Positions 1 to 64,000 of a DNA stretch of 64,000 nucleotides are shown piece after piece. Where the stretch lies: the NCBI GenBank assembly GCA_030041045.1, contig JASHOQ010000123.1:1-64000 (forward strand). Reading direction: 5' to 3'. How positions within the stretch are numbered: position 1 is the first letter of the stretch; the number at the start of each line of letters is the position of its first letter. Both the position numbers and the translations under genes were made by a program. Below the pieces are notes generated by a model, which saw nothing but the letters and a program-made list of their open reading frames with translations, made no database searches and had not been told where the DNA came from. Source of the stretch: Acidobacteriaceae bacterium (GTDB lineage: Bacteria; Acidobacteriota; Terriglobia; Terriglobales; Acidobacteriaceae).

Positions 1-822
1 GACCTCGCCGGGATGCGTGGAGGACTGGAGGATGACGGCGCGGAGCCGGCTCAAGGGACGCACCAGCTCGGCGGCCAGGGCGCGGACGCTTTCGACGCGC
101 TGCACCTGCGCGTGGATCTGCGCGGCGGATTCGAACGCAAGAGTGGCCGAGGCGTGTTCCCGTTCAGCGCGCAGTTGAACCAGGCGGCTTTCGCCGCGCG
201 TCGCGAAGAACTCCTGGACGGCCGCGGCTTCCTCCGCATAGCGGGAGTCGGTGCAGCCCTTGTAACAGGGCGCGAGGCACATCTTCATCTCGGAATAGAC
301 GCAGCCGGGATGCGACGGGTCGGGGTTGAGATCGTCGGTGCAGCGGCGCAGGAGGAAGAGCTTGAGGGCTTCTTCGGCGTAGCGCTCGGCGGCGGCGCGG
401 GAAGGGAACGGGCCGTAGGACCAGTCAGCTTCGCGGAGGCTGGGGCGATTCGTCACTACAATGCGTGGATAGGGGTTGCCGCCCAGGAAGCGGACGAAGG
501 CGGGCATGCGGAGGTGCATGCGGTCGAGGACTTTTGCGCCGAAGACCTCTTCGAGGAGCGAAAACTGCGCGAGCAGCGATTCGAATTCCGAGCCGGTGAC
601 CTGGTACTCGATACGGCGCACGCGGCCGGCGAGCTGAAGACGGCGAGGGTGTTTCTCGGAAGGCAAAAGCAGACGATTGAGGCGGCCGCGGAGATTGGGC
701 GTGCGGCCGATGTAGGGCTCATCTTTCACCCCGGCGCCGTAGAGAGCGAAGACGGCGGCTGCGTGAGGGAGTTGGCTCAACGCAGCGCGCGGGTCAGCGG
801 GATCGAAGCGGATCTGTTCCAT
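1..822 (-). CDS. GIY-YIG / UvrC-like endonuclease domain protein, 3' end beyond window
   Basis: Manual minus-strand translation from ATG at 822: MEQIRFDPADPRAALSQLPHAAAVFALYGAGVKDEPYIGRTPNLRGRLNRLLLP...; later CVYSEMKMCLAPCYKGC resembles the UvrC Cys motif. Open to window edge, so absent from the ORF list. Confidence 0.75.
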   Translation of the reverse strand, partial: MEQIRFDPADPRAALSQLPHAAAVFALYGAGVKDEPYIGRTPNLRGRLNRLLLPSEKHPRRLQLAGRVRRIEYQVTGSEFESLLAQFSLLEEVFGAKVLDRMHLRMPAFVRFLGGNPYPRIVVTNRPSLREADWSYGPFPSRAAAERYAEEALKLFLLRRCTDDLNPDPSHPGCVYSEMKMCLAPCYKGCTDSRYAEEAAAVQEFFATRGESRLVQLRAEREHASATLAFESAAQIHAQVQRVESVRALAAELVRPLSRLRAVILQSSTHPGEV

Positions 823-853
823 GGAAGCCACGATGACCCGGCCTATCGTGGGG

Positions 854-896
854 CGTGCTTTCCCAGGTCCCCAAGTGCGAGGGACCTGGGGCACCC
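854..896. repeat. Class-B palindromic element (CGTGCTTTCCC...GGGGCACCC)
   Basis: Perfect 10-bp stem CCCAGGTCCC (862-871)/GGGACCTGGG (881-890), loop caagtgcga. Confidence 0.75.
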
Positions 897-941
897 CGAG
901 GTTATGCTTGGAACGCTCATAAGGCTATGCGGCCTCGGTGA

Positions 942-2366
942 TCATGCTCCTGCCACCGTCATGCCGTCGATGCGCAGGGTGGGCGAGGCGACGGCGCCGC
1001 GGAAGACGAGATCGCTGCCGATGGCAGTTACACTGCGCAGCATCTCGGCCAGATTGCCGGCAATGGTGACCTCTTCGACGGCATGGGTGAGCTGGCCGTT
1101 CTCAATCCAGAGGCCGGTGGCGCCGCGGGAGTAGTCGCCGGTGACCACGTTGACGCCAAAGCCCATGAGACCGGTGACGTAGAAGCCGGCTTGCACGCCG
1201 GCGAGGATCTGCTCTTCCGATTGGGTTCCGGGCACGACGTAGAGATTGCCGCAGCCAATGCCGGGCGTGCCGGCGAGGCCGCGCGAGGCGTTGTGTGTGG
1301 ACTTGAGGCCCAGCTTGCGCGCGGCGTAGGTGTTGAGCAGGTAGGTGCGCAGGACGCCGTTTTCAACGACCACGTTGCGCTGCGAGGGAAGGCCTTCGCC
1401 GTCAAAAGGCGAGGTGCCGAAGCCGCCGGCGCCCGAGGGCAGCAGCAGGGTGTGATCGTCGATGAGGGTGAGCGCGGGCGCGGCGATGGCTTGGCCCAGC
1501 TTGCCGGCGAGGAACGAGGCGCTGCGCCAGACGGCGTCGCCGGAAGCGGCCTCAAAGAGGGAGCCGACGAGGGTGCGGGCGGTTTCCGGCGAGAAGACGA
1601 TGGGCACGCGCTGCGTGGGCACGCGACGCGCGCCGAGGCGGCGGAGGGTCCTGCGCGCTGCTTCTGCCCCAACCGCTTCAGGGCTTTCGAGGAGTGCGAA
1701 GCTCCGCGCGCTGGACCACCAGCCGTCGCGCTGCATTTTGCCGTCGGCATCCATGGCGAGCGGCGCCGCGGCGACGCCGGCGTAACTGGTGCGATAACTC
1801 GAGACGAAACCGTGCGAGTTGGCGAAGACTTTGCGGCCGGTAGCCGCGTCAAAGCTGCCGCCATCGGAGTTGGTGATGCGCGGGTCGGCCGAAAGAGCCG
1901 CGGCCTCGCAGCGGCGCGCCCACTCGATGCGCTCGGGGCCGGAGAGCGAGTAGACGTCGTCGTAGTAAAGGTGCAGATGGTTCTCGCCGGGCAGTGACGC
2001 GCCCGGGCCGGAGCCGGCGACGGCGAATTCCTCGCGTTCGGGAAGGCCGTTGAAGGGGTCTTCTTCCGTGACCTGGGCGAGCGCCAGGGCGCCCTCGACG
2101 AGCTGGCGAATGCCGTCGGCGGTGAGGTCGCTGGTCGACGCCGAGGCCGAGCGTTTCCCCAGGAAGACGCGCAGGCCGAGGGCGCGCGAACCGGATTCCT
2201 TGAGGGTTTCCACCTCGCCCATGCGCACGTTGACGCTGAACTCGTCGCCTTCGCGCAGGACGGCTTCGGCGTCGCTGGCGCCGGCCTGGAGAGCCTGGGC
2301 AACGACGCCGGAGGCGAGGGATTCGAGATCGAGAGCAGCTTCGGCGGATGGCGCGGTATGCGGCAT
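942..2366 (-). CDS. pmbA: TldE/PmbA-type member of the TldD/PmbA family
   Basis: 474 aa; C-terminal G-rich region (GFYVTGLMGFGVNVVTGDYSRGATGLWIENGQLTHAVEEVTIAGNL) typical of PmbA/TldE; no HExxxH. Confidence 0.85.
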   Translation of the reverse strand: MPHTAPSAEAALDLESLASGVVAQALQAGASDAEAVLREGDEFSVNVRMGEVETLKESGSRALGLRVFLGKRSASASTSDLTADGIRQLVEGALALAQVTEEDPFNGLPEREEFAVAGSGPGASLPGENHLHLYYDDVYSLSGPERIEWARRCEAAALSADPRITNSDGGSFDAATGRKVFANSHGFVSSYRTSYAGVAAAPLAMDADGKMQRDGWWSSARSFALLESPEAVGAEAARRTLRRLGARRVPTQRVPIVFSPETARTLVGSLFEAASGDAVWRSASFLAGKLGQAIAAPALTLIDDHTLLLPSGAGGFGTSPFDGEGLPSQRNVVVENGVLRTYLLNTYAARKLGLKSTHNASRGLAGTPGIGCGNLYVVPGTQSEEQILAGVQAGFYVTGLMGFGVNVVTGDYSRGATGLWIENGQLTHAVEEVTIAGNLAEMLRSVTAIGSDLVFRGAVASPTLRIDGMTVAGA

Positions 2367-2391
2367 GGATTCAAACTACCAAATTTCGAGC

Positions 2392-2533
2392 CTGCCCAGG
2401 CGGAGCCTGGGACCACCCACGGATGAGGACCCGTCTGTGGGAACCCGGTGGACGCGGAAAGGATGGGACACGGAAGGGTCCGCTTTCCCACCTTGGCCGC
2501 AAGGACAAGAGATGCGGCCACGATGGGGCAACC
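2392..2533. repeat. Cluster of three palindromic elements (class A at 2413-2447, class B at 2481-2533, plus a short hairpin)
   Basis: CCCAGGC/GCCTGGG (2395-2411); CCCACGGA/TCTGTGGG (2416-2441); TGGCCGCA/TGCGGCCA (2494-2520) with flanks shared with other copies in the window. Confidence 0.7.
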
Positions 2534-2552
2534 ACGGTTTTGCCTGGATTGA

Positions 2553-3332
2553 CTATTTGTAGATGCCGTCGCTCTTGAAGAGCTCGTCGCGGTGGGCGGA
2601 GTCGTCAGTGTCGGAATCGAAGGCCTCAATGCCGAGCGGGTGGGCTTTGACTGCCGCTACGACCGCAGCCTGCACCGTATCGAGGCCCTCCGGAGTGGGC
2701 GTGAGATAGACGATGGCGAATATGCCCGGCGCGGAGGTGTGAATGGCCATGGTGTCGATCTCGTATTCGAGGATGGTGCCATTGGCAAGCTGCTGCTCGA
2801 GCACGGGGACGATCAAGTGCTGGCAGAGATTGTCGAGTGCATCGTCCGGTGCGTTGTCCTTGAGCCGGTACGCGCCGACGTGGGTATATGCATCCTTGTA
2901 GGGGCCGGGCTTCCAGTTGTAGTAATGGCTGACGTAGATGTCGTCCCAGTGCTTGGCGTCGTTGAGGGCGGCGGCGCTGGTGTCAGCGGTGGCGTGGATG
3001 CGGTCGAGGGTCTTGATGAGGCCGGCCATGGACATGGCGGACCACCAGTCGTCGTGGGTTTCGCGGTCGGGCTGGTGGACGAGGGTGAGGTCTCTGCCAT
3101 AGCCGACGATAGTGCCGTCGTCGAGGGCCTTTTGCAGAACGTCATTGACCGGCGCCACGGCCTTGTCCATATCGGGCCATTCGGCGCGGGGCACCTGCCA
3201 GTTGGCGACGTAGGAAAACATGGGCGGCTTTTCTTTCACTTCGGGGGCTTGCGCAGAAGCGGGAAAGGCGTACAGGGCGAGAATGGCGAGTGCGAACAGC
3301 CCCGCGATCATGGTCCAGAACCTTCTGTTCAT
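2553..3332 (-). CDS. Hypothetical exported protein
   Basis: N-terminal signal peptide MNRRFWTMIAGLFALAILALYAFPASAQA; no family recognised. Confidence 0.7.
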   Translation of the reverse strand: MNRRFWTMIAGLFALAILALYAFPASAQAPEVKEKPPMFSYVANWQVPRAEWPDMDKAVAPVNDVLQKALDDGTIVGYGRDLTLVHQPDRETHDDWWSAMSMAGLIKTLDRIHATADTSAAALNDAKHWDDIYVSHYYNWKPGPYKDAYTHVGAYRLKDNAPDDALDNLCQHLIVPVLEQQLANGTILEYEIDTMAIHTSAPGIFAIVYLTPTPEGLDTVQAAVVAAVKAHPLGIEAFDSDTDDSAHRDELFKSDGIYK

Positions 3333-3521
3333 AGTCGTGCTCCAGGGTTTGGATTTGGCCAGTGAGGATTGGGGGATGGCGGGGCAAGTATACAGCAGGG
3401 GTTTGGGGCGTCCGGCGGAGATATTTGCGAATGGAGGATGCGTGGGCCAAATGCGGCGATGTTGTGCGGAAATGGAGAGAGATGAGACCTAAGTGGTTGT
3501 GCGATGCTGGTTGAATCCCGG

Positions 3522-3680
3522 GCTGGGTTCCTTCGCCCCTACGGGGCTGGGATGTTTTCTGGCAGGTTTCCCAGGGCTGCCCCTTCCCCTTCCCCCTCGG
3601 CGTTGCTCGGGGTCAGGGTCGGGGTTGCCCTGGGCTAACTTCTATCGCCCCCTCCCGGGGGCTGGCGCGATGGCAGACGG
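3522..3680. repeat. Hairpin cluster related to 45677-45830 (family C)
   Basis: GGCTGGGTTCCTTCGCCCCTACGGGGCTGGG and GCCCTGGGCTAACTTCTATCGCCCCCTCCCGGGGGCT; shared linkers with different self-complementary stems. Confidence 0.55.
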
Positions 3681-3766
3681 CGATTGTCACGCGCTCAGCC
3701 CGAGACCTGAAACTCAGGCGAGCTCGTGAAAGCGCTACGATGAGAGCTCGCCAGGAACGACTGCAG

Positions 3767-3820
3767 GTCCTTCGGCTTCGGTCGTCCGCATTGGCGGACG
3801 ACCTTCGCTCAGGATGACAG
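3767..3820. repeat. Family D palindromic element (GGTCCTTCG...CCTTCGCTCAGGATGACAG)
   Basis: Perfect stem GTCGTCCGC (3781-3789)/GCGGACGAC (3794-3802); flanks match 13555-13599. Confidence 0.7.
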
Positions 3821-3856
3821 AGCTGCAGTTGGGCGGATGCTTTGGATGGAGGAGCG

Positions 3857-5335
3857 CTAGCGGCCGGTACCGCCGACGGTCATCTTGTCGAGCTTGACGG
3901 TGGGCATGCCCACGCCGACGGGGACGGATTGGCCATCTTTGCCGCAGGTGCCAATGCCTTCGTCGAGCTTGAGATCGTTGCCGACCATGGAGACATATTT
4001 CAGCGCTTCGGGGCCGTTGCCGATGAGCGTGGCGTCGCGGACGGGCGCGGTGACTTTGCCGTCTTCAATGAGGTAGGCCTCGGAGGCGGAGAAGACGAAT
4101 TTGCCGTTGGTGATGTCCACCTGGCCGCCGCCGAAGTTGACGGCGTAGAGGCCGCGCCTGACGCTGCGCAGAATGTCTTCGGGGTCGTCGTCGCCGGCGA
4201 GCATGTAAGTGTTGGTCATGCGCGGCATGGGGATGGCCTGGTAGCTCTCGCGGCGGCCGGAGCCGGTGTTGGGCATGTTCATGAGGCGGGCGGAGAGCTT
4301 GTCAGAGAGGTAGCCTTTGAGGACGCCGTTTTCGATGAGAACATTTTCCTGCGTGGCCGTGCCCTCGTCGTCCACGTTGAGGGAGCCGCGGCGGCCGGGC
4401 ATGGCGCCGTTGTCGACCACAGTGACTTTGGGGCTGGCGACGGATTGACCGACGAGGCCGGTAAAAGCGGAGGTCTTTTTGCGGTTGAAATCGGCTTCGA
4501 GGCCGTGGCCGACGGCTTCATGAAGCAAAATTCCGGGCCAGCCGGGACCGAGGACCACCTGCATCTCGCCTGCGGGCGCGGGCACGGCGCCGAGCTGGAG
4601 GATGGCGCCGCGGGCGGCTTCCTGCGCGAGGCCCTCGGGGCTTTTACTCCCTGTAAATTGTTCCAGGTCCGCGCGACCGCCGCCGCCGGCAACGCCACGG
4701 GTGGTGATGGCGCCGTCTTTGGCGATGACGAAGACGTTGAGACGGCAGAGGGGCTGGGTGTCGGAGGCAAAGGCGCCGTCAGAGGCGGCGATGAGGATGC
4801 GGCGCAGCTCTTCGGCGTAAGAGGCGCGGACCTGGACGATGCGCGGGTCATAGGCGCGGGCGGCGCGGTCGGCGCGGAGGATGAGCTCGAGGCGGGCGGC
4901 GAGCGAGAGCGAGAAGCCGCCGAGGGGGACGGGGTAGAGATTGGGGGTGGTGGTCTCAGTGAAACCCTGGACGGGCTGTTTGGCCGGGCCGGAGGCGATG
5001 AGCGCGGCGGTGCGGGCGGCGTGGAGCAGACGGTCGGGCGAAAGATTGTCAGTATAGGCGTAGCCGGTGCGCTCGCCGGAAAGGACGCGGATGCCGCAGC
5101 CGGCGCTGGTGCCCTGGCTGGCGGATTTGACGATCTGCTCGTCGACGCCCAGAGCCGTGGCCGTAACCGATTCGAAATAAAGATCGGCGTAGTCGCCGCC
5201 GGCGGAAAGCGCCTCACCCAGGCAACGCTCAAGCAGGCGCTCGGTGATGCCGAACTTCTCAAAAAAGTAGCGGCGATGACTCGGATTTTGACTCGAAAAC
5301 TGACTCGAAAGTGGCAGGGGATCCGCGGCGGACAT
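3857..5335 (-). CDS. tldD: TldD family metalloprotease
   Basis: Contains HEAVGHGLEADFNRKKTSAF zinc motif and GRRGSLNVDDEGTATQENVLIENGVLKGYLSD; start set at MSAADPLPL (5335) rather than the ORF start at 5485. Confidence 0.9.
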   Translation of the reverse strand: MSAADPLPLSSQFSSQNPSHRRYFFEKFGITERLLERCLGEALSAGGDYADLYFESVTATALGVDEQIVKSASQGTSAGCGIRVLSGERTGYAYTDNLSPDRLLHAARTAALIASGPAKQPVQGFTETTTPNLYPVPLGGFSLSLAARLELILRADRAARAYDPRIVQVRASYAEELRRILIAASDGAFASDTQPLCRLNVFVIAKDGAITTRGVAGGGGRADLEQFTGSKSPEGLAQEAARGAILQLGAVPAPAGEMQVVLGPGWPGILLHEAVGHGLEADFNRKKTSAFTGLVGQSVASPKVTVVDNGAMPGRRGSLNVDDEGTATQENVLIENGVLKGYLSDKLSARLMNMPNTGSGRRESYQAIPMPRMTNTYMLAGDDDPEDILRSVRRGLYAVNFGGGQVDITNGKFVFSASEAYLIEDGKVTAPVRDATLIGNGPEALKYVSMVGNDLKLDEGIGTCGKDGQSVPVGVGMPTVKLDKMTVGGTGR

Positions 5336-5483
5336 CGTAATCCCAGTGTACGCCGGATGCGTCTTACTCTCTAGTTCCGGCCAGCTCCCGTAAACGCGCC
5401 GATTCCTTAGCGAGGTTTCCTTTTGGATTCGGGCTTTGGAAGCGGGCGCCGGCCGAGATCGAGTCCATGTTAGGATGCAACCC

Positions 5484-5588
5484 ATGAAGAGGATTCTGGC
5501 AGTTCTGCTGCTCCTGGCTGTGGTGGCTACGCCCGCCGCGTTTGCCCATCACCGCCATCATCACCATCATCATCATCACCCCGCATAG
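5484..5588 (+). CDS. 34-aa exported His-rich mini-protein
   Basis: Manual translation ATG..TAG: MKRILAVLLLLAVVATPAAFAHHRHHHHHHHHPA; below the 60-aa ORF cutoff. Confidence 0.6.
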   Translation: MKRILAVLLLLAVVATPAAFAHHRHHHHHHHHPA

Positions 5589-5725
5589 GGCGGGAGCAAG
5601 GCGCGGGGGAGAACGAGCAAGTTTCGTTAGCGGTCGCGGTGTATCTCCGCGCGAGATGGCGATCATCTCCAAAAACAATAAGGGAAGCAACGGGGAGGCC
5701 GCGGAGCCGTGGTAAGGTTTTTGCC

Positions 5726-6256
5726 ATGGCTGACCGCGATGAGTTGCGCTATCCCGTGGGCCGCTTTCAGAAAGCCGGGCCGAGCGGGCCGGGCGAACGC
5801 GCCCAACAGATGGAGACACTGCGCCAGCTTCCCGAGCGGCTGCGCGTAGCCGTGAAGGGATTGAACGAGGCGCAGCTGGACACGCCCTACCGCGAAGGCG
5901 GATGGACGGTGCGGCAGGTGGTGCACCACTTCGCCGATAGCCACGCGAACTCGTACATCCGGTTCAAGCTGGCGCTCACGGAAGACTGGCCCACGGTGAA
6001 ACCGTACGACGAGGCGGCGTGGGCGCGGCTCAAGGACAGCCTGCTGCCGATTGATGGACCGCTGGTGTTCGTTGAGGCGCTGCACGCGCGCTGGGTGGCG
6101 TTGCTCGAATCGCTTGCGGAGAACGATTTCGAGCGGGGATACAACCATCTGGTGAACGGGCGGCAGAGCCTGGGCGAGGCGCTGGCGTTCTACGCCTGGC
6201 ACTCGAGCCACCACACCGCGCACATTACCAGCTTGCGCGCGCGCATGGGGTGGTGA
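5726..6256 (+). CDS. DinB/YfiT-like putative metal-dependent hydrolase (bacillithiol-transferase-like fold)
   Basis: YPVGRFQ...WTVRQVVHHFADSHANSYIRFKLALTED...YAWHSSHHTAHITSLRARMGW; His residues typical of DinB_2/YfiT. Confidence 0.85.
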   Translation: MADRDELRYPVGRFQKAGPSGPGERAQQMETLRQLPERLRVAVKGLNEAQLDTPYREGGWTVRQVVHHFADSHANSYIRFKLALTEDWPTVKPYDEAAWARLKDSLLPIDGPLVFVEALHARWVALLESLAENDFERGYNHLVNGRQSLGEALAFYAWHSSHHTAHITSLRARMGW

Positions 6257-6265
6257 GAGGGGCGC

Positions 6266-7876
6266 ATGGCTGCCGGCACGGAGTCGGCGAGCGCGGCGCG
6301 GCTGGCCGAAATCATCGCCAATTATGTGGAAGAACACCCGGCGGCGGCGCTGCTCGAGGATGGGCGCGTGCTGTTCGATATGCGGCGGACGCGCTACTCG
6401 GTGAAAGAGTCGCATGGGCGCTGCCTGCTCGAACTGTGGAATGAGGAGCGCAACCTGGTGCGCACGGTGGTGGAAGTGAAGGAGCGCGCCGCGAGCCTGC
6501 GCCTGATGACGCGGCGCATGGGCGCGAGCCGAGCGCAGGCGCTGGACATGGTTCCGACGAGCGACCGGCGCACGCCCACGGCGCGCGAAGCGGCGCGGCG
6601 CGGCTATCAGCGGGTGCTCGAGCGGGCGCTGGCGCGGCATTTTGTCGGAGCGAAGGTGGATGGGCTGCGCTCGGCGATGGATCTGGAGCACAGCTTTGGA
6701 CCAGCATATGTGCGCGGGCGGCTGCTGCGGGGGACCTCGGCTGATGCGGTGATCGGCGTGGGCGCGGCAGAATCCGCGGCGATGGTGGACGGCGTGCTGA
6801 CGCTGGGCATCCTGTGGCTGGATTTTTGCCGCGAGAAGAGCGACGGGCGGCGGCACTTTGGCGGGCTCAAGGTAGTTGTCCCGGCCGGAGCGTGGCGGAC
6901 GACGGCAGAACGCATGGCGTGGGTGAATGCGCGCGCGGCCGCATTCGAGCTGTACACGCTGGATGAGCGCAGCGAAGAACTGGAGCCGGTGGATTTTCGC
7001 GACACGGGCAATCTGGAGTCGCGGCTGACACATGCCTTTTCAGCCAGCGCGGCGCTGGAGCGCTGTCACACGGGAATTGACCGGCTGATGGCGCTCGTTC
7101 CCGAGGCGGCGCGGGAACGCGTGGAGATAGGTGCGAACTCGGCCACGGAAGTGGGCCTGCGGCTGCACGGCCTGGAATTTGCGCGGGTGCGGCAGATGGC
7201 GGCGGCGAGCGGGTTTGCGCGGATGGAGGAACTGAGCTTTGGCGCGGGCGCGAACGAAACGCCGCTGACGGAAGAGAACGAGGAGGCATGCCGCGCGCTG
7301 CTGGCGCGGCTGTTCACGAGCCGGCACGCGAATGGGACGCACAACGATGCGCTCTACCGGATGCAGCCCGAGCGCTGGCTGGAAAGCGAGATGCGGGCGG
7401 GGCTGGAGCGCGTGTTTCCGGGCCTGCGCCGCGACCTTGTCTATGCGCAGGTGCCGGCTCTTTCCACGGGCGAGCGCGGCATGCTGGATCTGCTGACGCT
7501 CGACGGCAGCGGGCGGCTGGCGGTGCTGGAGTTGAAGGCCGAGGAGGACCTGCATCTGCCGCTGCAGGCACTCGACTACTGGATTCGTGTGCGCGCGCTG
7601 AATGCGGACAGAAAGGTTGCGCCGGGCGGCACCAGGCCAGGAAATGCGGGCGCGCTTTCGGCCTTTGAGCGGGAAGGATACTTTGCCGGAGCGGAGGTGT
7701 CGCCGCTCGACCCGCGGCTGCTGCTTGCCGGCCCGGCGTTGCGCATCCATCCGGCAAACGAGACCGTGCTGCGCTATTTTTCGCCGCAGGTGGAGTGGGA
7801 GCTGGCGGCGCTGGGCGAGCATTGGCGGCGGGAGCTGAAGGTGGTGTACAGGAAGAGGGCAGGGAACAGGGAATAG
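6266..7876 (+). CDS. Uncharacterised protein with C-terminal PD-(D/E)XK nuclease-like domain
   Basis: GERGMLDLLTLDGSGRLAVLELKAEEDLHLPLQALDYWIRV matches D-x(n)-ExK plus QxxxY-type core; stop codon lies within a heptamer array. Confidence 0.65.
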   Translation: MAAGTESASAARLAEIIANYVEEHPAAALLEDGRVLFDMRRTRYSVKESHGRCLLELWNEERNLVRTVVEVKERAASLRLMTRRMGASRAQALDMVPTSDRRTPTAREAARRGYQRVLERALARHFVGAKVDGLRSAMDLEHSFGPAYVRGRLLRGTSADAVIGVGAAESAAMVDGVLTLGILWLDFCREKSDGRRHFGGLKVVVPAGAWRTTAERMAWVNARAAAFELYTLDERSEELEPVDFRDTGNLESRLTHAFSASAALERCHTGIDRLMALVPEAARERVEIGANSATEVGLRLHGLEFARVRQMAAASGFARMEELSFGAGANETPLTEENEEACRALLARLFTSRHANGTHNDALYRMQPERWLESEMRAGLERVFPGLRRDLVYAQVPALSTGERGMLDLLTLDGSGRLAVLELKAEEDLHLPLQALDYWIRVRALNADRKVAPGGTRPGNAGALSAFEREGYFAGAEVSPLDPRLLLAGPALRIHPANETVLRYFSPQVEWELAALGEHWRRELKVVYRKRAGNRE

Positions 7877-7925
7877 GGAACAGGGATCAGGGAATAGGGA
7901 ATAGGGAATAGGGAATAGGGAAGGG
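7856..7925 (+). repeat. Heptameric AGGGNNN array, G-rich on + strand
   Basis: gggcagggaacagggaatagggaacagggatcagggaatagggaatagggaatagggaataggg; lies between convergent genes. Confidence 0.9.
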
Positions 7926-7940
7926 CTCGCGAGGAGTTTT

Positions 7941-9533
7941 TCACTCGTGCTGGTCGCCGATGAGCTCGCCGGCAGCGGCGGCTTTGGCGATCCAGTAAGC
8001 GCGCTCCGCGTCTTCGGCGGCGAGGTTCAAGGTTCCGGTGGACGCGTAGGTGGAGAGGCAGGGGTCGGTGAAGTCGTTGCCGCTTGCGGAGTTGCCGGGG
8101 TAGGTCATGCTGAGGGCGCTGCCCCAGAAGTCGGCGGCGACGGGTTTGTTCTGCGCATTGGGGATCACGAGGCCGCCGGCGGATGCGGTGACGGTGTCGT
8201 TAAAGAAGAGTGCCGGGCCCGATTGGTATTCGTCCCAAATGGATGCGGCGTTGGCGTAGGTCATGGCAAACCATGCGCCGGGGGCGTCCTGACCGCAGGA
8301 GACGATGCGGTTGCCGGAGGCGGTGACGTCGTGGCCGTTGGAGATGACGACGCCGGAGCCGGCGGTGTGAACGACGGAGTTGTCTGCAAAGAGGGCGAAG
8401 GCGGTGACGGGCTGGGCGCTGCCGCCGTCGGCGATGATGCCGGCGCCGGTGTAGTTGGTGGGAGCCGAGGGCGAGGAGTTGCCTTCAATGTAGTTGTCGT
8501 GCACCCAGATGGGCTCGCCGGGCGCGCCCTGGGTGCGGAAGATGTTGACGACGTCTTCGACCGAGCTCTGGCCCATGGTCTGTACGATCTTGTTCCAGCC
8601 AATCTCTGCGCCTTCGGGGGCGACAACTTCTGCCAGGATGACGAAGTGGCCGAGATCGGGACGTTCCGCGAGCAGGCCGCCCTGGCCGTCGCTCGCGCGG
8701 TCTTCGAGATTGAAGGCCAGATTGTTGAGAACCTGGAGCGTGGAAACCGTGGAGCCGGCGGCGTAGACGCCGAAGCTGACGCCGGTGATGGTGCAATTGC
8801 GGACAACGAGCGAGGCGATGCTGGTTGCGGAGACGAAGGCGCCACGCTGAAGACCTTCGACGCCGGGATCGAGGGCCGTGGCGGTGACGTTGTCGATAGT
8901 GACGTGGGCGCCGGCAGATGCGCCGGCGGCCGAGCCTTCGATGCGAATGAGCGTGCCGCGGCTGGTGATGGTGGAATCTTCGATGATGACGGGTTCGTCG
9001 GTGGCGATGGTGACGGCGGGCGTGTCGGGCGAGTCGCTGTTCCAGTTGCCGGAATAAGTGCCGCCGCTGGAAATGGTGATGGGTCCGGAGACGGCTTGGG
9101 GAATGACGATGACGACGGCCTGCGCGGTCAGCGCACCGCAGGCGACGGAGACAGTGGCGTTGCCGGCCTGCCGGCCTTGAAATTCTTCCTCGCCGGCGAA
9201 GGAGAGGACGGAAGGGTTGGATGTGGACCAGGCGCAGGCGGCTGCGTTGTCAGCGCCGGTGAGGGTGAACGGGATGGTCTGCCACGCCTGGATGGTGGCG
9301 CTTGCGGGGGCAAGAGACAGCGGATCCGGCGGTGGTGCGGGCGTGGAGATGGGGGCGGGATGCGCGACCGATGGGCCGGTGACGAGCGAAGCGGAGCATC
9401 CCAGGATGAAACCAAGCGGGACGAGGAAAAGCGCGAGCAGAGAAGCGGCTGTGCATCGGGTTGCCGAAATCGTGGAAAGGGCGGCGCGCGGCGATTGGTT
9501 GAAAGCGGGGGAGCGAAATGGAACAGTGAGCAC
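7941..9533 (-). CDS. Lipoprotein with Ig-like and right-handed parallel beta-helix domains
   Basis: Lipobox-like LGFILGCSA; GGTYSGNW..., VTIDNVTATALDPG, LVVRNCTITGVSFGVYA repeats, GSGVVISNGHDVTASGNRIVSCG. Confidence 0.75.
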   Translation of the reverse strand: MLTVPFRSPAFNQSPRAALSTISATRCTAASLLALFLVPLGFILGCSASLVTGPSVAHPAPISTPAPPPDPLSLAPASATIQAWQTIPFTLTGADNAAACAWSTSNPSVLSFAGEEEFQGRQAGNATVSVACGALTAQAVVIVIPQAVSGPITISSGGTYSGNWNSDSPDTPAVTIATDEPVIIEDSTITSRGTLIRIEGSAAGASAGAHVTIDNVTATALDPGVEGLQRGAFVSATSIASLVVRNCTITGVSFGVYAAGSTVSTLQVLNNLAFNLEDRASDGQGGLLAERPDLGHFVILAEVVAPEGAEIGWNKIVQTMGQSSVEDVVNIFRTQGAPGEPIWVHDNYIEGNSSPSAPTNYTGAGIIADGGSAQPVTAFALFADNSVVHTAGSGVVISNGHDVTASGNRIVSCGQDAPGAWFAMTYANAASIWDEYQSGPALFFNDTVTASAGGLVIPNAQNKPVAADFWGSALSMTYPGNSASGNDFTDPCLSTYASTGTLNLAAEDAERAYWIAKAAAAGELIGDQHE

Positions 9534-9853
9534 GGAGGCCTCAGCCGGAGCGCCAGCGGCTCTTGGTTGCGGGCGCTCTCAGGAAAATGCGGAAGGCACG
9601 TGAAGGGCCTTTCGCAGCAAAGAAATCGGCGCCGAAAATGAAGGACTTGCGGGCAGAAGATGAAAAGATTGAGATTGGCGTAATGAGAGGAGTCTCAAAG
9701 ACGTCTAATAGGCAGCGCAGTGCATCAAGACGCGACAGAGTGCGCGAAGGAGAGTGTGAATCTGCGCCGATCCGGCGCGCGGCATCTTTGTCTGCATGGA
9801 TTGCATGATTGGAAGTTCTCACTCGAATTGACTTGGCAGGCGGAGGTGCCTGG

Positions 9854-10282
9854 ATGACGTCAGGTCAAGCGAAAGATGCGGCGAAGGTGCTGATTGTTGA
9901 CGACGATGCGATACACCTCGAGATTTACGGGCTGTTATTGAAACATGCGGGATACGAGCCGGTTTCCGCGCTGGTGAAGTTTGCCGGAGCCAAGATTCCC
10001 AAGGACGAGTCGATCGGGCTGGTGCTGCTCGATTACCGTCTTCAATCCCTGCGCACCTCGACCGAGTTTGCGCAGGAGATTCGCGCCTCGCTGCCGGATA
10101 CGCCCATCGTGGTCCTCTCGGATTTGTGGAGCCTTCCCGCGGATATTGCGCCCTATGTGACCGATTTTGTTCGCAAGGGGCAGCCGGCCAAGCTGTTGCA
10201 GGTGGTAGGGAAGCTTCTTGCGCAACGCAAGGAAGCGGCGGACGCTCAGGCAATTCCCGTGAATCCCAGCGCGGCAGCCTGA
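9854..10282 (+). CDS. Response regulator receiver-domain protein
   Basis: AAKVLIVDDDAIHLEIYGLLLKHAGYEPV...LVLLDYRLQ...TPIVVLSD; stand-alone REC. Confidence 0.8.
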   Translation: MTSGQAKDAAKVLIVDDDAIHLEIYGLLLKHAGYEPVSALVKFAGAKIPKDESIGLVLLDYRLQSLRTSTEFAQEIRASLPDTPIVVLSDLWSLPADIAPYVTDFVRKGQPAKLLQVVGKLLAQRKEAADAQAIPVNPSAAA

Positions 10283-10715
10283 GGGGGAACGCGAGGCGGG
10301 CAAGAGAGAAGAAATCTGTTCGCGCGCGGGCAACCATTTCCCGTGGAATTGCTTCTTACGGTCGATTAAGATTCGCATCCCCCCACGGACCCATTGCGCA
10401 TGAAAAGGGGGCTGTGGCCTCGCAAATGACCTGTGGCCGGGTGGTTTCCTTTGCGCTTTGCCCTGGGCCGAGCGCCTTGCCGGCAGACGCGACTGCCGCA
10501 CAAAATGGACTCACGCACACCGGCGCGCCGACGAAAGCGGAAAAACTCAAGTCGCATTCTCTCTCCCCTCGAACAACCGGCAAATACGGCAACCAGGTGA
10601 GCATTGGCCGCACTGCGTACAGGGGCCGGCATGGACTCATTGAAGACGCATTGAGGACAGGCCAGAAGCGCGGCGGGGCTCGCGGACCGGCCTCTTATAC
10701 TTCTTGGGACAAACC

Positions 10716-11330
10716 ATGCCGCGATGGATGCAAAGGGAGCCGTTTCCGCGCGCCAGCTTGAACACGAGGCGCGAGGCGGCACTGCGGCATGGGCTGGGCG
10801 CGATCTGCATGGCGCTGGTGCTGGCAAGCGCCATGGCGCAGCCGAAGCCGTCAGAATACGATGTGAAGGCCGCGTACCTGTTCAACTTCGGCAAGTTCAT
10901 GCGGCTCTCCGGCGCGGCGGGCGGGCAGCCTCGCGCGAAGTTCGAAATCTGCATTCTCGGCCGCGACCCGATCGGCCATGTGCTGGACGACATGAGCGCC
11001 AATGCAAGCATCGACAACCGCGCCGTGCGCGTGACGCGAACGGCGGATGCACTCGCGGCCAAGGAATGCGATGTGGTGTATATCAGCGCGGACGAAGGCG
11101 AGGGCATGGCCGCCGACCTGGCCGCGCTAGGCAAAGCGGACGTGCTGACGGTGAGCGACGCGCCGGACTTTTTGAAGCGCGGGGGAATGATCCAGTTCGT
11201 GATGCAGGGCGATCATGTGCGCTTTGCCGTGAGCCTGGACGCCGTGGGCCGCACCCACCTGGTGCTGAGCTCAGAGCTGCTGCGCGTGGCGTCGTCGGTA
11301 GTGGGAAGGCTTCCGGAGCAGCAGCCATGA
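10716..11330 (+). CDS. YfiR family protein
   Basis: Signal peptide then EYDVKAAYLFNFGKFMR...FEICILGRDPIGHVLDD...CDVVYIS...DVLTVSDAPDFLKRGGMIQFV...VRFAVSLDAV; typical YfiR/DUF4154. Confidence 0.85.
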   Translation: MPRWMQREPFPRASLNTRREAALRHGLGAICMALVLASAMAQPKPSEYDVKAAYLFNFGKFMRLSGAAGGQPRAKFEICILGRDPIGHVLDDMSANASIDNRAVRVTRTADALAAKECDVVYISADEGEGMAADLAALGKADVLTVSDAPDFLKRGGMIQFVMQGDHVRFAVSLDAVGRTHLVLSSELLRVASSVVGRLPEQQP

Positions 11331-12793
11331 ACTTCTGGAATCCACGATCGATTGCCGGCAAGCTGACGCGGGTGAATCTAGTGGTGACGGGAACGGCGCT
11401 GCTGCTGGCCTATGTGGCGTTTCTGGCTTATGACTTGTACACGCTGCGCGAGGACCTGATTCATTCCCTCACCACCGAAGCGGGAATCGTGAGCGCGAAC
11501 AGCGTGACGCCGTTGCTGTTTGACGATCCGCAGGCGGCCGAGAGCACGCTTGCGGCCTTGCGGCTTTCTCCGCATATCCGCTGGGCTGAAATTGTGAGCG
11601 CGGACGGGAAGCCGTTTGCGGCTTACCGGCAGAATCAAGAGGAGAATCCGGAGCTGAGCGTGAAGCTTGCTCCCGGCCAGGCGCGCCAATACTGGGCGAA
11701 GGGCGCGAATATCCTGATGGGCAGCCGCATTGATTTCCAAGGACGCGAACTGGGCGCCGTGTATCTGTTTGCGGGCACGGGCGAGCTGACGCAGCACACG
11801 GGTCAGTTCGGCCTGCTTTGGGCGCTGATTCTTTCGCTGTGCTTTGCCATCGCGGTCCTGGCCACGAACGCGATCCGGCACCTGGTGACCGACCCGCTGA
11901 CGGAGCTGGCCGGAACGGCGCAGGTGGTGAGCCGGGAAAAAGACTACTCCGTGCGCGCGCCCATGCCCGCCACGAGCGACGAACTCTCCAATCTAGTGCA
12001 ATCGTTCAACGAGATGCTGGAGCAAATCCAGGCGCGCGATCGGGCGCTGGAAGAAACACGCAACGCGCTGGAGGCGCGGGTTCGCGAACGCACGGCGGAA
12101 TTGACGGAGGCCAACAAGGAGCTGGAGGCTTTCTCCTATTCTGTGGCGCACGACCTGCGCGGACCGCTGCAGCACGTGGCCAATATTTCCTTTCTGCTCA
12201 AAAACTCGAGCGCCATGCGCTGGAGCGCCGAGGACTCCGGGCTGGTGGAGAAGCTGGTCGAAGGAGCGGACCGGATGGCCGCGCTCATCGACGACCTGCT
12301 GAACCTTTCGCGCGCTACGAGCGCGCCGCTCAGGCGCACGCCGGTGGACCTGAGCAAGATGGCGCAAACCATTCTCGCCAACCTTCAGGCCGGCGACAAG
12401 AAGAGAAGAGTGCAGATCAAGGTGGCCGAAGGAGCGCGCGCAATGGTGGACGAAGGGCTGATCGGGGTGGCGCTGGTAAACCTGCTGAACAACGCGTGGA
12501 AGTATACGTCGCGGCTGGAGGTGGCGGAGATCGAGTTCGGCTACCGCGAAGAGGCGGCGGGCACGGTGTATTTTGTGTGCGACAACGGCGCCGGATTCAA
12601 CCCGCGCTACGCCGACCGGCTGTTCCGGCCCTTCCAGCGGCTGCACGCGCAGAGCGATTTTCCGGGGACGGGGATCGGGCTGGCGACGGCATCGCGGATC
12701 ATTGCGCGCCACGGCGGCAAGATCTGGGCGGAGGGCCAGGTGGGGCAGGGCGCGGTTTTCTCGTTTACGCTGCCGTATACGCCGGAGAATTAG
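11327..12793 (+). CDS. Sensor histidine kinase (CHASE8-like sensor, HAMP, HisKA, HATPase_c)
   Basis: MNFWNPRSIAGKLTRVNLVVTGTALLLAYVAFLAYD...; AFSYSVAHDLRGPLQHV H-box; NLLNNAWKYT, GTGIGLATASRII; ATGA overlap with yfiR-like gene. Confidence 0.9.
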   Translation: MNFWNPRSIAGKLTRVNLVVTGTALLLAYVAFLAYDLYTLREDLIHSLTTEAGIVSANSVTPLLFDDPQAAESTLAALRLSPHIRWAEIVSADGKPFAAYRQNQEENPELSVKLAPGQARQYWAKGANILMGSRIDFQGRELGAVYLFAGTGELTQHTGQFGLLWALILSLCFAIAVLATNAIRHLVTDPLTELAGTAQVVSREKDYSVRAPMPATSDELSNLVQSFNEMLEQIQARDRALEETRNALEARVRERTAELTEANKELEAFSYSVAHDLRGPLQHVANISFLLKNSSAMRWSAEDSGLVEKLVEGADRMAALIDDLLNLSRATSAPLRRTPVDLSKMAQTILANLQAGDKKRRVQIKVAEGARAMVDEGLIGVALVNLLNNAWKYTSRLEVAEIEFGYREEAAGTVYFVCDNGAGFNPRYADRLFRPFQRLHAQSDFPGTGIGLATASRIIARHGGKIWAEGQVGQGAVFSFTLPYTPEN

Positions 12794-12861
12794 AGGGCAG
12801 GGCCGCAAGGAGCGGGGCGGACGGTCTTTTGGCAGGCCGAGTGGGAGAACGAAATGCGGGC

Positions 12862-12890
12862 TTGTTCTGGCCATAAATTCTGGCTATAAT
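12862..12890 (+). promoter_or_regulatory. Sigma-70-like promoter of the toxin-antitoxin pair
   Basis: TTGTTC (12862-12867), 17-bp spacer, perfect TATAAT (12885-12890); ATG only 8 nt after the -10. Confidence 0.6.
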
Positions 12891-12898
12891 TTTCAGGA

Positions 12899-13138
12899 AT
12901 GGAAGTGAGCACGGCAGAGGCGAAGAACCGGCTGACGGAATTGATCCGGCTGGTGGAGGACGGCGAGCGCGTGACGATTACGCGCCATGGGAAAGCTGTG
13001 GCGCAGCTTGGGCCGCCGCCGGCCGCAAAGAAACGCAAGGTGATTCTCGGCGGCATGCGCGGCCGCATCAAGCTTCTGCCGGGATGGGACGAACCGATAA
13101 CCGAGGAAGAGCTGCTCGGTGACGACAGTGGCCGGTGA
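12899..13138 (+). CDS. Phd/YefM family antitoxin
   Basis: MEVSTAEAKNRLTELIRLVEDGERVTITRHGKAVAQL. Confidence 0.9.
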   Translation: MEVSTAEAKNRLTELIRLVEDGERVTITRHGKAVAQLGPPPAAKKRKVILGGMRGRIKLLPGWDEPITEEELLGDDSGR

Positions 13139-13535
13139 CAACCCGTTTCGCGGCTACCTATTGGACACACACACGGCACTTTGGGCACTGCTCGAGCCAG
13201 AGCGCCTATCGGCGGGAGCTCGTGGCGCAGTGCTCGCCGGGCGCAGCGTGTTGAGCGTCATTTCCTATTGGGAAGTGATGCTGAAGAGCACGAAGGGCAG
13301 GCTTGATGCGGGTGATCCGCGCATTTGGTGGCAAACAGCGCTGGAACATTTGAATGCGATGCCGTTGACGCTGAGGCCAGAGCATATCGATGCCCTGCAA
13401 GGCCTGCCGGACTACCACCGCGACCCGTTCGACCGCATGCTGATTGCGCAAGCCCTGGCGGAGGGATTGACGCTGGTGAGCGCGGACCGGGATATGGCGC
13501 GCTACAAGGCGGCTGGGTTGAAGGTGGTGCGGTAA
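13119..13535 (+). CDS. PIN domain toxin (VapC-like)
   Basis: YLLDTHTALWALLEPERLS...SVISYWEVMLK...YHRDPFDRMLIAQALAEGLTLVSADRDMARY; 20-bp overlap with antitoxin ORF. Confidence 0.9.
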   Translation: MTTVAGDNPFRGYLLDTHTALWALLEPERLSAGARGAVLAGRSVLSVISYWEVMLKSTKGRLDAGDPRIWWQTALEHLNAMPLTLRPEHIDALQGLPDYHRDPFDRMLIAQALAEGLTLVSADRDMARYKAAGLKVVR

Positions 13536-13554
13536 AGCGGATTCGTGGAAAGCC

Positions 13555-13599
13555 GGTCCTTCGACTCGGTCGCTACGCGACCTTCGCTCAGGATGACAG
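13555..13599. repeat. Family D palindromic element
   Basis: GGTCCTTCGACTCGGTCGCTACGCGACCTTCGCTCAGGATGACAG; stem GGTCGC/GCGACC. Confidence 0.7.
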
Positions 13600-13610
13600 C
13601 GGAGAGTGGC

Positions 13611-15449
13611 CTATGCGGGCGGCTTCCAGCGCAGGATGGGCTTGCGCGCAGCCTGCACTTCATCGAGACGCGAGACGCGCGTGGAGTGGGGCGCGTTTTT
13701 TATCAGCTCCGGCGCGGTTTCTGCCTCATGTGCAATGCTGCGCATGGCAGCGATGAACAGATCGAGCTCTTCGACCGACTCGCTCTCCGTGGGCTCGATC
13801 ATGAGCGCGCCGGGAACGATCAACGGGAAACTCACCGTGTAGGGATGGAAGCCGTAGTCGATGAGGCGCTTGGCGATGTCGCCGGTTTTGACGCCGCGCG
13901 CGGCCTGGCGCCTGTCGCTGAAGACCACTTCGTGCATGGAGGGCGTGTTGTAGGGCAGCTCGTAGATGTCTTCGAGTTTCTTGCGGATGTAGTTGGCGTT
14001 GAGGACGGCGTCTTCGGTGGTCTGGCGCAGGCCGTCAGGGCCGTTGGCGAGGATGTAGGCGAGGGCGCGGATGAACATGCCGGTGTTGCCGTAGAAGGCG
14101 CGCACGCGGCCGACGGAGTGGGGGCGGTTGTAGTCCCAGTGCAATGGGCTCTTTGACTGAGTTTCCCCGGTCCCCAAAGGCGAGGGATCTCCACCCCACG
14201 GACCAAGACCTGTCCGTGGGGACCCCGGACCGGGGGCACCCGCGTGCAGCGGCATGGGATCGTCGTCGCCCACGCGCTCGCCGGTGGAGGGATCGAAGAA
14301 CGGCGCACGAAAGAGGGGGCCGGCTTCGATTTCGGATTGGTCGGCGTCGAATTCTTCCCATTCGGCGGGAGCGGAGGCCGTGCCCTCCCTGGTCCCCAAG
14401 TGCGAGGGATCTCCACCCCACGGACCAAGACCTGTCCGTGGGGACCCCGGACCGGGGGCACCCACTTCTGTGGCCATTTGAGACCGGACGAGGACTGGGA
14501 TGGGCAGAAACGGCTCAAGAAACCTTTTGCAGGCCACGGGACCGGAGCCGGGACCGCCGCCGCCGTGAGGCGTGGAGAAGGTCTTGTGCAGGTTGAGGTG
14601 CATCACGTCGACGCCGAAGTCGCCCGGGCGGACCTTGCCGACAAGAGCGTTCATGTTGGCGCCGTCCATGTAGAGCAGTGCGCCCTTGTCGTGGAGGATG
14701 TCAGCGATCTTGTGAATCTGGTTTTCGAAGACGCCGAGGGTGGAGGGGTTGGTGAGCATGAGCGCGGCGGTTTCGCCGGTGACCTGGCGGGCGAGGGCCT
14801 CGAGGTCGATGCCGCCGTCGGCGTTCGATTTCAGATTCTCGACCTCGTAGCCGCAGATGGCCGCGGTGGCGGGGTTGGTGCCGTGGGCGGAGTCGGGGAT
14901 GAGAATCTTGTGGCGTGGATTGCCGCGCGACTCATGCCAGGCGCGGGTGAGCAGGATGCCGGTGAACTCGCCGTGCGCGCCGGCCGCGGGCTGCAGGGTG
15001 ATGGCCTCCATGCCGGTGATGTCGAGGAGGCAGCGCTCGAGCAGATCGAAGATCTCGAGGATGCCCTGGGCGAGCGATTCGGGGCGGTAGGGGTGGGCGT
15101 CGGCCAAGCCTTCGATGCGGGCGACGAACTCGTTCACGCGCGGGTTGTACTTCATGGTGCAGGAGCCGAGCGGATACATGCCCAGATCGATGGCGTAGTT
15201 CCAGGTGGAGAGGCGCGTGAAGTGGCGGATGATTTCGATTTCGGAAAGCTCGGGCAGCAAGGGCGCCTGAGTGCGCAGCGCTGCGCCTAGCAGGGACGCG
15301 GGGTTGACAGGCGGCACATCGAGCGAGGGCAGCTTGTAAGCGCGTTTGCCGGGCGAGGACTTCTCGAAGAGCAGAGCTTCGTTCTGCGTCTGGTGGGGAC
15401 GGACTTTGCCGGTTGTGCGGGGGCCGGGGGATGGTGAGTTTGTTGCCAT
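13611..15449 (-). CDS. gcvPB: Glycine dehydrogenase (decarboxylating) subunit 2
   Basis: NLHKTFSTPHGGGGPGSGP PLP-lysine motif; GMYPLGSCTMKYNPR; contains two in-frame repeat-encoded insertions. Confidence 0.95.
   Translation of the reverse strand: MATNSPSPGPRTTGKVRPHQTQNEALLFEKSSPGKRAYKLPSLDVPPVNPASLLGAALRTQAPLLPELSEIEIIRHFTRLSTWNYAIDLGMYPLGSCTMKYNPRVNEFVARIEGLADAHPYRPESLAQGILEIFDLLERCLLDITGMEAITLQPAAGAHGEFTGILLTRAWHESRGNPRHKILIPDSAHGTNPATAAICGYEVENLKSNADGGIDLEALARQVTGETAALMLTNPSTLGVFENQIHKIADILHDKGALLYMDGANMNALVGKVRPGDFGVDVMHLNLHKTFSTPHGGGGPGSGPVACKRFLEPFLPIPVLVRSQMATEVGAPGPGSPRTGLGPWGGDPSHLGTREGTASAPAEWEEFDADQSEIEAGPLFRAPFFDPSTGERVGDDDPMPLHAGAPGPGSPRTGLGPWGGDPSPLGTGETQSKSPLHWDYNRPHSVGRVRAFYGNTGMFIRALAYILANGPDGLRQTTEDAVLNANYIRKKLEDIYELPYNTPSMHEVVFSDRRQAARGVKTGDIAKRLIDYGFHPYTVSFPLIVPGALMIEPTESESVEELDLFIAAMRSIAHEAETAPELIKNAPHSTRVSRLDEVQAARKPILRWKPPA
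14169..14241. repeat. 73-bp composite palindromic repeat inside gcvPB, copy 1
   Basis: Perfect 10-bp stem CCCCACGGAC (14194-14203)/GTCCGTGGGG (14212-14221); 71/73 identical by eye to 14391-14463. Confidence 0.9.
14391..14463. repeat. 73-bp composite palindromic repeat inside gcvPB, copy 2
   Basis: Same stem at 14416-14425/14434-14443; 222 bp (74 codons) from copy 1. Confidence 0.9.
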
Positions 15450-15602
15450 TCGTTTCTGCCTCTCGTGATTCGCTTGCGCTTGTCAAAGTAAGCGCTACTA
15501 GCCTTTATAAGACGGCCCGGTTAATGCGTGCCCTTGTTGCAGAGCTCTCTGGCTTCGCCGGCTCGGCACGCTTGAAGCCGTGTCCTTTCGATTCATCCCA
15601 TC

Positions 15603-15905
15603 TCATGGAGTCTGCCGGCGCGCGCTCGCAGCTATCGAATCCCTGATCTTAGTCGCGTCGCGATAGCGCCTCTCGCCGCGATTCCACTCACTCCGTCCGC
15701 GGCTGCAGCCTACGACAAAAAAGAACAACGACACCAGGACCATCCCCAGCCAGGGCATTTTCTCCTTGCTCAAGCCATTGAGAATGATGTTGAAGATCAA
15801 CCATAATCCGCCGTACCCCGCTCCCCGAAGAAGAATGAAGGACAGTTGTCCGCGTTTTCGCGTCTTTTCCCATCGCGGCTCCCATGTTTCGGATTCGATG
15901 GCCAT
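15603..15905 (-). CDS. Small hypothetical membrane protein
   Basis: GLWLIFNIILNGLSKEKMPWLGMVLVSLFFFVVG, two hydrophobic segments. Confidence 0.5.
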   Translation of the reverse strand: MAIESETWEPRWEKTRKRGQLSFILLRGAGYGGLWLIFNIILNGLSKEKMPWLGMVLVSLFFFVVGCSRGRSEWNRGERRYRDATKIRDSIAASARRQTP

Positions 15906-15933
15906 TCCTGTTCCTCAGCTCAATCGAAGCATT

Positions 15934-17325
15934 TCACACAGTTTTGAAGCCTTGCCCCTTCAAAGCCTGGTTTCGTTCAGTCATTTCAAGCCGGGCGGCG
16001 AGGACTTTGGCTGCGCGGTCGATTTGCACGCGGGTTGTGACTTCCGTCGCGCACCAGAGCGTGCAGTGGGCGAGCTCGGGATACCAGCGGCCGAGCGCAA
16101 TGCCGCCGACGATCTTTTCCTTGAGAAGACGCTCGGCGAGCGAGGCAGGCGACTCCTCGGTTTCGAGAACGAACTCGTGAAAATGCGGAGCGCCGGTGAA
16201 CAGTTGTTTTGTGCCGGGCTGCGCGCCCAGCGTGCGGGCGGCGTAATGCGCCTTGGCCAGGTTGTGTTCGGCAAGCTCGCGGATACCTTCCCTGCCGTAG
16301 ACGGCGAGGAAGACGGTGGCCATGAGCGCCACCAGCGCCTGGTTGGTGCAGATGTTCGAAGTGGCCTTCTCGCGGCGGATGTGCTGCTCGCGCGTGGCGA
16401 GGGTGAGGACGAAACCGCGATTTCCGGCGGTGTCGACGGTCTGGCCGGCGAGGCGGCCGGGCATCTGGCGCACGAATTTTTCCCTGGTGGCGATGACGCC
16501 GCAGAAGGGGCCGCCGTAGCTCAGCGGCACGCCGAAGGACTGCGCTTCCATGGTAACGATGTCGGCTTCGAGGGGTGGGCGCACGATGCCGAGCGAGACA
16601 GCTTCAGAGATGGAGACGAGGAGCAGCGCGCCCTTCCGGTGGGCAATCTCTGCAAGCGCGGGAATGTCTTCGACGACGCCGAAGAAGTTGGGGCTTTGGA
16701 CGAGGACAGCGGCGGTTTCCTCAGTGACCGCGGCCTCGAGCGCGGCGAGATCGACGCGGCCGGACTTGCGTTCGTAGCCGACGAGCGTGGAGGGCAGGCT
16801 CTGGTGTTTGGCGTAGGTTGCCAGCACCTCGCGGTACTCGGGATGGACGGTCGCGGCGACCACGGCCTTGTGGCGGCCGGTGACGCGCACGGCCATCATT
16901 ACGGCCTCGGCCGCGCCCGTGGAACCGTCATACATGCTGGCGTTGGCCAGGTCCATGCCGGTGAGCTCGGCGATCATGGTCTGGAACTCGAAGATGGCCT
17001 GCAGGGTGCCCTGGGTGATTTCGGCCTGGTAGGGCGTGTAGCTGGTGAGGAATTCGCCGCGCTGGACGAGTGCATCGATAATGACGGGGCGGTAATGGCG
17101 ATAGGCACCGGCGCCGAGAAAGCTCGCGTAGCCGCTTGCGTTCTTTTCGCCAGCCTGGCGGAAGTAATCGATGATTTCGCTTTCGGCCTGCTGACGGGGA
17201 ACGAGCAGATCGCGGTCGAGGCGGTACTCGGCCGGGATGATGGCGAAGAGGTCGTCGATGGAGCGTGCGCCGATTTCGGCGAGCATGCGCTCGCGCTCGG
17301 CGGGGGATTTGGGGAGATAACGCAT
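15934..17325 (-). CDS. gcvPA: Glycine dehydrogenase (decarboxylating) subunit 1
   Basis: [31 protein letters not shown]...[47 protein letters not shown]. Confidence 0.95.
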
Positions 17326-17341
17326 GTTGGTCCCTCCGGGA

Positions 17342-17375
17342 CCAGTGAACAGTGATCAGTTGTCAGTGGTCAGTT
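17342..17375 (+). repeat. Variant heptamer array (AGTGNNN)
   Basis: CAGTGAACAGTGATCAGTTGTCAGTGGTCAG: same NNN trinucleotides as the AGGG arrays. Confidence 0.65.
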
Positions 17376-17515
17376 TCCATGTGCTCAAGTTAAGAGTATC
17401 AATTGCGTCAAGAAGCTCTGCAGGCCTTCCTGAACCGCGAAGCTGGCAGGGACAGCCGCATTTCCGCTGTGCCCGAAACACTGACTGCAGAGGCCTGTCC
17501 ACTGACCACGGAAAA

Positions 17516-17911
17516 CTAGCTGCCCGTCTCTTCCGCGATGAACTTCTCGTAGGCGGCAGCGTCGAGCAGAGAGTCGAGCTCGGCGGGGTTCGAGAGCTCG
17601 ACCTGGATGATCCAGGTTTCGTGCGGGGCGGCGTTGATCTTGTCCGGCTCGGTCTTGAGCGACTCATTGACTTGGGTGACGGCGCCGGAGACGGGCGAAT
17701 AGAGATCGCTGACGGCCTTGACGCTTTCGACGGAGCCGAAGGGCTTGGCGGCGGTAACTTGGGCGCCGACCTTGGGCGCGTCGACGTAGACGATGTCGCC
17801 GAGCGAGTTCTGCGCGTAGTCGGTAATGCCGATGGAGCCGGTCTTGCCGTTGACGGAGATCCACTCGTGCTCGCGGGTGTAGCGATAGTTGGCCGGATAG
17901 GGCATGCGCAT
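17516..17911 (-). CDS. gcvH: Glycine cleavage system H protein
   Basis: YTREHEWISVNGKTGSIGITDYAQNSLGDIVYVDAPKVG...FGSVESVKAVSDLYSPVSG (lipoyl lysine). Confidence 0.95.
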   Translation of the reverse strand: MRMPYPANYRYTREHEWISVNGKTGSIGITDYAQNSLGDIVYVDAPKVGAQVTAAKPFGSVESVKAVSDLYSPVSGAVTQVNESLKTEPDKINAAPHETWIIQVELSNPAELDSLLDAAAYEKFIAEETGS

Positions 17912-17940
17912 TCGTCCTCGAAGTTCAAGTGTACGGTGTG

Positions 17941-18085
17941 AGGGAGGCGGGGACCAAGGGACGGAGGGACGCAGGGAGCAGGGATCAGGGAACAGGGAAC
18001 AGGGACGCAGCGAACAGGGAACAGCGACGCGGGGAGCAGGGAGCAGGGAACAGGGATCAGGGGTCAGGGGTCAGGGGTCAGGGAC
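17941..18085 (+). repeat. Heptameric AGGGNNN array (longest in window)
   Basis: gcagggagcagggatcagggaacagggaacagggacgcag...cagggatcaggggtcaggggtcaggggtcaggg upstream of gcvH. Confidence 0.9.
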
Positions 18086-18127
18086 GCTGGCGCGATGCGC
18101 TGGATCCGGAATGTGCGAGGATGCTGC

Positions 18128-19081
18128 TCAGGAAGCGGGGTCGCCTGGCGGCGGGGCGACCGGGTTCGTCTGCTCGACCGAGCTCTGGCGATGCTTGGAG
18201 TCCACCTGGAGGGTGAGGACCTGCTGCTTTTTGTCGCGCAGGATGGTGACCTGCACCGGCTTGCCCTCATTGGAGCGCAGCGCGCGGTCCCAGTCGGCCA
18301 AGGTGTTCACGCCGTCGGAGCCGACTTTTACGATGACATCGAAGACGTGGAAACCGGCGACGGCCGCTTCGCTGCGGCGCGCGACCTGCTTGATCATCAG
18401 GCCGCCGGCGAGGCCGAGATAATCGGCCATCTGCGAGGTGAGCGGTTCAACCTGCGCGCCGACCTTGAGCGTGCTGTCGAAAAAGGGCAGATGAAAGCCG
18501 CCGCTCAGGGGCGCGTCGGCGCCGCCGCCGGCGAGAATGCCTTTACTCGGCGCAGGTGCGGGATCCTCAGTGTCGTTGTCGATCTTGTCCCAGACGTCGT
18601 GGCTGACGGTCTTGCGGTCGGCCAGCTGGACGGCGAGGGTCTGGATGTTGCCGTCGCGGCTGATCTCAAGGCTCACGTTGCGGCCCGGCGGGATCTTGCG
18701 CAGCATGTCGCGCAGTTGCTCGGCGTTATCGACATTCTGGCCGTTGAGCCCGAGCACGACATCGTTGATCTTGAGGCCGATCTGGCCGGCAGGGGCGTCG
18801 TGATCGATGAGGGTGATGACGGCGCCGCGCACTTCCTTGAGCTTGAGCGCCTGGGCCTTGTCCGCGTCCACATCGGTGATGTAAACGCCCAGGTAGCCCG
18901 GAGTGCCGGAGTGCGTGAGCAGCGGGATGGGACCCTCAAAGACCTGGATGACTTCACCCGACTGGGCGCGGGCGGCCGAGGGAGCAAGCGCGAGACAGAT
19001 GCCGGCCGCGAGGAGAGCGGCAGGCGCGACGCAGGGGCGATCTAGATGTAGTTTCCGATACGGCCTCAAAAAGCATTTCAT
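18128..19081 (-). CDS. Exported two-PDZ-domain protein without protease domain
   Basis: YLGVYITDVDADKAQALKLKEVRGAVITLIDHDAPAGQIGLKINDVVLGLNGQ and a second PDZ in GGLMIKQVARRSEAAVAGFHVFDVIVKVG. Confidence 0.8.
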   Translation of the reverse strand: MKCFLRPYRKLHLDRPCVAPAALLAAGICLALAPSAARAQSGEVIQVFEGPIPLLTHSGTPGYLGVYITDVDADKAQALKLKEVRGAVITLIDHDAPAGQIGLKINDVVLGLNGQNVDNAEQLRDMLRKIPPGRNVSLEISRDGNIQTLAVQLADRKTVSHDVWDKIDNDTEDPAPAPSKGILAGGGADAPLSGGFHLPFFDSTLKVGAQVEPLTSQMADYLGLAGGLMIKQVARRSEAAVAGFHVFDVIVKVGSDGVNTLADWDRALRSNEGKPVQVTILRDKKQQVLTLQVDSKHRQSSVEQTNPVAPPPGDPAS

Positions 19082-19155
19082 TTCCTTCTCCCGTCTCCCT
19101 CCCGCCGGCGAGCGCTCTAGAAAGGATGGCGCGCCGTCCGGCAGAAAGGGGAGAT

Positions 19156-20124
19156 CTATTGAAATTCCGGCACCCGGCTCAGGATTTCCCGGGAAACATT
19201 CCGGATTTGGGGATTGTCGTCAGAGTTCGACACCGAGTACAACACTGCGCGCACGCTGGAATCGGCCTCGACCGGCTCAAGCAGGCCAATGGCCGCACTG
19301 CGCACGCGCGCATCCCCATCGTTGAGCAGCGCTTCCAGCACCGCGTTGCGGACACGGACGTCCTCGGCCACATAGGGTTCGAGGCCTTCGAGAGCCTTCA
19401 GACGGACGGCCGGGCTCTTGTCGTAGCGAAGGGCGACCATCAGGGCATCACGGATGCCGGAAGGCTGGCAACTGTGGCCGGCGCGGCATTCAGCAGCCAG
19501 CAGACCTACGGAGTCGTCGCGGATGCCGGGCGAAGTGGAGTTCTCCGAAGCCAGCATGAGCAACTGGCGGATGGTGGGGTCGTCGAGCGAGCCCTCCATC
19601 TGACGGGGGACGAGCTGGGTGTAGGTCACATCCACGATTTCGCTGTTGGGCTGGCGCACGATGCCGGAGACGCCGGCGACATTGGCCAGCTCCGGCGCCG
19701 CGGGCTGCGGGCTCACCAGTGCCGGCTGCGAAGCGGCATGGGCAGCGCGGCTCTGGGCGTACTCATATTCGCCCAGGCAGCCGGCGCCGGCTCCCGCCAC
19801 CAGCAGAAGGACCGCGGCCACGGGCGCACCCTGCAGCCGGGCAAAGTTGTTGACGATCTGCTGGCTCCAGCGCTCGTACCAGCGCTTGGGCGGGAGCGCG
19901 TCGAGAGCCTCTTCAAGCCGCAGGCGCGCGCGGGCCACCAGGTTGGGCGGCGGCTCCAGGGCAGGATCGGCATCGAGCAGGGTCCTGAGCGCCTCGACAT
20001 GCTTCCGCTCGAGCTGGCACTCCGCGCAGCCGGCCAGGTGCCGATCCAGCTCGTGGGCCTGCTCGTCCGATAACTCGTGGTATGCCGCCGTCACAATCCG
20101 TTCCCGTGCCAATTCGCAATTCAT
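19156..20124 (-). CDS. Anti-sigma factor-like protein: zf-HC2 domain, TM segment and HEAT-like repeats
   Basis: YHELSDEQAHELDRHLAGCAECQLE zinc-finger; ALRYDKSPAVRLKALEGLEPYVAEDVRVRNAVLEALLNDGDARVRSAAIGLL HEAT repeats. Confidence 0.8.
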   Translation of the reverse strand: MNCELARERIVTAAYHELSDEQAHELDRHLAGCAECQLERKHVEALRTLLDADPALEPPPNLVARARLRLEEALDALPPKRWYERWSQQIVNNFARLQGAPVAAVLLLVAGAGAGCLGEYEYAQSRAAHAASQPALVSPQPAAPELANVAGVSGIVRQPNSEIVDVTYTQLVPRQMEGSLDDPTIRQLLMLASENSTSPGIRDDSVGLLAAECRAGHSCQPSGIRDALMVALRYDKSPAVRLKALEGLEPYVAEDVRVRNAVLEALLNDGDARVRSAAIGLLEPVEADSSVRAVLYSVSNSDDNPQIRNVSREILSRVPEFQ

Positions 20125-20238
20125 GGCTACGTCCTTCCAGCCTCAAAAATCAGCTTTCAGCTTCTAGCCTCTAGCTTCTAGCTTCCAGCTCTTCGTGCTG
20201 GATTGATTGTTCTTGCCTCACCGCGATTGAGCTAGCAG

Positions 20239-20886
20239 CTATCTCAATTCCGCCAGCTGCGCGCGCAGCTTCTTGGTCGCCCGAAAGAGCGTGTTCTTGG
20301 CGGTTTCCTCGGTGGTGTGCAACATTTCTCCGATGGTGCGCAGGCGGAGACCCTGGTAATGCTTCAGTTCAAAGACCATCCGCTCGCGCGGAGTGAGCTT
20401 GTCCAACGCGGCCTGAATGCACTCGGCCAGCACCTTGCGGTCGAGCTCGCGCGCGGGGTTGGAAAACGACCGATCGTCGGAGACCCCGGCCAGCAGGTCG
20501 ATTTCGTCGCCGGTGCGGTCGACGACGACAGCGTGGTCTTCGCGGCGGGTTTTGCGGCGGCGGAGCTGGTCCAGGCACAGGTTGGTGACGATGCGGTAAA
20601 TCCAGGTGTAAAACGAGCACTCAAAGCGGAAGTTGCCGATGTAGCGGTAGGCCTTGAGGAAGGCCTCCTGGTAGATGTCTTCGGCGTCGTGCTCGGAGCC
20701 GGTGAGGTGCAGGGCCAGTCGCAGGACCTGGTGCTCGTATTGGCGGACCAGCGCGTCAAAGGCAGCGCGGGAGCCGGATTGGGCTTCGCGGATGAGGTCG
20801 GTTTCGGCTCCGCGGGCCGCGGCGCGCTCCTGCCCCTGGGTAGCGCCTTGTCGGCTGGTTCCGCCCATTGCCCTGGTTGCAGCCAT
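20239..20886 (-). CDS. RNA polymerase sigma factor, ECF subfamily
   Basis: AFDALVRQYEHQVLRLALHLTGSEHDAEDIYQEAFLKAYRYIGNFRFECSFYTWIYRIVTNLCLDQLRRRK; region 4 LTPRERMVFELKHYQGLRLRTIGEML; start at MAATRAMGG. Confidence 0.9.
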   Translation of the reverse strand: MAATRAMGGTSRQGATQGQERAAARGAETDLIREAQSGSRAAFDALVRQYEHQVLRLALHLTGSEHDAEDIYQEAFLKAYRYIGNFRFECSFYTWIYRIVTNLCLDQLRRRKTRREDHAVVVDRTGDEIDLLAGVSDDRSFSNPARELDRKVLAECIQAALDKLTPRERMVFELKHYQGLRLRTIGEMLHTTEETAKNTLFRATKKLRAQLAELR

Positions 20887-21198
20887 ACCTGCAAAGGATT
20901 TTACCCTCCGGCCGGCCACCCAGGCTAAAGTTCCGGCAACTGCAACGGGGGAAATGGGCAAGCTTGCCGCGTCTGTCGCCATCAGGGGCTCCGTTCCGAG
21001 GGAGTCAATCCACGAGTCAGCTACGAGTGAGGCCACGAACCACTGCGCACCGGATAGACGGCGCATTGGGGGGTTTGGTAATCGGCGATGGTGGGGACAG
21101 TAGCACGAAAGTGATAGAGGGCACAATCGCCCGGGGGGATGCAGGGGGTTCCGAGGGAATGTCAGGCCGCGGGCGCCGCTGCAGCTAAACTGGAGCGG

Positions 21199-21831
21199 AT
21201 GAGCGGAAGACTCTTTGCAGATTCCCAGGCGGATGAGGGCGCGGGCTGGTTCACGGCCCATTGCGATGGCGGGTCGCGGGGCAATCCCGGACCGGCGGGG
21301 TATGGGGCGGTGATTGAGGACCCCGGAGGCCAAGTGGCGGCCCGGCTAAGCAAGTACCTGGGAAAGCAGACCAACAACTATGCCGAGTACGCGGGATTGC
21401 TGGCGGTGTTGGAGTGGGCGCTCGGGAACGGGGTGAAGCGTCTGCGCGTGGTTTCGGACTCCGAGCTGATGGTGAACCAGATGAAGGGGCGGTACAAGGT
21501 GGCGAGCGCGGGTTTGCGGCCGCTGTGGGAGGAAGCGAAGAAGCGCGCGGCGAAGCTGGACCGGTTCGAGATGCGGCATACGCTGCGCGGCGGGAACAAA
21601 GAAGCGGACAAGCTGGCGAACCAGGCGATGGATGAAGGCAGGGAACAGGGATCAGGGAACAGGGATCAGAAAGAAAACCGGGTGCCCCAGGTCCCGCCTT
21701 TGGGACCGGAGAAAGCACAACCATCCAAGGCTCCTCGGCAGGTGCTGGAGGGGTATGTGAAGGATGGGGTGGTGCATTTGCTCGATGGGGAGCTGCCGGA
21801 GGGGGCGTTTGTGAAGGTGACGCGGAAGTGA
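21199..21831 (+). CDS. rnhA: Ribonuclease HI with repeat-derived linker and C-terminal AF2212-like strand region
   Basis: FTAHCDGGSRGNPGPAGYGAVIED...NNYAEYAGLLAVLEWAL...GNKEADKLANQAMD; linker GREQGSGNRDQKENRVPQVPPLGPEKAQ; tail VLEGYVKDGVVHLLDGELPEGAFVKVTRK. Confidence 0.9.
   Translation: MSGRLFADSQADEGAGWFTAHCDGGSRGNPGPAGYGAVIEDPGGQVAARLSKYLGKQTNNYAEYAGLLAVLEWALGNGVKRLRVVSDSELMVNQMKGRYKVASAGLRPLWEEAKKRAAKLDRFEMRHTLRGGNKEADKLANQAMDEGREQGSGNRDQKENRVPQVPPLGPEKAQPSKAPRQVLEGYVKDGVVHLLDGELPEGAFVKVTRK
21639..21670 (+). repeat. Heptameric AGGGNNN array inside rnhA
   Basis: cagggaacagggatcagggaacagggatcag. Confidence 0.85.
21680..21718. repeat. Class-B palindromic element, reverse orientation, inside rnhA
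   Basis: Reverse complement GTGCTTTCTCCGGTCCCAAAGGCGGGACCTGGGGCACCC matches 854-896 and 22612-22660 flanks. Confidence 0.75.
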
Positions 21832-21857
21832 GACTGCAAGTGGAGGAGCTTACTATT

Positions 21858-22466
21858 TCATTTCACTGCTCCACGCGTGACAGGGCCGACTCGATCAAAT
21901 CGAGTTCCGTTCCACCGGTAGCGCGTTTCAATGTAGCCGGAGGAGCAGCAGTCTCCTGAAGCCTTCGTCGGATCCAGGAGATCGAAGACGAGGGTCCCAT
22001 TTTCGGCCCGAACGCTGTATAAGCCCGAGTAGGCCCGATCTCCGGTATAGCAAAAGTCCAGCAACTTAGGCTCACCGGCGCCAGGTGAATAAATATAAAC
22101 GTAGTTGGTTGTCTGTGTTCCGCCGGTGTGATAGGACAGGACAACGATGGCGTCTTCTTCTCCATTGCCCGTTAGGTCCGCATACATGACAGATTGAAAC
22201 GTGAAGCCGGAGTACTGGACATATTTCTTGCCGTCCATCACGAAGGCTGAATCCTTGCTGAGTTCTTCCCCATTTACCAGGTGGATTGGCTTCCGCTGGC
22301 TGTATCCGTTCTTAGGGTCGCCCAGCCAGCTCATGGCACTGTGTCCCAGAATCGGCCCGCGCAATGGATAGGTGAAGTTTTTGAAGTCGACTTTCCGGAT
22401 ATCGCTCTGGGGGGAAGCCACGCCTGCGGAAATGCATATCAGGGCTCCAAGAAGGGAGAAGCGCAT
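21858..22466 (-). CDS. Hypothetical exported protein
   Basis: Signal peptide MRFSLLGALICISAGVASPQ; FG-GAP-like YADLTGNGEEDAIVVLSYHTGG. Confidence 0.65.
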   Translation of the reverse strand: MRFSLLGALICISAGVASPQSDIRKVDFKNFTYPLRGPILGHSAMSWLGDPKNGYSQRKPIHLVNGEELSKDSAFVMDGKKYVQYSGFTFQSVMYADLTGNGEEDAIVVLSYHTGGTQTTNYVYIYSPGAGEPKLLDFCYTGDRAYSGLYSVRAENGTLVFDLLDPTKASGDCCSSGYIETRYRWNGTRFDRVGPVTRGAVK

Positions 22467-22611
22467 TGGCAGAGCTTAGCGCGCGAGCCTCCGGATTTCA
22501 ATTGTCCCATTTCCGCGTAACAAGACCGCTCTGAAACCCCTCGACGGATTTCAGCGGATCTGAACGTCGCGCCCCGCCGACGAGTCTTTGATGAAGCGAG
22601 GGATGTGAGTT

Positions 22612-22660
22612 CGTGCTTTCCCACCCAAAACGCAAAGTACGCGTTTTGGATGGGGCACCC
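22612..22660. repeat. Class-B palindromic element
   Basis: CGTGCTTTCCCACCCAAAACGCAAAGTACGCGTTTTGGATGGGGCACCC; perfect 9-bp stem CCAAAACGC/GCGTTTTGG. Confidence 0.75.
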
Positions 22661-22729
22661 GGCCTGATCTGGAATTCTCAAAGACCCACCCGCTCATCGC
22701 GATAAGACCGCGATGAACGGGGCACAGTT

Positions 22730-22761
22730 CCTGATCCCTGACCCCTGATCCCTGTCCCCTG
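22730..22761 (-). repeat. Heptameric array, G-rich on minus strand, directly after zwf stop
   Basis: ctgatccctgacccctgatccctgtcccctg on + strand. Confidence 0.85.
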
Positions 22762-24321
22762 CTAGTGCCGGCCGAGGTCGTTGCGCCATGTGTGACCGCT
22801 GCGCTCGAGCAGGTGGTCGGCGCACTCCGGGCCCCAGGAGCCGGCGAAGTAATTGGGAAACACCTCCGGTGTTTTACTTTTCCAGGCATCGAGGATCGGG
22901 GTATAGAGGGCCCAGTTGGTTTCCACGCCGTCGCGATGGGCGAAGAGGGTCTGGTCGCCGAGCATGGCGTCGAGGAGCAGGCGCTCGTAGCCATTGGCCG
23001 TGGACTTGCCGAAGGCGGTCTCGTAGTCGAAGTCCATGTTGACGGGGCAGACGGACATCTGCGAGCTGGTGGGTACCTTGGCGCCGAAGCGCAGGGCGAT
23101 GCCTTCGTCGGGCTGGATGCGGATGGTGAGCAGGTTGGGCTGGATTTCGCCGCAGGGGCCGTCGGTGGCGAGGCGGTTGAAGATCAACAGCGGCGGCTGC
23201 TTGAACTGGATGCTGATTTCGGTGGCGCGCTTCTTCATGCGCTTGCCTGCGCGCAGAAAGAAGGGTACGCCGGCCCAGCGCCAGTTCTCGATCTCGAGAC
23301 GAAGGGCGGCGAAGGTCTCCGTGCCGGAGTTGGGGTTGACACGCTCTTCGTCGCGGTAGCCGACAACGTGGTCTTTGCCCACGATGCCGGGCCCGTACTG
23401 GCCGCGGATGGTATTGAGGATGGGGATGGGCGGGATGGCCTGCCAGACCTTGAGCTTTTCGCGGCGGACGCTTTCGGCTTCGAAGCTCGAGGGCGGCTCA
23501 AGGGCGACGAGCGAGAGCAGCTCCATCATGTGGTTCTGCACCACGTCGCGCAGGGCGCCGGCCTTCTCGTAAAACGGGCCGCGGCCCTCGACGCCCAGGG
23601 TTTCGGCCACGGTGATCTGCACTTCCTCAATGAAGTTGCGGTTCCAGACGGGCTCGAAGATGCCGTTGGCGAAGCGGAAGACGAGGAGGTTCTGGACGGT
23701 TTCCTTGCCCAGGTAATGGTCGATGCGGAAAACCTGGCGCTCCTCAAAGACGGCGTTCACCTGGTGGTTGAGCTCGCGGGCCGAGCCGAGATCGTGGCCG
23801 AAGGGCTTTTCGATGACGATGGCGGCCATGCCTTTCTCCGGATGGGCCATCTGCTGCGCGCCCAGGTTCTCGACGATGCCGGCGAAGAACTCCGGCGCGG
23901 TGGCGAGATAAAACAGCCGGTTGCCGCCGATGCCGCGCTCTTTGTCGATGCGGTCGAGCTCGGTTTTGAGGCTTGCATAATGGGAGGGGTCGTCGAAGTT
24001 GAGGGCGAAATAACTGATGTGGCCGACGAACTCGTCGAGCTTGGGGTCACTTTTGTCCACGTCACCGAAGTCGACGATGCCTTCGCGCATGTCCCGGGCG
24101 AATTCGTCGCCGAGCGGCCGCCGGGCCACGCCCACGATGGCGAATTCCTTGGGCAGAAGGTTGTTCTGGCGCAGATGAAACAGGGCCGGCAGCAGCTTGC
24201 GCTTGGTCAGGTCGCCGGAAGCGCCGAATATAACCAGGATCACCGGTTCGGGAATGCGTTCCTTGCCCGCGGGCAGCTGCGACAGGTCTTCAGGCCGAAC
24301 CTTCATTGCTATGGTCGCCAT
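22762..24321 (-). CDS. zwf: Glucose-6-phosphate 1-dehydrogenase
   Basis: VIFGASGDLTKRKLLPALFHL; RIDHYLGKETVQNLLVFRFANGIFEPVWNRNFIEEVQITVAE. Confidence 0.97.
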   Translation of the reverse strand: MATIAMKVRPEDLSQLPAGKERIPEPVILVIFGASGDLTKRKLLPALFHLRQNNLLPKEFAIVGVARRPLGDEFARDMREGIVDFGDVDKSDPKLDEFVGHISYFALNFDDPSHYASLKTELDRIDKERGIGGNRLFYLATAPEFFAGIVENLGAQQMAHPEKGMAAIVIEKPFGHDLGSARELNHQVNAVFEERQVFRIDHYLGKETVQNLLVFRFANGIFEPVWNRNFIEEVQITVAETLGVEGRGPFYEKAGALRDVVQNHMMELLSLVALEPPSSFEAESVRREKLKVWQAIPPIPILNTIRGQYGPGIVGKDHVVGYRDEERVNPNSGTETFAALRLEIENWRWAGVPFFLRAGKRMKKRATEISIQFKQPPLLIFNRLATDGPCGEIQPNLLTIRIQPDEGIALRFGAKVPTSSQMSVCPVNMDFDYETAFGKSTANGYERLLLDAMLGDQTLFAHRDGVETNWALYTPILDAWKSKTPEVFPNYFAGSWGPECADHLLERSGHTWRNDLGRH

Positions 24322-24339
24322 GATTTTTCCTCCGGAAAA

Positions 24340-24410
24340 ACAGGGATCAGGGATCAGCCACCCCAGCGAGCAAAGATCGCTCGCCGGGGACCCCGGCAGG
24401 GGTCAGGTGT
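24340..24410 (+). repeat. Heptamer array interrupted by class-A palindromic element (24358-24396)
   Basis: acagggatcagggatcag|ccaccccagcgagcaaagatcgctcgccggggaccccgg|caggggtcaggtgtcag. Confidence 0.8.
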
Positions 24411-25315
24411 CAGCCGGGTTTGACGGCGTGGCCGCCGAACTCGTTGCGCATGATGGCCAGCATGCGGTCGGTGAAATTATTTTGCTCGCGCGAACGGATG
24501 CGGCGCATCAGGGACTCGGTAATGACGGGTGCGGAAACGTTGAGGTCGATGGCTTCGACCACCGTCCAGCGGCCTTCGCCGGAGTCCTCGACCCAGGCCT
24601 CGAGGCCCTCGAGGGTGGGGTTCTTGCCCAGGGCGTCGGCGGCGAGGTCGAGGAGCCAGGAGCGGACCACGCTGCCGTAGCGCCAGATCTGCGCGATCTG
24701 CGGCAGATCGAGCGAGAACTCCTTCTTGTTTTCCATGATGGTGAACCCCTCGGCAAAGGCCTGCATCATGCCGTACTCGATGCCGTTATGAATCATTTTG
24801 ACAAAGTGACCGGAGCCGGCGGGGCCCACGTGTCCCCAGCCCTTGTCTTTGGCCGGCGCGAGGGTCTCAAAGATGGGGCGCAGATGCGCGACCGGCTCCT
24901 TGTCGCCGCCGACCATCATACTGTAGCCCTCTTTCAGTCCCCACACGCCGCCGGAGGTGCCGACGTCGACGAAGGCAAAGCCCTTGGCCGTGACCTCCTT
25001 ATAGTGGCGCTGGGTGTCTTTGTAATTGGAATTGCCGCCATCGATGAGGATGTCGCGCGGATCGAGCAGCCGCACCAGCCTGGCAATGGTGTCGTCGACC
25101 GGTTTGCCCTGCGGCACCATGATCCAGATGGCGCGGCGGCCTTTGAGATTTTTGACCAGGTCATCGAGGGAACTGACGCCCAGGTTGCCGGACTGTGTGA
25201 GTTTGGCCACGGCATCGGGGTTCGAGTCGAAGCCGACCACCTGATGGCCGCCGAGGCGAAGGCGCTCCGCCATATTGGCGCCCATTCTGCCCAGGCCGAT
25301 CAATCCCAGTTGCAT
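24410..25315 (-). CDS. gnd: 6-phosphogluconate dehydrogenase (decarboxylating)
   Basis: MQLGLIGLGRMGANMAERL...ILIDGGNSNYKDTQRHYKEV...GPAGSGHFVKMIHNGIEYGMMQAFAEGF. Confidence 0.95.
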   Translation of the reverse strand: MQLGLIGLGRMGANMAERLRLGGHQVVGFDSNPDAVAKLTQSGNLGVSSLDDLVKNLKGRRAIWIMVPQGKPVDDTIARLVRLLDPRDILIDGGNSNYKDTQRHYKEVTAKGFAFVDVGTSGGVWGLKEGYSMMVGGDKEPVAHLRPIFETLAPAKDKGWGHVGPAGSGHFVKMIHNGIEYGMMQAFAEGFTIMENKKEFSLDLPQIAQIWRYGSVVRSWLLDLAADALGKNPTLEGLEAWVEDSGEGRWTVVEAIDLNVSAPVITESLMRRIRSREQNNFTDRMLAIMRNEFGGHAVKPG

Positions 25316-25385
25316 CCCACTCTCCTCTTATTCAGCAATGAGTATGCGGTACGACAGCCGCCGTCGAGAAAGGAGCAACCGCAAA

Positions 25386-25419
25386 TCCTTCGTCGCTCAA
25401 GCTCCTCAGGATGACAGCG
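25386..25419. repeat. Family D element, truncated/variant copy
   Basis: TCCTTCGTCGCTCAAGCTCCTCAGGATGACAG. Confidence 0.45.
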
Positions 25420-25444
25420 GGTTTGGGGGTACATCCGAACATCT

Positions 25445-26059
25445 TCACCATACGCCGAGTCCCCTCAGTTGGGAGCGAAGCGCGTCTTCGCCCTCGAAGC
25501 GGATGGTTTGCATGCCGGAGTTGGCGGCGGCGGCCGCGTTTTCCTCGCGGTCGTCGATGAAGAGCACGCGCGCGGGAGGGGCGCCGAAGATTTCGAGCGC
25601 GCGGCGGTACATGGCGGGATCCGGCTTGCGCAGTCCCACATAGCAGGAACTCAAGGCCACTTTGAAGTACCGGCGCAGCGCGAACTGGGCGAAGCGATAG
25701 TCGTTGGTTTCGCGCGCTTCATTATTCAAAGTGCCCAGCATACAAAGGTTCGATGCAGCCAGTTCCCCGACGATTCCCAAAGCTCCATTGGGCAAAAGCT
25801 TCGACTGGCTGAGGATGAAGGCGAAGAAATCTTCACGCGAAAAGGGGCGCGGCTCGAAAAAGACGGCCGCGTCGAGATAGGCGTTCGCGTCGATGGCGCC
25901 GCGCTCCCAGGCGTCGACGACCGCGTTATGATGCGCCTCGAACGATACAGGATCGAGATGAAACTGCGCGACCGCCGCGGCGCGCTCGCGGTGGTCCCAG
26001 CCGTTGGTGAGCAGGACGCCGCCGACATCGAAGAGGATTACGTCGAAGGGGTAGTTCAT
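25445..26059 (-). CDS. HAD-superfamily hydrolase
   Basis: DVILFDVGGVLLTNGWDHRERAA...GLRKPDPAMYRRALEIFGAPPARVLFIDDREENAAAAANSGMQTIRFEG. Confidence 0.9.
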   Translation of the reverse strand: MNYPFDVILFDVGGVLLTNGWDHRERAAAVAQFHLDPVSFEAHHNAVVDAWERGAIDANAYLDAAVFFEPRPFSREDFFAFILSQSKLLPNGALGIVGELAASNLCMLGTLNNEARETNDYRFAQFALRRYFKVALSSCYVGLRKPDPAMYRRALEIFGAPPARVLFIDDREENAAAAANSGMQTIRFEGEDALRSQLRGLGVW

Positions 26060-26179
26060 GAGAAGCGAGTTAGCAAGTCAGCGAGTTGGCAAGTTAGCGC
26101 GGTTAGCGGCGTTGGCGGAATCAGCGAATGCGCAGTGCGAGTGTAGCCGCTGAATGGGATGCGCGGGGTTAAAGGATGG

Positions 26180-26665
26180 TTACGCGGTTGGGTTCGTGGA
26201 ACCCTCGCCGCACATGTATTTTGCTTCGATGGCCCGAACCTTGTTGAAGCGGCGGGTAAAGCGCGGCTCGCCGGTGATGAATTTGGCGGCGACGAAAGCG
26301 TCGATGCATTCGTAGGCCAGGGCCGAAGCGATGATGCGCGCTCCCAGCACGATGACGTTCATGTCGTCGTGCTCCACGCCCTGGTGCGCGGAGTAGGTGT
26401 CATGGCACATGCCGGCGCGGATGCCGGGAATCTTGTTGGCGGCGACGCAGACGCCCACGCCGGAGCCGCAGATGAGGATGCCGCGCGGAGCCTGGCCGGC
26501 CTTGACGGCGAGGCCCACGCGCTCCGCGTAGTCGGGGTAGTCGTCCCGGGGCTCAATTTCGTACGCCCCCAGGTCGACGACTTCGTGCCCCTTGTTGGCA
26601 AGGTAGGCGCGCACTTCTTCCTTGAGCGGAAATCCGGCATGATCGGCGGCGATGACTAACTTCAT
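26180..26665 (-). CDS. rpiB: Ribose 5-phosphate isomerase B
   Basis: MKLVIAADHAGFPLKEEVRAYL...GILICGSGVGVCVAANKIPGIRAGMCHDTYSAHQGVEHDDMNVIVLGARI. Confidence 0.95.
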   Translation of the reverse strand: MKLVIAADHAGFPLKEEVRAYLANKGHEVVDLGAYEIEPRDDYPDYAERVGLAVKAGQAPRGILICGSGVGVCVAANKIPGIRAGMCHDTYSAHQGVEHDDMNVIVLGARIIASALAYECIDAFVAAKFITGEPRFTRRFNKVRAIEAKYMCGEGSTNPTA

Positions 26666-26682
26666 GGGCACTCCTTCGGAGC

Positions 26683-26714
26683 GCAGGGATCAGGGATCAG
26701 GGGACAGGGATCAG
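26683..26714 (+). repeat. Heptameric array, C-rich on coding strand, upstream of rpiB
   Basis: gcagggatcagggatcaggggacagggatcag. Confidence 0.85.
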
Positions 26715-26800
26715 AAAACCTACGGCAGCGCTGGGCGAGTGGAATTCCGATTCATGTATTCCTGAATGGCTGGGAGTCGGATGGCTGCGAGAGCGCCGTT

Positions 26801-26831
26801 TCTGACCCCTGATCCCTGAAACCTGACCCCT
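26801..26831 (-). repeat. Heptameric array, G-rich on coding strand, after tkt stop
   Basis: tctgacccctgatccctgaaacctgacccc on + strand. Confidence 0.8.
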
Positions 26832-26834
26832 TTC

Positions 26835-28832
26835 TCACTTCAGCAGCGCCTTCGCCTTGGCGGCCACGTTCTCCGCGCTGAAGCCGAGATTCTTGAGCGC
26901 AGTTGCCCCGGGAGCCGAGGCGCCGAAGCGATCGATGCCGACAACACCCCCATCCTGGCCCACATATTTCCACCAGCCCAGCGTGGCGCCGGCTTCGACA
27001 GCGAGCTTGGGCACGCCGGCGGGCAGGACGCTTGCCTTGTAAGCCGCGGATTGCTCCTCGAAAATTCTCCAGCTGGGAAAGCTGACTACGCGGGCGCGGA
27101 TGCCTTCGGCGGCGAGCAGTTTGGCCGCATCGACCACCGGCCAGAGCTCGGAGCCGGTGCCGATGAGCACGAGCTGCGGCTTGTCGACATCCTGAAGCAC
27201 GTAGGCGCCTTTGCTGACGCCGGCGTAGGCGTCGTGGTTCGCGGGATCGATCACGGGCAGATCCTGGCGGGTGAGGGCCATGAAGCTGGGACCTTTGCGC
27301 TCGAGGGCCAGGCGCCACGCGGCTGCGGTTTCATTGGCATCGCCGGGGCGGAAATCGGTGAGATTGGGGACGGCGCGCAACATGGTGAGGTGCTCGACGG
27401 GCTGATGCGTAGGGCCGTCTTCGCCGAGGCCGATGGAGTCGTGGGTGAAGATGAAGAGGGAGTGAATCTTCATGAGCGCGGCCAGGCGGATGGCGGGCTT
27501 GGCGTAGTCAGTGAAACAGAAGAAGGTGGAACCGAAGGGGATGAGGCCGCCGTGGGCCGCCATGCCGTTGACTGCGGCGCACATGCCGAACTCGCGCACG
27601 CCGAAATAGACGTTGCGGCCGGCGGGGTCGACGTGGAAGTTGGCGCCGGGCTTGAAGATGGTTTTGGTGGAGGTGGTCAGGTCAGCGGCGCCGCCGAAGA
27701 GCTCGGGGACCACCTCGGCGATGGCGTTCATTACCGCGCCGCCGGCATTGCGCGTAGCCACAGGCTTTTCTGCGGGGAAACTGGGGATGGATTTCTCCCA
27801 GCCGGACCTGAGGTTGCCTGCCTGGGTGCGCTCGAACTCACGGGCGAGATCGGGGAAGGCCTGCTTGTAGCCGGAGAAGAGCTGGTTCCAGTCGGCTTCA
27901 AGAGCCGCGCCGCGCTCGCCGGCGTTGCGCCAGTTGGCGAGGGCATCGTCGGGAAGGTAGAAGTTCTTGTCTTCAGGAAAACCGAAGAACTTCTTGGTGG
28001 CGGCGGTGTCGGCGGCGCCGAGGGCCTCGCCGTGCGCCTTGTTGGTGCCGGCGCGCGGGCTGCCGTAGCCGATGACGGTGCGCACGGCGATGAAGGAGGG
28101 CCTGGCGGTTTCGGCCTTGGCGGCTTCAATGGCGGCCTCGATGGCGTTGAGGTCGTTGCCGTCGGCCACGCGCTGCACGTGCCAGTGGTAGGCTTCGAAG
28201 CGCTCCAGAAAGTTGTCGGTATAGCTCAGCTCGGTGGGACCGTCGAGGGAGACCAGGTTGTCGTCATAGATGAAGATGAGCTTGCCCAGGGCGAGCGTGC
28301 CGGCGAGCGCGGCGGCCTCATGGGAGACGCCTTCCATCAGGTCGCCGTCGCCGCAGAGTGCGAACGTGTGATGATTGACGATCTCGTAGCCGGGGCGATT
28401 GTAGATGGCGGCCAGGTGCTTTTCCGCCGCGGCCATGCCCACGGCCATGGCGATGCCCTGACCAAGAGGGCCGGTGGTGACTTCAACGCCGTCGGTTTCG
28501 CCGGACTCGGGATGGCCGGGCGTAATCGAGCCCCACTGGCGGAAGCCCTTGAGGTCGTCGAGGGTAAGCCTGTAGCCGGAGAGAAAGAGCGAGCCGTAGA
28601 GCAGCGCAGAGGCGTGGCCGTTGGAAAGGACGAAGCGGTCGCGGTCAACCCACTTGGAGTGGGCCGGGTTGTGCTTCATCAGCTTGTGAAAGAGCAGGTA
28701 GGCGATGGGCGCGCAACCCAGCGGCGCGCCGGGATGGCCGCTCTTGGCTTTTTCCACCGTATCCACGGCCAGCAGCCGCAGCGTGTCAATGGAAAGCTGA
28801 TCGAGAGAAAGCGACGCGAGGGCGGAAGTCAT
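26835..28832 (-). CDS. tkt: Transketolase
   Basis: [72 protein letters not shown]. Confidence 0.97.
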
Positions 28833-28885
28833 GATGGTGTGATGTTTTCCTTTCGGTTGGGATGCGCATTTCCCGTGGGGAAGCG

Positions 28886-31342
28886 CTAGACGACCGCATC
28901 AATCCTGACTTTCACATTGTATCCAAGCCAACTCTGGCGCTCCGGCCAGTACAGGGTCCACTCGAGCTCCGTGCAGCCGGGTGGGGGAACAAGATCGGCG
29001 GAGTATCCTGCACGGCCGAGGGCGCGGCTGGATGTGGTCCGCTTCGATTTCCAGCCGTCCCCGGTCCAGATCGCTTCGAAATTTCCTTCATCGAGGATGC
29101 GCAACGCGCGGCCCGCATCCATTTTCTGGATGGGACGGATGCGGCTGTAAATTTCGATGCTGTGATTAGGGCGGTTGCCGTCGCTGCGGATGCAGTAGCG
29201 CTCGAAGACGGGTTCGATGCGGTCGAAGACCTTGCCGTCGACGGCGGAGCGCAGGAGCTTGAGGTATTCGGCGTGAGCCCAGACCAGGGGAACGGCGGAG
29301 CCGGCGGGCTGCCCGATGCGCAGACGGCGCTCAGGGCGATTGGGCTCGTCCCACACCTGCTCGGGGAGCATCTGTCCGCAGGTGGCGAATTTCTCATAGG
29401 TGCGGATGAGGGGCTCGATGTCGTGGCCGGCGGCGAGCTCGTAATGGGCGCGCTCGCCGGTGAGCAGCGGCCAGACGCGGCCCTGGCCCCAGCCTTTGAA
29501 GGGACCGCCGTCGGGGCGCTGGCCGTAGCCGTCGTGGTTATAGCGCAACCAGCCGGGCCCCTGGGGTAATTCGCGTTCGAGGATGGCGTCGACGACCTTG
29601 AGGGAGTCGATGACCAGGGGATCGTCAGCGCGGCGGACGCCGTAGCGGACCAGCTCGAGAAAGCCGGCGTCGATGATTTCGCGGGCCTCGAATTCCGTGG
29701 GTTCGCCGGGAGGGCGGTTGGCGATGTGGATGGTCTCTTTGCCGCAGCCCTCGTGGGCATAGCTCTCACCGCACTCCGGCGGACGGATGCGCATATAGTG
29801 GCGCGCGATACCAGGAAGCAGGACGCCGTTGTTGGTGACGGTCCAGTCTTCCAGATGGCCTTCGATCCAGTCGGCGTATTCCTCGAGGAACTGGCCCAGC
29901 TCGGCGGAGTCATGGGCGCGCGCCAACTCAGCGGCGCAGATAAGGCCGCTGATGACGGAGGCGAGCGTGGACGGCGAATAGCCGGCGTTTTCTTCCCAGC
30001 GCTCCTGGTGGGTGATGGGCGCATTGCGCACCAGGCAGGCGGCCGCGCGCTCGACAAAGGGGAAAATATTCAGCTCGCCGAGGGCGTTGGCTTTCCACAA
30101 GCGCCAGGCGAGGATGATGGGAAAGGCGACCTCATCGAGCTGTTTGCCGCTCCAGTACGGGGTGCCGTCGATCCAGAAATTCTGCGCAAAGCCGCCATCC
30201 GGCTGCTGGGTGCAGGCGAGATAGACGAGGGCGCGGCGCGCCGTCTCCTCGCGGCCGCAGGCGAGCAGGGCGCTGGCGGTCTGGACCATGTCGCGCGTCC
30301 AGACCAGGTGGTAGCCGCCGAGATCGTCATCGCCTTTGATCTGGCCCCAGGGAATGGAGGCCGAGGCGACAAAGGCGCCGGAGAAGGTTTTGTCTTCGTG
30401 GGTGAGCAGAACGTTGTGGCTGGTGCGCATGAGCTTGCCGCCGTCGCACGATTTCTTGGCCAGCCATTGCGGAATGGCGGCGCGGCGCCACTGCACGATA
30501 TAGCGCTCGCGCAGCTCGGCAAAGGGCGTGGCCATGGCGATGATGGTCTTCTCGGCCGCGGTGTGATGGCCGCCGCCAATGCCGATGGCAACGGTAAATT
30601 CAACGGCGCTTTCAGAGCCTTCCCCGGCAATGATTTTGTCATCGAGGTCAAGCTGGCCCATTACGGCCACGTTGCCGTCAGTGGCCGAGCCGAACTGCCA
30701 GTCCATTTTGAAGTCGTCCATCAGGTCGCGCCAGCCGTCGCTGAAGCCCACAAAGCCGCAGCTCATGCGCGAGAATCCGCAACTGGCGATCATGGCCAGC
30801 GACCACCTGTCCTTCCAGGCCAGGAACGCGGAGTTACCGGCGATATCGACCACCCGCGCGGAGTTGCCGGCGCCGCCGCCGTTCAAATGAGGCGCGAGCA
30901 GCGCGTAGACCTTGAGGCGCGGCAAGAGGTCGGCGTGGCCGGTGAGGCGCACATGGGTGAGCACGACGGAGTGGTGCGGATCGCAGATAATCTCCTTGGA
31001 GAGGGCGTAACGGCCTTCGGGGTCGCAGTTGGTGTAATGCACGCCCAGGGCTTCAGGATGGATGTACTCGAAGCGCGAGATCAGATCGCGCTTTTCCTCG
31101 TGGACGAAGGTCTCGCCGTCGCTGATGAGGAACTCCATGTCGCGCACCTGGGCGCGATCGATGGTGGGGTGGTAGATCTCATTGAGGATGCCGTGGGAGC
31201 AAGTGAACCAGATGCGGCTGGAGGCGGCGTAGGCAGTGCCCACCGCGTCCTTGACGCTCGAGGTCCAGCGCGGCTGCGTGCCAGGCGCGCCGAAGGCTTC
31301 TCCCTGCTGCTCAAGCCACTGGTACAAGGGCTGTTCGCTCAT
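28886..31342 (-). CDS. Glucoamylase-like glycoside hydrolase (GH15 type)
   Basis: [74 protein letters not shown]. Confidence 0.85.
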
Positions 31343-31732
31343 CGTGCGGGGTCACTTTCCGGGGGTGCTTTGAAGATGAGATGTTGCGATGGACGCAATA
31401 ACCGAGCGTGCGCCTCTTTCCGTAGTCTATGACGCCGGGCTGAGCGGCGAGGTTCATTTTTCTTGAACATATCGCCAAGCCAAGCGCCTATTCCTGCGGC
31501 GCGACACTCAGTGCGCGCTTGCCGGGCGGCTGGGGAAGATGTGCACACCTGCCGCGCCCTGCGATGCGCGGATTTTGTGACCTGGGGCTGTCTGGGGGCA
31601 TCGAAAACGGAATAGGCCCGGTGTGCGCGCCTGCATTCGCCCAAGCTGTTTTTCCGTCGGGTCTGCTGAAGCTGGGCGAAGCGAAGACGGCGCTTGCGCA
31701 CAGTACAATCCAAACCAAGGAGAATTCTTCGT

Positions 31733-32356
31733 ATGGCCTACGAACTTGCACCGCTTCCCTATGACTACTCCGCTCTTGAGCCGTACATCGACGCCGAGAC
31801 GATGAAACTGCACCACGACAAGCACCACCAGACGTACATCAACAACGTGAACGCGGCGCTCGCAAACCATCCGAAGCTGGCTGCGCTGACGGTCGACGAC
31901 CTGATCAAAGATCTGAATGCGATTCCCGAAGACATTCGCGCCACGGTGCGCAACAACGGCGGCGGGCACTCGAATCACAGCGCCTTCTGGAAGCTGATGG
32001 GCCCGGCCAACTCGCGCGGCATCGGGGGCGAGCCGACCGGCGCCATTGCCGGCCAGATCAAGGCTGACTTCGGCGACTTTGAGACCTTCAAGAAGACCTT
32101 CAACGAGACCACCGCGAAGCAGTTCGGATCGGGATGGGGATGGGTGGTCTTTACCGGAGGCAAGCTGAAGGTGATCACCACGCCCAACCAGGATTCGCCG
32201 CTTTCGCAGGGGCTGTTTGGAATCCTGGGCAACGATGTGTGGGAGCACGCGTATTACCTCAAATACCAGAACCGGCGTCCCGAGTACCTGGCCGCGTGGT
32301 GGAACGTGGTGAACTGGGAGGAAGTGAACCGGCGGTTTGGGGTGGCGAAGGGGTAA
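31733..32356 (+). CDS. sodA: Superoxide dismutase (Mn/Fe type)
   Basis: [41 protein letters not shown]...[28 protein letters not shown]. Confidence 0.95.
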
Positions 32357-32404
32357 GGGCAGGGAACAGGGAATAGGGAATAGGGAGTAAGGAGTAGGGG
32401 GTAG
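32357..32404 (+). repeat. Heptameric array immediately after sodA stop, G-rich on coding strand
   Basis: gggcagggaacagggaatagggaatagggagtaaggagtagggggtag. Confidence 0.85.
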
Positions 32405-32472
32405 AAGACAGTCGTCGACTCGGCGGTTGGCTGCTCCCTGCTTCGTCTTCGCTTGGTCTTTGGGTTCGTCAG

Positions 32473-32508
32473 TTCCTAATCCCTATTGGCTACTCCCTAC
32501 TCCCTGTT
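32473..32508 (-). repeat. Inverted partner heptameric array, C-rich on coding strand
   Basis: ttcctaatccctattggctactccctactccctgtt. Confidence 0.8.
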
Positions 32509-32530
32509 TTCGGAGTCTAATCAGGCAGGG

Positions 32531-33301
32531 GTGGTGGAAACATCGGTGCGGACTTTTGCCTTGCTCCCGCTCGCGGGAATTCTTGCCTTATTTCCGGCAG
32601 CGCCGGCATGCGCGCAAAGCGGAAACTTTATCCTGGCGCAGCACGGCCATGCGGTGGGCACGGCTTCCTATCAATTCACGGCCACCGCGCATGGCTACGA
32701 ATCGACTTCAGTGGTGCGCGTGGCCATGCAGGGACTGGATTACGCGCTCTCAAAGACGGAACGGCTTTCGGCGGCCAATCATCTCAGGCACGTTCTTTTG
32801 AGCGCCACGGTGAACGGCTCCGCGGTGACGGTGGTTGCCGCGCCGGACGCAGCGCAGATTCTTCTCAATATTTCGGCCAACGGACGCAGCACCACGACGC
32901 GGCTGGCGGCGCATGCGGGCGCGGTGTTTCTGCCCGACTTCGATCCCGGGGCGCTGGAGACGTTGCTGGCGCTGGCCGTGGCCAACAATAATCGCGGCCT
33001 GTGGGCCATTCTGCCGAAGAATGCCGGATCGATCGAGCCGGTGCAGCTGGCCACGTATCCCGACGAGCAGGGAACGCTGGGCGGAAAGACGATCGCGGTC
33101 CATCACCTGGTGGCGACGATTGCAGGCACGCAAACCGATCTTTTTTCCGGACCCGAGAATCAGCTTCTGCAGGCGGAGCTGCCGCAGGAGGGATTTGCGC
33201 TGGTGCGCAAGGGATTCGTGCTCAAGCCGCCGGCCAAGCCGATAGTGCCGGCAGCCGAGCCGGCTCCGCCGGGCGAACCGAATGCGCCTTCAATGCAATG
33301 A
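32531..33301 (+). CDS. Hypothetical exported protein
   Basis: Signal peptide VRTFALLPLAGILALFPAAPACAQ; likely GTG start because the upstream ORF extension runs into a heptamer array. Confidence 0.6.
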   Translation: MVETSVRTFALLPLAGILALFPAAPACAQSGNFILAQHGHAVGTASYQFTATAHGYESTSVVRVAMQGLDYALSKTERLSAANHLRHVLLSATVNGSAVTVVAAPDAAQILLNISANGRSTTTRLAAHAGAVFLPDFDPGALETLLALAVANNNRGLWAILPKNAGSIEPVQLATYPDEQGTLGGKTIAVHHLVATIAGTQTDLFSGPENQLLQAELPQEGFALVRKGFVLKPPAKPIVPAAEPAPPGEPNAPSMQ

Positions 33302-33304
33302 TGG

Positions 33305-33341
33305 GGCGCTTGTGCCTTCCCACCTTTCCGGCACAAGCGCC
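33305..33341. repeat. Hairpin with class-B-like loop, just after a stop codon
   Basis: Perfect 12-bp stem GGCGCTTGTGCC/GGCACAAGCGCC, loop TTCCCACCTTTCC. Confidence 0.65.
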
Positions 33342-33470
33342 GTGCCCAGAAGGCTCCCAGACGGGGCAGCCGGCTTGTCGAGACCTTTGTGGACTCGCTG
33401 AATTTGCGGTTCCCTGCGGGTTCCTCGCGTGATAGGTTCTACTCAAAAGAGCTTTCATTGCGAGGGACTC

Positions 33471-34829
33471 ATGAGGTGCATTCCGGTGATGCTTCTCGCC
33501 GCCGCTACGCTCCGTGGCCAGACCCCCTCCTCGGCTCCCAGCGATCTCCGCAGCGTGGCGGAGCGCGCCTACATCTATGCCTACCCGCTGGTGCTCATTG
33601 AAGCAACGCGCGCCGGCCAGCCCGTCAACGAGTTCACCCACGTCCCGCAGTTTCCTCGACCGGATACGCGCAAAGTTGTGCGGCCGAACGCCGACACGCT
33701 CTATTCGATGGCGTGGATCGATCTCGCCAAGGAGCCCGTCCTCATCCGCGTTCCCGACTCGGGCGGCCGCTTTTATCTTTTGCAATTCATGGACGCCTGG
33801 ACCGAGACCTTCGCCGACCCCGGCAAACGAACCACCGGCACCAAGGAAGCGTGGTTCGTCTTCGTGGGGCCGGGCTGGACGGGCAAACTGCCGGAGAACG
33901 TCACGCGCTACGATGCGCCCACGAACATCGTGTGGCTCCTCGGCCGCACGCAGACCAACGGCGCAGCCGATTACGACAACGTGCACGCGTTTCAGCGCGG
34001 CATGCGCATCATGCCGCTGAGCGGGTACCCAAACGGGGAGCAGAAGCTCGGTTCGGCGCTGGCGTTCGGAAAATCCGGCGACATTACCCCGCCCGAGCGG
34101 GTGAAGGCGATGACGCCGGTTGAATTCTTCACCGCGTTTGCCCAGGCCATGAAAGAGAATCCGCCGCACGCTGCGGATGGCGCCATGGTCGCCGACTTGG
34201 CGCGCATTGGCGTTGCTCCGGGCAAGGACTTCGATCCCTCGGCACTTACGCCGGAGCAATTGCAGGCAATCAACGAGGGCGGGAGCGCGGGGCGAGCCCG
34301 CGTGGAGAGCTTCGTGGCCCATTCGAACCAGGCCAAGCCGGGCTGGAACACCTTCATCCGCAACGTGGGCCGCTACGGCACCGACTACACCAGCCGCGCC
34401 GTGACCGCGCGCCTGGCGCTGGGCGCGAACCCGCCCGAGGATGCCGTCTACATCAGCAACCTTGCCGACGGCTCGGGGCAGCCGCTCAACGGGGCCGCGC
34501 GTTACAGGATGCACTTCGACAAGGACCAGATCCCGCCGGTGCGCGCCTTCTGGTCACTTACCGCGTACGACAGGGATGGCTACTTCATTGCGAATCCTCT
34601 GAACCGCTACGCTATCGGCGATCGCGATGCGCTGAAGTTCAACCCGGACGGCTCGCTCGATCTTTATATCCAGGGGGAGGATCCCGGGCCGGATCGCGAA
34701 TCCAACTGGCTGCCTGCGGGTGACGGGCCGTTTAATCTCACCATTCGCCTTTACTGGCCGGAAGAGGCGATCCTTGATGGGAGCTGGCATCCGCCCGCGC
34801 TCGAACGGCTGCCTTACGGCATTTTCTGA
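33471..34829 (+). CDS. DUF1254/DUF1214 family protein, exported
   Basis: AERAYIYAYPLVLIEATRAG...VVRPNADTLYSMAWIDLAKEPVLIRVPDSGGRFYLLQFMDAWTETFADPGKRTTGT...AFWSLTAYDRDGYFI; stop codon supplied by the 109-bp repeat. Confidence 0.9.
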   Translation: MRCIPVMLLAAATLRGQTPSSAPSDLRSVAERAYIYAYPLVLIEATRAGQPVNEFTHVPQFPRPDTRKVVRPNADTLYSMAWIDLAKEPVLIRVPDSGGRFYLLQFMDAWTETFADPGKRTTGTKEAWFVFVGPGWTGKLPENVTRYDAPTNIVWLLGRTQTNGAADYDNVHAFQRGMRIMPLSGYPNGEQKLGSALAFGKSGDITPPERVKAMTPVEFFTAFAQAMKENPPHAADGAMVADLARIGVAPGKDFDPSALTPEQLQAINEGGSAGRARVESFVAHSNQAKPGWNTFIRNVGRYGTDYTSRAVTARLALGANPPEDAVYISNLADGSGQPLNGAARYRMHFDKDQIPPVRAFWSLTAYDRDGYFIANPLNRYAIGDRDALKFNPDGSLDLYIQGEDPGPDRESNWLPAGDGPFNLTIRLYWPEEAILDGSWHPPALERLPYGIF

Positions 34830-34927
34830 GTTACTGTGTCCTCTTCGTTCCTTCGCAAGGTCGCCGCTCCCTGTTGGTCGCGTCGACTCTGCTTTCCGTC
34901 TTCGGGATATAGCTACTCAGAAAATGC
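34819..34927 (+). mobile_element. 109-bp MITE-like element, copy 1
   Basis: 13-bp perfect TIR GCATTTTCTGAGT...ACTCAGAAAATGC; near-identical to 45923-46031. Confidence 0.8.
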
Positions 34928-35133
34928 TTTAGCGGCGTCTAGAAGAAACTCGTTCGTCCGGTCGTGTGAGGCTGGCTCCGCGGGGTGGAGGCGTGAGTGT
35001 ACGGTCGGCAGCCTGGATGCCCCGTCCGTTGTTTCCGCATCGGGAATCGGCTGCCAGTGAGTCTTATCCCTTCCTTACAGGTTTCGGAGTATACCTCGAG
35101 GAGGTTCTGAGGACCGCATCGGGCGCAAATTGA

Positions 35134-35724
35134 GTGGGAGTATTCGATCCAAATTTCTGGGAGACGATTTCCAGTCCAAGCCAACGGGGATTCTCGGTTG
35201 CGGTCCCCGGCCCGGTAGACGGCGGGTCGAAATGCCTGATTCGACCGTCAACCAAGGCGGACATCCACCATATCACTGAGATCTACGGCCACTTCGTTGC
35301 GGCAACCACAGCGACTTTCGAGACCGTTCCTCCGGATGAGCTGGAGATGAGTCGACGGCGGCAAGCCGTTTTGGGTCGCGGCTTACCGTACCTGGTCGCC
35401 GAGCTCGAAGGTTATGTCGTGGGTTTCTGTTACGCGTCCCAATTCCGTCCCCGGGATGGATATCGTTTTACTGTCGAAGACTCAATTTACGTGCGGCCCG
35501 ATTGTACCGGCCACCGGGTGGGCACGATGTTACTGGCCCAGTTGCTCCTCGACTGCCATCTGGAAGGCTGTCACTCCATGGTCGCGTGCATCTGTGGAGT
35601 GAACTTGCCTTCGGTCGCCCTGCACACATCGCTCGGGTTTCAGCAGGTGGGCCTGCTGCCGGAAGCAGGACGCAAATTCGGAGAGTGGCTGCGCTTGTTG
35701 ATTATGCAGCGCCAATTGCGATGA
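35134..35724 (+). CDS. GNAT N-acetyltransferase (phosphinothricin-acetyltransferase-like)
   Basis: CLIRPSTKADIHHITEIYGHFVAATTATFETVPPDELEMSRR...RPRDGYRFTVEDSIYVRPDCTGHRVGTMLLAQLL...SVALHTSLGFQQVGLLPEAGRKFGEWL. Confidence 0.85.
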   Translation: MGVFDPNFWETISSPSQRGFSVAVPGPVDGGSKCLIRPSTKADIHHITEIYGHFVAATTATFETVPPDELEMSRRRQAVLGRGLPYLVAELEGYVVGFCYASQFRPRDGYRFTVEDSIYVRPDCTGHRVGTMLLAQLLLDCHLEGCHSMVACICGVNLPSVALHTSLGFQQVGLLPEAGRKFGEWLRLLIMQRQLR

Positions 35725-35795
35725 ATCCCCGGTCAACCGTGCAGAGGAGAAGGGCCGCCTGTTGAGGGTGGCCCTGGTTATGCTTTCGCCTCTAC

Positions 35796-35950
35796 GGCAT
35801 TTTCTGAGTGACTGTGTCCTTTTCACTGCCTCGCGAGATCGCCGCTCCCTGTTGGTCCCACCCCAGCAAGCGAGGAGCGCTTGCCGGGGCCCCGGGTTGG
35901 TCGCGTCGACTCAGCTGTCCGTCTTGGGGATACAACTACTCAGAAAATGC
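35796..35950 (+). mobile_element. MITE-like element, copy 2, with class-A palindromic insertion
   Basis: Same TIRs; 45-bp insertion 35858-35902 relative to copies 1 and 3, flanked by GTTGGTC direct repeats. Confidence 0.8.
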
Positions 35951-35968
35951 ATTAAGCTCGATTGCTGA

Positions 35969-37030
35969 TTAGGGTTTGAAGTCGATTTTGGCAAAGGTGC
36001 CGGCCAGTTCGTTGGGGCCAATGCCCTGACCGACGGTGACGAACAATTCGTTGGTCGCTCCGTTGTTCGTGGCTCCGCCGCCGAAGGCAACTGCCCACAG
36101 GTTATTGAGGACAATCTTTTTGCCGAAGCGGTCTCTTACGGTGCCGACGAACCTCCCGGTAATGGGATCGAAGGCATTGATGGTGCCGTCGACGGAGTTG
36201 TTGGAAACCAGCAGGGTGTTGCTCAGGGGTCCGAAATTCGGCGGAGCCGCGGTGACGCCCCAGGCCTGGTTGAGCACGTTGCTGTCGATCAGCGTCTTCA
36301 CAAAGGTGCCGTCCTCCTTGAAGACATCGAGCAGGCCTCCGGCCCCGACGTTAGGCACGGCATAGGTGACGTACACCAGGCCGTTGATGTCCTGAACGCC
36401 GAAGACGGAGAGAGTGGAGGGAGCGTTTGGATCGCTGAATGACTTCACCCACACCCAGCTGCCGTTGTACACATCGATCACGTTATTGGCGTTGTCCGCG
36501 GCGTAAATAAAGTTTCCCGTGGCATAGCTGGTGATGGCCAGGCCTGTGAAGCTGGCCTTGCTGGCGGAGTCGTCGACCGCGATGGTCGACTGGTTCTTGT
36601 TCACCCCCGGCGACCACGCGCTGATGGTGCCGTCGAGTGTGGCGAAGATGAAACTCGCCGGCTCGCCGCTAACCTGGAAATCCGTCGACGATCCGTTGTA
36701 CACCACTCCCGTGGGCATGCCCGGGCCGTTCAAGCCTGTCGGCGAGGTTGGTCCGTTTCCGGCGGTGGGAATGGAAACCTTCAGTGACTCTTGCGTTCCG
36801 GTTGCGGTGTAGAGGGTCGACCAGCCGGTGTCGTTGTCGCTGATCCACCAGGGGCTTGTAGCGCTCCGGGCCAATCCCCAGGGGTTGGCCAGCAGTGGAT
36901 CGATGGTCGGAGCCTGGCCGAGCTGATTCGAAACCAGGTTTGTGAGTTGATACTGTGCTTCGGCCGGCACCGAAAGCAAAAGAAGACCCGCGCCTAGAAA
37001 AGCCGCGGCTGCTATCCGGGAAAGCTGCAT
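35969..37030 (-). CDS. TIGR03118 family protein (beta-propeller-like, exported)
   Basis: YQLTNLVSNQLGQAPTIDPLLANPWGLARSATSPWWISDNDTGWSTLYTATGT...TGLAITSYATGNFIYAADNANNVIDVY. Confidence 0.85.
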   Translation of the reverse strand: MQLSRIAAAAFLGAGLLLLSVPAEAQYQLTNLVSNQLGQAPTIDPLLANPWGLARSATSPWWISDNDTGWSTLYTATGTQESLKVSIPTAGNGPTSPTGLNGPGMPTGVVYNGSSTDFQVSGEPASFIFATLDGTISAWSPGVNKNQSTIAVDDSASKASFTGLAITSYATGNFIYAADNANNVIDVYNGSWVWVKSFSDPNAPSTLSVFGVQDINGLVYVTYAVPNVGAGGLLDVFKEDGTFVKTLIDSNVLNQAWGVTAAPPNFGPLSNTLLVSNNSVDGTINAFDPITGRFVGTVRDRFGKKIVLNNLWAVAFGGGATNNGATNELFVTVGQGIGPNELAGTFAKIDFKP

Positions 37031-37338
37031 AGTGCGCCTCTCCTTCTGAAGTCAGGAGGGAGCGCCGAGAGTCCGGGTGCGCATACGGGCACAACACTCC
37101 CTCCAGCGGTCTGATCGTAGGCCAGGTTGCGGGCGGGGAATGTCACCGTCTGGTCACCGCTTTGTAAAAATCCGGTGCGTGCGCGCAAGCACACCAGGGC
37201 AGTTGCGGGAGGTCGACCCACTTGTTCAAGCCTTGTTCACACGCCTGCACTCATTTGTGGAAGCGCCTGGCGTGGCCGCCGCGGTTCCTGCGGCAGTGGC
37301 GGAGAAGCCCCTACGACCTTCAAGGGCGCCCTGCATGC

Positions 37339-37888
37339 CTAATCGCGAAACGTGAACACGCCATTGCTCAGGAACACCTTGAATAGTGAACGAGGCTTCG
37401 CGCAGTGCATGCTGTCGGCGCATGGATCATCTGCCGATCGCAGGATGATCTGAAGCCGGTAGCGCACGTCAGGCTCGCAAATACTCTTGTTTCCTTGCCG
37501 GTTTTGCTGGCAGAACTTTTCTAAGTTCCACATATACTTTCCCGATTCGATCGTGGGGAAGTCGATGCCTGTCCGGTTCAACGGCGCGGCGGGTATTTGG
37601 CTTTTCGAGTCGAGGACTTCGCCGATCAGCCAACTGTTTTCCGCCGTATGCGCAACGCCGCCGGACCGCACCTGCCCGGTCCATTGAAGCCGAAGACTCA
37701 GCACGGTATCGGCTTGGACGTTGGCTGCGGTCCAGGTGATGGGGTAGCTCGCGTGCCGGGAGATGGTCTGGTCATGGTTCAGGCAGGTGAGATTGACTCT
37801 GGGACCCGAAGCAGCTTCCTGGCCTCGCGCCCATGGAAAAACCACGGCCATCATGGCGCAAGCGCCGAACCATGTTCGTGCTGCATGC
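37339..37888 (-). CDS. Hypothetical exported protein
   Basis: Likely start MHAARTWFGACAMMAVVFPWARGQ; no family recognised. Confidence 0.55.
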
Positions 37889-37941
37889 ATATGGGTAAAA
37901 GGTAGCAGATGAGCAAAACATGCGTCTTTCCCGGCTCGCAC

Positions 37942-39462
37942 TCAGCGGGGAAAATACTTGCCGTGGCCGCCGTCGGCCCAGGGATTGTAGTGGAGGGCGA
38001 AGTTGGCGCGCGCCTGCGTACTGGGGTGGGAGTTCAGCCAGAATTCGATGAACGGGTTGGGATGGGGATCGTCGAGCCAGGCGCGGCCGAGATCGTTGAA
38101 TGCGGCGGCGACGGTTTTTTGTGGGTCGGGTACGATGCCGTGGATGGCCTCCTGGCCGTAGATGTCGGCCTGGTGCTCGAAGTGGCGGCTGATGGCGTTG
38201 CCGGCCGGCTCGAGCAGGAAGACGGCGATGGAGACGGTGAAGATGAGCACGACGAAGCCGGTGCGCGAGGCGAGGGCGACTTCCGGAGGGTTTGATCCGG
38301 CAGCGTGCGCCGGGACGATTTCCGAAAAGTTTGATCCGGCAACGTACGCCGGGACGACTTCCGATAAGCTTGATCCGGCAGCGTACGCCGGGGCGATTTC
38401 CGAAAAGTTTGATCCGGCAACGTACGCCGGATCGAGCGCGCCCCAGCGCGTGCCATAGCGACGCAGGAGCCAGGCGGCGAAGGCTGCGCAGCCCCAGTAA
38501 ACGAAGAAGAGGCCGGCAGCGTAGCCGGCAATCATTTTGGGAATGTGATGCAGGACGTAGTGGCCGGTCTCGTGGCCGAAGATGAAGAGAATTTCGTCGT
38601 CGGGAATGCGGCCGGCGGTGTTGTCCCACACCACGATGCGCTTGGTGGCGCCGATGCCGGTGACGTAGGCGTTCAGGCCGTTGGTCTTCGCGCTCGCCTT
38701 CATCAGATACATGCGATCGGGCGGTATTTCGATGCCGGTGCGGGCGACGACCTCTTCTAGCTTTTGGACGAGCATCGCGTGGTTTTGAGAGAGCGGCTCG
38801 AACTGATAGAAGAGCGGCTCGACCAGCGGCTCGACAAAAATAAGCAGGACGAGAAGCGGCAGCGTGGCCAGCCAGGCGCGGAACCAGTAGCGGGCGGGGG
38901 AGCGGGCCACGATGCGGTGGAAGAGCAGCAGGATGAGGGTGCCGATAGCAAGCGTAAGGGCGAGCGCCTTGGCTCCGTCGGCAAACCAGTTTGCCCAACC
39001 CTCCACGCTGATCTGGTAACTGCGCTCAAAGTGGTGGCCGATCACGGTAAGAGGCAGGTCGGCGAGCCAGGTGAGAAGGATGAAAGCAAAGAAGAAGTAC
39101 GCGCCCTGAACCCAGTTGCGCGCCGAGCGGCGCTGCGCCCAGGCTTCAATACGGGCCCAGATGCGCGTGGCGAGGAGAAGCCAGAGAAAAACGATGCCCC
39201 AGATGGAGCCGGCGATGTCAAGGATGTTGCGGATGCGGGTGAGGGCGATGGCGCGGGCGAGCTTATCGGGCGAGAGCGTGTAAGCCTGCGCGGAGCCAGA
39301 CGCGGGATTCGATGCGGAGCCAGACGCTGCATTCGACGCGGAGCCGGAGTTGCTGCTTGCGGAGGCCGGAGCCGGCGACGCGGGCGATTGCGCGCGGGAG
39401 AGCGGCGCTGCAAGAAGAAGCGCGAAAACCAGCAGAGGCAGACAGCGGCGGACCAGTCGCAT
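37942..39462 (-). CDS. M48 family (Ste24-like) integral membrane metallopeptidase
   Basis: ILFIFGHETGHYVLHHI zinc motif, NGLNAYVTGIGATKRIVVWDNTA, HFEHQADIYGQEAI; start at MRLVRRCLPLL. Confidence 0.9.
   Translation of the reverse strand: MRLVRRCLPLLVFALLLAAPLSRAQSPASPAPASASSNSGSASNAASGSASNPASGSAQAYTLSPDKLARAIALTRIRNILDIAGSIWGIVFLWLLLATRIWARIEAWAQRRSARNWVQGAYFFFAFILLTWLADLPLTVIGHHFERSYQISVEGWANWFADGAKALALTLAIGTLILLLFHRIVARSPARYWFRAWLATLPLLVLLIFVEPLVEPLFYQFEPLSQNHAMLVQKLEEVVARTGIEIPPDRMYLMKASAKTNGLNAYVTGIGATKRIVVWDNTAGRIPDDEILFIFGHETGHYVLHHIPKMIAGYAAGLFFVYWGCAAFAAWLLRRYGTRWGALDPAYVAGSNFSEIAPAYAAGSSLSEVVPAYVAGSNFSEIVPAHAAGSNPPEVALASRTGFVVLIFTVSIAVFLLEPAGNAISRHFEHQADIYGQEAIHGIVPDPQKTVAAAFNDLGRAWLDDPHPNPFIEFWLNSHPSTQARANFALHYNPWADGGHGKYFPR
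38290..38431. repeat. 39-bp tandem repeat (3 full units plus a partial) within M48 peptidase gene
   Basis: GTTTGATCCGGCAACGTACGCCGGGACGACTTCCGATAA units; encodes 13-aa units AYVAGSNFSEIAP. Confidence 0.9.
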
Positions 39463-39511
39463 CGGGAAACTCACCAGGACGCGGCAATCTCTGCGACAAT
39501 CGAGCATACAG

Positions 39512-41353
39512 ATGCTTTTACCTGATTCCTGCCCGTCTCTGCCAGTCCAGCCTGCCGCGCTCACGGTGCAGCGCGCATGCCTGAAACCATCTCTACTGCT
39601 GGCGGCGCTTCTTCTGCCGCTATTGCCGGCGGGAGCAAGCGCGGCGACCGGCGAGAAGACGCCGGTAGTTCTGGACGCGATGACGACGGAGCTCGAGCGT
39701 GCGTTCAATGAGCTGGGCAAGCAAGGCGGCGACAACAAACAGGGGAGCGACAAAAAGCAGTTGCCGCCGTATTTCATCAGCTACACGGTGAGCGACGCGG
39801 ATTATGCCTCGGTCCAGGCGCAGTACGGGGCGCTGACCCAGAGCGCGCATGAGCGGGTGCGCGTGGCCGACGTGCAGGTGCGCGTGGGCGATGCCAAGCT
39901 GGACAACACGCACGGGGATCATCGCGCCTCGGGCGTGAACAGCGTTCAGTTGCCTCTGAGCGACGACCGCGAAGCGCTGGCCCGCACCCTTTGGTATGCG
40001 ACCAACGGCGGTTACGGCACGGCGCTGGACAACTACCTGCGCGTGAAGACCGACGAGCAGGTGCGCGCCAAGGAAGAAGACACCTCGCCGGATTTCAGCG
40101 CGGAGCCGGCGCAGACACACATCGGCGCGACGGCGCCGCCGGTGGAGATCGATCGCGCGGCCTGGGAGCAGCGCGTGCGCGCGCTCTCGCAGGTGTTCCG
40201 CGATTACCCCGACGTTTACCAGAACCTGGTGATGCTGACGGTGGAGAACGAGACCGACTATTTTGCTTCGTCGGAGGGGTCCGAGATTGTGACACCGCAT
40301 CTCGAGGCGCGGCTGGTGGCGATTGCCATGACGCGCGCCGACGACGGCATGGACCTTTTCCGCGAGCAGACCTTCGAGGCTGAAACGGTGGACGGACTGC
40401 CGCCGCAGGAGCTGATGGAAGCGGCGATGCGCGACCTGGCCGAGAGCCTGGTGGCGCTGCGCAAGGCGCCGGTGACGGAGCCGTTCGACGGGCCGGCAAT
40501 CTTGTCGGGACGCGCGGCGGCGGTGTTCTTTCATGAAGTGCTGGGCCATCGCCTCGAAGGGCAGCGGCAGCGCGGCGACGAGGAGGGACAGACGTTTACC
40601 AAGGACGTGGGCAAGGAGGTGCTGCCCAGCTTTCTTTCCGTGGCCGACGATCCCACGCTGACGAAATTCGGCAGCACGTGGTTGAGCGGGAGTTATGAGT
40701 ACGACGACGAGGGGCAGAAGGCGCAGCGCGTGGACCTGATCGAAGACGGCGTGCTGAAGACGTTTTTGATGTCACGGCTGCCTATTGCGAACTTCGGCGA
40801 ATCGAACGGGCACGGTCGCGCGGAGACGGGGCGCATGCCGACGGGCCGGCAGGGCAACCTGATTGTGACCTCGACCAGGAGCGTGCCCGAGGCCGAGCTG
40901 CGCAAGCAGCTGATTGCCGAAGCCAAGAGCCAGGGCAAGCCCTACGGGCTTTACTTCGAGGACATCTCTTCGGGGTTTGCGGTGACCACGCGCAGTTCGC
41001 CGCAGGCGTTCCAAGTGATTCCCTTGGTGGTGTGGCGCGTGTATGTGGACGGGCGGCCCGATGAGCTGGTGCGCGGCGTGAGCATTGTGGGCACGCCGCT
41101 CGAAGCCATGAAGAGCATTCTCTCGACCGGCGACAAGAGCGAGGTGTTCAACGGCCTGTGCGGCGCGGAGTCGGGAACGATCCCGGTAAGCGCGGTGGCG
41201 CCGGCCATGCTGCTCAAGGATTTGGAAACGCAACGGCAGCCACAGGGAACGGCGAGGCCGCCGATACTTGCGATTCCTTCGGAATCGCAGGGATCAGGTT
41301 TCAGGGGTCAGGGGTCAGAGAACAGGGAACAGGGAGTAGGGAATAGGGAATAG
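39512..41353 (+). CDS. Exported TldD-like metalloprotease
   Basis: FFHEVLGHRLEGQRQRGDEEGQTFTKDVGKEVLP zinc motif; signal-like LKPSLLLAALLLPLLPAGASA; C-terminus GSGFRGQGSENREQGVGNRE encoded by heptamer array. Confidence 0.85.
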   Translation: MLLPDSCPSLPVQPAALTVQRACLKPSLLLAALLLPLLPAGASAATGEKTPVVLDAMTTELERAFNELGKQGGDNKQGSDKKQLPPYFISYTVSDADYASVQAQYGALTQSAHERVRVADVQVRVGDAKLDNTHGDHRASGVNSVQLPLSDDREALARTLWYATNGGYGTALDNYLRVKTDEQVRAKEEDTSPDFSAEPAQTHIGATAPPVEIDRAAWEQRVRALSQVFRDYPDVYQNLVMLTVENETDYFASSEGSEIVTPHLEARLVAIAMTRADDGMDLFREQTFEAETVDGLPPQELMEAAMRDLAESLVALRKAPVTEPFDGPAILSGRAAAVFFHEVLGHRLEGQRQRGDEEGQTFTKDVGKEVLPSFLSVADDPTLTKFGSTWLSGSYEYDDEGQKAQRVDLIEDGVLKTFLMSRLPIANFGESNGHGRAETGRMPTGRQGNLIVTSTRSVPEAELRKQLIAEAKSQGKPYGLYFEDISSGFAVTTRSSPQAFQVIPLVVWRVYVDGRPDELVRGVSIVGTPLEAMKSILSTGDKSEVFNGLCGAESGTIPVSAVAPAMLLKDLETQRQPQGTARPPILAIPSESQGSGFRGQGSENREQGVGNRE

Positions 41354-41362
41354 GGAATAGGA
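41288..41362 (+). repeat. Heptameric array overlapping 3' end of TldD-like gene
   Basis: cagggatcaggtttcaggggtcaggggtcagagaacagggaacagggagtagggaatagggaatagggaatag. Confidence 0.9.
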
Positions 41363-41375
41363 GACACGCGGCCGC

Positions 41376-43055
41376 ATGGAGGCGCCAGGGAAAAAAATGC
41401 ATTCGATTGCGCAGCTCGCCTGTGCGGGAGTTCTTGCAGCATGCGTGGCGGTTCCGGGCGTGTGTCACGCGCAGCAGACGCGCGCGGATGCGGAGAAGGA
41501 TCCGGTGCTGAAAGCGATGCTCGAAGAGCTCGACCGCAGCATGAGCCAACTGCAATTGCCGGGATTCGCGAAGCCGTTCTTCATCCAGTACCGCATCGAG
41601 GAAGTGGACGAGTTCGAGACCAAGGCGGAGTATGGCGCGAGCGAAGGCTCGTCGCGCAACCGCGACCGCGTGGCGCGGGTGACGGTGCGCATGGGCGACT
41701 ACAAGACCGACAGCTCGGGCGATCGCGGGGATGGGTCGCTGGAGCTGGCGGGGCTGGACGACGATCCGATTGCGCTCAGGTCCGCGCTGTGGAATGCGAC
41801 CGACGAGGCTTACAAAGCCGCGCTGGCCGCATATGCACAGAAGCAGGCGGAGCTCAAACAGGTGCAGACGCCGCCCCAGGCCGACGACTTCAGCCATGAG
41901 AAGCCGCTGATCTCATTGACGGAGGCGGCGCGGCTGGTGGTGGACGAGAACGCGTGGACGGAGCGCGTGGCGCGGGCGAGCGGATTGTATGGCACGGATG
42001 CGACGGTGAAGGCGGATGCCGGAATCGTGCAATACTCGACGGCGAGTTTTCGCGGACGGGCGAAGACCACCTGGCTGGTGGACAGCGAAGGCACGATTGT
42101 GCGCAAGACCGCGACCGCGTTTGACGAGACCTTTGGCGTGGGCACGCAGGCCGGCGACGGGATGCGGCTCGACCGGTCGTTCGCCTCGGCGGGACCGGCG
42201 CTCAAGGATCTCGACTCCGAGCAGAACTTTAATCAGCATGCGGTGGAGGAGATTGCTTCCCTGAGCGCGCTGCGCAAAGCGCCGGTGGTGGAGGAAGAGT
42301 ATCACGGGCCGCTGCTGTTGAGCGCGGATGCGGGCGCCGACACGATGCGGTCTCTGCTGGACGGTGCGGTGACGGCCACGCGGCCCAAGCTGGGAACCGA
42401 GGCGCGGACAAACGGCGCGTTTGCCTCGAGCTACCAGGCGCGCGTGCTGCCGGAGTTTATGGATGTGGTGGACGACCCGGGGTTGAAGAGCTACGACGGC
42501 AACGGCCTGCTGGGCGCCTACGACGTGGACGACGAGGGCGTACCGGCGCAGGCGGTGCAGCTGATTAAGGATGGCAAGCTCGAGAATTACCTCATTGGCC
42601 GGCAGCCGGTGAAAGATTTTCCGCAATCGAACGGACACGGGCGCGCGGGCATGACGGGTGCGCCGAGGCCGATGATCGGCGTTTTGAAGATCACGGCGCA
42701 GAATGGGCTCAGCGACGAGGAACTGAACCAGAAGCTGCTGGCCATGGCGAAAGAGCGCGATCTCAAGAGCGTGTATTCCGTGCAAACGCTCGGCGGCGCG
42801 CTCAACCCCCGGCTGCTCTACCGCGTGAGCGCGGATGGAACACGCGAGCTGGTGCGCGGGGCGGTGCTCGACGACGTGGACCAGCGGGCGCTGCGCACCA
42901 GCGTGGAAGCCGCGGGCAAGACGCTGTGGGTGGCGAATTACTTTGGCGACGTGCCGCAAACGGTGCTGGCGCCGTCCTTGCTGCTGGAGGATGCGACCGT
43001 GCGCCGGGCGAACGAGAAGAACGAGAAGCTGCCGTTTTATCCGCCGCCGGAGTAA
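41376..43055 (+). CDS. Exported TldE/PmbA-like paralogue lacking the HExxxH motif
   Basis: Signal peptide MHSIAQLACAGVLAACVAVPGVCHA; C-terminal half co-linear with upstream TldD-like protein (PVKDFPQSNGHGRAGMTGAPRPMIGVLKI). Confidence 0.85.
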   Translation: MEAPGKKMHSIAQLACAGVLAACVAVPGVCHAQQTRADAEKDPVLKAMLEELDRSMSQLQLPGFAKPFFIQYRIEEVDEFETKAEYGASEGSSRNRDRVARVTVRMGDYKTDSSGDRGDGSLELAGLDDDPIALRSALWNATDEAYKAALAAYAQKQAELKQVQTPPQADDFSHEKPLISLTEAARLVVDENAWTERVARASGLYGTDATVKADAGIVQYSTASFRGRAKTTWLVDSEGTIVRKTATAFDETFGVGTQAGDGMRLDRSFASAGPALKDLDSEQNFNQHAVEEIASLSALRKAPVVEEEYHGPLLLSADAGADTMRSLLDGAVTATRPKLGTEARTNGAFASSYQARVLPEFMDVVDDPGLKSYDGNGLLGAYDVDDEGVPAQAVQLIKDGKLENYLIGRQPVKDFPQSNGHGRAGMTGAPRPMIGVLKITAQNGLSDEELNQKLLAMAKERDLKSVYSVQTLGGALNPRLLYRVSADGTRELVRGAVLDDVDQRALRTSVEAAGKTLWVANYFGDVPQTVLAPSLLLEDATVRRANEKNEKLPFYPPPE

Positions 43056-43121
43056 AGCAGGGAACAAGGGACCGAGGGAACGAGGGACCAGGGAACAGGG
43101 AACAGGGGTCAGGGATCAGAG
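43056..43121 (+). repeat. Heptameric array immediately after stop codon
   Basis: agcagggaacaagggaccgagggaacgagggaccagggaacagggaacaggggtcagggatcag. Confidence 0.9.
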
Positions 43122-43136
43122 ACACGCACGGGTCGC

Positions 43137-43643
43137 TCAGAGCTCCTTGCTCATCACAATGCAGTGGCATGCGAAGCCGTCTTTGAGCTTCTGGTCGGGC
43201 TTGAAGGGGAGGGTTCCCGTCTCAACAAAACCAAAGCGCCGATAGATGGGCAGCAGCTCCGGACGCAGGCTGAGCACGGTGATGTCCACGCCCACGCAGC
43301 CTTGGCGCTTGAGCCAGGCCTCGGCCTCTCGCATCATCCGGCGGCTGAGACTTCTGCCTTGCCAGGCCGGAGCTACGGCGAGCATGCCGAGATAGCCGCG
43401 CTGGCCCATATCCGGCTTGTCCGTATCCCGCTTCTCAAGGTAGACACAAGCCACAAACTCTCCGTCGCTACGCCCGGCCAGCAGGATGGTGCCCTTCTTC
43501 ATCTGCTCGGCCAGGCGTACGGCGTCGGTCCTGGTTCCTTCGATGAACGACTCGACCACAAACGCCGCATTGATCAGCTCGACCAGCCGCGCCAGGTCTG
43601 CCTCAACGGCCACCCGGAACCGCAGGTCTTCATCGCCGGCCAC
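43137..43643 (-). CDS. GNAT family N-acetyltransferase (GTG start likely)
   Basis: RVAVEADLARLVELINAAF...GYLGMLAVAPAWQGRSLSRRMMREAEAWLKRQGC...LLPIYRRFGFVETGTLPF. Confidence 0.85.
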   Translation of the reverse strand: MAGDEDLRFRVAVEADLARLVELINAAFVVESFIEGTRTDAVRLAEQMKKGTILLAGRSDGEFVACVYLEKRDTDKPDMGQRGYLGMLAVAPAWQGRSLSRRMMREAEAWLKRQGCVGVDITVLSLRPELLPIYRRFGFVETGTLPFKPDQKLKDGFACHCIVMSKEL

Positions 43644-43645
43644 GC

Positions 43646-44074
43646 TTACCTCTTCTCCCAGGCGCCAACGATGGCGCCCATGAGCATCATGCTGATGAGC
43701 CAGAAGCCGGCGTTGATGGAGAAGATGGCGTAGCTGCGGACTTCGAAGACGTACTCGGTGGCCAGGGTAGAGAGCACGCAGCCGGCCCAGAGGGCGGCGG
43801 CGATTTTGAGGCCGCGCCAAGCGGTTTGCGCGCCCGTGAGCTGGGTGAACGCGGAAATGGTTGCGGCCAGGAGAGCGGCTGCGACTACGGCCGTGCCGCA
43901 TTGCAGCCAGAGGCTCACGCCGGTCGATTCCAGCCATTGCCTGTTGTGGCCGATTCCCTTGAGCCAGGCATTCAGGAAAAACGAGTACCAGGCCGCCTCA
44001 AAGAGAAAACTGGCGATGGCGGCAACGAGGATGGCAACGTAGTTCTGTTGCACGCGGGGCGGGCCGGCTGCCAT
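43646..44074 (-). CDS. DUF1761-like membrane protein
   Basis: NYVAILVAAIASFLFEAAWYSFFLNAWLKGIG...; four hydrophobic segments. Confidence 0.65.
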   Translation of the reverse strand: MAAGPPRVQQNYVAILVAAIASFLFEAAWYSFFLNAWLKGIGHNRQWLESTGVSLWLQCGTAVVAAALLAATISAFTQLTGAQTAWRGLKIAAALWAGCVLSTLATEYVFEVRSYAIFSINAGFWLISMMLMGAIVGAWEKR

Positions 44075-44177
44075 GGCGTTCTCCTTTCGACACTGAGTGT
44101 TCAGGCTGGCGAAATTGTACGGCATGGGCGGAGGTTGGCCGATCGGGGCTCGTGCGATCCCGCCTTCAATGCTCAGT

Positions 44178-44213
44178 CACCCCGCGGACCGACAGAGCAT
44201 CCGTGGGGTTCCG
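44178..44213. repeat. Class-A palindromic element
   Basis: TCACCCCGCGGACCGACAGAGCATCCGTGGGGTTCCGG; stem CCCCGCGGA/TCCGTGGGG with one wobble. Confidence 0.65.
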
Positions 44214-44256
44214 GCCTTCGCGCTTGGAATGGGATGGCCATTCTCGCGCTCAAAAG

Positions 44257-45426
44257 CTACTTCACGCCGCGATAAATCTCCGAGCCCGCGAGGAGATATG
44301 CACCCACGCCGTAGACGTAGCTTGACGTTTCTGTATATGCGCTGGGTGCGGCGCCGACGGGTTGGATGGAGCCGAGGCGGCCGTCGGCGTAGACGTGCGT
44401 GAGCAGGCCGGCCCAGGCCTTTTCGACGGCCGGCCAATAGGTCCTGCGGTCGAGAATGCCTTCATTCACGCCGTAGGCGAGCGCGTAAGTGATGAAGGCG
44501 CTGCCGGAGATTTCAGGCAGCGGATACGCATCGGGATCGAGGAGGCCGGGGCGCCAGAGGCCGTCCGCTCCCTGGATGGAGAGCATTTCTGCGGCCATGT
44601 CGCGGAGCAGCGCAATGAATTTGGGGCGCAGGGGTGAGTTGGCGGGGAGTTCCGTGAGCACGCGGACCGTGCCGGCCATGACCCAGCCATTGCCGCGCGA
44701 CCAGAAGAGCGGCTGACCGTTTTTTTCTTGCTTCGAGAGATAGCTTGCGTCGCGGAAATACAAGTGCTTCGAAGGATCGTAGAGAAGCTTCGTGGTGATG
44801 TCCCACTCGCGGTCCATGAAGTCGAGGTACTTGGTGTCGCCGGTGGCCGCGTACATCTCGGCGTAAACGGGCGGAGCCATGAAGAGCGCGTCGCACCACC
44901 ACCACAATGGTTTCTTTGGATCGGTGGGGTCGGGCGCGGCCATTTGCTCGTCGAGGCGCGCCATCAAGGGCTCGATCATCTTGTGGTCCTGGTGGATCTT
45001 GTAGAGCTCAAGATAGGTCTGGCCGATGGCCTGATCGTCGGCGTGCATCACGCGTGGGCCCGGCTGCCAGTCGAGGCGCTCGCTCACGTTCATCATGGCC
45101 TGCTGGTATTTGTTGCCGGCAACTTGTCCCGGGATGGCGAGGAAGCCGGTGTAGAGCGCGGCCCAGGTCCAGTCGACTTGCGCCTGCTGGGGAAGGCGGG
45201 CGAGTTGCCAATCGGCGACGAGCTTGATGGCTTTGGCCAGGTCGCGGTGGGAGAGCTTGGGTGCAAGATGGGCGGGAGGTCCGGCCGTGGCGGGTGTGTC
45301 GCCCGGAGGCGCGACGGGGGCGCGCTGGGCGAGGGCGGATGGCGTTGCCAACGGGAGAAAAGCGAGAACGCACGCAGCCAACGAAACGGCGCAACGAATG
45401 CGGGAAGACGATTTTTCGGTATGCAT
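44257..45426 (-). CDS. Glycoside hydrolase family 88/105 (unsaturated rhamnogalacturonyl hydrolase-like), exported
   Basis: WTWAALYTGFLA...DDQAIGQTYLELYKIH...WWWCDALFMAPPVYAEMYAATGDTKYLDFMDREWDITTKLLYD...FWSRGNGWVMAG. Confidence 0.9.
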   Translation of the reverse strand: MHTEKSSSRIRCAVSLAACVLAFLPLATPSALAQRAPVAPPGDTPATAGPPAHLAPKLSHRDLAKAIKLVADWQLARLPQQAQVDWTWAALYTGFLAIPGQVAGNKYQQAMMNVSERLDWQPGPRVMHADDQAIGQTYLELYKIHQDHKMIEPLMARLDEQMAAPDPTDPKKPLWWWCDALFMAPPVYAEMYAATGDTKYLDFMDREWDITTKLLYDPSKHLYFRDASYLSKQEKNGQPLFWSRGNGWVMAGTVRVLTELPANSPLRPKFIALLRDMAAEMLSIQGADGLWRPGLLDPDAYPLPEISGSAFITYALAYGVNEGILDRRTYWPAVEKAWAGLLTHVYADGRLGSIQPVGAAPSAYTETSSYVYGVGAYLLAGSEIYRGVK

Positions 45427-45518
45427 GAAGAGCGCCGGCGCGCGGCGCGTACAAACGGAAAGGTATTGTGCGTGCGGGGAGGGTGTCAAGGCGGAGGGCT
45501 GGCCTTGGCGTCACTAGA

Positions 45519-45629
45519 GCGGTTCCACAGTACATGTAGCCATATTTCACAGTTGCGGAAGGTGGCTTTTTCTCGGTGAAAAAGCCACTTAGCATCTGCG
45601 GCTTCGGGATACAGCAACTGTGAAACCGC
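45519..45629. repeat. 111-bp MITE-like relative with different but matching TIRs
   Basis: GCGGTTCCACAGT...ACTGTGAAACCGC; internal perfect hairpin GTGGCTTTTTC/GAAAAAGCCAC; shares CTTCGGGATA-AGC-ACT with the 109-bp element. Confidence 0.65.
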
Positions 45630-45676
45630 TGTAAGTGCGGAACAATGGTTTTTGACCCCCCTTGGAAAAAGATTCT

Positions 45677-45830
45677 TGGCCAGGCGCTTCTTACGCCCGC
45701 GTTCGCGGGCTGGGCGTCAATCGATCTGCTCTACCCCAGGCTTTCGCCTGGGGCTACCTTCCGTCGCCCGCTGAAGCGGGCTTCTGGCAAATTTGCTCGC
45801 CGGCTGAAGCGGGCTTGGCAGAGGTCTCGT
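45677..45830. repeat. Hairpin cluster (family C)
   Basis: GCCCGCGTTCGCGGGC; CCCCAGGCTTTCGCCTGGGG; CCCGCTGAAGCGGG; GCCGGCTGAAGCGGGC. Confidence 0.7.
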
Positions 45831-45922
45831 CCGCGGGAAATCGAGTTGGCGGGAAAAGTTATTTCAGAGCTGCATGCGCGAGCTGTCGTCTACGACGTAG
45901 CCGGTGTGAGATTGCGCTTATG

Positions 45923-46031
45923 GCATTTTCTGAGTTACTGTGTCCTTTTCGTTCCTTCGCAAGGTCGCCGCTCCCTGTTGGTCGCGTCGACTCTGCTTTC
46001 CGTCTTCGGGAAATAGCTACTCAGAAAATGC
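45923..46031 (+). mobile_element. 109-bp MITE-like element, copy 3
   Basis: TIRs GCATTTTCTGAGT/ACTCAGAAAATGC; ends 1 bp from stop codon of the TonB receptor gene. Confidence 0.8.
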
Positions 46032-46032
46032 T

Positions 46033-49000
46033 TTAGAACTGCATGCGCAGGCCGACCTCGATCTGGCGCTCGCGATAAAAATCGGTGGCGTTGATGTTGA
46101 GCGGCTTGCCGAAGGCGGTGGTGTTGGGCTCGAGGCCGGTGAGGAAGTTGAGCGTGGGAACGGAGGTTTCGCTGCCGGGCTCGAGATAGTAGCCGGTGGT
46201 TTCGATCTCGGTGACGTTCTGGTGGTTGAAGAGGTTGAAGCTTTCAGCCATTAGTTCGAGGGAACGCATGTGCCCCAGGCCGAAGCGCTTTCCCAGGCGG
46301 AGGTCGGCCTTCCATGTATGGGGATAGCGGAAGGTGTTGCGGCCGATGCTGTAGGAACGGCCGTCGCTGCCCATGCCGTAGACACGGTTGTCGCCGCCGG
46401 AGCCGTTCATGCCGGGCGCGAGGCCCACGATGGCGGCGCCGGTCGACTGGTCGAATTCCTCCGCGAGCGAGCCGGAGGTGCGCATGGTGTAGGGAAGGCC
46501 GCTACGGAATTGACCGACGCCGGAGAGCATCCAGCCGTTGGCCAAGCGGCCGGCGAGCCCCGAGAGTTTCCAGGGCGATTGGTAGATGACCATGGCCGCG
46601 GCGGAATGGCGCACGTCGAGGTCGCTGGTTCCGTATTCGAGGTTGAAGTCGCGCGGATCGAGGACATCGCTGCCGGCGACAAGGGTGGTCTCATTGGGAT
46701 TCCAGTCCATGGCATGCGCGTACGTGTAATGGGCGTGGAAGGTGAGGCCGCGGCGGCCGTAGCGCGTGAGCTTGACCATGGCGGCTTCATAGGTGGAGTT
46801 GGCGCGGGAAAAGATTTCGCTGATCTGCTGGTAGTCAGGGTTGAGCCGGCCGGCGGTGCCTGTGGGCGTGGGCCAGGAAGCGTAGAAGGGTACGGTGATT
46901 TGCGCGGCCTTGATGGGACCGGCGCCGGTTCCGTCGACGACGCCGTAAGTGATGGAGCCGGGATTGACGGTGGGGTCAAAGTTGGTATCGATGGAGACGG
47001 GCAGGCGGCGCGCGAAACTGGCGAGAGCGGCGGCGGTGACGAGGATGTGCGCGGGCAGGTTGGATTCGATGGAGGCAACGGCCTGGTGGACTTCAGGATT
47101 GCGGAAGGTGGGCGCGAACTCGACCGCGCCGGGCTTGACCACGCTGGCCGGCGGACCGGCGAAGACGTAAGGGAATGGCGGCGAGCCGCCGGCGCAGAAC
47201 TGGCAGTCGTCGGTGGGGCGCAGGAAGTAGCTCAAATCGCCCTTGGGCGAGCCGGTCTGGGTTAGCGCGGTTTCGAGGGTCGCATTCTGGGTGCGGCCGT
47301 AATACATGCCGTAGCCGAGACGCAGAACCGGCCAGCGGCTCTCCGGGCTTCCCAAGGCGAGCGAGAAGCGCGGACCCCAGTTGTTGCCCGGGCTGGGGAG
47401 ATGCCCGGTGAGGGGAAGCTCGGGATTGGCCAGGGCGGCGAGCGGCGGCGGCAACTGTTCGCGATCCCAGCGCAGGCCGGCGGAGAAAACCGCGGCCTTG
47501 CCCGTCTGCCATTGCGTGGTGACAAAGCCCGACCAGTCGCTGGTGCTCAACTGCCAGTTGGTGGGGCCCATGGTTTGCGAGTAGTAAGAGTAGCAGGGCA
47601 TGGCGCCGAGAGTGGTGTCGGTGGCGCCGCAATTGTGCGGGTTCGCGTAATCAAGCGGGTCGGCGAGGCCGAATTCCTCAAAGACCAGCGCGTCGGAGAT
47701 GAAGTCCTCCACCTTGGAGTAGTAGTAGGTGCCGGTCTGGTTGCGGAGCAGGCTGGTCGAGTCCGCATTGTGGTCAACTTCAATGCCGGCTTTGAAGAGC
47801 AGGCGATTGCGCACCCAGTCGAGCGCCTCCTGCGCGTGCCATAGGTGCTCGTCGGGATAGCTGCCCTGGCCGAAGCGCGAGGGATTGCCGATGGTGAAGC
47901 CATAGCGCGAGTCGACGACGATCTGCGGGAGCTGGCCCCAGACGCTGCCCTGGAGAAACGTCTGCTCGAGCGTGGACGGTGTGTCAGGATGCGCGCCGAG
48001 AATGTCGCGTCCGGCGGAGGCCTGCGTGGTGGCAAGAAGGTTCGGCGTGAGGTAGGCTTCCCAGCGGGCGAGGAGCCATTGCTGGCTCGCGTCGCTCGAG
48101 CCGAAGCTGTGATTGCCATAGGTTTTGGAGACGCCGGTCAACCCGCCTCCGGGCGAGTTCCAGTCGGCGCCGATGCCTTCGAGGGTGAAACGATGGCGCT
48201 CAGCGGCCTGCCAGTCGATGCGCGCGAAGCCGACCCATTGCGCGGCACTGCGCGGCGCGGGGCCGAGGAGTCCGGCGAGCGATTCCAGCATGGTTGAGTA
48301 GGCCGTCAGCCCCTGGACCAAGCCTGAGACGCAATCGGATGGCGGCCCCGTGAACCCCAGCCGTGCGCTCAGCGTTACCAGCTGGCAATCTGTCGGCATT
48401 TCAAAAAATCCGGTTGTTTGTGTGCAGGGGCCGATCGTGCATCCGCTCACTGTCTCCAGGAGGTAGGGATGCCTTACCGTGGCCAGTCCCGGATCGTTGC
48501 GGTGATAGCTATCCAGTGCGGCAAACCAAAACAGCTTGTCAGGCCGGATCGGGCTGCCCAGGCCGATGCCCCAGACCGTTTCGTGGTCCGGAGGGGTGTA
48601 GGACTCCGGCTTTCCGTTCAAGCCGTTATCAAAGGTCGGGACGGAGAGCGGAGGTCCAGATGAATTGAAGGTAAGCACGGCGGGCGCGGTCTCCGTTATC
48701 CATTGCGTGAAGGGATTGCGCGCGCCCCAGGTGTTCTGGCGGTCGAAGAGAAAACCCTGGCCGTGGAACTGGGGAGTGCCGCGCGCGGTCTCGATGTTGA
48801 TGCGGCCGCCGGCAGCGGTCGCGCCTTCGGCTTCCACATTGCCGGCGATGGTCTGGACCTCGCGGATGCCGGCTTCGCTCACCGAGAAACCGCGCCCGCC
48901 GGCGAAGGTGCTGCCTTGCGATACGCCAAGGCTGGAGGGCTGCGCGCTGGATTGCGGGTACGAGCCCGAGTCCTGGGTGCGCGGCTCGGCCAGCGCCCCG

Positions 49001-50106
49001 GTTCCGAAGGCGAGGCGGGTGCTGAGGCCGTCCACGGTCACGTCGGCAGACTGCTGGCTTGCGCCGCGGAACGAGGGTTGCGAGGCGCCGGCGGCCGCAG
49101 TGGAGGCGGGCGTGTCCAGCAGGAACTGTTGCCAGTTGCGGCCGGTCGCGGGCAGCGACTGGATTTCCGCCGCGGAGACGGTGGTGGAGACGGCAGGAGC
49201 AGCGGGCGAGGCTTGCTGCGCGGCGGCCAATACCGGTGCGAGCTGCGGAGGATGGGAAAACAGAACCGCTTGCGCTGCTGTGGCAGCAGCCAGGCCCATG
49301 GCGAGAGCGGGAGAAACAGCGGGCGTGGCCGCGCGTAGCGCGGGAGCTATGGAGGACGCTGAGAGCGAGGCGGCTGGGGGCGCGAGAGACGCGACTTGCG
49401 GCACAGGAGCGGGATGCTGCGGCTGCTGCGGCAATGTGGGTGGAGGCATGGCCGGGGGAACGGCGGCGCCGGCAGATGGGACAGGCGATTCCGGCGCGGG
49501 CGATGGCGGTTTGGCGACGCGTGGAGGCGATTCAACCGAGGCCGTCGGCTGCGAGGGCATGGCATTGCTTGCATGCGCAGAAGCGGCCGTCGCTGGGACG
49601 ACGGGAGCGGGTGCGGCAACAACAGGAGGAGGATTCGCGGGTGGTCGAGTTACTGGAGTGGGCGTTTCAGCAGGCGCGGGCGATGGGGTTGCTGGGGTGG
49701 TGGCTTGGGCGAGCACGGGCGCAGAGGATGGAATCTCCAGATCGATCGCCGACTCCACGCGGGATTCATGACCGGAAGAGACTACGATGCCGTCGAGGCT
49801 GCCGCGGCCGAGTTCGGGGCTTTCGGCTTCGAGCGCGTATTCGCCGGCTTGGAGCGAGGCAAAGCGATAGGCGCCGTTTTTCCCCGTGGTGGTGCGCAGC
49901 TCCCGGCCGGTAGCCACGTTGCGCAGGACCACGCTGACACCGGCGAGCGGCGCGGAATGAAGGTTGGTCAAGCGGCCGGCAAGCGAGCCGGTCTGCGCGG
50001 GAGGAGACTGGCTCTTGAGCGGCGTAGACGCGGCGAGAAGCAGCACCGCCGGGCACAGCGCCGCTATGGCGAAGATGCGAATCCGGCTCCGCTCTTGAGG
50101 TCCCAT
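46033..50106 (-). CDS. TonB-dependent receptor-like outer membrane protein with N-terminal carboxypeptidase regulatory-like domain
   Basis: GSLAGRLTNLHSAPLAGVSVVLRNVATGRELRTTTGKNGAYRFASLQAGEYALEAES; C-terminal LRLGKRFGLGHMRSLELMAESFNLFNHQNVTEIET...RQIEVGLRMQF. Confidence 0.9.
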   Translation of the reverse strand: MGPQERSRIRIFAIAALCPAVLLLAASTPLKSQSPPAQTGSLAGRLTNLHSAPLAGVSVVLRNVATGRELRTTTGKNGAYRFASLQAGEYALEAESPELGRGSLDGIVVSSGHESRVESAIDLEIPSSAPVLAQATTPATPSPAPAETPTPVTRPPANPPPVVAAPAPVVPATAASAHASNAMPSQPTASVESPPRVAKPPSPAPESPVPSAGAAVPPAMPPPTLPQQPQHPAPVPQVASLAPPAASLSASSIAPALRAATPAVSPALAMGLAAATAAQAVLFSHPPQLAPVLAAAQQASPAAPAVSTTVSAAEIQSLPATGRNWQQFLLDTPASTAAAGASQPSFRGASQQSADVTVDGLSTRLAFGTGALAEPRTQDSGSYPQSSAQPSSLGVSQGSTFAGGRGFSVSEAGIREVQTIAGNVEAEGATAAGGRINIETARGTPQFHGQGFLFDRQNTWGARNPFTQWITETAPAVLTFNSSGPPLSVPTFDNGLNGKPESYTPPDHETVWGIGLGSPIRPDKLFWFAALDSYHRNDPGLATVRHPYLLETVSGCTIGPCTQTTGFFEMPTDCQLVTLSARLGFTGPPSDCVSGLVQGLTAYSTMLESLAGLLGPAPRSAAQWVGFARIDWQAAERHRFTLEGIGADWNSPGGGLTGVSKTYGNHSFGSSDASQQWLLARWEAYLTPNLLATTQASAGRDILGAHPDTPSTLEQTFLQGSVWGQLPQIVVDSRYGFTIGNPSRFGQGSYPDEHLWHAQEALDWVRNRLLFKAGIEVDHNADSTSLLRNQTGTYYYSKVEDFISDALVFEEFGLADPLDYANPHNCGATDTTLGAMPCYSYYSQTMGPTNWQLSTSDWSGFVTTQWQTGKAAVFSAGLRWDREQLPPPLAALANPELPLTGHLPSPGNNWGPRFSLALGSPESRWPVLRLGYGMYYGRTQNATLETALTQTGSPKGDLSYFLRPTDDCQFCAGGSPPFPYVFAGPPASVVKPGAVEFAPTFRNPEVHQAVASIESNLPAHILVTAAALASFARRLPVSIDTNFDPTVNPGSITYGVVDGTGAGPIKAAQITVPFYASWPTPTGTAGRLNPDYQQISEIFSRANSTYEAAMVKLTRYGRRGLTFHAHYTYAHAMDWNPNETTLVAGSDVLDPRDFNLEYGTSDLDVRHSAAAMVIYQSPWKLSGLAGRLANGWMLSGVGQFRSGLPYTMRTSGSLAEEFDQSTGAAIVGLAPGMNGSGGDNRVYGMGSDGRSYSIGRNTFRYPHTWKADLRLGKRFGLGHMRSLELMAESFNLFNHQNVTEIETTGYYLEPGSETSVPTLNFLTGLEPNTTAFGKPLNINATDFYRERQIEVGLRMQF

Positions 50107-50395
50107 CTGCAGCCCGCTTCTCACGCTGAGCGTGAAAACATGCGGCCTTGTGCGCCGGGGGCACGCCCGCGCCGCTGCCTTTAGAGCACGCGCAGAAAGG
50201 CGCATGGAAACTTCGCCCGGTCTACGCAGATACCTTGGGGAGTGTTGGGAAGGATTTTACGCCTGGTCACGTCGCCTGAGGAAAGATTTCTGAGGAATTT
50301 TTAATTGCCTGTGGATGGTGGGCGCGGTCCGCTGGAGCTCCGGGGGCGGTCCCGCTTGGATAAACTGGACGGGCGGCGAGCGAATTGGGCGGGCG

Positions 50396-51562
50396 ATGTT
50401 CATTGACGAGGTAAAAATCCGGGTGAAGGCCGGCGACGGTGGGAACGGCTGCATGGCCTTCCGGCGGGAGAAGTTTGTGCCCCGCGGGGGACCTTCGGGC
50501 GGGGACGGCGGGCGCGGCGGCGACGTGCGGATGGAGTCGAGCGAGCGGCACAACACGCTGATCCACTTCCGCTATAACCCCGAGCACAAGGCGCAGCGCG
50601 GCGAGCACGGCATGGGGTCGAACTGCACCGGGCAGGACGGGCGCTCGGTCACGCTGCAGGTGCCCGTGGGCACGGCGCTTTACGACGCCGAGACCGGCGA
50701 GCTGGTGCACGACTTCCAGAATCCCGACGAGCGGATCGTGATTGCCAGGGGCGGACGCGGCGGGCGCGGCAACCAGCACTTTGCCACCAGCACGCACCAG
50801 GCGCCGCGCGAGCATGAGCTGGGCCGGCCGGGCGAGGAACGCGCCTATCGCTTGGAATTGAAGCTGCTGGCCGACGTGGGCCTGGTGGGCTATCCCAATG
50901 CGGGGAAATCCACGCTGATCGCGCGCATCTCCGCGGCGCGGCCGAAGATCGCCGATTACCCGTTTACGACGCTCGAACCCAACCTGGGCGTGGTGACCGT
51001 GGGCGAGGAGCCGGAACAGGAGTCGTTTGTGGTGGCGGATTTGCCGGGGCTGATCGAGGGCGCGCACCTGGGCCAGGGGCTGGGGATGCAGTTTCTGCGC
51101 CACATTGAGCGCACGCGGCTGCTGCTGCACCTGGTGGATGTTTCGGACGCCTCGGGACGGCCCGATCCGGTGGAGGATTTCCGGGTGATCAACAACGAGC
51201 TGGCGAGTTGGAGTAACGGCGCGGGCGAGCATCCGCTTGCGCACAAGCCGATGATTGTGGCGGCGACGAAAATCGATGCGGCCAACCCGGAGAAGCTGAA
51301 AAAACTCGCGGCGCACGCCAAGCGGCGGCGGCTCGAGTTTCATGCCATATCGGCCGTGACCGGCGAGGGGATCGAAGAGCTGAAGTGGGCGCTGGCCGCA
51401 CGGCTGCGGCCCGAAGGCGAAACGAAGACCCGGGTTGCGCGCGCGACGGCGATTCACTCCGCGCAGAGCGCGGACGGTCACTCCGCGCGGGGCGCGGCTA
51501 CTCACTCCGCCCGCAGGGCTTCGACGGGATCGACGGCAGCGGCGCGGCGGGCGGGCAGGTAG
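50396..51562 (+). CDS. obgE: GTPase ObgE/CgtA
   Basis: [44 protein letters not shown]...[44 protein letters not shown]. Confidence 0.97.
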
Positions 51563-54195
51563 CTCGCCAGCGCGGCGGCCGCGGCCAGAACCAGCGGAAC
51601 AATAAGATAAGTGACAGGATCGAGGGGGCTGATCTCGAAGAGCAGCGCTTTCATCCATTGGGTGAGCGCGGCGGCTGCGCCCGCGCCAAGAACAACGCCG
51701 ATGGCGGCGAGCCCAAGCGCGGAGCGCACGAACATCCATTGCAATTCGCCTTTTTGCGCGCCCAAAGCGAGGCGGATGCCGATCTCGCGCGTGCGCTGCG
51801 AGACGGAGTAGGCGATGACGCCGTAGATGCCGATGATGCCCAGGGCGAGAGCCATGGCGCCGGCGAGGGCGAGCATGACCAGGGTGAACGAGGTGCGCGC
51901 CATGGATTGGCTGTAAAGCTCCTGCATGGTTTGTACTGAGGCGAGCGGCAGGTTGGGATTGACTTGCCAGACGGCCTGCTGCACCTGGCCGAGGAATCCG
52001 TCGGTACCGGTGCGGCTGCTGTGGACGGCAAAGGTGACCGTGCGCAGGCCATCGAGTGCGGGACTGGGCGAGAAGCGGTCATAAAACATGGCCGGCCAAT
52101 AGATGACGGGCGGGGCGGATTCATCCACGCCATGCACATGCACGTCTTCCACCACGCCGATCACCTGCTGCCAGGGGGAGTGCGAGTACTTCTTCACCCG
52201 CTTGCCGATGGCGGCTGCGGCCGAGCCCCAGGAATCGCGGGCAAAGTTTTCGGAGACGATGATCACAGGCTGGACGTTGTTGAGGTCATCCCAGGTGAAG
52301 TCTCGGCCGGCGACAAAGCGCGTGCCCATGGTTTGGAAAAAGCCGGGCGAGACAAAGTTGAAGAGCCGGAGCGGCTCGCTACCCTCCTGGTAAGTTTTGC
52401 CTTCCACCATCATCGTGTCCCAATCGGGATCGTTGTTGTCCATGGGGACGTCGGCGGCAAAGCCGACGGAGGTGACGCCGGGGATGGCGGCGAGGTTTCC
52501 GGCAATCCGGCGTTGCATCTGCGCGACCGTGTGCACATCGGGAACCAGGAGATCGGGAATGGAGATGCTCAGGGTTTCCAAATGCGGGGCATCGGCAAAG
52601 CCGGGCTCGACCTGGCGCAGCGCGGCGAAGGTGCGGATCATCAAGAGCGCGCTGACCAGGAGCACCAGCGCCAGGGCCACCTGCGCCACCACGAGGATGT
52701 TGCGCGCACGCTGGCGCGCGCGGCCGGTGCTGGCCGTGCGGCTCGATGCGAGGTTCAAAGCAGAGGTGCGAGTCCGCGCATACTTGAGCGCAGGGATAGC
52801 GCCGAAGAAGAGTCCGGAAAGGATGGAAAGCAACAAGGTGAAGCCGAGCGAGACGGGGTCAAGCGCGATTTCGCTCAGGCGCGGCAGTTCGGCGGGGCCG
52901 ATGGCTACGAGCAGGCGAAGCGCGCCCCAGGCGACACCGACGGCGGCTGCACCGCCGAGGAGGCCGAGCAGAAGGCTTTCAACGAGCAGTTCGCGCGCGA
53001 TGCGGGCGCGGCCGGCGCCGAGGGCGGCGCGGATGGCCAGCTCCTGCTGGCGCGACTCCGCGCGGACCAGCAGAAGATTGGCCACGTTGATGCAGGCGAT
53101 GAGCATCACCACGCTGACGGTGGCCATGACCACCCAGAGCACGCCGCCGATGTTGCCGATGACCTGCTGCTTGAGCGAGCGGAAGTTGGGTGCGATCTTC
53201 CAGACCTCGTAATAGTGCGGGTTCGATCCCGGGCCGTTCGACCAGGAATCCATCCACACGGGAATGAGGTGGGCGATGTCGGCGTCGGCCCGTTCGAGCG
53301 TGACGCCCGGCTGGAGACGGCCGATGCCGTTATAGCCGAAGCCGGCAAGGATCTGGTGATGGCGATCGAGAGCGAGCGGGACCAGGAGATCGAAGTCGTG
53401 GTCGACGATGCGGAAGCCGCGCGGCATGACGCCGACAATGGTGCGGGTCTGGGAGTCAACCTGTATGGAGCGGCCGATGACGGCGCGGTTGCCGCCGAAG
53501 CGGCGCTGCCAGTAGCCATAGCTGAGGATGATGGATTTTTGGCCGCGGGGGTCCTGGTCAGCCTGGTTGAACCACCGGCCCACTGCGGGGGGAATGCCGA
53601 GCGTCTCGAGCACGCCGCTGCTGACGCCGATGCCCTGCACCTGCTCGGGTTCCGCGATGCCCGTGATGTTGGCCGTTCCCGGCGACCAGATGCCGATGGA
53701 CTGGAAGGTCTGGTTGTGATCGGCGAAGGTGAGGTACATGGACGTCGAAAGCTGCAAGCCGCTTGAAAAGTTGGACAGGCCGCCGGCGCCGGGTGCGTTG
53801 AGCCACAGCGCGACCAGCCGGCCGGAGTCGGGGTAAGGGAGCGGCTTGAGAAGGATGCGATCGACCACGGTGAACACCGCGGTGTTGGCGCCGATGCCGA
53901 TGGCCAGCGTGAGCAGCACGGTGAAGGCGAAGCCGGGTGTGCGGCGCAGGCGGCGAAGGGCGAGCCTGGCGTCGGCCAGGATCGACTCGAGCGCAGCCCA
54001 TTGCCACACTTCGCGGCTGCGCTCTTCAATCAGCGCCACGTTGCCGAACTCGCGCCGCGCCTGCTGCTCGGCCTCGCGGCGCGGCAGGCCTTCCGCTTCG
54101 AGCTCGTCGGCCCGCTCCTCGATGTGCTCGCGGATAGAGATATCGATGTCGTCGTAGCGGCGGCGGCGGCCAAAGAGGCGGTTGAGGGTGGGCAT
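51502..54195 (-). CDS. ADOP-type (acidobacterial duplicated orphan permease) MacB-like ABC permease
   Basis: [47 protein letters not shown]...[44 protein letters not shown]; two MacB/FtsX regions. Confidence 0.95.
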
Positions 54196-54206
54196 CCTTG
54201 GCCTCC

Positions 54207-54551
54207 TTAAGTTTTGGCTACGGCGAGCACGCGCGTGATGCCGTCAAACATCTTTTCGAAGCTGAGAACTTCGCTTTCCAGATGGCGCCGGCCGGCCTCG
54301 GTCAGGCGGTAGATGCGCGTGGGACGGCCCTTGGCCGAGGTGCCGGCTTCGGCTTCAAGCAGACCCTCGCGCAGCATGCGCTGCAGGGCGGGGTAGAGCG
54401 AGCCCTCCTCCACTTCGAGCAGATTGTCAGAGACCTGCCGGATGTGCCTGACGAGGGCGTAGCCGTGCATCGGCTTCAGGCGAAGTGATTGCAGGATCAT
54501 GATTTCGAGTGCGCCGGGAAAAAGATCACGCCGTTCGGGGTTCCTGTTCAT
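54207..54551 (-). CDS. PadR family transcriptional regulator
   Basis: RRDLFPGALEIMILQSLRLKPMHGYALVRHIRQVSDNLLEVEEGSLYPALQRMLREGLLEAE. Confidence 0.95.
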   Translation of the reverse strand: MNRNPERRDLFPGALEIMILQSLRLKPMHGYALVRHIRQVSDNLLEVEEGSLYPALQRMLREGLLEAEAGTSAKGRPTRIYRLTEAGRRHLESEVLSFEKMFDGITRVLAVAKT

Positions 54552-54736
54552 GTGACCGAGATTAAAGCAAAATACCTATTTTGTAAATAGGTATTCGAGA
54601 TGAAAATCGGGCGACTGGCGCAATCTGCTTTAACATCAATTCTCTATTGGAATCAGCGATTTTCCACGCGCGTGCACTGGCAACCCGGCTGCGGGGTGCG
54701 CTCATCGCAGTTAGTACATTGAGGAGCATACTCTCC

Positions 54737-55078
54737 ATGCGTTCCCCCGCTTCCCTCAAACGCGAATTGCTCTTGGGCGTGGCTCTTACGGCTTTTGTCT
54801 TCGTGTGCGCGTGGGCATGGGGCAGCCCGTTTGTCGCCGTCCCGGCCAATCCGGCGCCGGTACAGGCGCAGAGCCAGGCGCAGGCTGCCACGTTTACCGG
54901 GACCATCGAGCGAAACGGAGAGCAATTCGTGCTCCGCGAAACCTCCGGGCAGATCTACCGGCTCGACGATCCCAAGGATGCGCAGGCGTTCGAGGGCAAA
55001 TCGGTCACCGTCACCGGGAGGCTCGACGCGAACGCCCGTATGATTCACGTGCAGCGGATTGCGCCGGCAACGGCGTAA
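54737..55078 (+). CDS. DUF5818-like small exported protein
   Basis: ATFTGTIERNGEQFVLRETSGQIYRLDDPKDAQAFEGKSVTVTGRLDANARMIHVQRI. Confidence 0.7.
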   Translation: MRSPASLKRELLLGVALTAFVFVCAWAWGSPFVAVPANPAPVQAQSQAQAATFTGTIERNGEQFVLRETSGQIYRLDDPKDAQAFEGKSVTVTGRLDANARMIHVQRIAPATA

Positions 55079-55168
55079 GGCGACATTCCCCTTCGGCCAA
55101 CTGACTGACCCGGATACAGGCGCGCAAACGCGGCCAGTAGGTTCATCTTTTCCGTTGCCGAAGCGGGC

Positions 55169-56158
55169 ATGCGCAGGGTAAAACTTGAGCACCACCACGA
55201 CCGGTTTTGCCTCGTCCAGCGCATGCTCTCCACATCAGGAAGGAATCGGCGACACAGGATCACGGTCCCGGCCCGGGCCGCGGGAGCCCTCTGCTCTCGC
55301 GCGTGGTTGCGGCTGCTGCTGGCTGTGTTGCCGCTGCTCGGGGCGGCGCGGGCAGCCGCGCAGGTGCACGGCCTGTGGGTATGGAAGGGGCCGGAGATTG
55401 CGCAGGATCCGAGCGGTCCGGAGAAGCTTCGCGATTTCTGCGTGGCGCAGGGCGTGAATGAGACCTACATCGCCGTCACTTCGCACGGGGAGATGATGCC
55501 CGCGGACACTCTTGCGCAACTGATCGTTCTTCTGCATCGGTCAGGCATTCGCGTAGAGGCGCTGCTTTCAAGCGAGGACGCCGATGAGTCCGGGCCGCAC
55601 CGGGAGAAGCTGCTCGGGCATGTGCGCGAAGTGCTCGAGTTCAACCGCGATCACCCGAAGGCGCGCTTCGACGGGATTCATCTCGACATCGAGCCGCAGC
55701 AGCGGCCGGAGAACAAGGGCGCGGGGAACCTGCGCTTTCTGCCCGGGCTGGTGGAGGCGTACGCGGACGTACGCGCGCTCGCCGAGGGGGCGCAGCTGAC
55801 GGTGAACGCCGACATCCAGAACAAGCTGCTCAAAGGGAGTTTCGAGGAGCGCAGAAGCCTGCTTACGGCTCTGCCGCGATTGACGCTGATGCTTTACGAA
55901 CTGAGCAGCCCCGGCGACGGGGAATCGGCGGAGCAGCAGCAGGAGAAGCTGCGCACGGAGAGCGGGAAGTACCTGGCGATGGCTTACCAAGGGCTGGAGG
56001 GGCAAAACCTGGCAGGGATGGTCATCGGGCTGCGCACGCCGGACTACGGCGATCAATTGCCGGCCATGCTCAAGGTGCTGGACCAGGCCAACGCCGGAAA
56101 CCCGCATTATCTCGGCTCGGCGCGGCACTCGTACAACGACGTGATCGATTCACACTAG
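55169..56158 (+). CDS. Putative TIM-barrel (glycoside-hydrolase-like) exported protein
   Basis: VHGLWVWKGPEIAQDPSGPEKLRDFCVAQGVNETYIAV...ARFDGIHLDIEPQQRP...LPRLTLMLYEL; start uncertain. Confidence 0.6.
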   Translation: MRRVKLEHHHDRFCLVQRMLSTSGRNRRHRITVPARAAGALCSRAWLRLLLAVLPLLGAARAAAQVHGLWVWKGPEIAQDPSGPEKLRDFCVAQGVNETYIAVTSHGEMMPADTLAQLIVLLHRSGIRVEALLSSEDADESGPHREKLLGHVREVLEFNRDHPKARFDGIHLDIEPQQRPENKGAGNLRFLPGLVEAYADVRALAEGAQLTVNADIQNKLLKGSFEERRSLLTALPRLTLMLYELSSPGDGESAEQQQEKLRTESGKYLAMAYQGLEGQNLAGMVIGLRTPDYGDQLPAMLKVLDQANAGNPHYLGSARHSYNDVIDSH

Positions 56159-56170
56159 GATCGACGCGCG

Positions 56171-57682
56171 CTAGGGGTGCGCGGGGGATTGCGCGATGGT
56201 GCGAATTTCGCCGGCAACTGCGTCGTGGAGGAAGAGGAGAGGCGTGGGCGCGCCGACGATCTGCGGCGTCTGCTCGCCGGGTGAGTGAATGATGACCAGC
56301 GGGCGCGGATCCCACTCGCCGCCGTGGGAGACGCGCTCGTCCTCGGCGCTCCACCCCGGCAGCGGCCGCCACATCTCGGTGCGCCAGGAGTGATCGCCCT
56401 GCACGACGATCATGGTTGCGTTCCAGCGCGGCTGTTTTTCGAGGATGTCGAGCATCTGGCCGAGCAGGCGGTCGCAGTAGTCGAGCCCATCGATATAAGA
56501 GCCCCCCAGGGCGAACTGCGCGGTGCGGCGATTCCAGAACGCGACCGGGTGAGGTGCGGGGATGTGCAGGTAAATCACGTCGGCCTGGCTGGAGGAAAGC
56601 ACATCGAGGGCGTGACGGCTGGTATCTCGCACGGAATCGATGTGGCTTTCCGAAGCCCAGCGCGTCTCGTCGTCCCAGGCGCGGTCGGGCGAAAAACAGG
56701 ATTCGAACAGGACGCGCAGCGGGAACCAGACATTTTCCGCGTAGCTGGCCTGCAACATGGTGGGACCGCGATCCTGGTCGTCGTCGTTCGACCAGTAGCA
56801 CTGCGTGACTACGCGGACGAAGATGGGGCAATAAGGGAGATACCAGCCGATCACCGAGGTGGTGACGCCGGATTGCTGCGCGAGCCCGAAGAGCGAGGCG
56901 TTGGGGTCGAAGGTCTGCCAGGGGGAAGAATCGCCAATCTGCACCAGGTAGCGATTATCCGGCGTGTACTCAACGTCAGTGACGGCGCGGCCCAGCATCA
57001 GGCTGGGCACCGCGCGGGTGGTGCGGTAGGCCACGGGCGTCACGTCGGTGTAGAGCGTGCTCTCACTGCGCAGGCGGTCGAAGTTGGGCATCTGGAGCGT
57101 GGGGTCGCGGGTTTCGAAGACGTACTTATAGGAGAGCTCGTCGAAGAGGACCCACACCAGGCGCGGCCGGTTTGCCGGCGCGGCGGGGACGGGATGGGAA
57201 AACGCCTGCGTCCCGGGACGCCACAGCGCCGCGCGCACCAGCTGCAGGGTCACCACCAGGGCGAAGACAGAAAAGCCCGCCAGCACGTTGCCGCCGATCG
57301 CTCTCAGCTTCCCGGCAATCCTGGGGCCCTTCAGGATGAGCGCCAAAAACGCGGCGCACCACGCCACCGCGCAGGCGGCAATGGCCCAGTGCGGCACGTC
57401 GAACGGAACCACATTCAGATTGCGGAGAAACAGCAGAATCGGCAGCGCTGCCATCAGCGCCCAGCGGATCCACGGCCAGCCGCTCAGCTTGCGCAGCGCG
57501 GCCATGACGAGGGCAAAGAGCACGCCCACGATGAACATGTCCGTGAGATGGGCCAAGGCGATGCGCGTGAGGGGAACGGCGATCCGCATGCGGGCGTCGC
57601 CGGCGGCCGAGGTCATGTCGACGTAGTTGGGCAGGAGCACGATGGAGGCAAAACCCCACGCCTGGGCAATCCGCCGCATCAT
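56171..57682 (-). CDS. Membrane-anchored sulfatase/alkaline-phosphatase-superfamily protein
   Basis: RPRLVWVLFDELSYKYVFETRDPTLQMPNFDRLRSESTLYTDVTPVAYRTTRAVPSLMLG...VIYLHIPAPHP...TMIVVQGDHSWR. Confidence 0.75.
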   Translation of the reverse strand: MMRRIAQAWGFASIVLLPNYVDMTSAAGDARMRIAVPLTRIALAHLTDMFIVGVLFALVMAALRKLSGWPWIRWALMAALPILLFLRNLNVVPFDVPHWAIAACAVAWCAAFLALILKGPRIAGKLRAIGGNVLAGFSVFALVVTLQLVRAALWRPGTQAFSHPVPAAPANRPRLVWVLFDELSYKYVFETRDPTLQMPNFDRLRSESTLYTDVTPVAYRTTRAVPSLMLGRAVTDVEYTPDNRYLVQIGDSSPWQTFDPNASLFGLAQQSGVTTSVIGWYLPYCPIFVRVVTQCYWSNDDDQDRGPTMLQASYAENVWFPLRVLFESCFSPDRAWDDETRWASESHIDSVRDTSRHALDVLSSSQADVIYLHIPAPHPVAFWNRRTAQFALGGSYIDGLDYCDRLLGQMLDILEKQPRWNATMIVVQGDHSWRTEMWRPLPGWSAEDERVSHGGEWDPRPLVIIHSPGEQTPQIVGAPTPLLFLHDAVAGEIRTIAQSPAHP

Positions 57683-59196
57683 GCGGGGCCGGCTCCCGGA
57701 GCGGGTCGATCTCCGCTTCCGCGCTCCCGGTGGCGTTCAAAGAGCAGGAGAACGCGGCCGTTTTCGAGCGCGCAGCGGTCGCCGGCAGAAAAGAACGGCG
57801 CCAGGGCCTGGCTGAGGTCGCCTTCCGAGAGACGCCCGTAGAGATCGTCGCGGCCGCGCAGCCACTCCTGAAACATGGGATCGGAGGGCGGCACCCACTC
57901 CACCAGCAGCCAGCAGCGCGTGAGTGCGGCGCAGAGCTCGGCGATATGCGTAAGCGGCACCTGCTCGCGCAGCAGGAGATGGTGAACGACCGCGAGCAGG
58001 AGGACGAGGTCAAATTTTCCTTCCAGGCGGTCGAGGAGCGCGAGCTGCTCCCGGTTTTTCCATCCCGCGGCAGGGGTGGGGCGGGCGATGTTGGCAACCA
58101 GCGCGGTGACGGGCTTGCGCTGCTCCAGGGCCGCGCGCCACAGGGCTTCCAGGGCGGCGGGATCGCTGTCGAGAGAGACCACTTCCGCGCCGGCCTCGGC
58201 TGCAAGCAGCGAGTAGGTTCCGGTGTTGGCGCCCACGTCGAGCACGCGCGCGGGCCGGGGGCTCGCGGCATTCACGCGCGCGAGCACGGCAGCAACGAAC
58301 TGGCGCTTGCGCTCGAGGTCCGCGGGCGGGTAATGGCTGGCCGTCTGCTCGTAGCGGCTCCACTCGCTCTTGCCCGCGCCGCCGGCCATGGCGCGAATCT
58401 GGCGGCCGAGCCGCTTGAGGCGTTTCAGGAGGATGTGCGTAGCCAGTTCGGGATCGGCGGCCGAGGGCCGGGACTGCGGTTTTCCCGCTTTTCCGCTTTT
58501 GCCTTCAAAAAGCGCGGCCATGGTGACCACGTCGAGCAGCGCGGGGGTGAGCCGGCGCCACGCGGGCAGGGCGCGATAGAGCGTAGCCGGCTCGTAGCCG
58601 TCGCGCCGGAACAGGGTGGTTTGGAGAGGCCAGCCGAGAACTTTGGCCGCGACCAGGGGCAGCAGAAAAGTGCGGACAAACTGGCCGTAAGCCAGCCAGA
58701 CGGTGGAATGCGGATCGCGCTTTTCGAAGGAGAGAACATCGACAAAGACGGGGCGTGGTCCCAGGAAGAGCACGTTGAGCGGCGTCGCGTCCTTGAGCGT
58801 CCAGCCGGCGGCGATGGCCTTACCGGCAATGCGCAGGGTGAGCTCGGCGGCGGCGCGCCACTGCGCGGGCGTCCACTCCCAGGGGTAGGAGATGGGATCG
58901 ATGCGCGGATGGCGCAGCCAGAGCTCGCCTTCGGCTGCCTGGGGAATTGAGCCTGCTTCGACAATTTCGCTGGCCACCAGGTCGCCCTCGCGTTCAAGCT
59001 CCAGGCGCAGCGGGGAGTTGAGAAAGCCGAGCGCCTCACCGACGGCCGCGGGGCGAACCCGGCGCAGCGCGCAATGGTCCTCAAGCAGAAGCTGCCCGGC
59101 GGGATCGCGAAAGGTGGGTTCGAAGTTCGAGGATGCCGTGGCTCGGTGAGGATTGGGGGGCGAAGCTTCAATCGGACGGCACTCGAGGTCGGTCAC
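57679..59196 (-). CDS. Class I SAM-dependent methyltransferase, two-part protein
   Basis: PARVLDVGANTGTYSLLAAEAGAEVVSLDSDPAALEALWR...FDLVLLLAVVHHLLLREQVPL; ATGA overlap with 56171..57682. Confidence 0.8.
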   Translation of the reverse strand: MTDLECRPIEASPPNPHRATASSNFEPTFRDPAGQLLLEDHCALRRVRPAAVGEALGFLNSPLRLELEREGDLVASEIVEAGSIPQAAEGELWLRHPRIDPISYPWEWTPAQWRAAAELTLRIAGKAIAAGWTLKDATPLNVLFLGPRPVFVDVLSFEKRDPHSTVWLAYGQFVRTFLLPLVAAKVLGWPLQTTLFRRDGYEPATLYRALPAWRRLTPALLDVVTMAALFEGKSGKAGKPQSRPSAADPELATHILLKRLKRLGRQIRAMAGGAGKSEWSRYEQTASHYPPADLERKRQFVAAVLARVNAASPRPARVLDVGANTGTYSLLAAEAGAEVVSLDSDPAALEALWRAALEQRKPVTALVANIARPTPAAGWKNREQLALLDRLEGKFDLVLLLAVVHHLLLREQVPLTHIAELCAALTRCWLLVEWVPPSDPMFQEWLRGRDDLYGRLSEGDLSQALAPFFSAGDRCALENGRVLLLFERHRERGSGDRPAPGAGPA

Positions 59197-59450
59197 TGGA
59201 GCGGTGAACTCTCACCGTCCTTGGGGACGGAATGCTCCTGGGATTCCGGCTTGGCCGGCGCCGTGCGGTGAAAGAGGGAGTAAATCTTCTTGCGCAGGTA
59301 CCATCCCGCGGCCACCAGCGCGGACCCGGCCGCCTGGATGGCCAGCAGGCCGGTGCCGGGATCGGCGTAGGCGTAGGCGCGCTGCTCAAACAGCATCGAC
59401 GCGCCGAGGAGGATGAGGGCCAGAGGGAGGATGCGCAGAAGCAATCTCAT
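59193..59450 (-). CDS. Small membrane protein with YADPGTGLLAIQ motif
   Basis: MRLLLRILPLALILLGASMLFEQRAYAYADPGTGLLAIQAAGSALVAAGWYLRKKI; ATGA overlap with downstream methyltransferase. Confidence 0.7.
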   Translation of the reverse strand: MRLLLRILPLALILLGASMLFEQRAYAYADPGTGLLAIQAAGSALVAAGWYLRKKIYSLFHRTAPAKPESQEHSVPKDGESSPLQ

Positions 59451-59934
59451 GGTCGCAGATCAACAACTCCATCAATCAGAAGATCTTAAGGCGTGGCTCA
59501 TCCCGCTTGCACCGGTGCGGCTGATCCATTCGCCTAATCTATTGTAGACGTTTGCTGCGGGCCAGAAGTTTACGCGGAGGGTTCCCGCCTGCGCGCTTCC
59601 TCTGCCTGGGGGCCCAGAGGCTCCCGGGGCGTGACGAGGTGCGGCGGGGAGAACAACCCTATTGTCATTACGCACAAAAAGCCAATTCCGGATGGTCCGG
59701 GCGGGTGGTTTTTACGTCTGAACATAGAGTGGAACATTTGTGAGCATACCCAACTTGGAGCGCCTGAGCAGGCGTGGTGCCGTGCACGAGCGTGCAGGCC
59801 GTTTATAATCACTTTCCTAAGCTGCGCCGCGCGACCCGTGCAATAGGTTTTGAAGAGGTCGATAGCGAGTCGATTGCGAGTGGGCCGGGTTTGAATCGGC
59901 TGCGTACCTGAATCTTTACTGCTGAGAGCTGTTC

Positions 59935-60957
59935 ATGAGCCTGACAACGACTTTCCCGCTGGCTGAAACGTCGCGACGGCGTTTTGCGGCGCACGTGAAT
60001 CTGCTTCGGCTGGATCACTCAGTGAAGCAGATTTTTGTGGTGCCGGGCATTGTGATCGCCGCCAGCCTGGCCGGCGCGGCCTTTGACAAGGCGCTGTGCC
60101 TGCGCATGCTGCTGGGTCTGGGCGCGGTGGTGGCCGCGGCCAGCAGCAATTACGTGCTGAACGAACTGCTGGATGCCCCTTACGACCGGCTCCATCCCAG
60201 CAAGCGCCTGCGCCCGGCGGCCTGCCGCAGCATCAGCGTTCCCCTCGCTTATGTGCAATGGCTGGCGTGCGCGGCAGTTGGTTTCGGGCTGGCGCTGATG
60301 GTATCGTGGCCCCTGTTTCTGAGCGTCCTGGGCCTGTGGGTGATGGGATGCGTTTATAACATTCCCCCGGTCCGCACCAAGGATGTTCCCTATCTCGACG
60401 TGCTTTCGGAGTCGATCAACAACCCCATCCGCTTGCTGGTGGGGTGGTACATCGTGACCGCCGCGGTGGTTCCACCGGTTTCGCTCCTCATCGCCTACTG
60501 GATGCTGGGGGCGTATTTCATGGCGCTCAAGCGCTTCAGCGAGTACCGGCAGATCGGCCGCGATTCGGCGATGAAGTACCGGCGATCGTTCGAATATTAC
60601 ACCGAGCAGTCGCTGCTGACCTCAGTGTTGTTTTACGCCACCACCGCGATGCTTTTCTTCGGGGCCTTTGTCATGCGCTACCGCATGGAAATGGTGTTTG
60701 CCTTCCCCTTCATCGCGTTGCTGATGGCCGATTACTTCAAGCTCTCGTTTGTGGAAGACAGCCCGGTGCAGAATCCGGAGAAGCTCTATCGCGAGCCGCG
60801 CATCATGGCGCTGCTGGCGCTGTGCTGCCTGGTGCTCACCATGATGCTTTATGTAAATCTGCCCTGGCTGGCGCGGTTGTTTCCCAAGTCCGGCGTCCAT
60901 TCTCTCGCGCACACGCAGGTGGCGCTCTCCTCGGCCCGCTCTCCACAGCTTTTTTGA
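59935..60957 (+). CDS. UbiA-family prenyltransferase (decaprenyl-phosphate phosphoribosyltransferase-like)
   Basis: LLRLDHSVKQIFVVPGIVIA...ASSNYVLNELLDAPYDRLHPSKRLRPAACRSIS...NIPPVRTKDVPYLDVLSESINNPIRLLVGWY. Confidence 0.85.
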   Translation: MSLTTTFPLAETSRRRFAAHVNLLRLDHSVKQIFVVPGIVIAASLAGAAFDKALCLRMLLGLGAVVAAASSNYVLNELLDAPYDRLHPSKRLRPAACRSISVPLAYVQWLACAAVGFGLALMVSWPLFLSVLGLWVMGCVYNIPPVRTKDVPYLDVLSESINNPIRLLVGWYIVTAAVVPPVSLLIAYWMLGAYFMALKRFSEYRQIGRDSAMKYRRSFEYYTEQSLLTSVLFYATTAMLFFGAFVMRYRMEMVFAFPFIALLMADYFKLSFVEDSPVQNPEKLYREPRIMALLALCCLVLTMMLYVNLPWLARLFPKSGVHSLAHTQVALSSARSPQLF

Positions 60958-61113
60958 GCCCCGCTTCCCGTCTTTGCCTGCGTGAGGGGAGACCGGCCTG
61001 CCTTGCGTGGCGTGTGACTCGGCGCGGCGCGCGGCCTTGCCATCCAATATGATGAGGTCTGAAGCGGTGCGGCAATCTGCTGGCGCGCGCCTGCCTGTCT
61101 GCCTTGGAGAACC

Positions 61114-62646
61114 ATGGATTTGAAAGTCGCGCCGGAGTCTCGCTTGCCATGGATCCGGATTTTTCTTCTCACCCTGGCGGCGCTGGCGATTCACGGATAC
61201 CACCTGGGCGTGGAAGACGGAGAGATTTATATTCCCGCGGCGCGCAAGCTGCTCCATCCCGATTTCTATCCCTATGCGACGGAGTTTTTTGCGTCGCACG
61301 AGCGGCTCTCGCTGTTTGCGCCCATCCTGGCCTGGACGGCGCGCCTGACGCATCTCTCCCTGGACTGGACCTTTTTTCTCTGGTACATGGCCACGCTATT
61401 CCTGACCCTCGTTGCCTGCTGGATGCTGGCCGCGATCAGCTTCCGGCGCATGCGGGCGCGCTGGTGCGCGGTGCTGGTGATCACAACCATCCTGGCCATG
61501 CCGGCCACCAACACCGGCCTGCTGCTGATGGACCCGTACCTGACCGCGCGGTCGTTTTCGACGCCTCTCACGCTGTTTGCTCTCATCGCGCTGGCGCGGC
61601 GGCGATATGGGTTTGCAGTGCTGATTACGATTGCGACAGCGGCGATTCATCCGCAGATGGCGGCGTACCTGGTGTTTCTCGGGGTGGTGCTCGGGTGCAT
61701 CGACAGATTCCAGTGGGCGGCGCCGGATGCGCCGGCTGCGGGCATGTTTCTGATCGCCACGCCCGCGGGGTTCAAGCTTGCCGCAGCGCAGGGTGCGTAT
61801 CGCGAGGCGCTTTACTCGCGCGACTTCTATTTCCTCTCGACCTGGACCTGGTACCACTGGCTGGGCCTGCTGGCGCCGCTGGCGATTCTCTTCTGGTTTG
61901 CGCGGGGCGGAGTGCGCGAGACCACGCCCGAGTTTGCCCGGCTGAGCCTGGCGCTGATTCCCTTCGGCGCGGTTTCAATTCTGGCCGGAGCGGCCATTGC
62001 CAGCACCCACCGGCTGGATATGTTTGCGCGGCTGCAACCGCTGCGTTGCTTTCACCTGATCACTTTTGTCTTCATGCTCTTCTTTGCCGGCATGCTGGGC
62101 GAGTATCTGGCGGAGAAGCGGGCGTGGGTGATTCCGGCGTTGTGCGTGCCCCTGGCCGCGGGGATGTTCCTGGTGGCGCGCGCGACCTATCCCGTGAGCC
62201 CGCACATCGAATGGCCGGGACGGGCGACAAGCGCCAATGCGTGGGTGAACACGCTTTTCTGGATCCGGCGGAACACGCCCTGCGATGCGATCTTTGCCGT
62301 CGATTCCGGTTACTTTCTCAGTCCGGACGTGGATGTGCACGGATTTCGCGCGCTGAGCGAGCGCTCTTCTCTTGCCGATTACTACAAAGACGGCGGCGTG
62401 GTGGCCATCTTTCCGCGTCTGGCGGAGGAGTGGAAGCAGATGAGCAGCGCCACGGCGGGATTGAATCACTTCAGTGTGCCGGATTTCGTGCGGCTGGCGC
62501 ATGAATATCCGGTGACCTGGACGGTGATCCACGGTTCAGCACCGGCGGGGATGGATTGTCCGTACCAGCAGAACGGCTACGCCGTATGCCGTATACCCGA
62601 CGCGCCGGGACTGGCGGCGCCGCACGCCGAAGAGGAGAAGCAATGA
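61114..62646 (+). CDS. Polytopic membrane protein, unknown function
   Basis: Multiple hydrophobic segments (IRIFLLTLAALAIHGYHLG..., TFFLWYMATLFLTLVACWMLAAISF); no confident family. Confidence 0.75.
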   Translation: MDLKVAPESRLPWIRIFLLTLAALAIHGYHLGVEDGEIYIPAARKLLHPDFYPYATEFFASHERLSLFAPILAWTARLTHLSLDWTFFLWYMATLFLTLVACWMLAAISFRRMRARWCAVLVITTILAMPATNTGLLLMDPYLTARSFSTPLTLFALIALARRRYGFAVLITIATAAIHPQMAAYLVFLGVVLGCIDRFQWAAPDAPAAGMFLIATPAGFKLAAAQGAYREALYSRDFYFLSTWTWYHWLGLLAPLAILFWFARGGVRETTPEFARLSLALIPFGAVSILAGAAIASTHRLDMFARLQPLRCFHLITFVFMLFFAGMLGEYLAEKRAWVIPALCVPLAAGMFLVARATYPVSPHIEWPGRATSANAWVNTLFWIRRNTPCDAIFAVDSGYFLSPDVDVHGFRALSERSSLADYYKDGGVVAIFPRLAEEWKQMSSATAGLNHFSVPDFVRLAHEYPVTWTVIHGSAPAGMDCPYQQNGYAVCRIPDAPGLAAPHAEEEKQ

Positions 62647-62966
62647 AGCGCTATGGCATGGTCATCGGCCTCAAGGCGGAGGCCGAAGAGGAGTACAGAC
62701 GGTACCACGCGGCAGTGTGGCCGGGCGTGCTTGCAACCATTGCCGCCTGCAACATTCGCAATTATTCCATCTTTCTGCACAACCACATGCTCTTCGCCTA
62801 TTTCGAGTACCACGGGAGCGACTACGCGGCAGACATGGCGAAGATGGCCGCGGACAAGACCACGCAGGAGTGGTGGACGATCATGAACCCGATGCAGAGC
62901 CCGCTCGCCGACCGCAAGCCGGGCGCGTGGTGGACGGAGATTGAAGAAGTGTTTCACGTAGATTGA
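62643..62966 (+). CDS. rhaM: L-rhamnose mutarotase
   Basis: MKRYGMVIGLKAEAEEEYRRYHAAVWPGVLATIAACNIRNYSIFLHNHMLFAYFEYHGSDYAADMAKMAADKTTQEWWTIMNPMQ. Confidence 0.9.
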   Translation: MKRYGMVIGLKAEAEEEYRRYHAAVWPGVLATIAACNIRNYSIFLHNHMLFAYFEYHGSDYAADMAKMAADKTTQEWWTIMNPMQSPLADRKPGAWWTEIEEVFHVD

Positions 62967-63529
62967 TGGCTCCCTTAGGGGTGGGCCGGCGTATGAAAAA
63001 GATACGGCATCGAATCGCAGTTTGCCTTGTACTGCTGGCCATTGTTGTCTCCGTCTTGTATTGGCTTAATAGGGCTCCGTCTGTGCCTCTTTTGGCGGCA
63101 AATCAGAGGGTCGACTCGATTTTGATCCTCAAAGGAGAGCACGTCCTGGAACTGATTTCGGATGGCAAGGTGGTTCGAACATACAAGGTTGCGCTGGGTC
63201 GTGGTGGACTGGCGCCGAAAGAGCGAGAGGGCGATGAGCGCACGCCTGAAGGGCATTACGTAATCGACGCGCGGAACTCAGCGAGTCGTTTTTACAAGGC
63301 TCTCCACATCTCCTATCCCGACGCCAACGATAGAGAGCGAGCTGCCAAGGCTGGGGTTTCCCCGGGCGGAGCAATCATGATTCACGGATTACCTAACGGA
63401 CTTGGATGGCTTGGACCCGCTCAACGGCTCTATGACTGGACGTCCGGGTGCGTTGCCGTGACGGACTCGCAGATGGATGAAATCTGGAAGGCCGTCCCCG
63501 TAGGCACGCCGGTTGAGATCAGACCGTGA
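62963..63529 (+). CDS. L,D-transpeptidase (YkuD domain)
   Basis: ILILKGEHVLELISDGKVVRTYKVALG...GDERTPEGHYVID...IMIHGLPN...DWTSGCVAVTDSQMDEIW. Start may be 62993. Confidence 0.9.
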   Translation: MMAPLGVGRRMKKIRHRIAVCLVLLAIVVSVLYWLNRAPSVPLLAANQRVDSILILKGEHVLELISDGKVVRTYKVALGRGGLAPKEREGDERTPEGHYVIDARNSASRFYKALHISYPDANDRERAAKAGVSPGGAIMIHGLPNGLGWLGPAQRLYDWTSGCVAVTDSQMDEIWKAVPVGTPVEIRP

Positions 63530-63574
63530 TGCGGCCGAATTTGACATCCCCGCGCCTCTGCGAAAATAGGACAG

Positions 63575-64000
63575 ATGCTATCGCTCCAAAATGCGGGCAA
63601 ACGGTACGGGCCGCGGGTGCTGTTTCTTGAGGCCAACTGGCTCATCCGCAACAAGGAAAAAACCGCGCTGGTGGGCGCCAACGGGGCCGGCAAATCGACG
63701 CTGATGAAGGTGCTTGGCGGGCTGGAGACGCTCGATTACGGCGCGCTTGAGCGCACGCGGGGTATGAGCATCGGCTATCTGCCGCAGGAGGGGTTGGAGC
63801 TCAGCGGCCGCACGGTCTTCGAGGAGTGCCTCACGGTCTTCGACGAGCTGCGCGCCATGGAGGGCGAGTGCGAGCAACTGGCCGGGCAACTGGCCGAGCT
63901 TGACCACGGCGGCGCGGAGTATGAAGCGGCTGCGGAGCGCTATTCGCTGCTGCACGAAAGGTTATTGGCGCTCGGCGGCTACGCGCTCGACGCGCAGGTG
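63575..64000 (+). CDS. ABC-F family ATP-binding protein, truncated by window end
   Basis: Manual translation MLSLQNAGKRYGPRVLFLEANWLIRNKEKTALVGANGAGKSTLMKVLGGLETLDYGALERTRGMSIGYLPQEG; no stop before 64000. Confidence 0.9.
   Translation, partial: MLSLQNAGKRYGPRVLFLEANWLIRNKEKTALVGANGAGKSTLMKVLGGLETLDYGALERTRGMSIGYLPQEGLELSGRTVFEECLTVFDELRAMEGECEQLAGQLAELDHGGAEYEAAAERYSLLHERLLALGGYALDAQV

Follow-up and report, generated by a model that had tools for sequence, protein, structure and literature searches.

Two nested palindromic repeat families within gcvPB and other conserved genes of an Acidobacteriaceae genus

To our knowledge, protein-embedded palindromes are represented mainly by those of Rickettsiales and by scattered REPs, and the step by which they insert is unclear. 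Rickettsia palindromic elements (RPEs) are palindromic repeats that lie in frame in many conserved genes and are expected at surface loops; several RPE families may hit one site, and equivalents exist in Wolbachia (PMC3767692, PMC2229807, PMC10969869). They measure about 100-150 bp, and their target duplication is listed as unknown (PMC2229807). Intragenic GTAG/CGTC REPs are palindromes of 20-40 bp, often dimers, some of which lie in ORFs such as those of uvrA, uvrD and tRNA synthetases; the same account makes no mention of target-site duplication, and it describes REPs and TIRs associated with RAYTs and TIRYTs (REPtrons, TIRtrons) and an Acidobacteria-specific TIRYT group (PMC3733652). Bacterial MITEs (Correia/NEMIS, ERIC/RU-1 and RUP) are non-autonomous and palindromic, show target duplication and are sometimes fused in frame to genes; their length is about 100-200 bp, and they carry terminal inverted repeats, in many cases ending in TA (PMC2229807).

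Composite repeats in the gcvPB loop

We analysed a 64,000-nt stretch of DNA (the window) from a bacterium of a soil Acidobacteriaceae lineage. A repeat search in the window identified two 78-nt copies, 96% identical, at 14164-14241 and 14386-14463 within gcvPB, with a start-to-start distance of 222 nt (74 codons). A preliminary description of this DNA had reported the pair with the same spacing, which was correct, and with a length of 73, which was not. It had also placed both copies in frame in a conserved glycine decarboxylase gene and read from them the peptides GAPGPGSPRTGLGPWGGDPS(H/P)LGT; both readings agree with the single minus-strand ORF found here, which has Pfam matches to GcvP2_C, GDC-P and Aminotran_5 and encodes these peptides.

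Alignment of the copies refined this reading: each 78-nt copy is two nested elements. A palindrome, GGGTGCCCCCGGTC...CCTCGCnTTTGGGGACCGGGGA, which was also found on its own elsewhere, holds between its arms a 42-nt hairpin unit, CGGGGTCCCCACGGACAGGTCTTGGTCCGTGGGGTGGAGATC. Hereafter, the enclosing palindrome is called the outer element and the enclosed hairpin the core. Both copies gave nested hairpins on folding, and the core pattern matched twice in the window versus 0 expected. The features, all on the minus strand, are as follows.

13611-15449, minus strand: gcvPB, glycine dehydrogenase subunit 2, ORF of 612 aa (Pfam; PDB relative 1wyt_B)
14386-14463, minus strand: composite copy B, nearer the protein N terminus; not a composite in G029, where a shorter outer-type palindrome takes its place
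14450-14463, minus strand: left arm of the outer palindrome of copy B, GGGTGCCCCCGGTC (sequence; alignment)
14408-14449, minus strand: 42-nt unit of copy B, consisting of the 37-nt hairpin (14413-14449) and AGATC (14408-14412), the latter a 3/5 match to CGGTC on the left
14386-14407, minus strand: right arm of the outer palindrome of copy B (alignment)
14164-14241, minus strand: composite copy A, nearer the C terminus (repeat pair), common to G029
14228-14241, minus strand: left arm of the outer palindrome of copy A (alignment)
14186-14227, minus strand: 42-nt unit of copy A, consisting of the 37-nt hairpin (14191-14227) and AGATC (14186-14190)
14164-14185, minus strand: right arm of the outer palindrome of copy A (alignment)

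The preliminary description had put a short connection at this place in other GcvPB proteins, and the comparison bore this out. For the best solved relative, 1wyt_B (Thermus P-protein), the alignment runs to query residue 324 and resumes at 436; in this relative the aligned blocks are ~2 residues apart, versus a gap of ~111 residues in the window protein, so the inserts sit where the homologue has a short connection. Within the genus, 28 loci allowed the segment from GSGPV to SVGR to be read, and its length varied between 39 and 148 residues. The commonest length, shared by many members, was 40, versus 148 in the window gene; the long loop is thus not common to all orthologues. Relative to the nearest uninserted loop, the window gene showed 28 additional codons at each site, as counted by hand between the landmarks VR to W and LH to W.

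In the closest relative, G029, the composite occupies the C-terminal-side site and the shorter outer-type palindrome the other; copy A is common to the two species at 95% identity. Loops of other species contained different repeats, among them heptapeptides of the GNREQGT type, which resemble the translation of a 7-nt DNA repeat. The loop of G004 carried another outer-element subtype (LGAPSFPRSSAERVG), which was also present in queA and valS of G017 and whose peptide was found in rlmN of G010 as well. The gcvPB loop is a permissive hot spot. Its length was already above the minimum in G006 and G035, two related species that lack the element and whose longer loop is marked by DW...PLFRAP...GER. 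In G001, G008, G015, G016 and G019, the gap between gcvPA and gcvPB holds a Y1_Tnp (RAYT-like) gene, as judged from coordinates (motif confirmed in G001 only); such a gene may contribute to the hot spot. As a separate observation, peptides such as GNREQGTGNRDQGT in gcvPB and dus at four loci (L022, L037, L038 and L018) resemble translated 7-nt repeats; a repeat of this length yields one and the same heptapeptide cycle whichever frame is read.

The 42-nt core and its host genes

The core lay within the coding sequence of 20 conserved genes supported by Pfam, and the reading frame was kept in all 20. The survey covered mainly the strongest matches, as a sample and not a census, so the number of host genes is at least 20.

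Own genome: gcvPB, rsmD, uvrA, dus (same site in G035), gltX, coaX, infB
G029: ABC transporter ATPase gene, hutH
G017: queA, ispE, valS
G010: rlmN, glpK
G013, G027 and G003: genes for RNase R, PriA (priA) and a nucleotidyltransferase, respectively
G004, G020 and G011: genes for a CorC-type protein, a PcrA/UvrD helicase (pcrA/uvrD) and HemW (hemW), respectively

Comparison of filled and empty sites gave the size of the step. In gltX, 16 orthologues have an empty site of 17 residues (EDFALLRSDGMPTYHLA and similar), while G000, G011 and G015 have 31 residues, a net gain of exactly 14 codons. The same gain, exactly 14 codons, separates hutH of G000 (empty, 50 residues) from that of G029 (64 residues). 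In coaX, the shortest orthologues have 28 residues versus 56 in G000, where two tandem units account for 28 codons. The analogy with in-frame palindromic insertion of the RPE kind, drawn in the preliminary description, is borne out by these empty sites and the 20 host genes. The three species with a filled site are not adjacent to one another in the gltX tree, and the stems of their inserts differ; repeated insertion at one target is therefore possible but not proven.

The length rule was also evident in the flanks. Among 49 distinct targets, the 5 bases before the core matched the 5 bases ending at position 42 (z=6.3); when end positions 30-55 were compared, only 42 stood out, the next signal being z=2.8. 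Per base, the match resided in positions 2-5 from the junction, and position 1 was mostly C before the core with no excess match. Taken separately, the 34 targets without confirmed coding status (z=4.7) and the 15 coding targets (z=4.4) each gave the signal, which 0/1000 shuffles reached in either set. In most core copies the direct repeats are imperfect, and both gcvPB copies match at 3/5. The core itself begins in a similar way to the CGG with which targets tend to continue, so the point where the element stops and the duplication starts can be placed only to within a few bases; the total of 42 is firm. Since 42 nt equal 14 codons, insertion of the core is frame-neutral whatever the target.

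The core has the consensus CGGGG...GGGGTGG. In 42 distinct cores, its 10-bp stem showed 28 changes on both sides, versus 6.8 in shuffled and at most 3 in slid controls, and this covariation indicates that the hairpin is maintained. Cores occur alone, in tandem with a period of 42 or within several kinds of palindrome; complementary arms of at least 7 nt surrounded 16 of the 49 distinct targets (3.4 expected). Most copies contain no stop triplets. The idea that the core is specially stop-free was rejected, as 27-50% of controls were also stop-free; beyond its length, the core thus gives no sign of adaptation to coding DNA.

Core-family matches numbered 36 in the own genome, dispersed. In a search of about 60 relatives they were found in all 35 genomes of the same genus and in 0 of 24 others; exact matches were present in the Acidobacteriaceae MAGs bog_96, fen_182, bog_321 and MAG_BO262. 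The core was near Y1_Tnp genes at 0 of 39 loci, and Rfam gave no match within positions 12500-16500 of the window. A core hairpin also lies between two ORFs of a 9.6-kb IMG/VR viral contig (L232, 1196-1225, plus strand); the contig could be bacterial or belong to a phage with the element in its genome, and it gives no clear indication of mobility.

The outer family and Y1_Tnp genes

Outer elements have the form GGGTGCCCC-hairpin-GGGAAAGCAC and span 39-59 nt, mostly 39-53 nt. The pattern GGGTGCCCCN{10,40}GGGAAAGCAC had 37 exact matches in the genome and the reversed pattern 0. Outer elements flank Y1_Tnp genes, inverted at L058, L059, L285 and L286 and direct at L292, and the Y1_Tnp assignment was confirmed by Pfam for L058 and L059. 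This arrangement points to mobilisation by RAYT/TIRYT proteins; the outer family is REP/TIR-like and probably spread by the flanking RAYT-type (Y1/HUH) transposases. A target duplication was not accepted for this family, the best of 160 offsets reaching only z=3.7.

Further outer elements were noted outside gcvPB. Two exact palindromes, of two hairpin subtypes, lie at 855-896 and 22613-22660 (both minus strand) of the window. An RNase HI gene (21139-21831, plus strand) contains a heptanucleotide-repeat stretch (~21640-21670) followed by an in-frame outer-family palindrome (~21680-21718), located after the RNase H domain and ahead of the C-terminal tail. At L075 (1-2424, plus strand), an aldehyde-dehydrogenase-like ORF with two similar domains has in its linker an outer-family element read as GAPGPSHLGTGE.

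An insertion model, its alternatives and known systems

The gcvPB repeats are most probably explained by two interacting families of small palindromes, mobile-like in character, that have inserted in frame. An outer palindrome, REP/TIR-like and moved by RAYT-type transposases, would enter the gene. The core, a hairpin of ~37 bp, would then add 42 bp at each insertion by repeating ~5 bp of the left flank, at a target of the form NNNNC followed by CGG. With 42 nt equal to 14 codons and few stops, the protein would gain 14 residues and suffer no frameshift, and one outer plus one core element per gcvPB site would fit the 28 codons gained at each. Purifying selection would keep copies in tolerant loops, mostly in frames whose peptides are rich in Gly, Pro, Ser and Asp. 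We infer that translation includes the inserts, that these are close to neutral and that the core moves in trans.

Frame use bears on translation. By gene, the six frames of the core were used 8, 6, 4, 1, 1 and 0 times, so that five of the six were occupied; with the 20 genes each treated as independent, equal use gave a Monte Carlo p=0.009. The frame used 8 times reads GSPRTGLxPWGG, that used 6 times HPTDxDLSVGTP (antisense) and that used 4 times GxPxDRSSSxGW. Such biased use supports selection on the translated peptide. It is correspondingly improbable that the hairpins escape translation through ribosome bypass or RNA processing that would leave the protein unchanged. In some mitochondria, ribosomes are known to bypass hairpins during translation, and strong hairpins with covarying stems would suit an RNA-level process too; however, bypassing requires neither the frame retention in 20 of 20 genes nor the bias, and the 42-nt length also holds outside confirmed genes.

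Recruitment of the inserts as useful functional modules of GcvPB and other enzymes is decidedly unlikely. In favour of such a role, copy A has been kept in two species and the gltX site is filled in three, but insert-free orthologues are common in the genus, one DNA is read in five frames in unrelated proteins, and many copies are not in confirmed genes.

We regard expansion of gcvPB by local duplication or replication slippage, in place of insertion of dispersed elements, as highly unlikely. The copies are close and nearly identical, and gene conversion may have homogenised the second with the first. Local duplication could nevertheless account only for the copy number in gcvPB; as the origin of the family it is contradicted by the 36 dispersed matches, the genus-wide spread and the empty sites that differ by whole 14-codon units. 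An assembly error, named in the preliminary description as a possible refutation, is scarcely credible: the genome is in 142 contigs and short repeats are prone to misassembly, but G029, a separate assembly, has the composite at the copy A site and the shorter palindrome at the copy B site, and across many assemblies the frames stay open, with exact 14-codon steps, whether the sites are filled or empty.

Taken together, the comparison of filled with empty sites, the fixed step of 42 nt, the repeated flank and the covarying stem make the insertion step readable here. These data suggest that a mobile element can be rendered harmless to coding DNA by its own length combined with target duplication, and not by selection alone. 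The many 14-residue insertions in core enzymes form a large natural set, a resource on the tolerance of proteins to insertion. A bolder version can be offered tentatively: a mobile hairpin of ~37 bp that always repeats ~5 bp of target, and is hence intrinsically frame-neutral, might act via a folded strand, often enter RAYT-associated palindromes and have extended dozens of core proteins in one genus. If true, it would be a natural in-frame insertion system.

Set against descriptions of RPEs, on which the distinction is based, the core shares with them in-frame palindromes in conserved genes and even a host, QueA (tRNA ribosyltransferase-isomerase). It differs in its total of 42 nt with a flank repeat, its nesting in another palindrome family and its occurrence in Acidobacteriaceae; both the core (42 nt) and the outer element (39-59 nt) are shorter than the RPE unit of about 100-150 bp. 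As the preliminary description held, the sequence is probably unrelated to RPEs: among the relatives searched, matches were confined to one genus, and Rfam gave none. Like GTAG/CGTC REPs, the core is multicopy (36 in its own genome), and its 37-bp hairpin falls within 20-40 bp; unlike them, neither the core (CGGGG…GGGGTGG) nor the outer family, with its ends GGGTGCCCC...GGGAAAGCAC, has a GTAG/CGTC tag. The outer family resembles REPtrons and TIRtrons in flanking Y1_Tnp genes (four loci inverted, one direct), whereas the core lies away from every Y1_Tnp gene examined and has a flank repeat. With bacterial MITEs the core shares a palindromic, as far as seen non-autonomous, nature and target-site duplication (a flank repeat at a total length of 42 only), but it is a single hairpin of ~37 bp. 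No report of the core family or of a frame-neutral insertion length was found in the literature searched, outside of which most subscription papers lie. Insertions of this kind are already known from RPEs and intragenic REPs; what appears to be new within that kind is the lineage, together with the 42-nt rule and the nesting.
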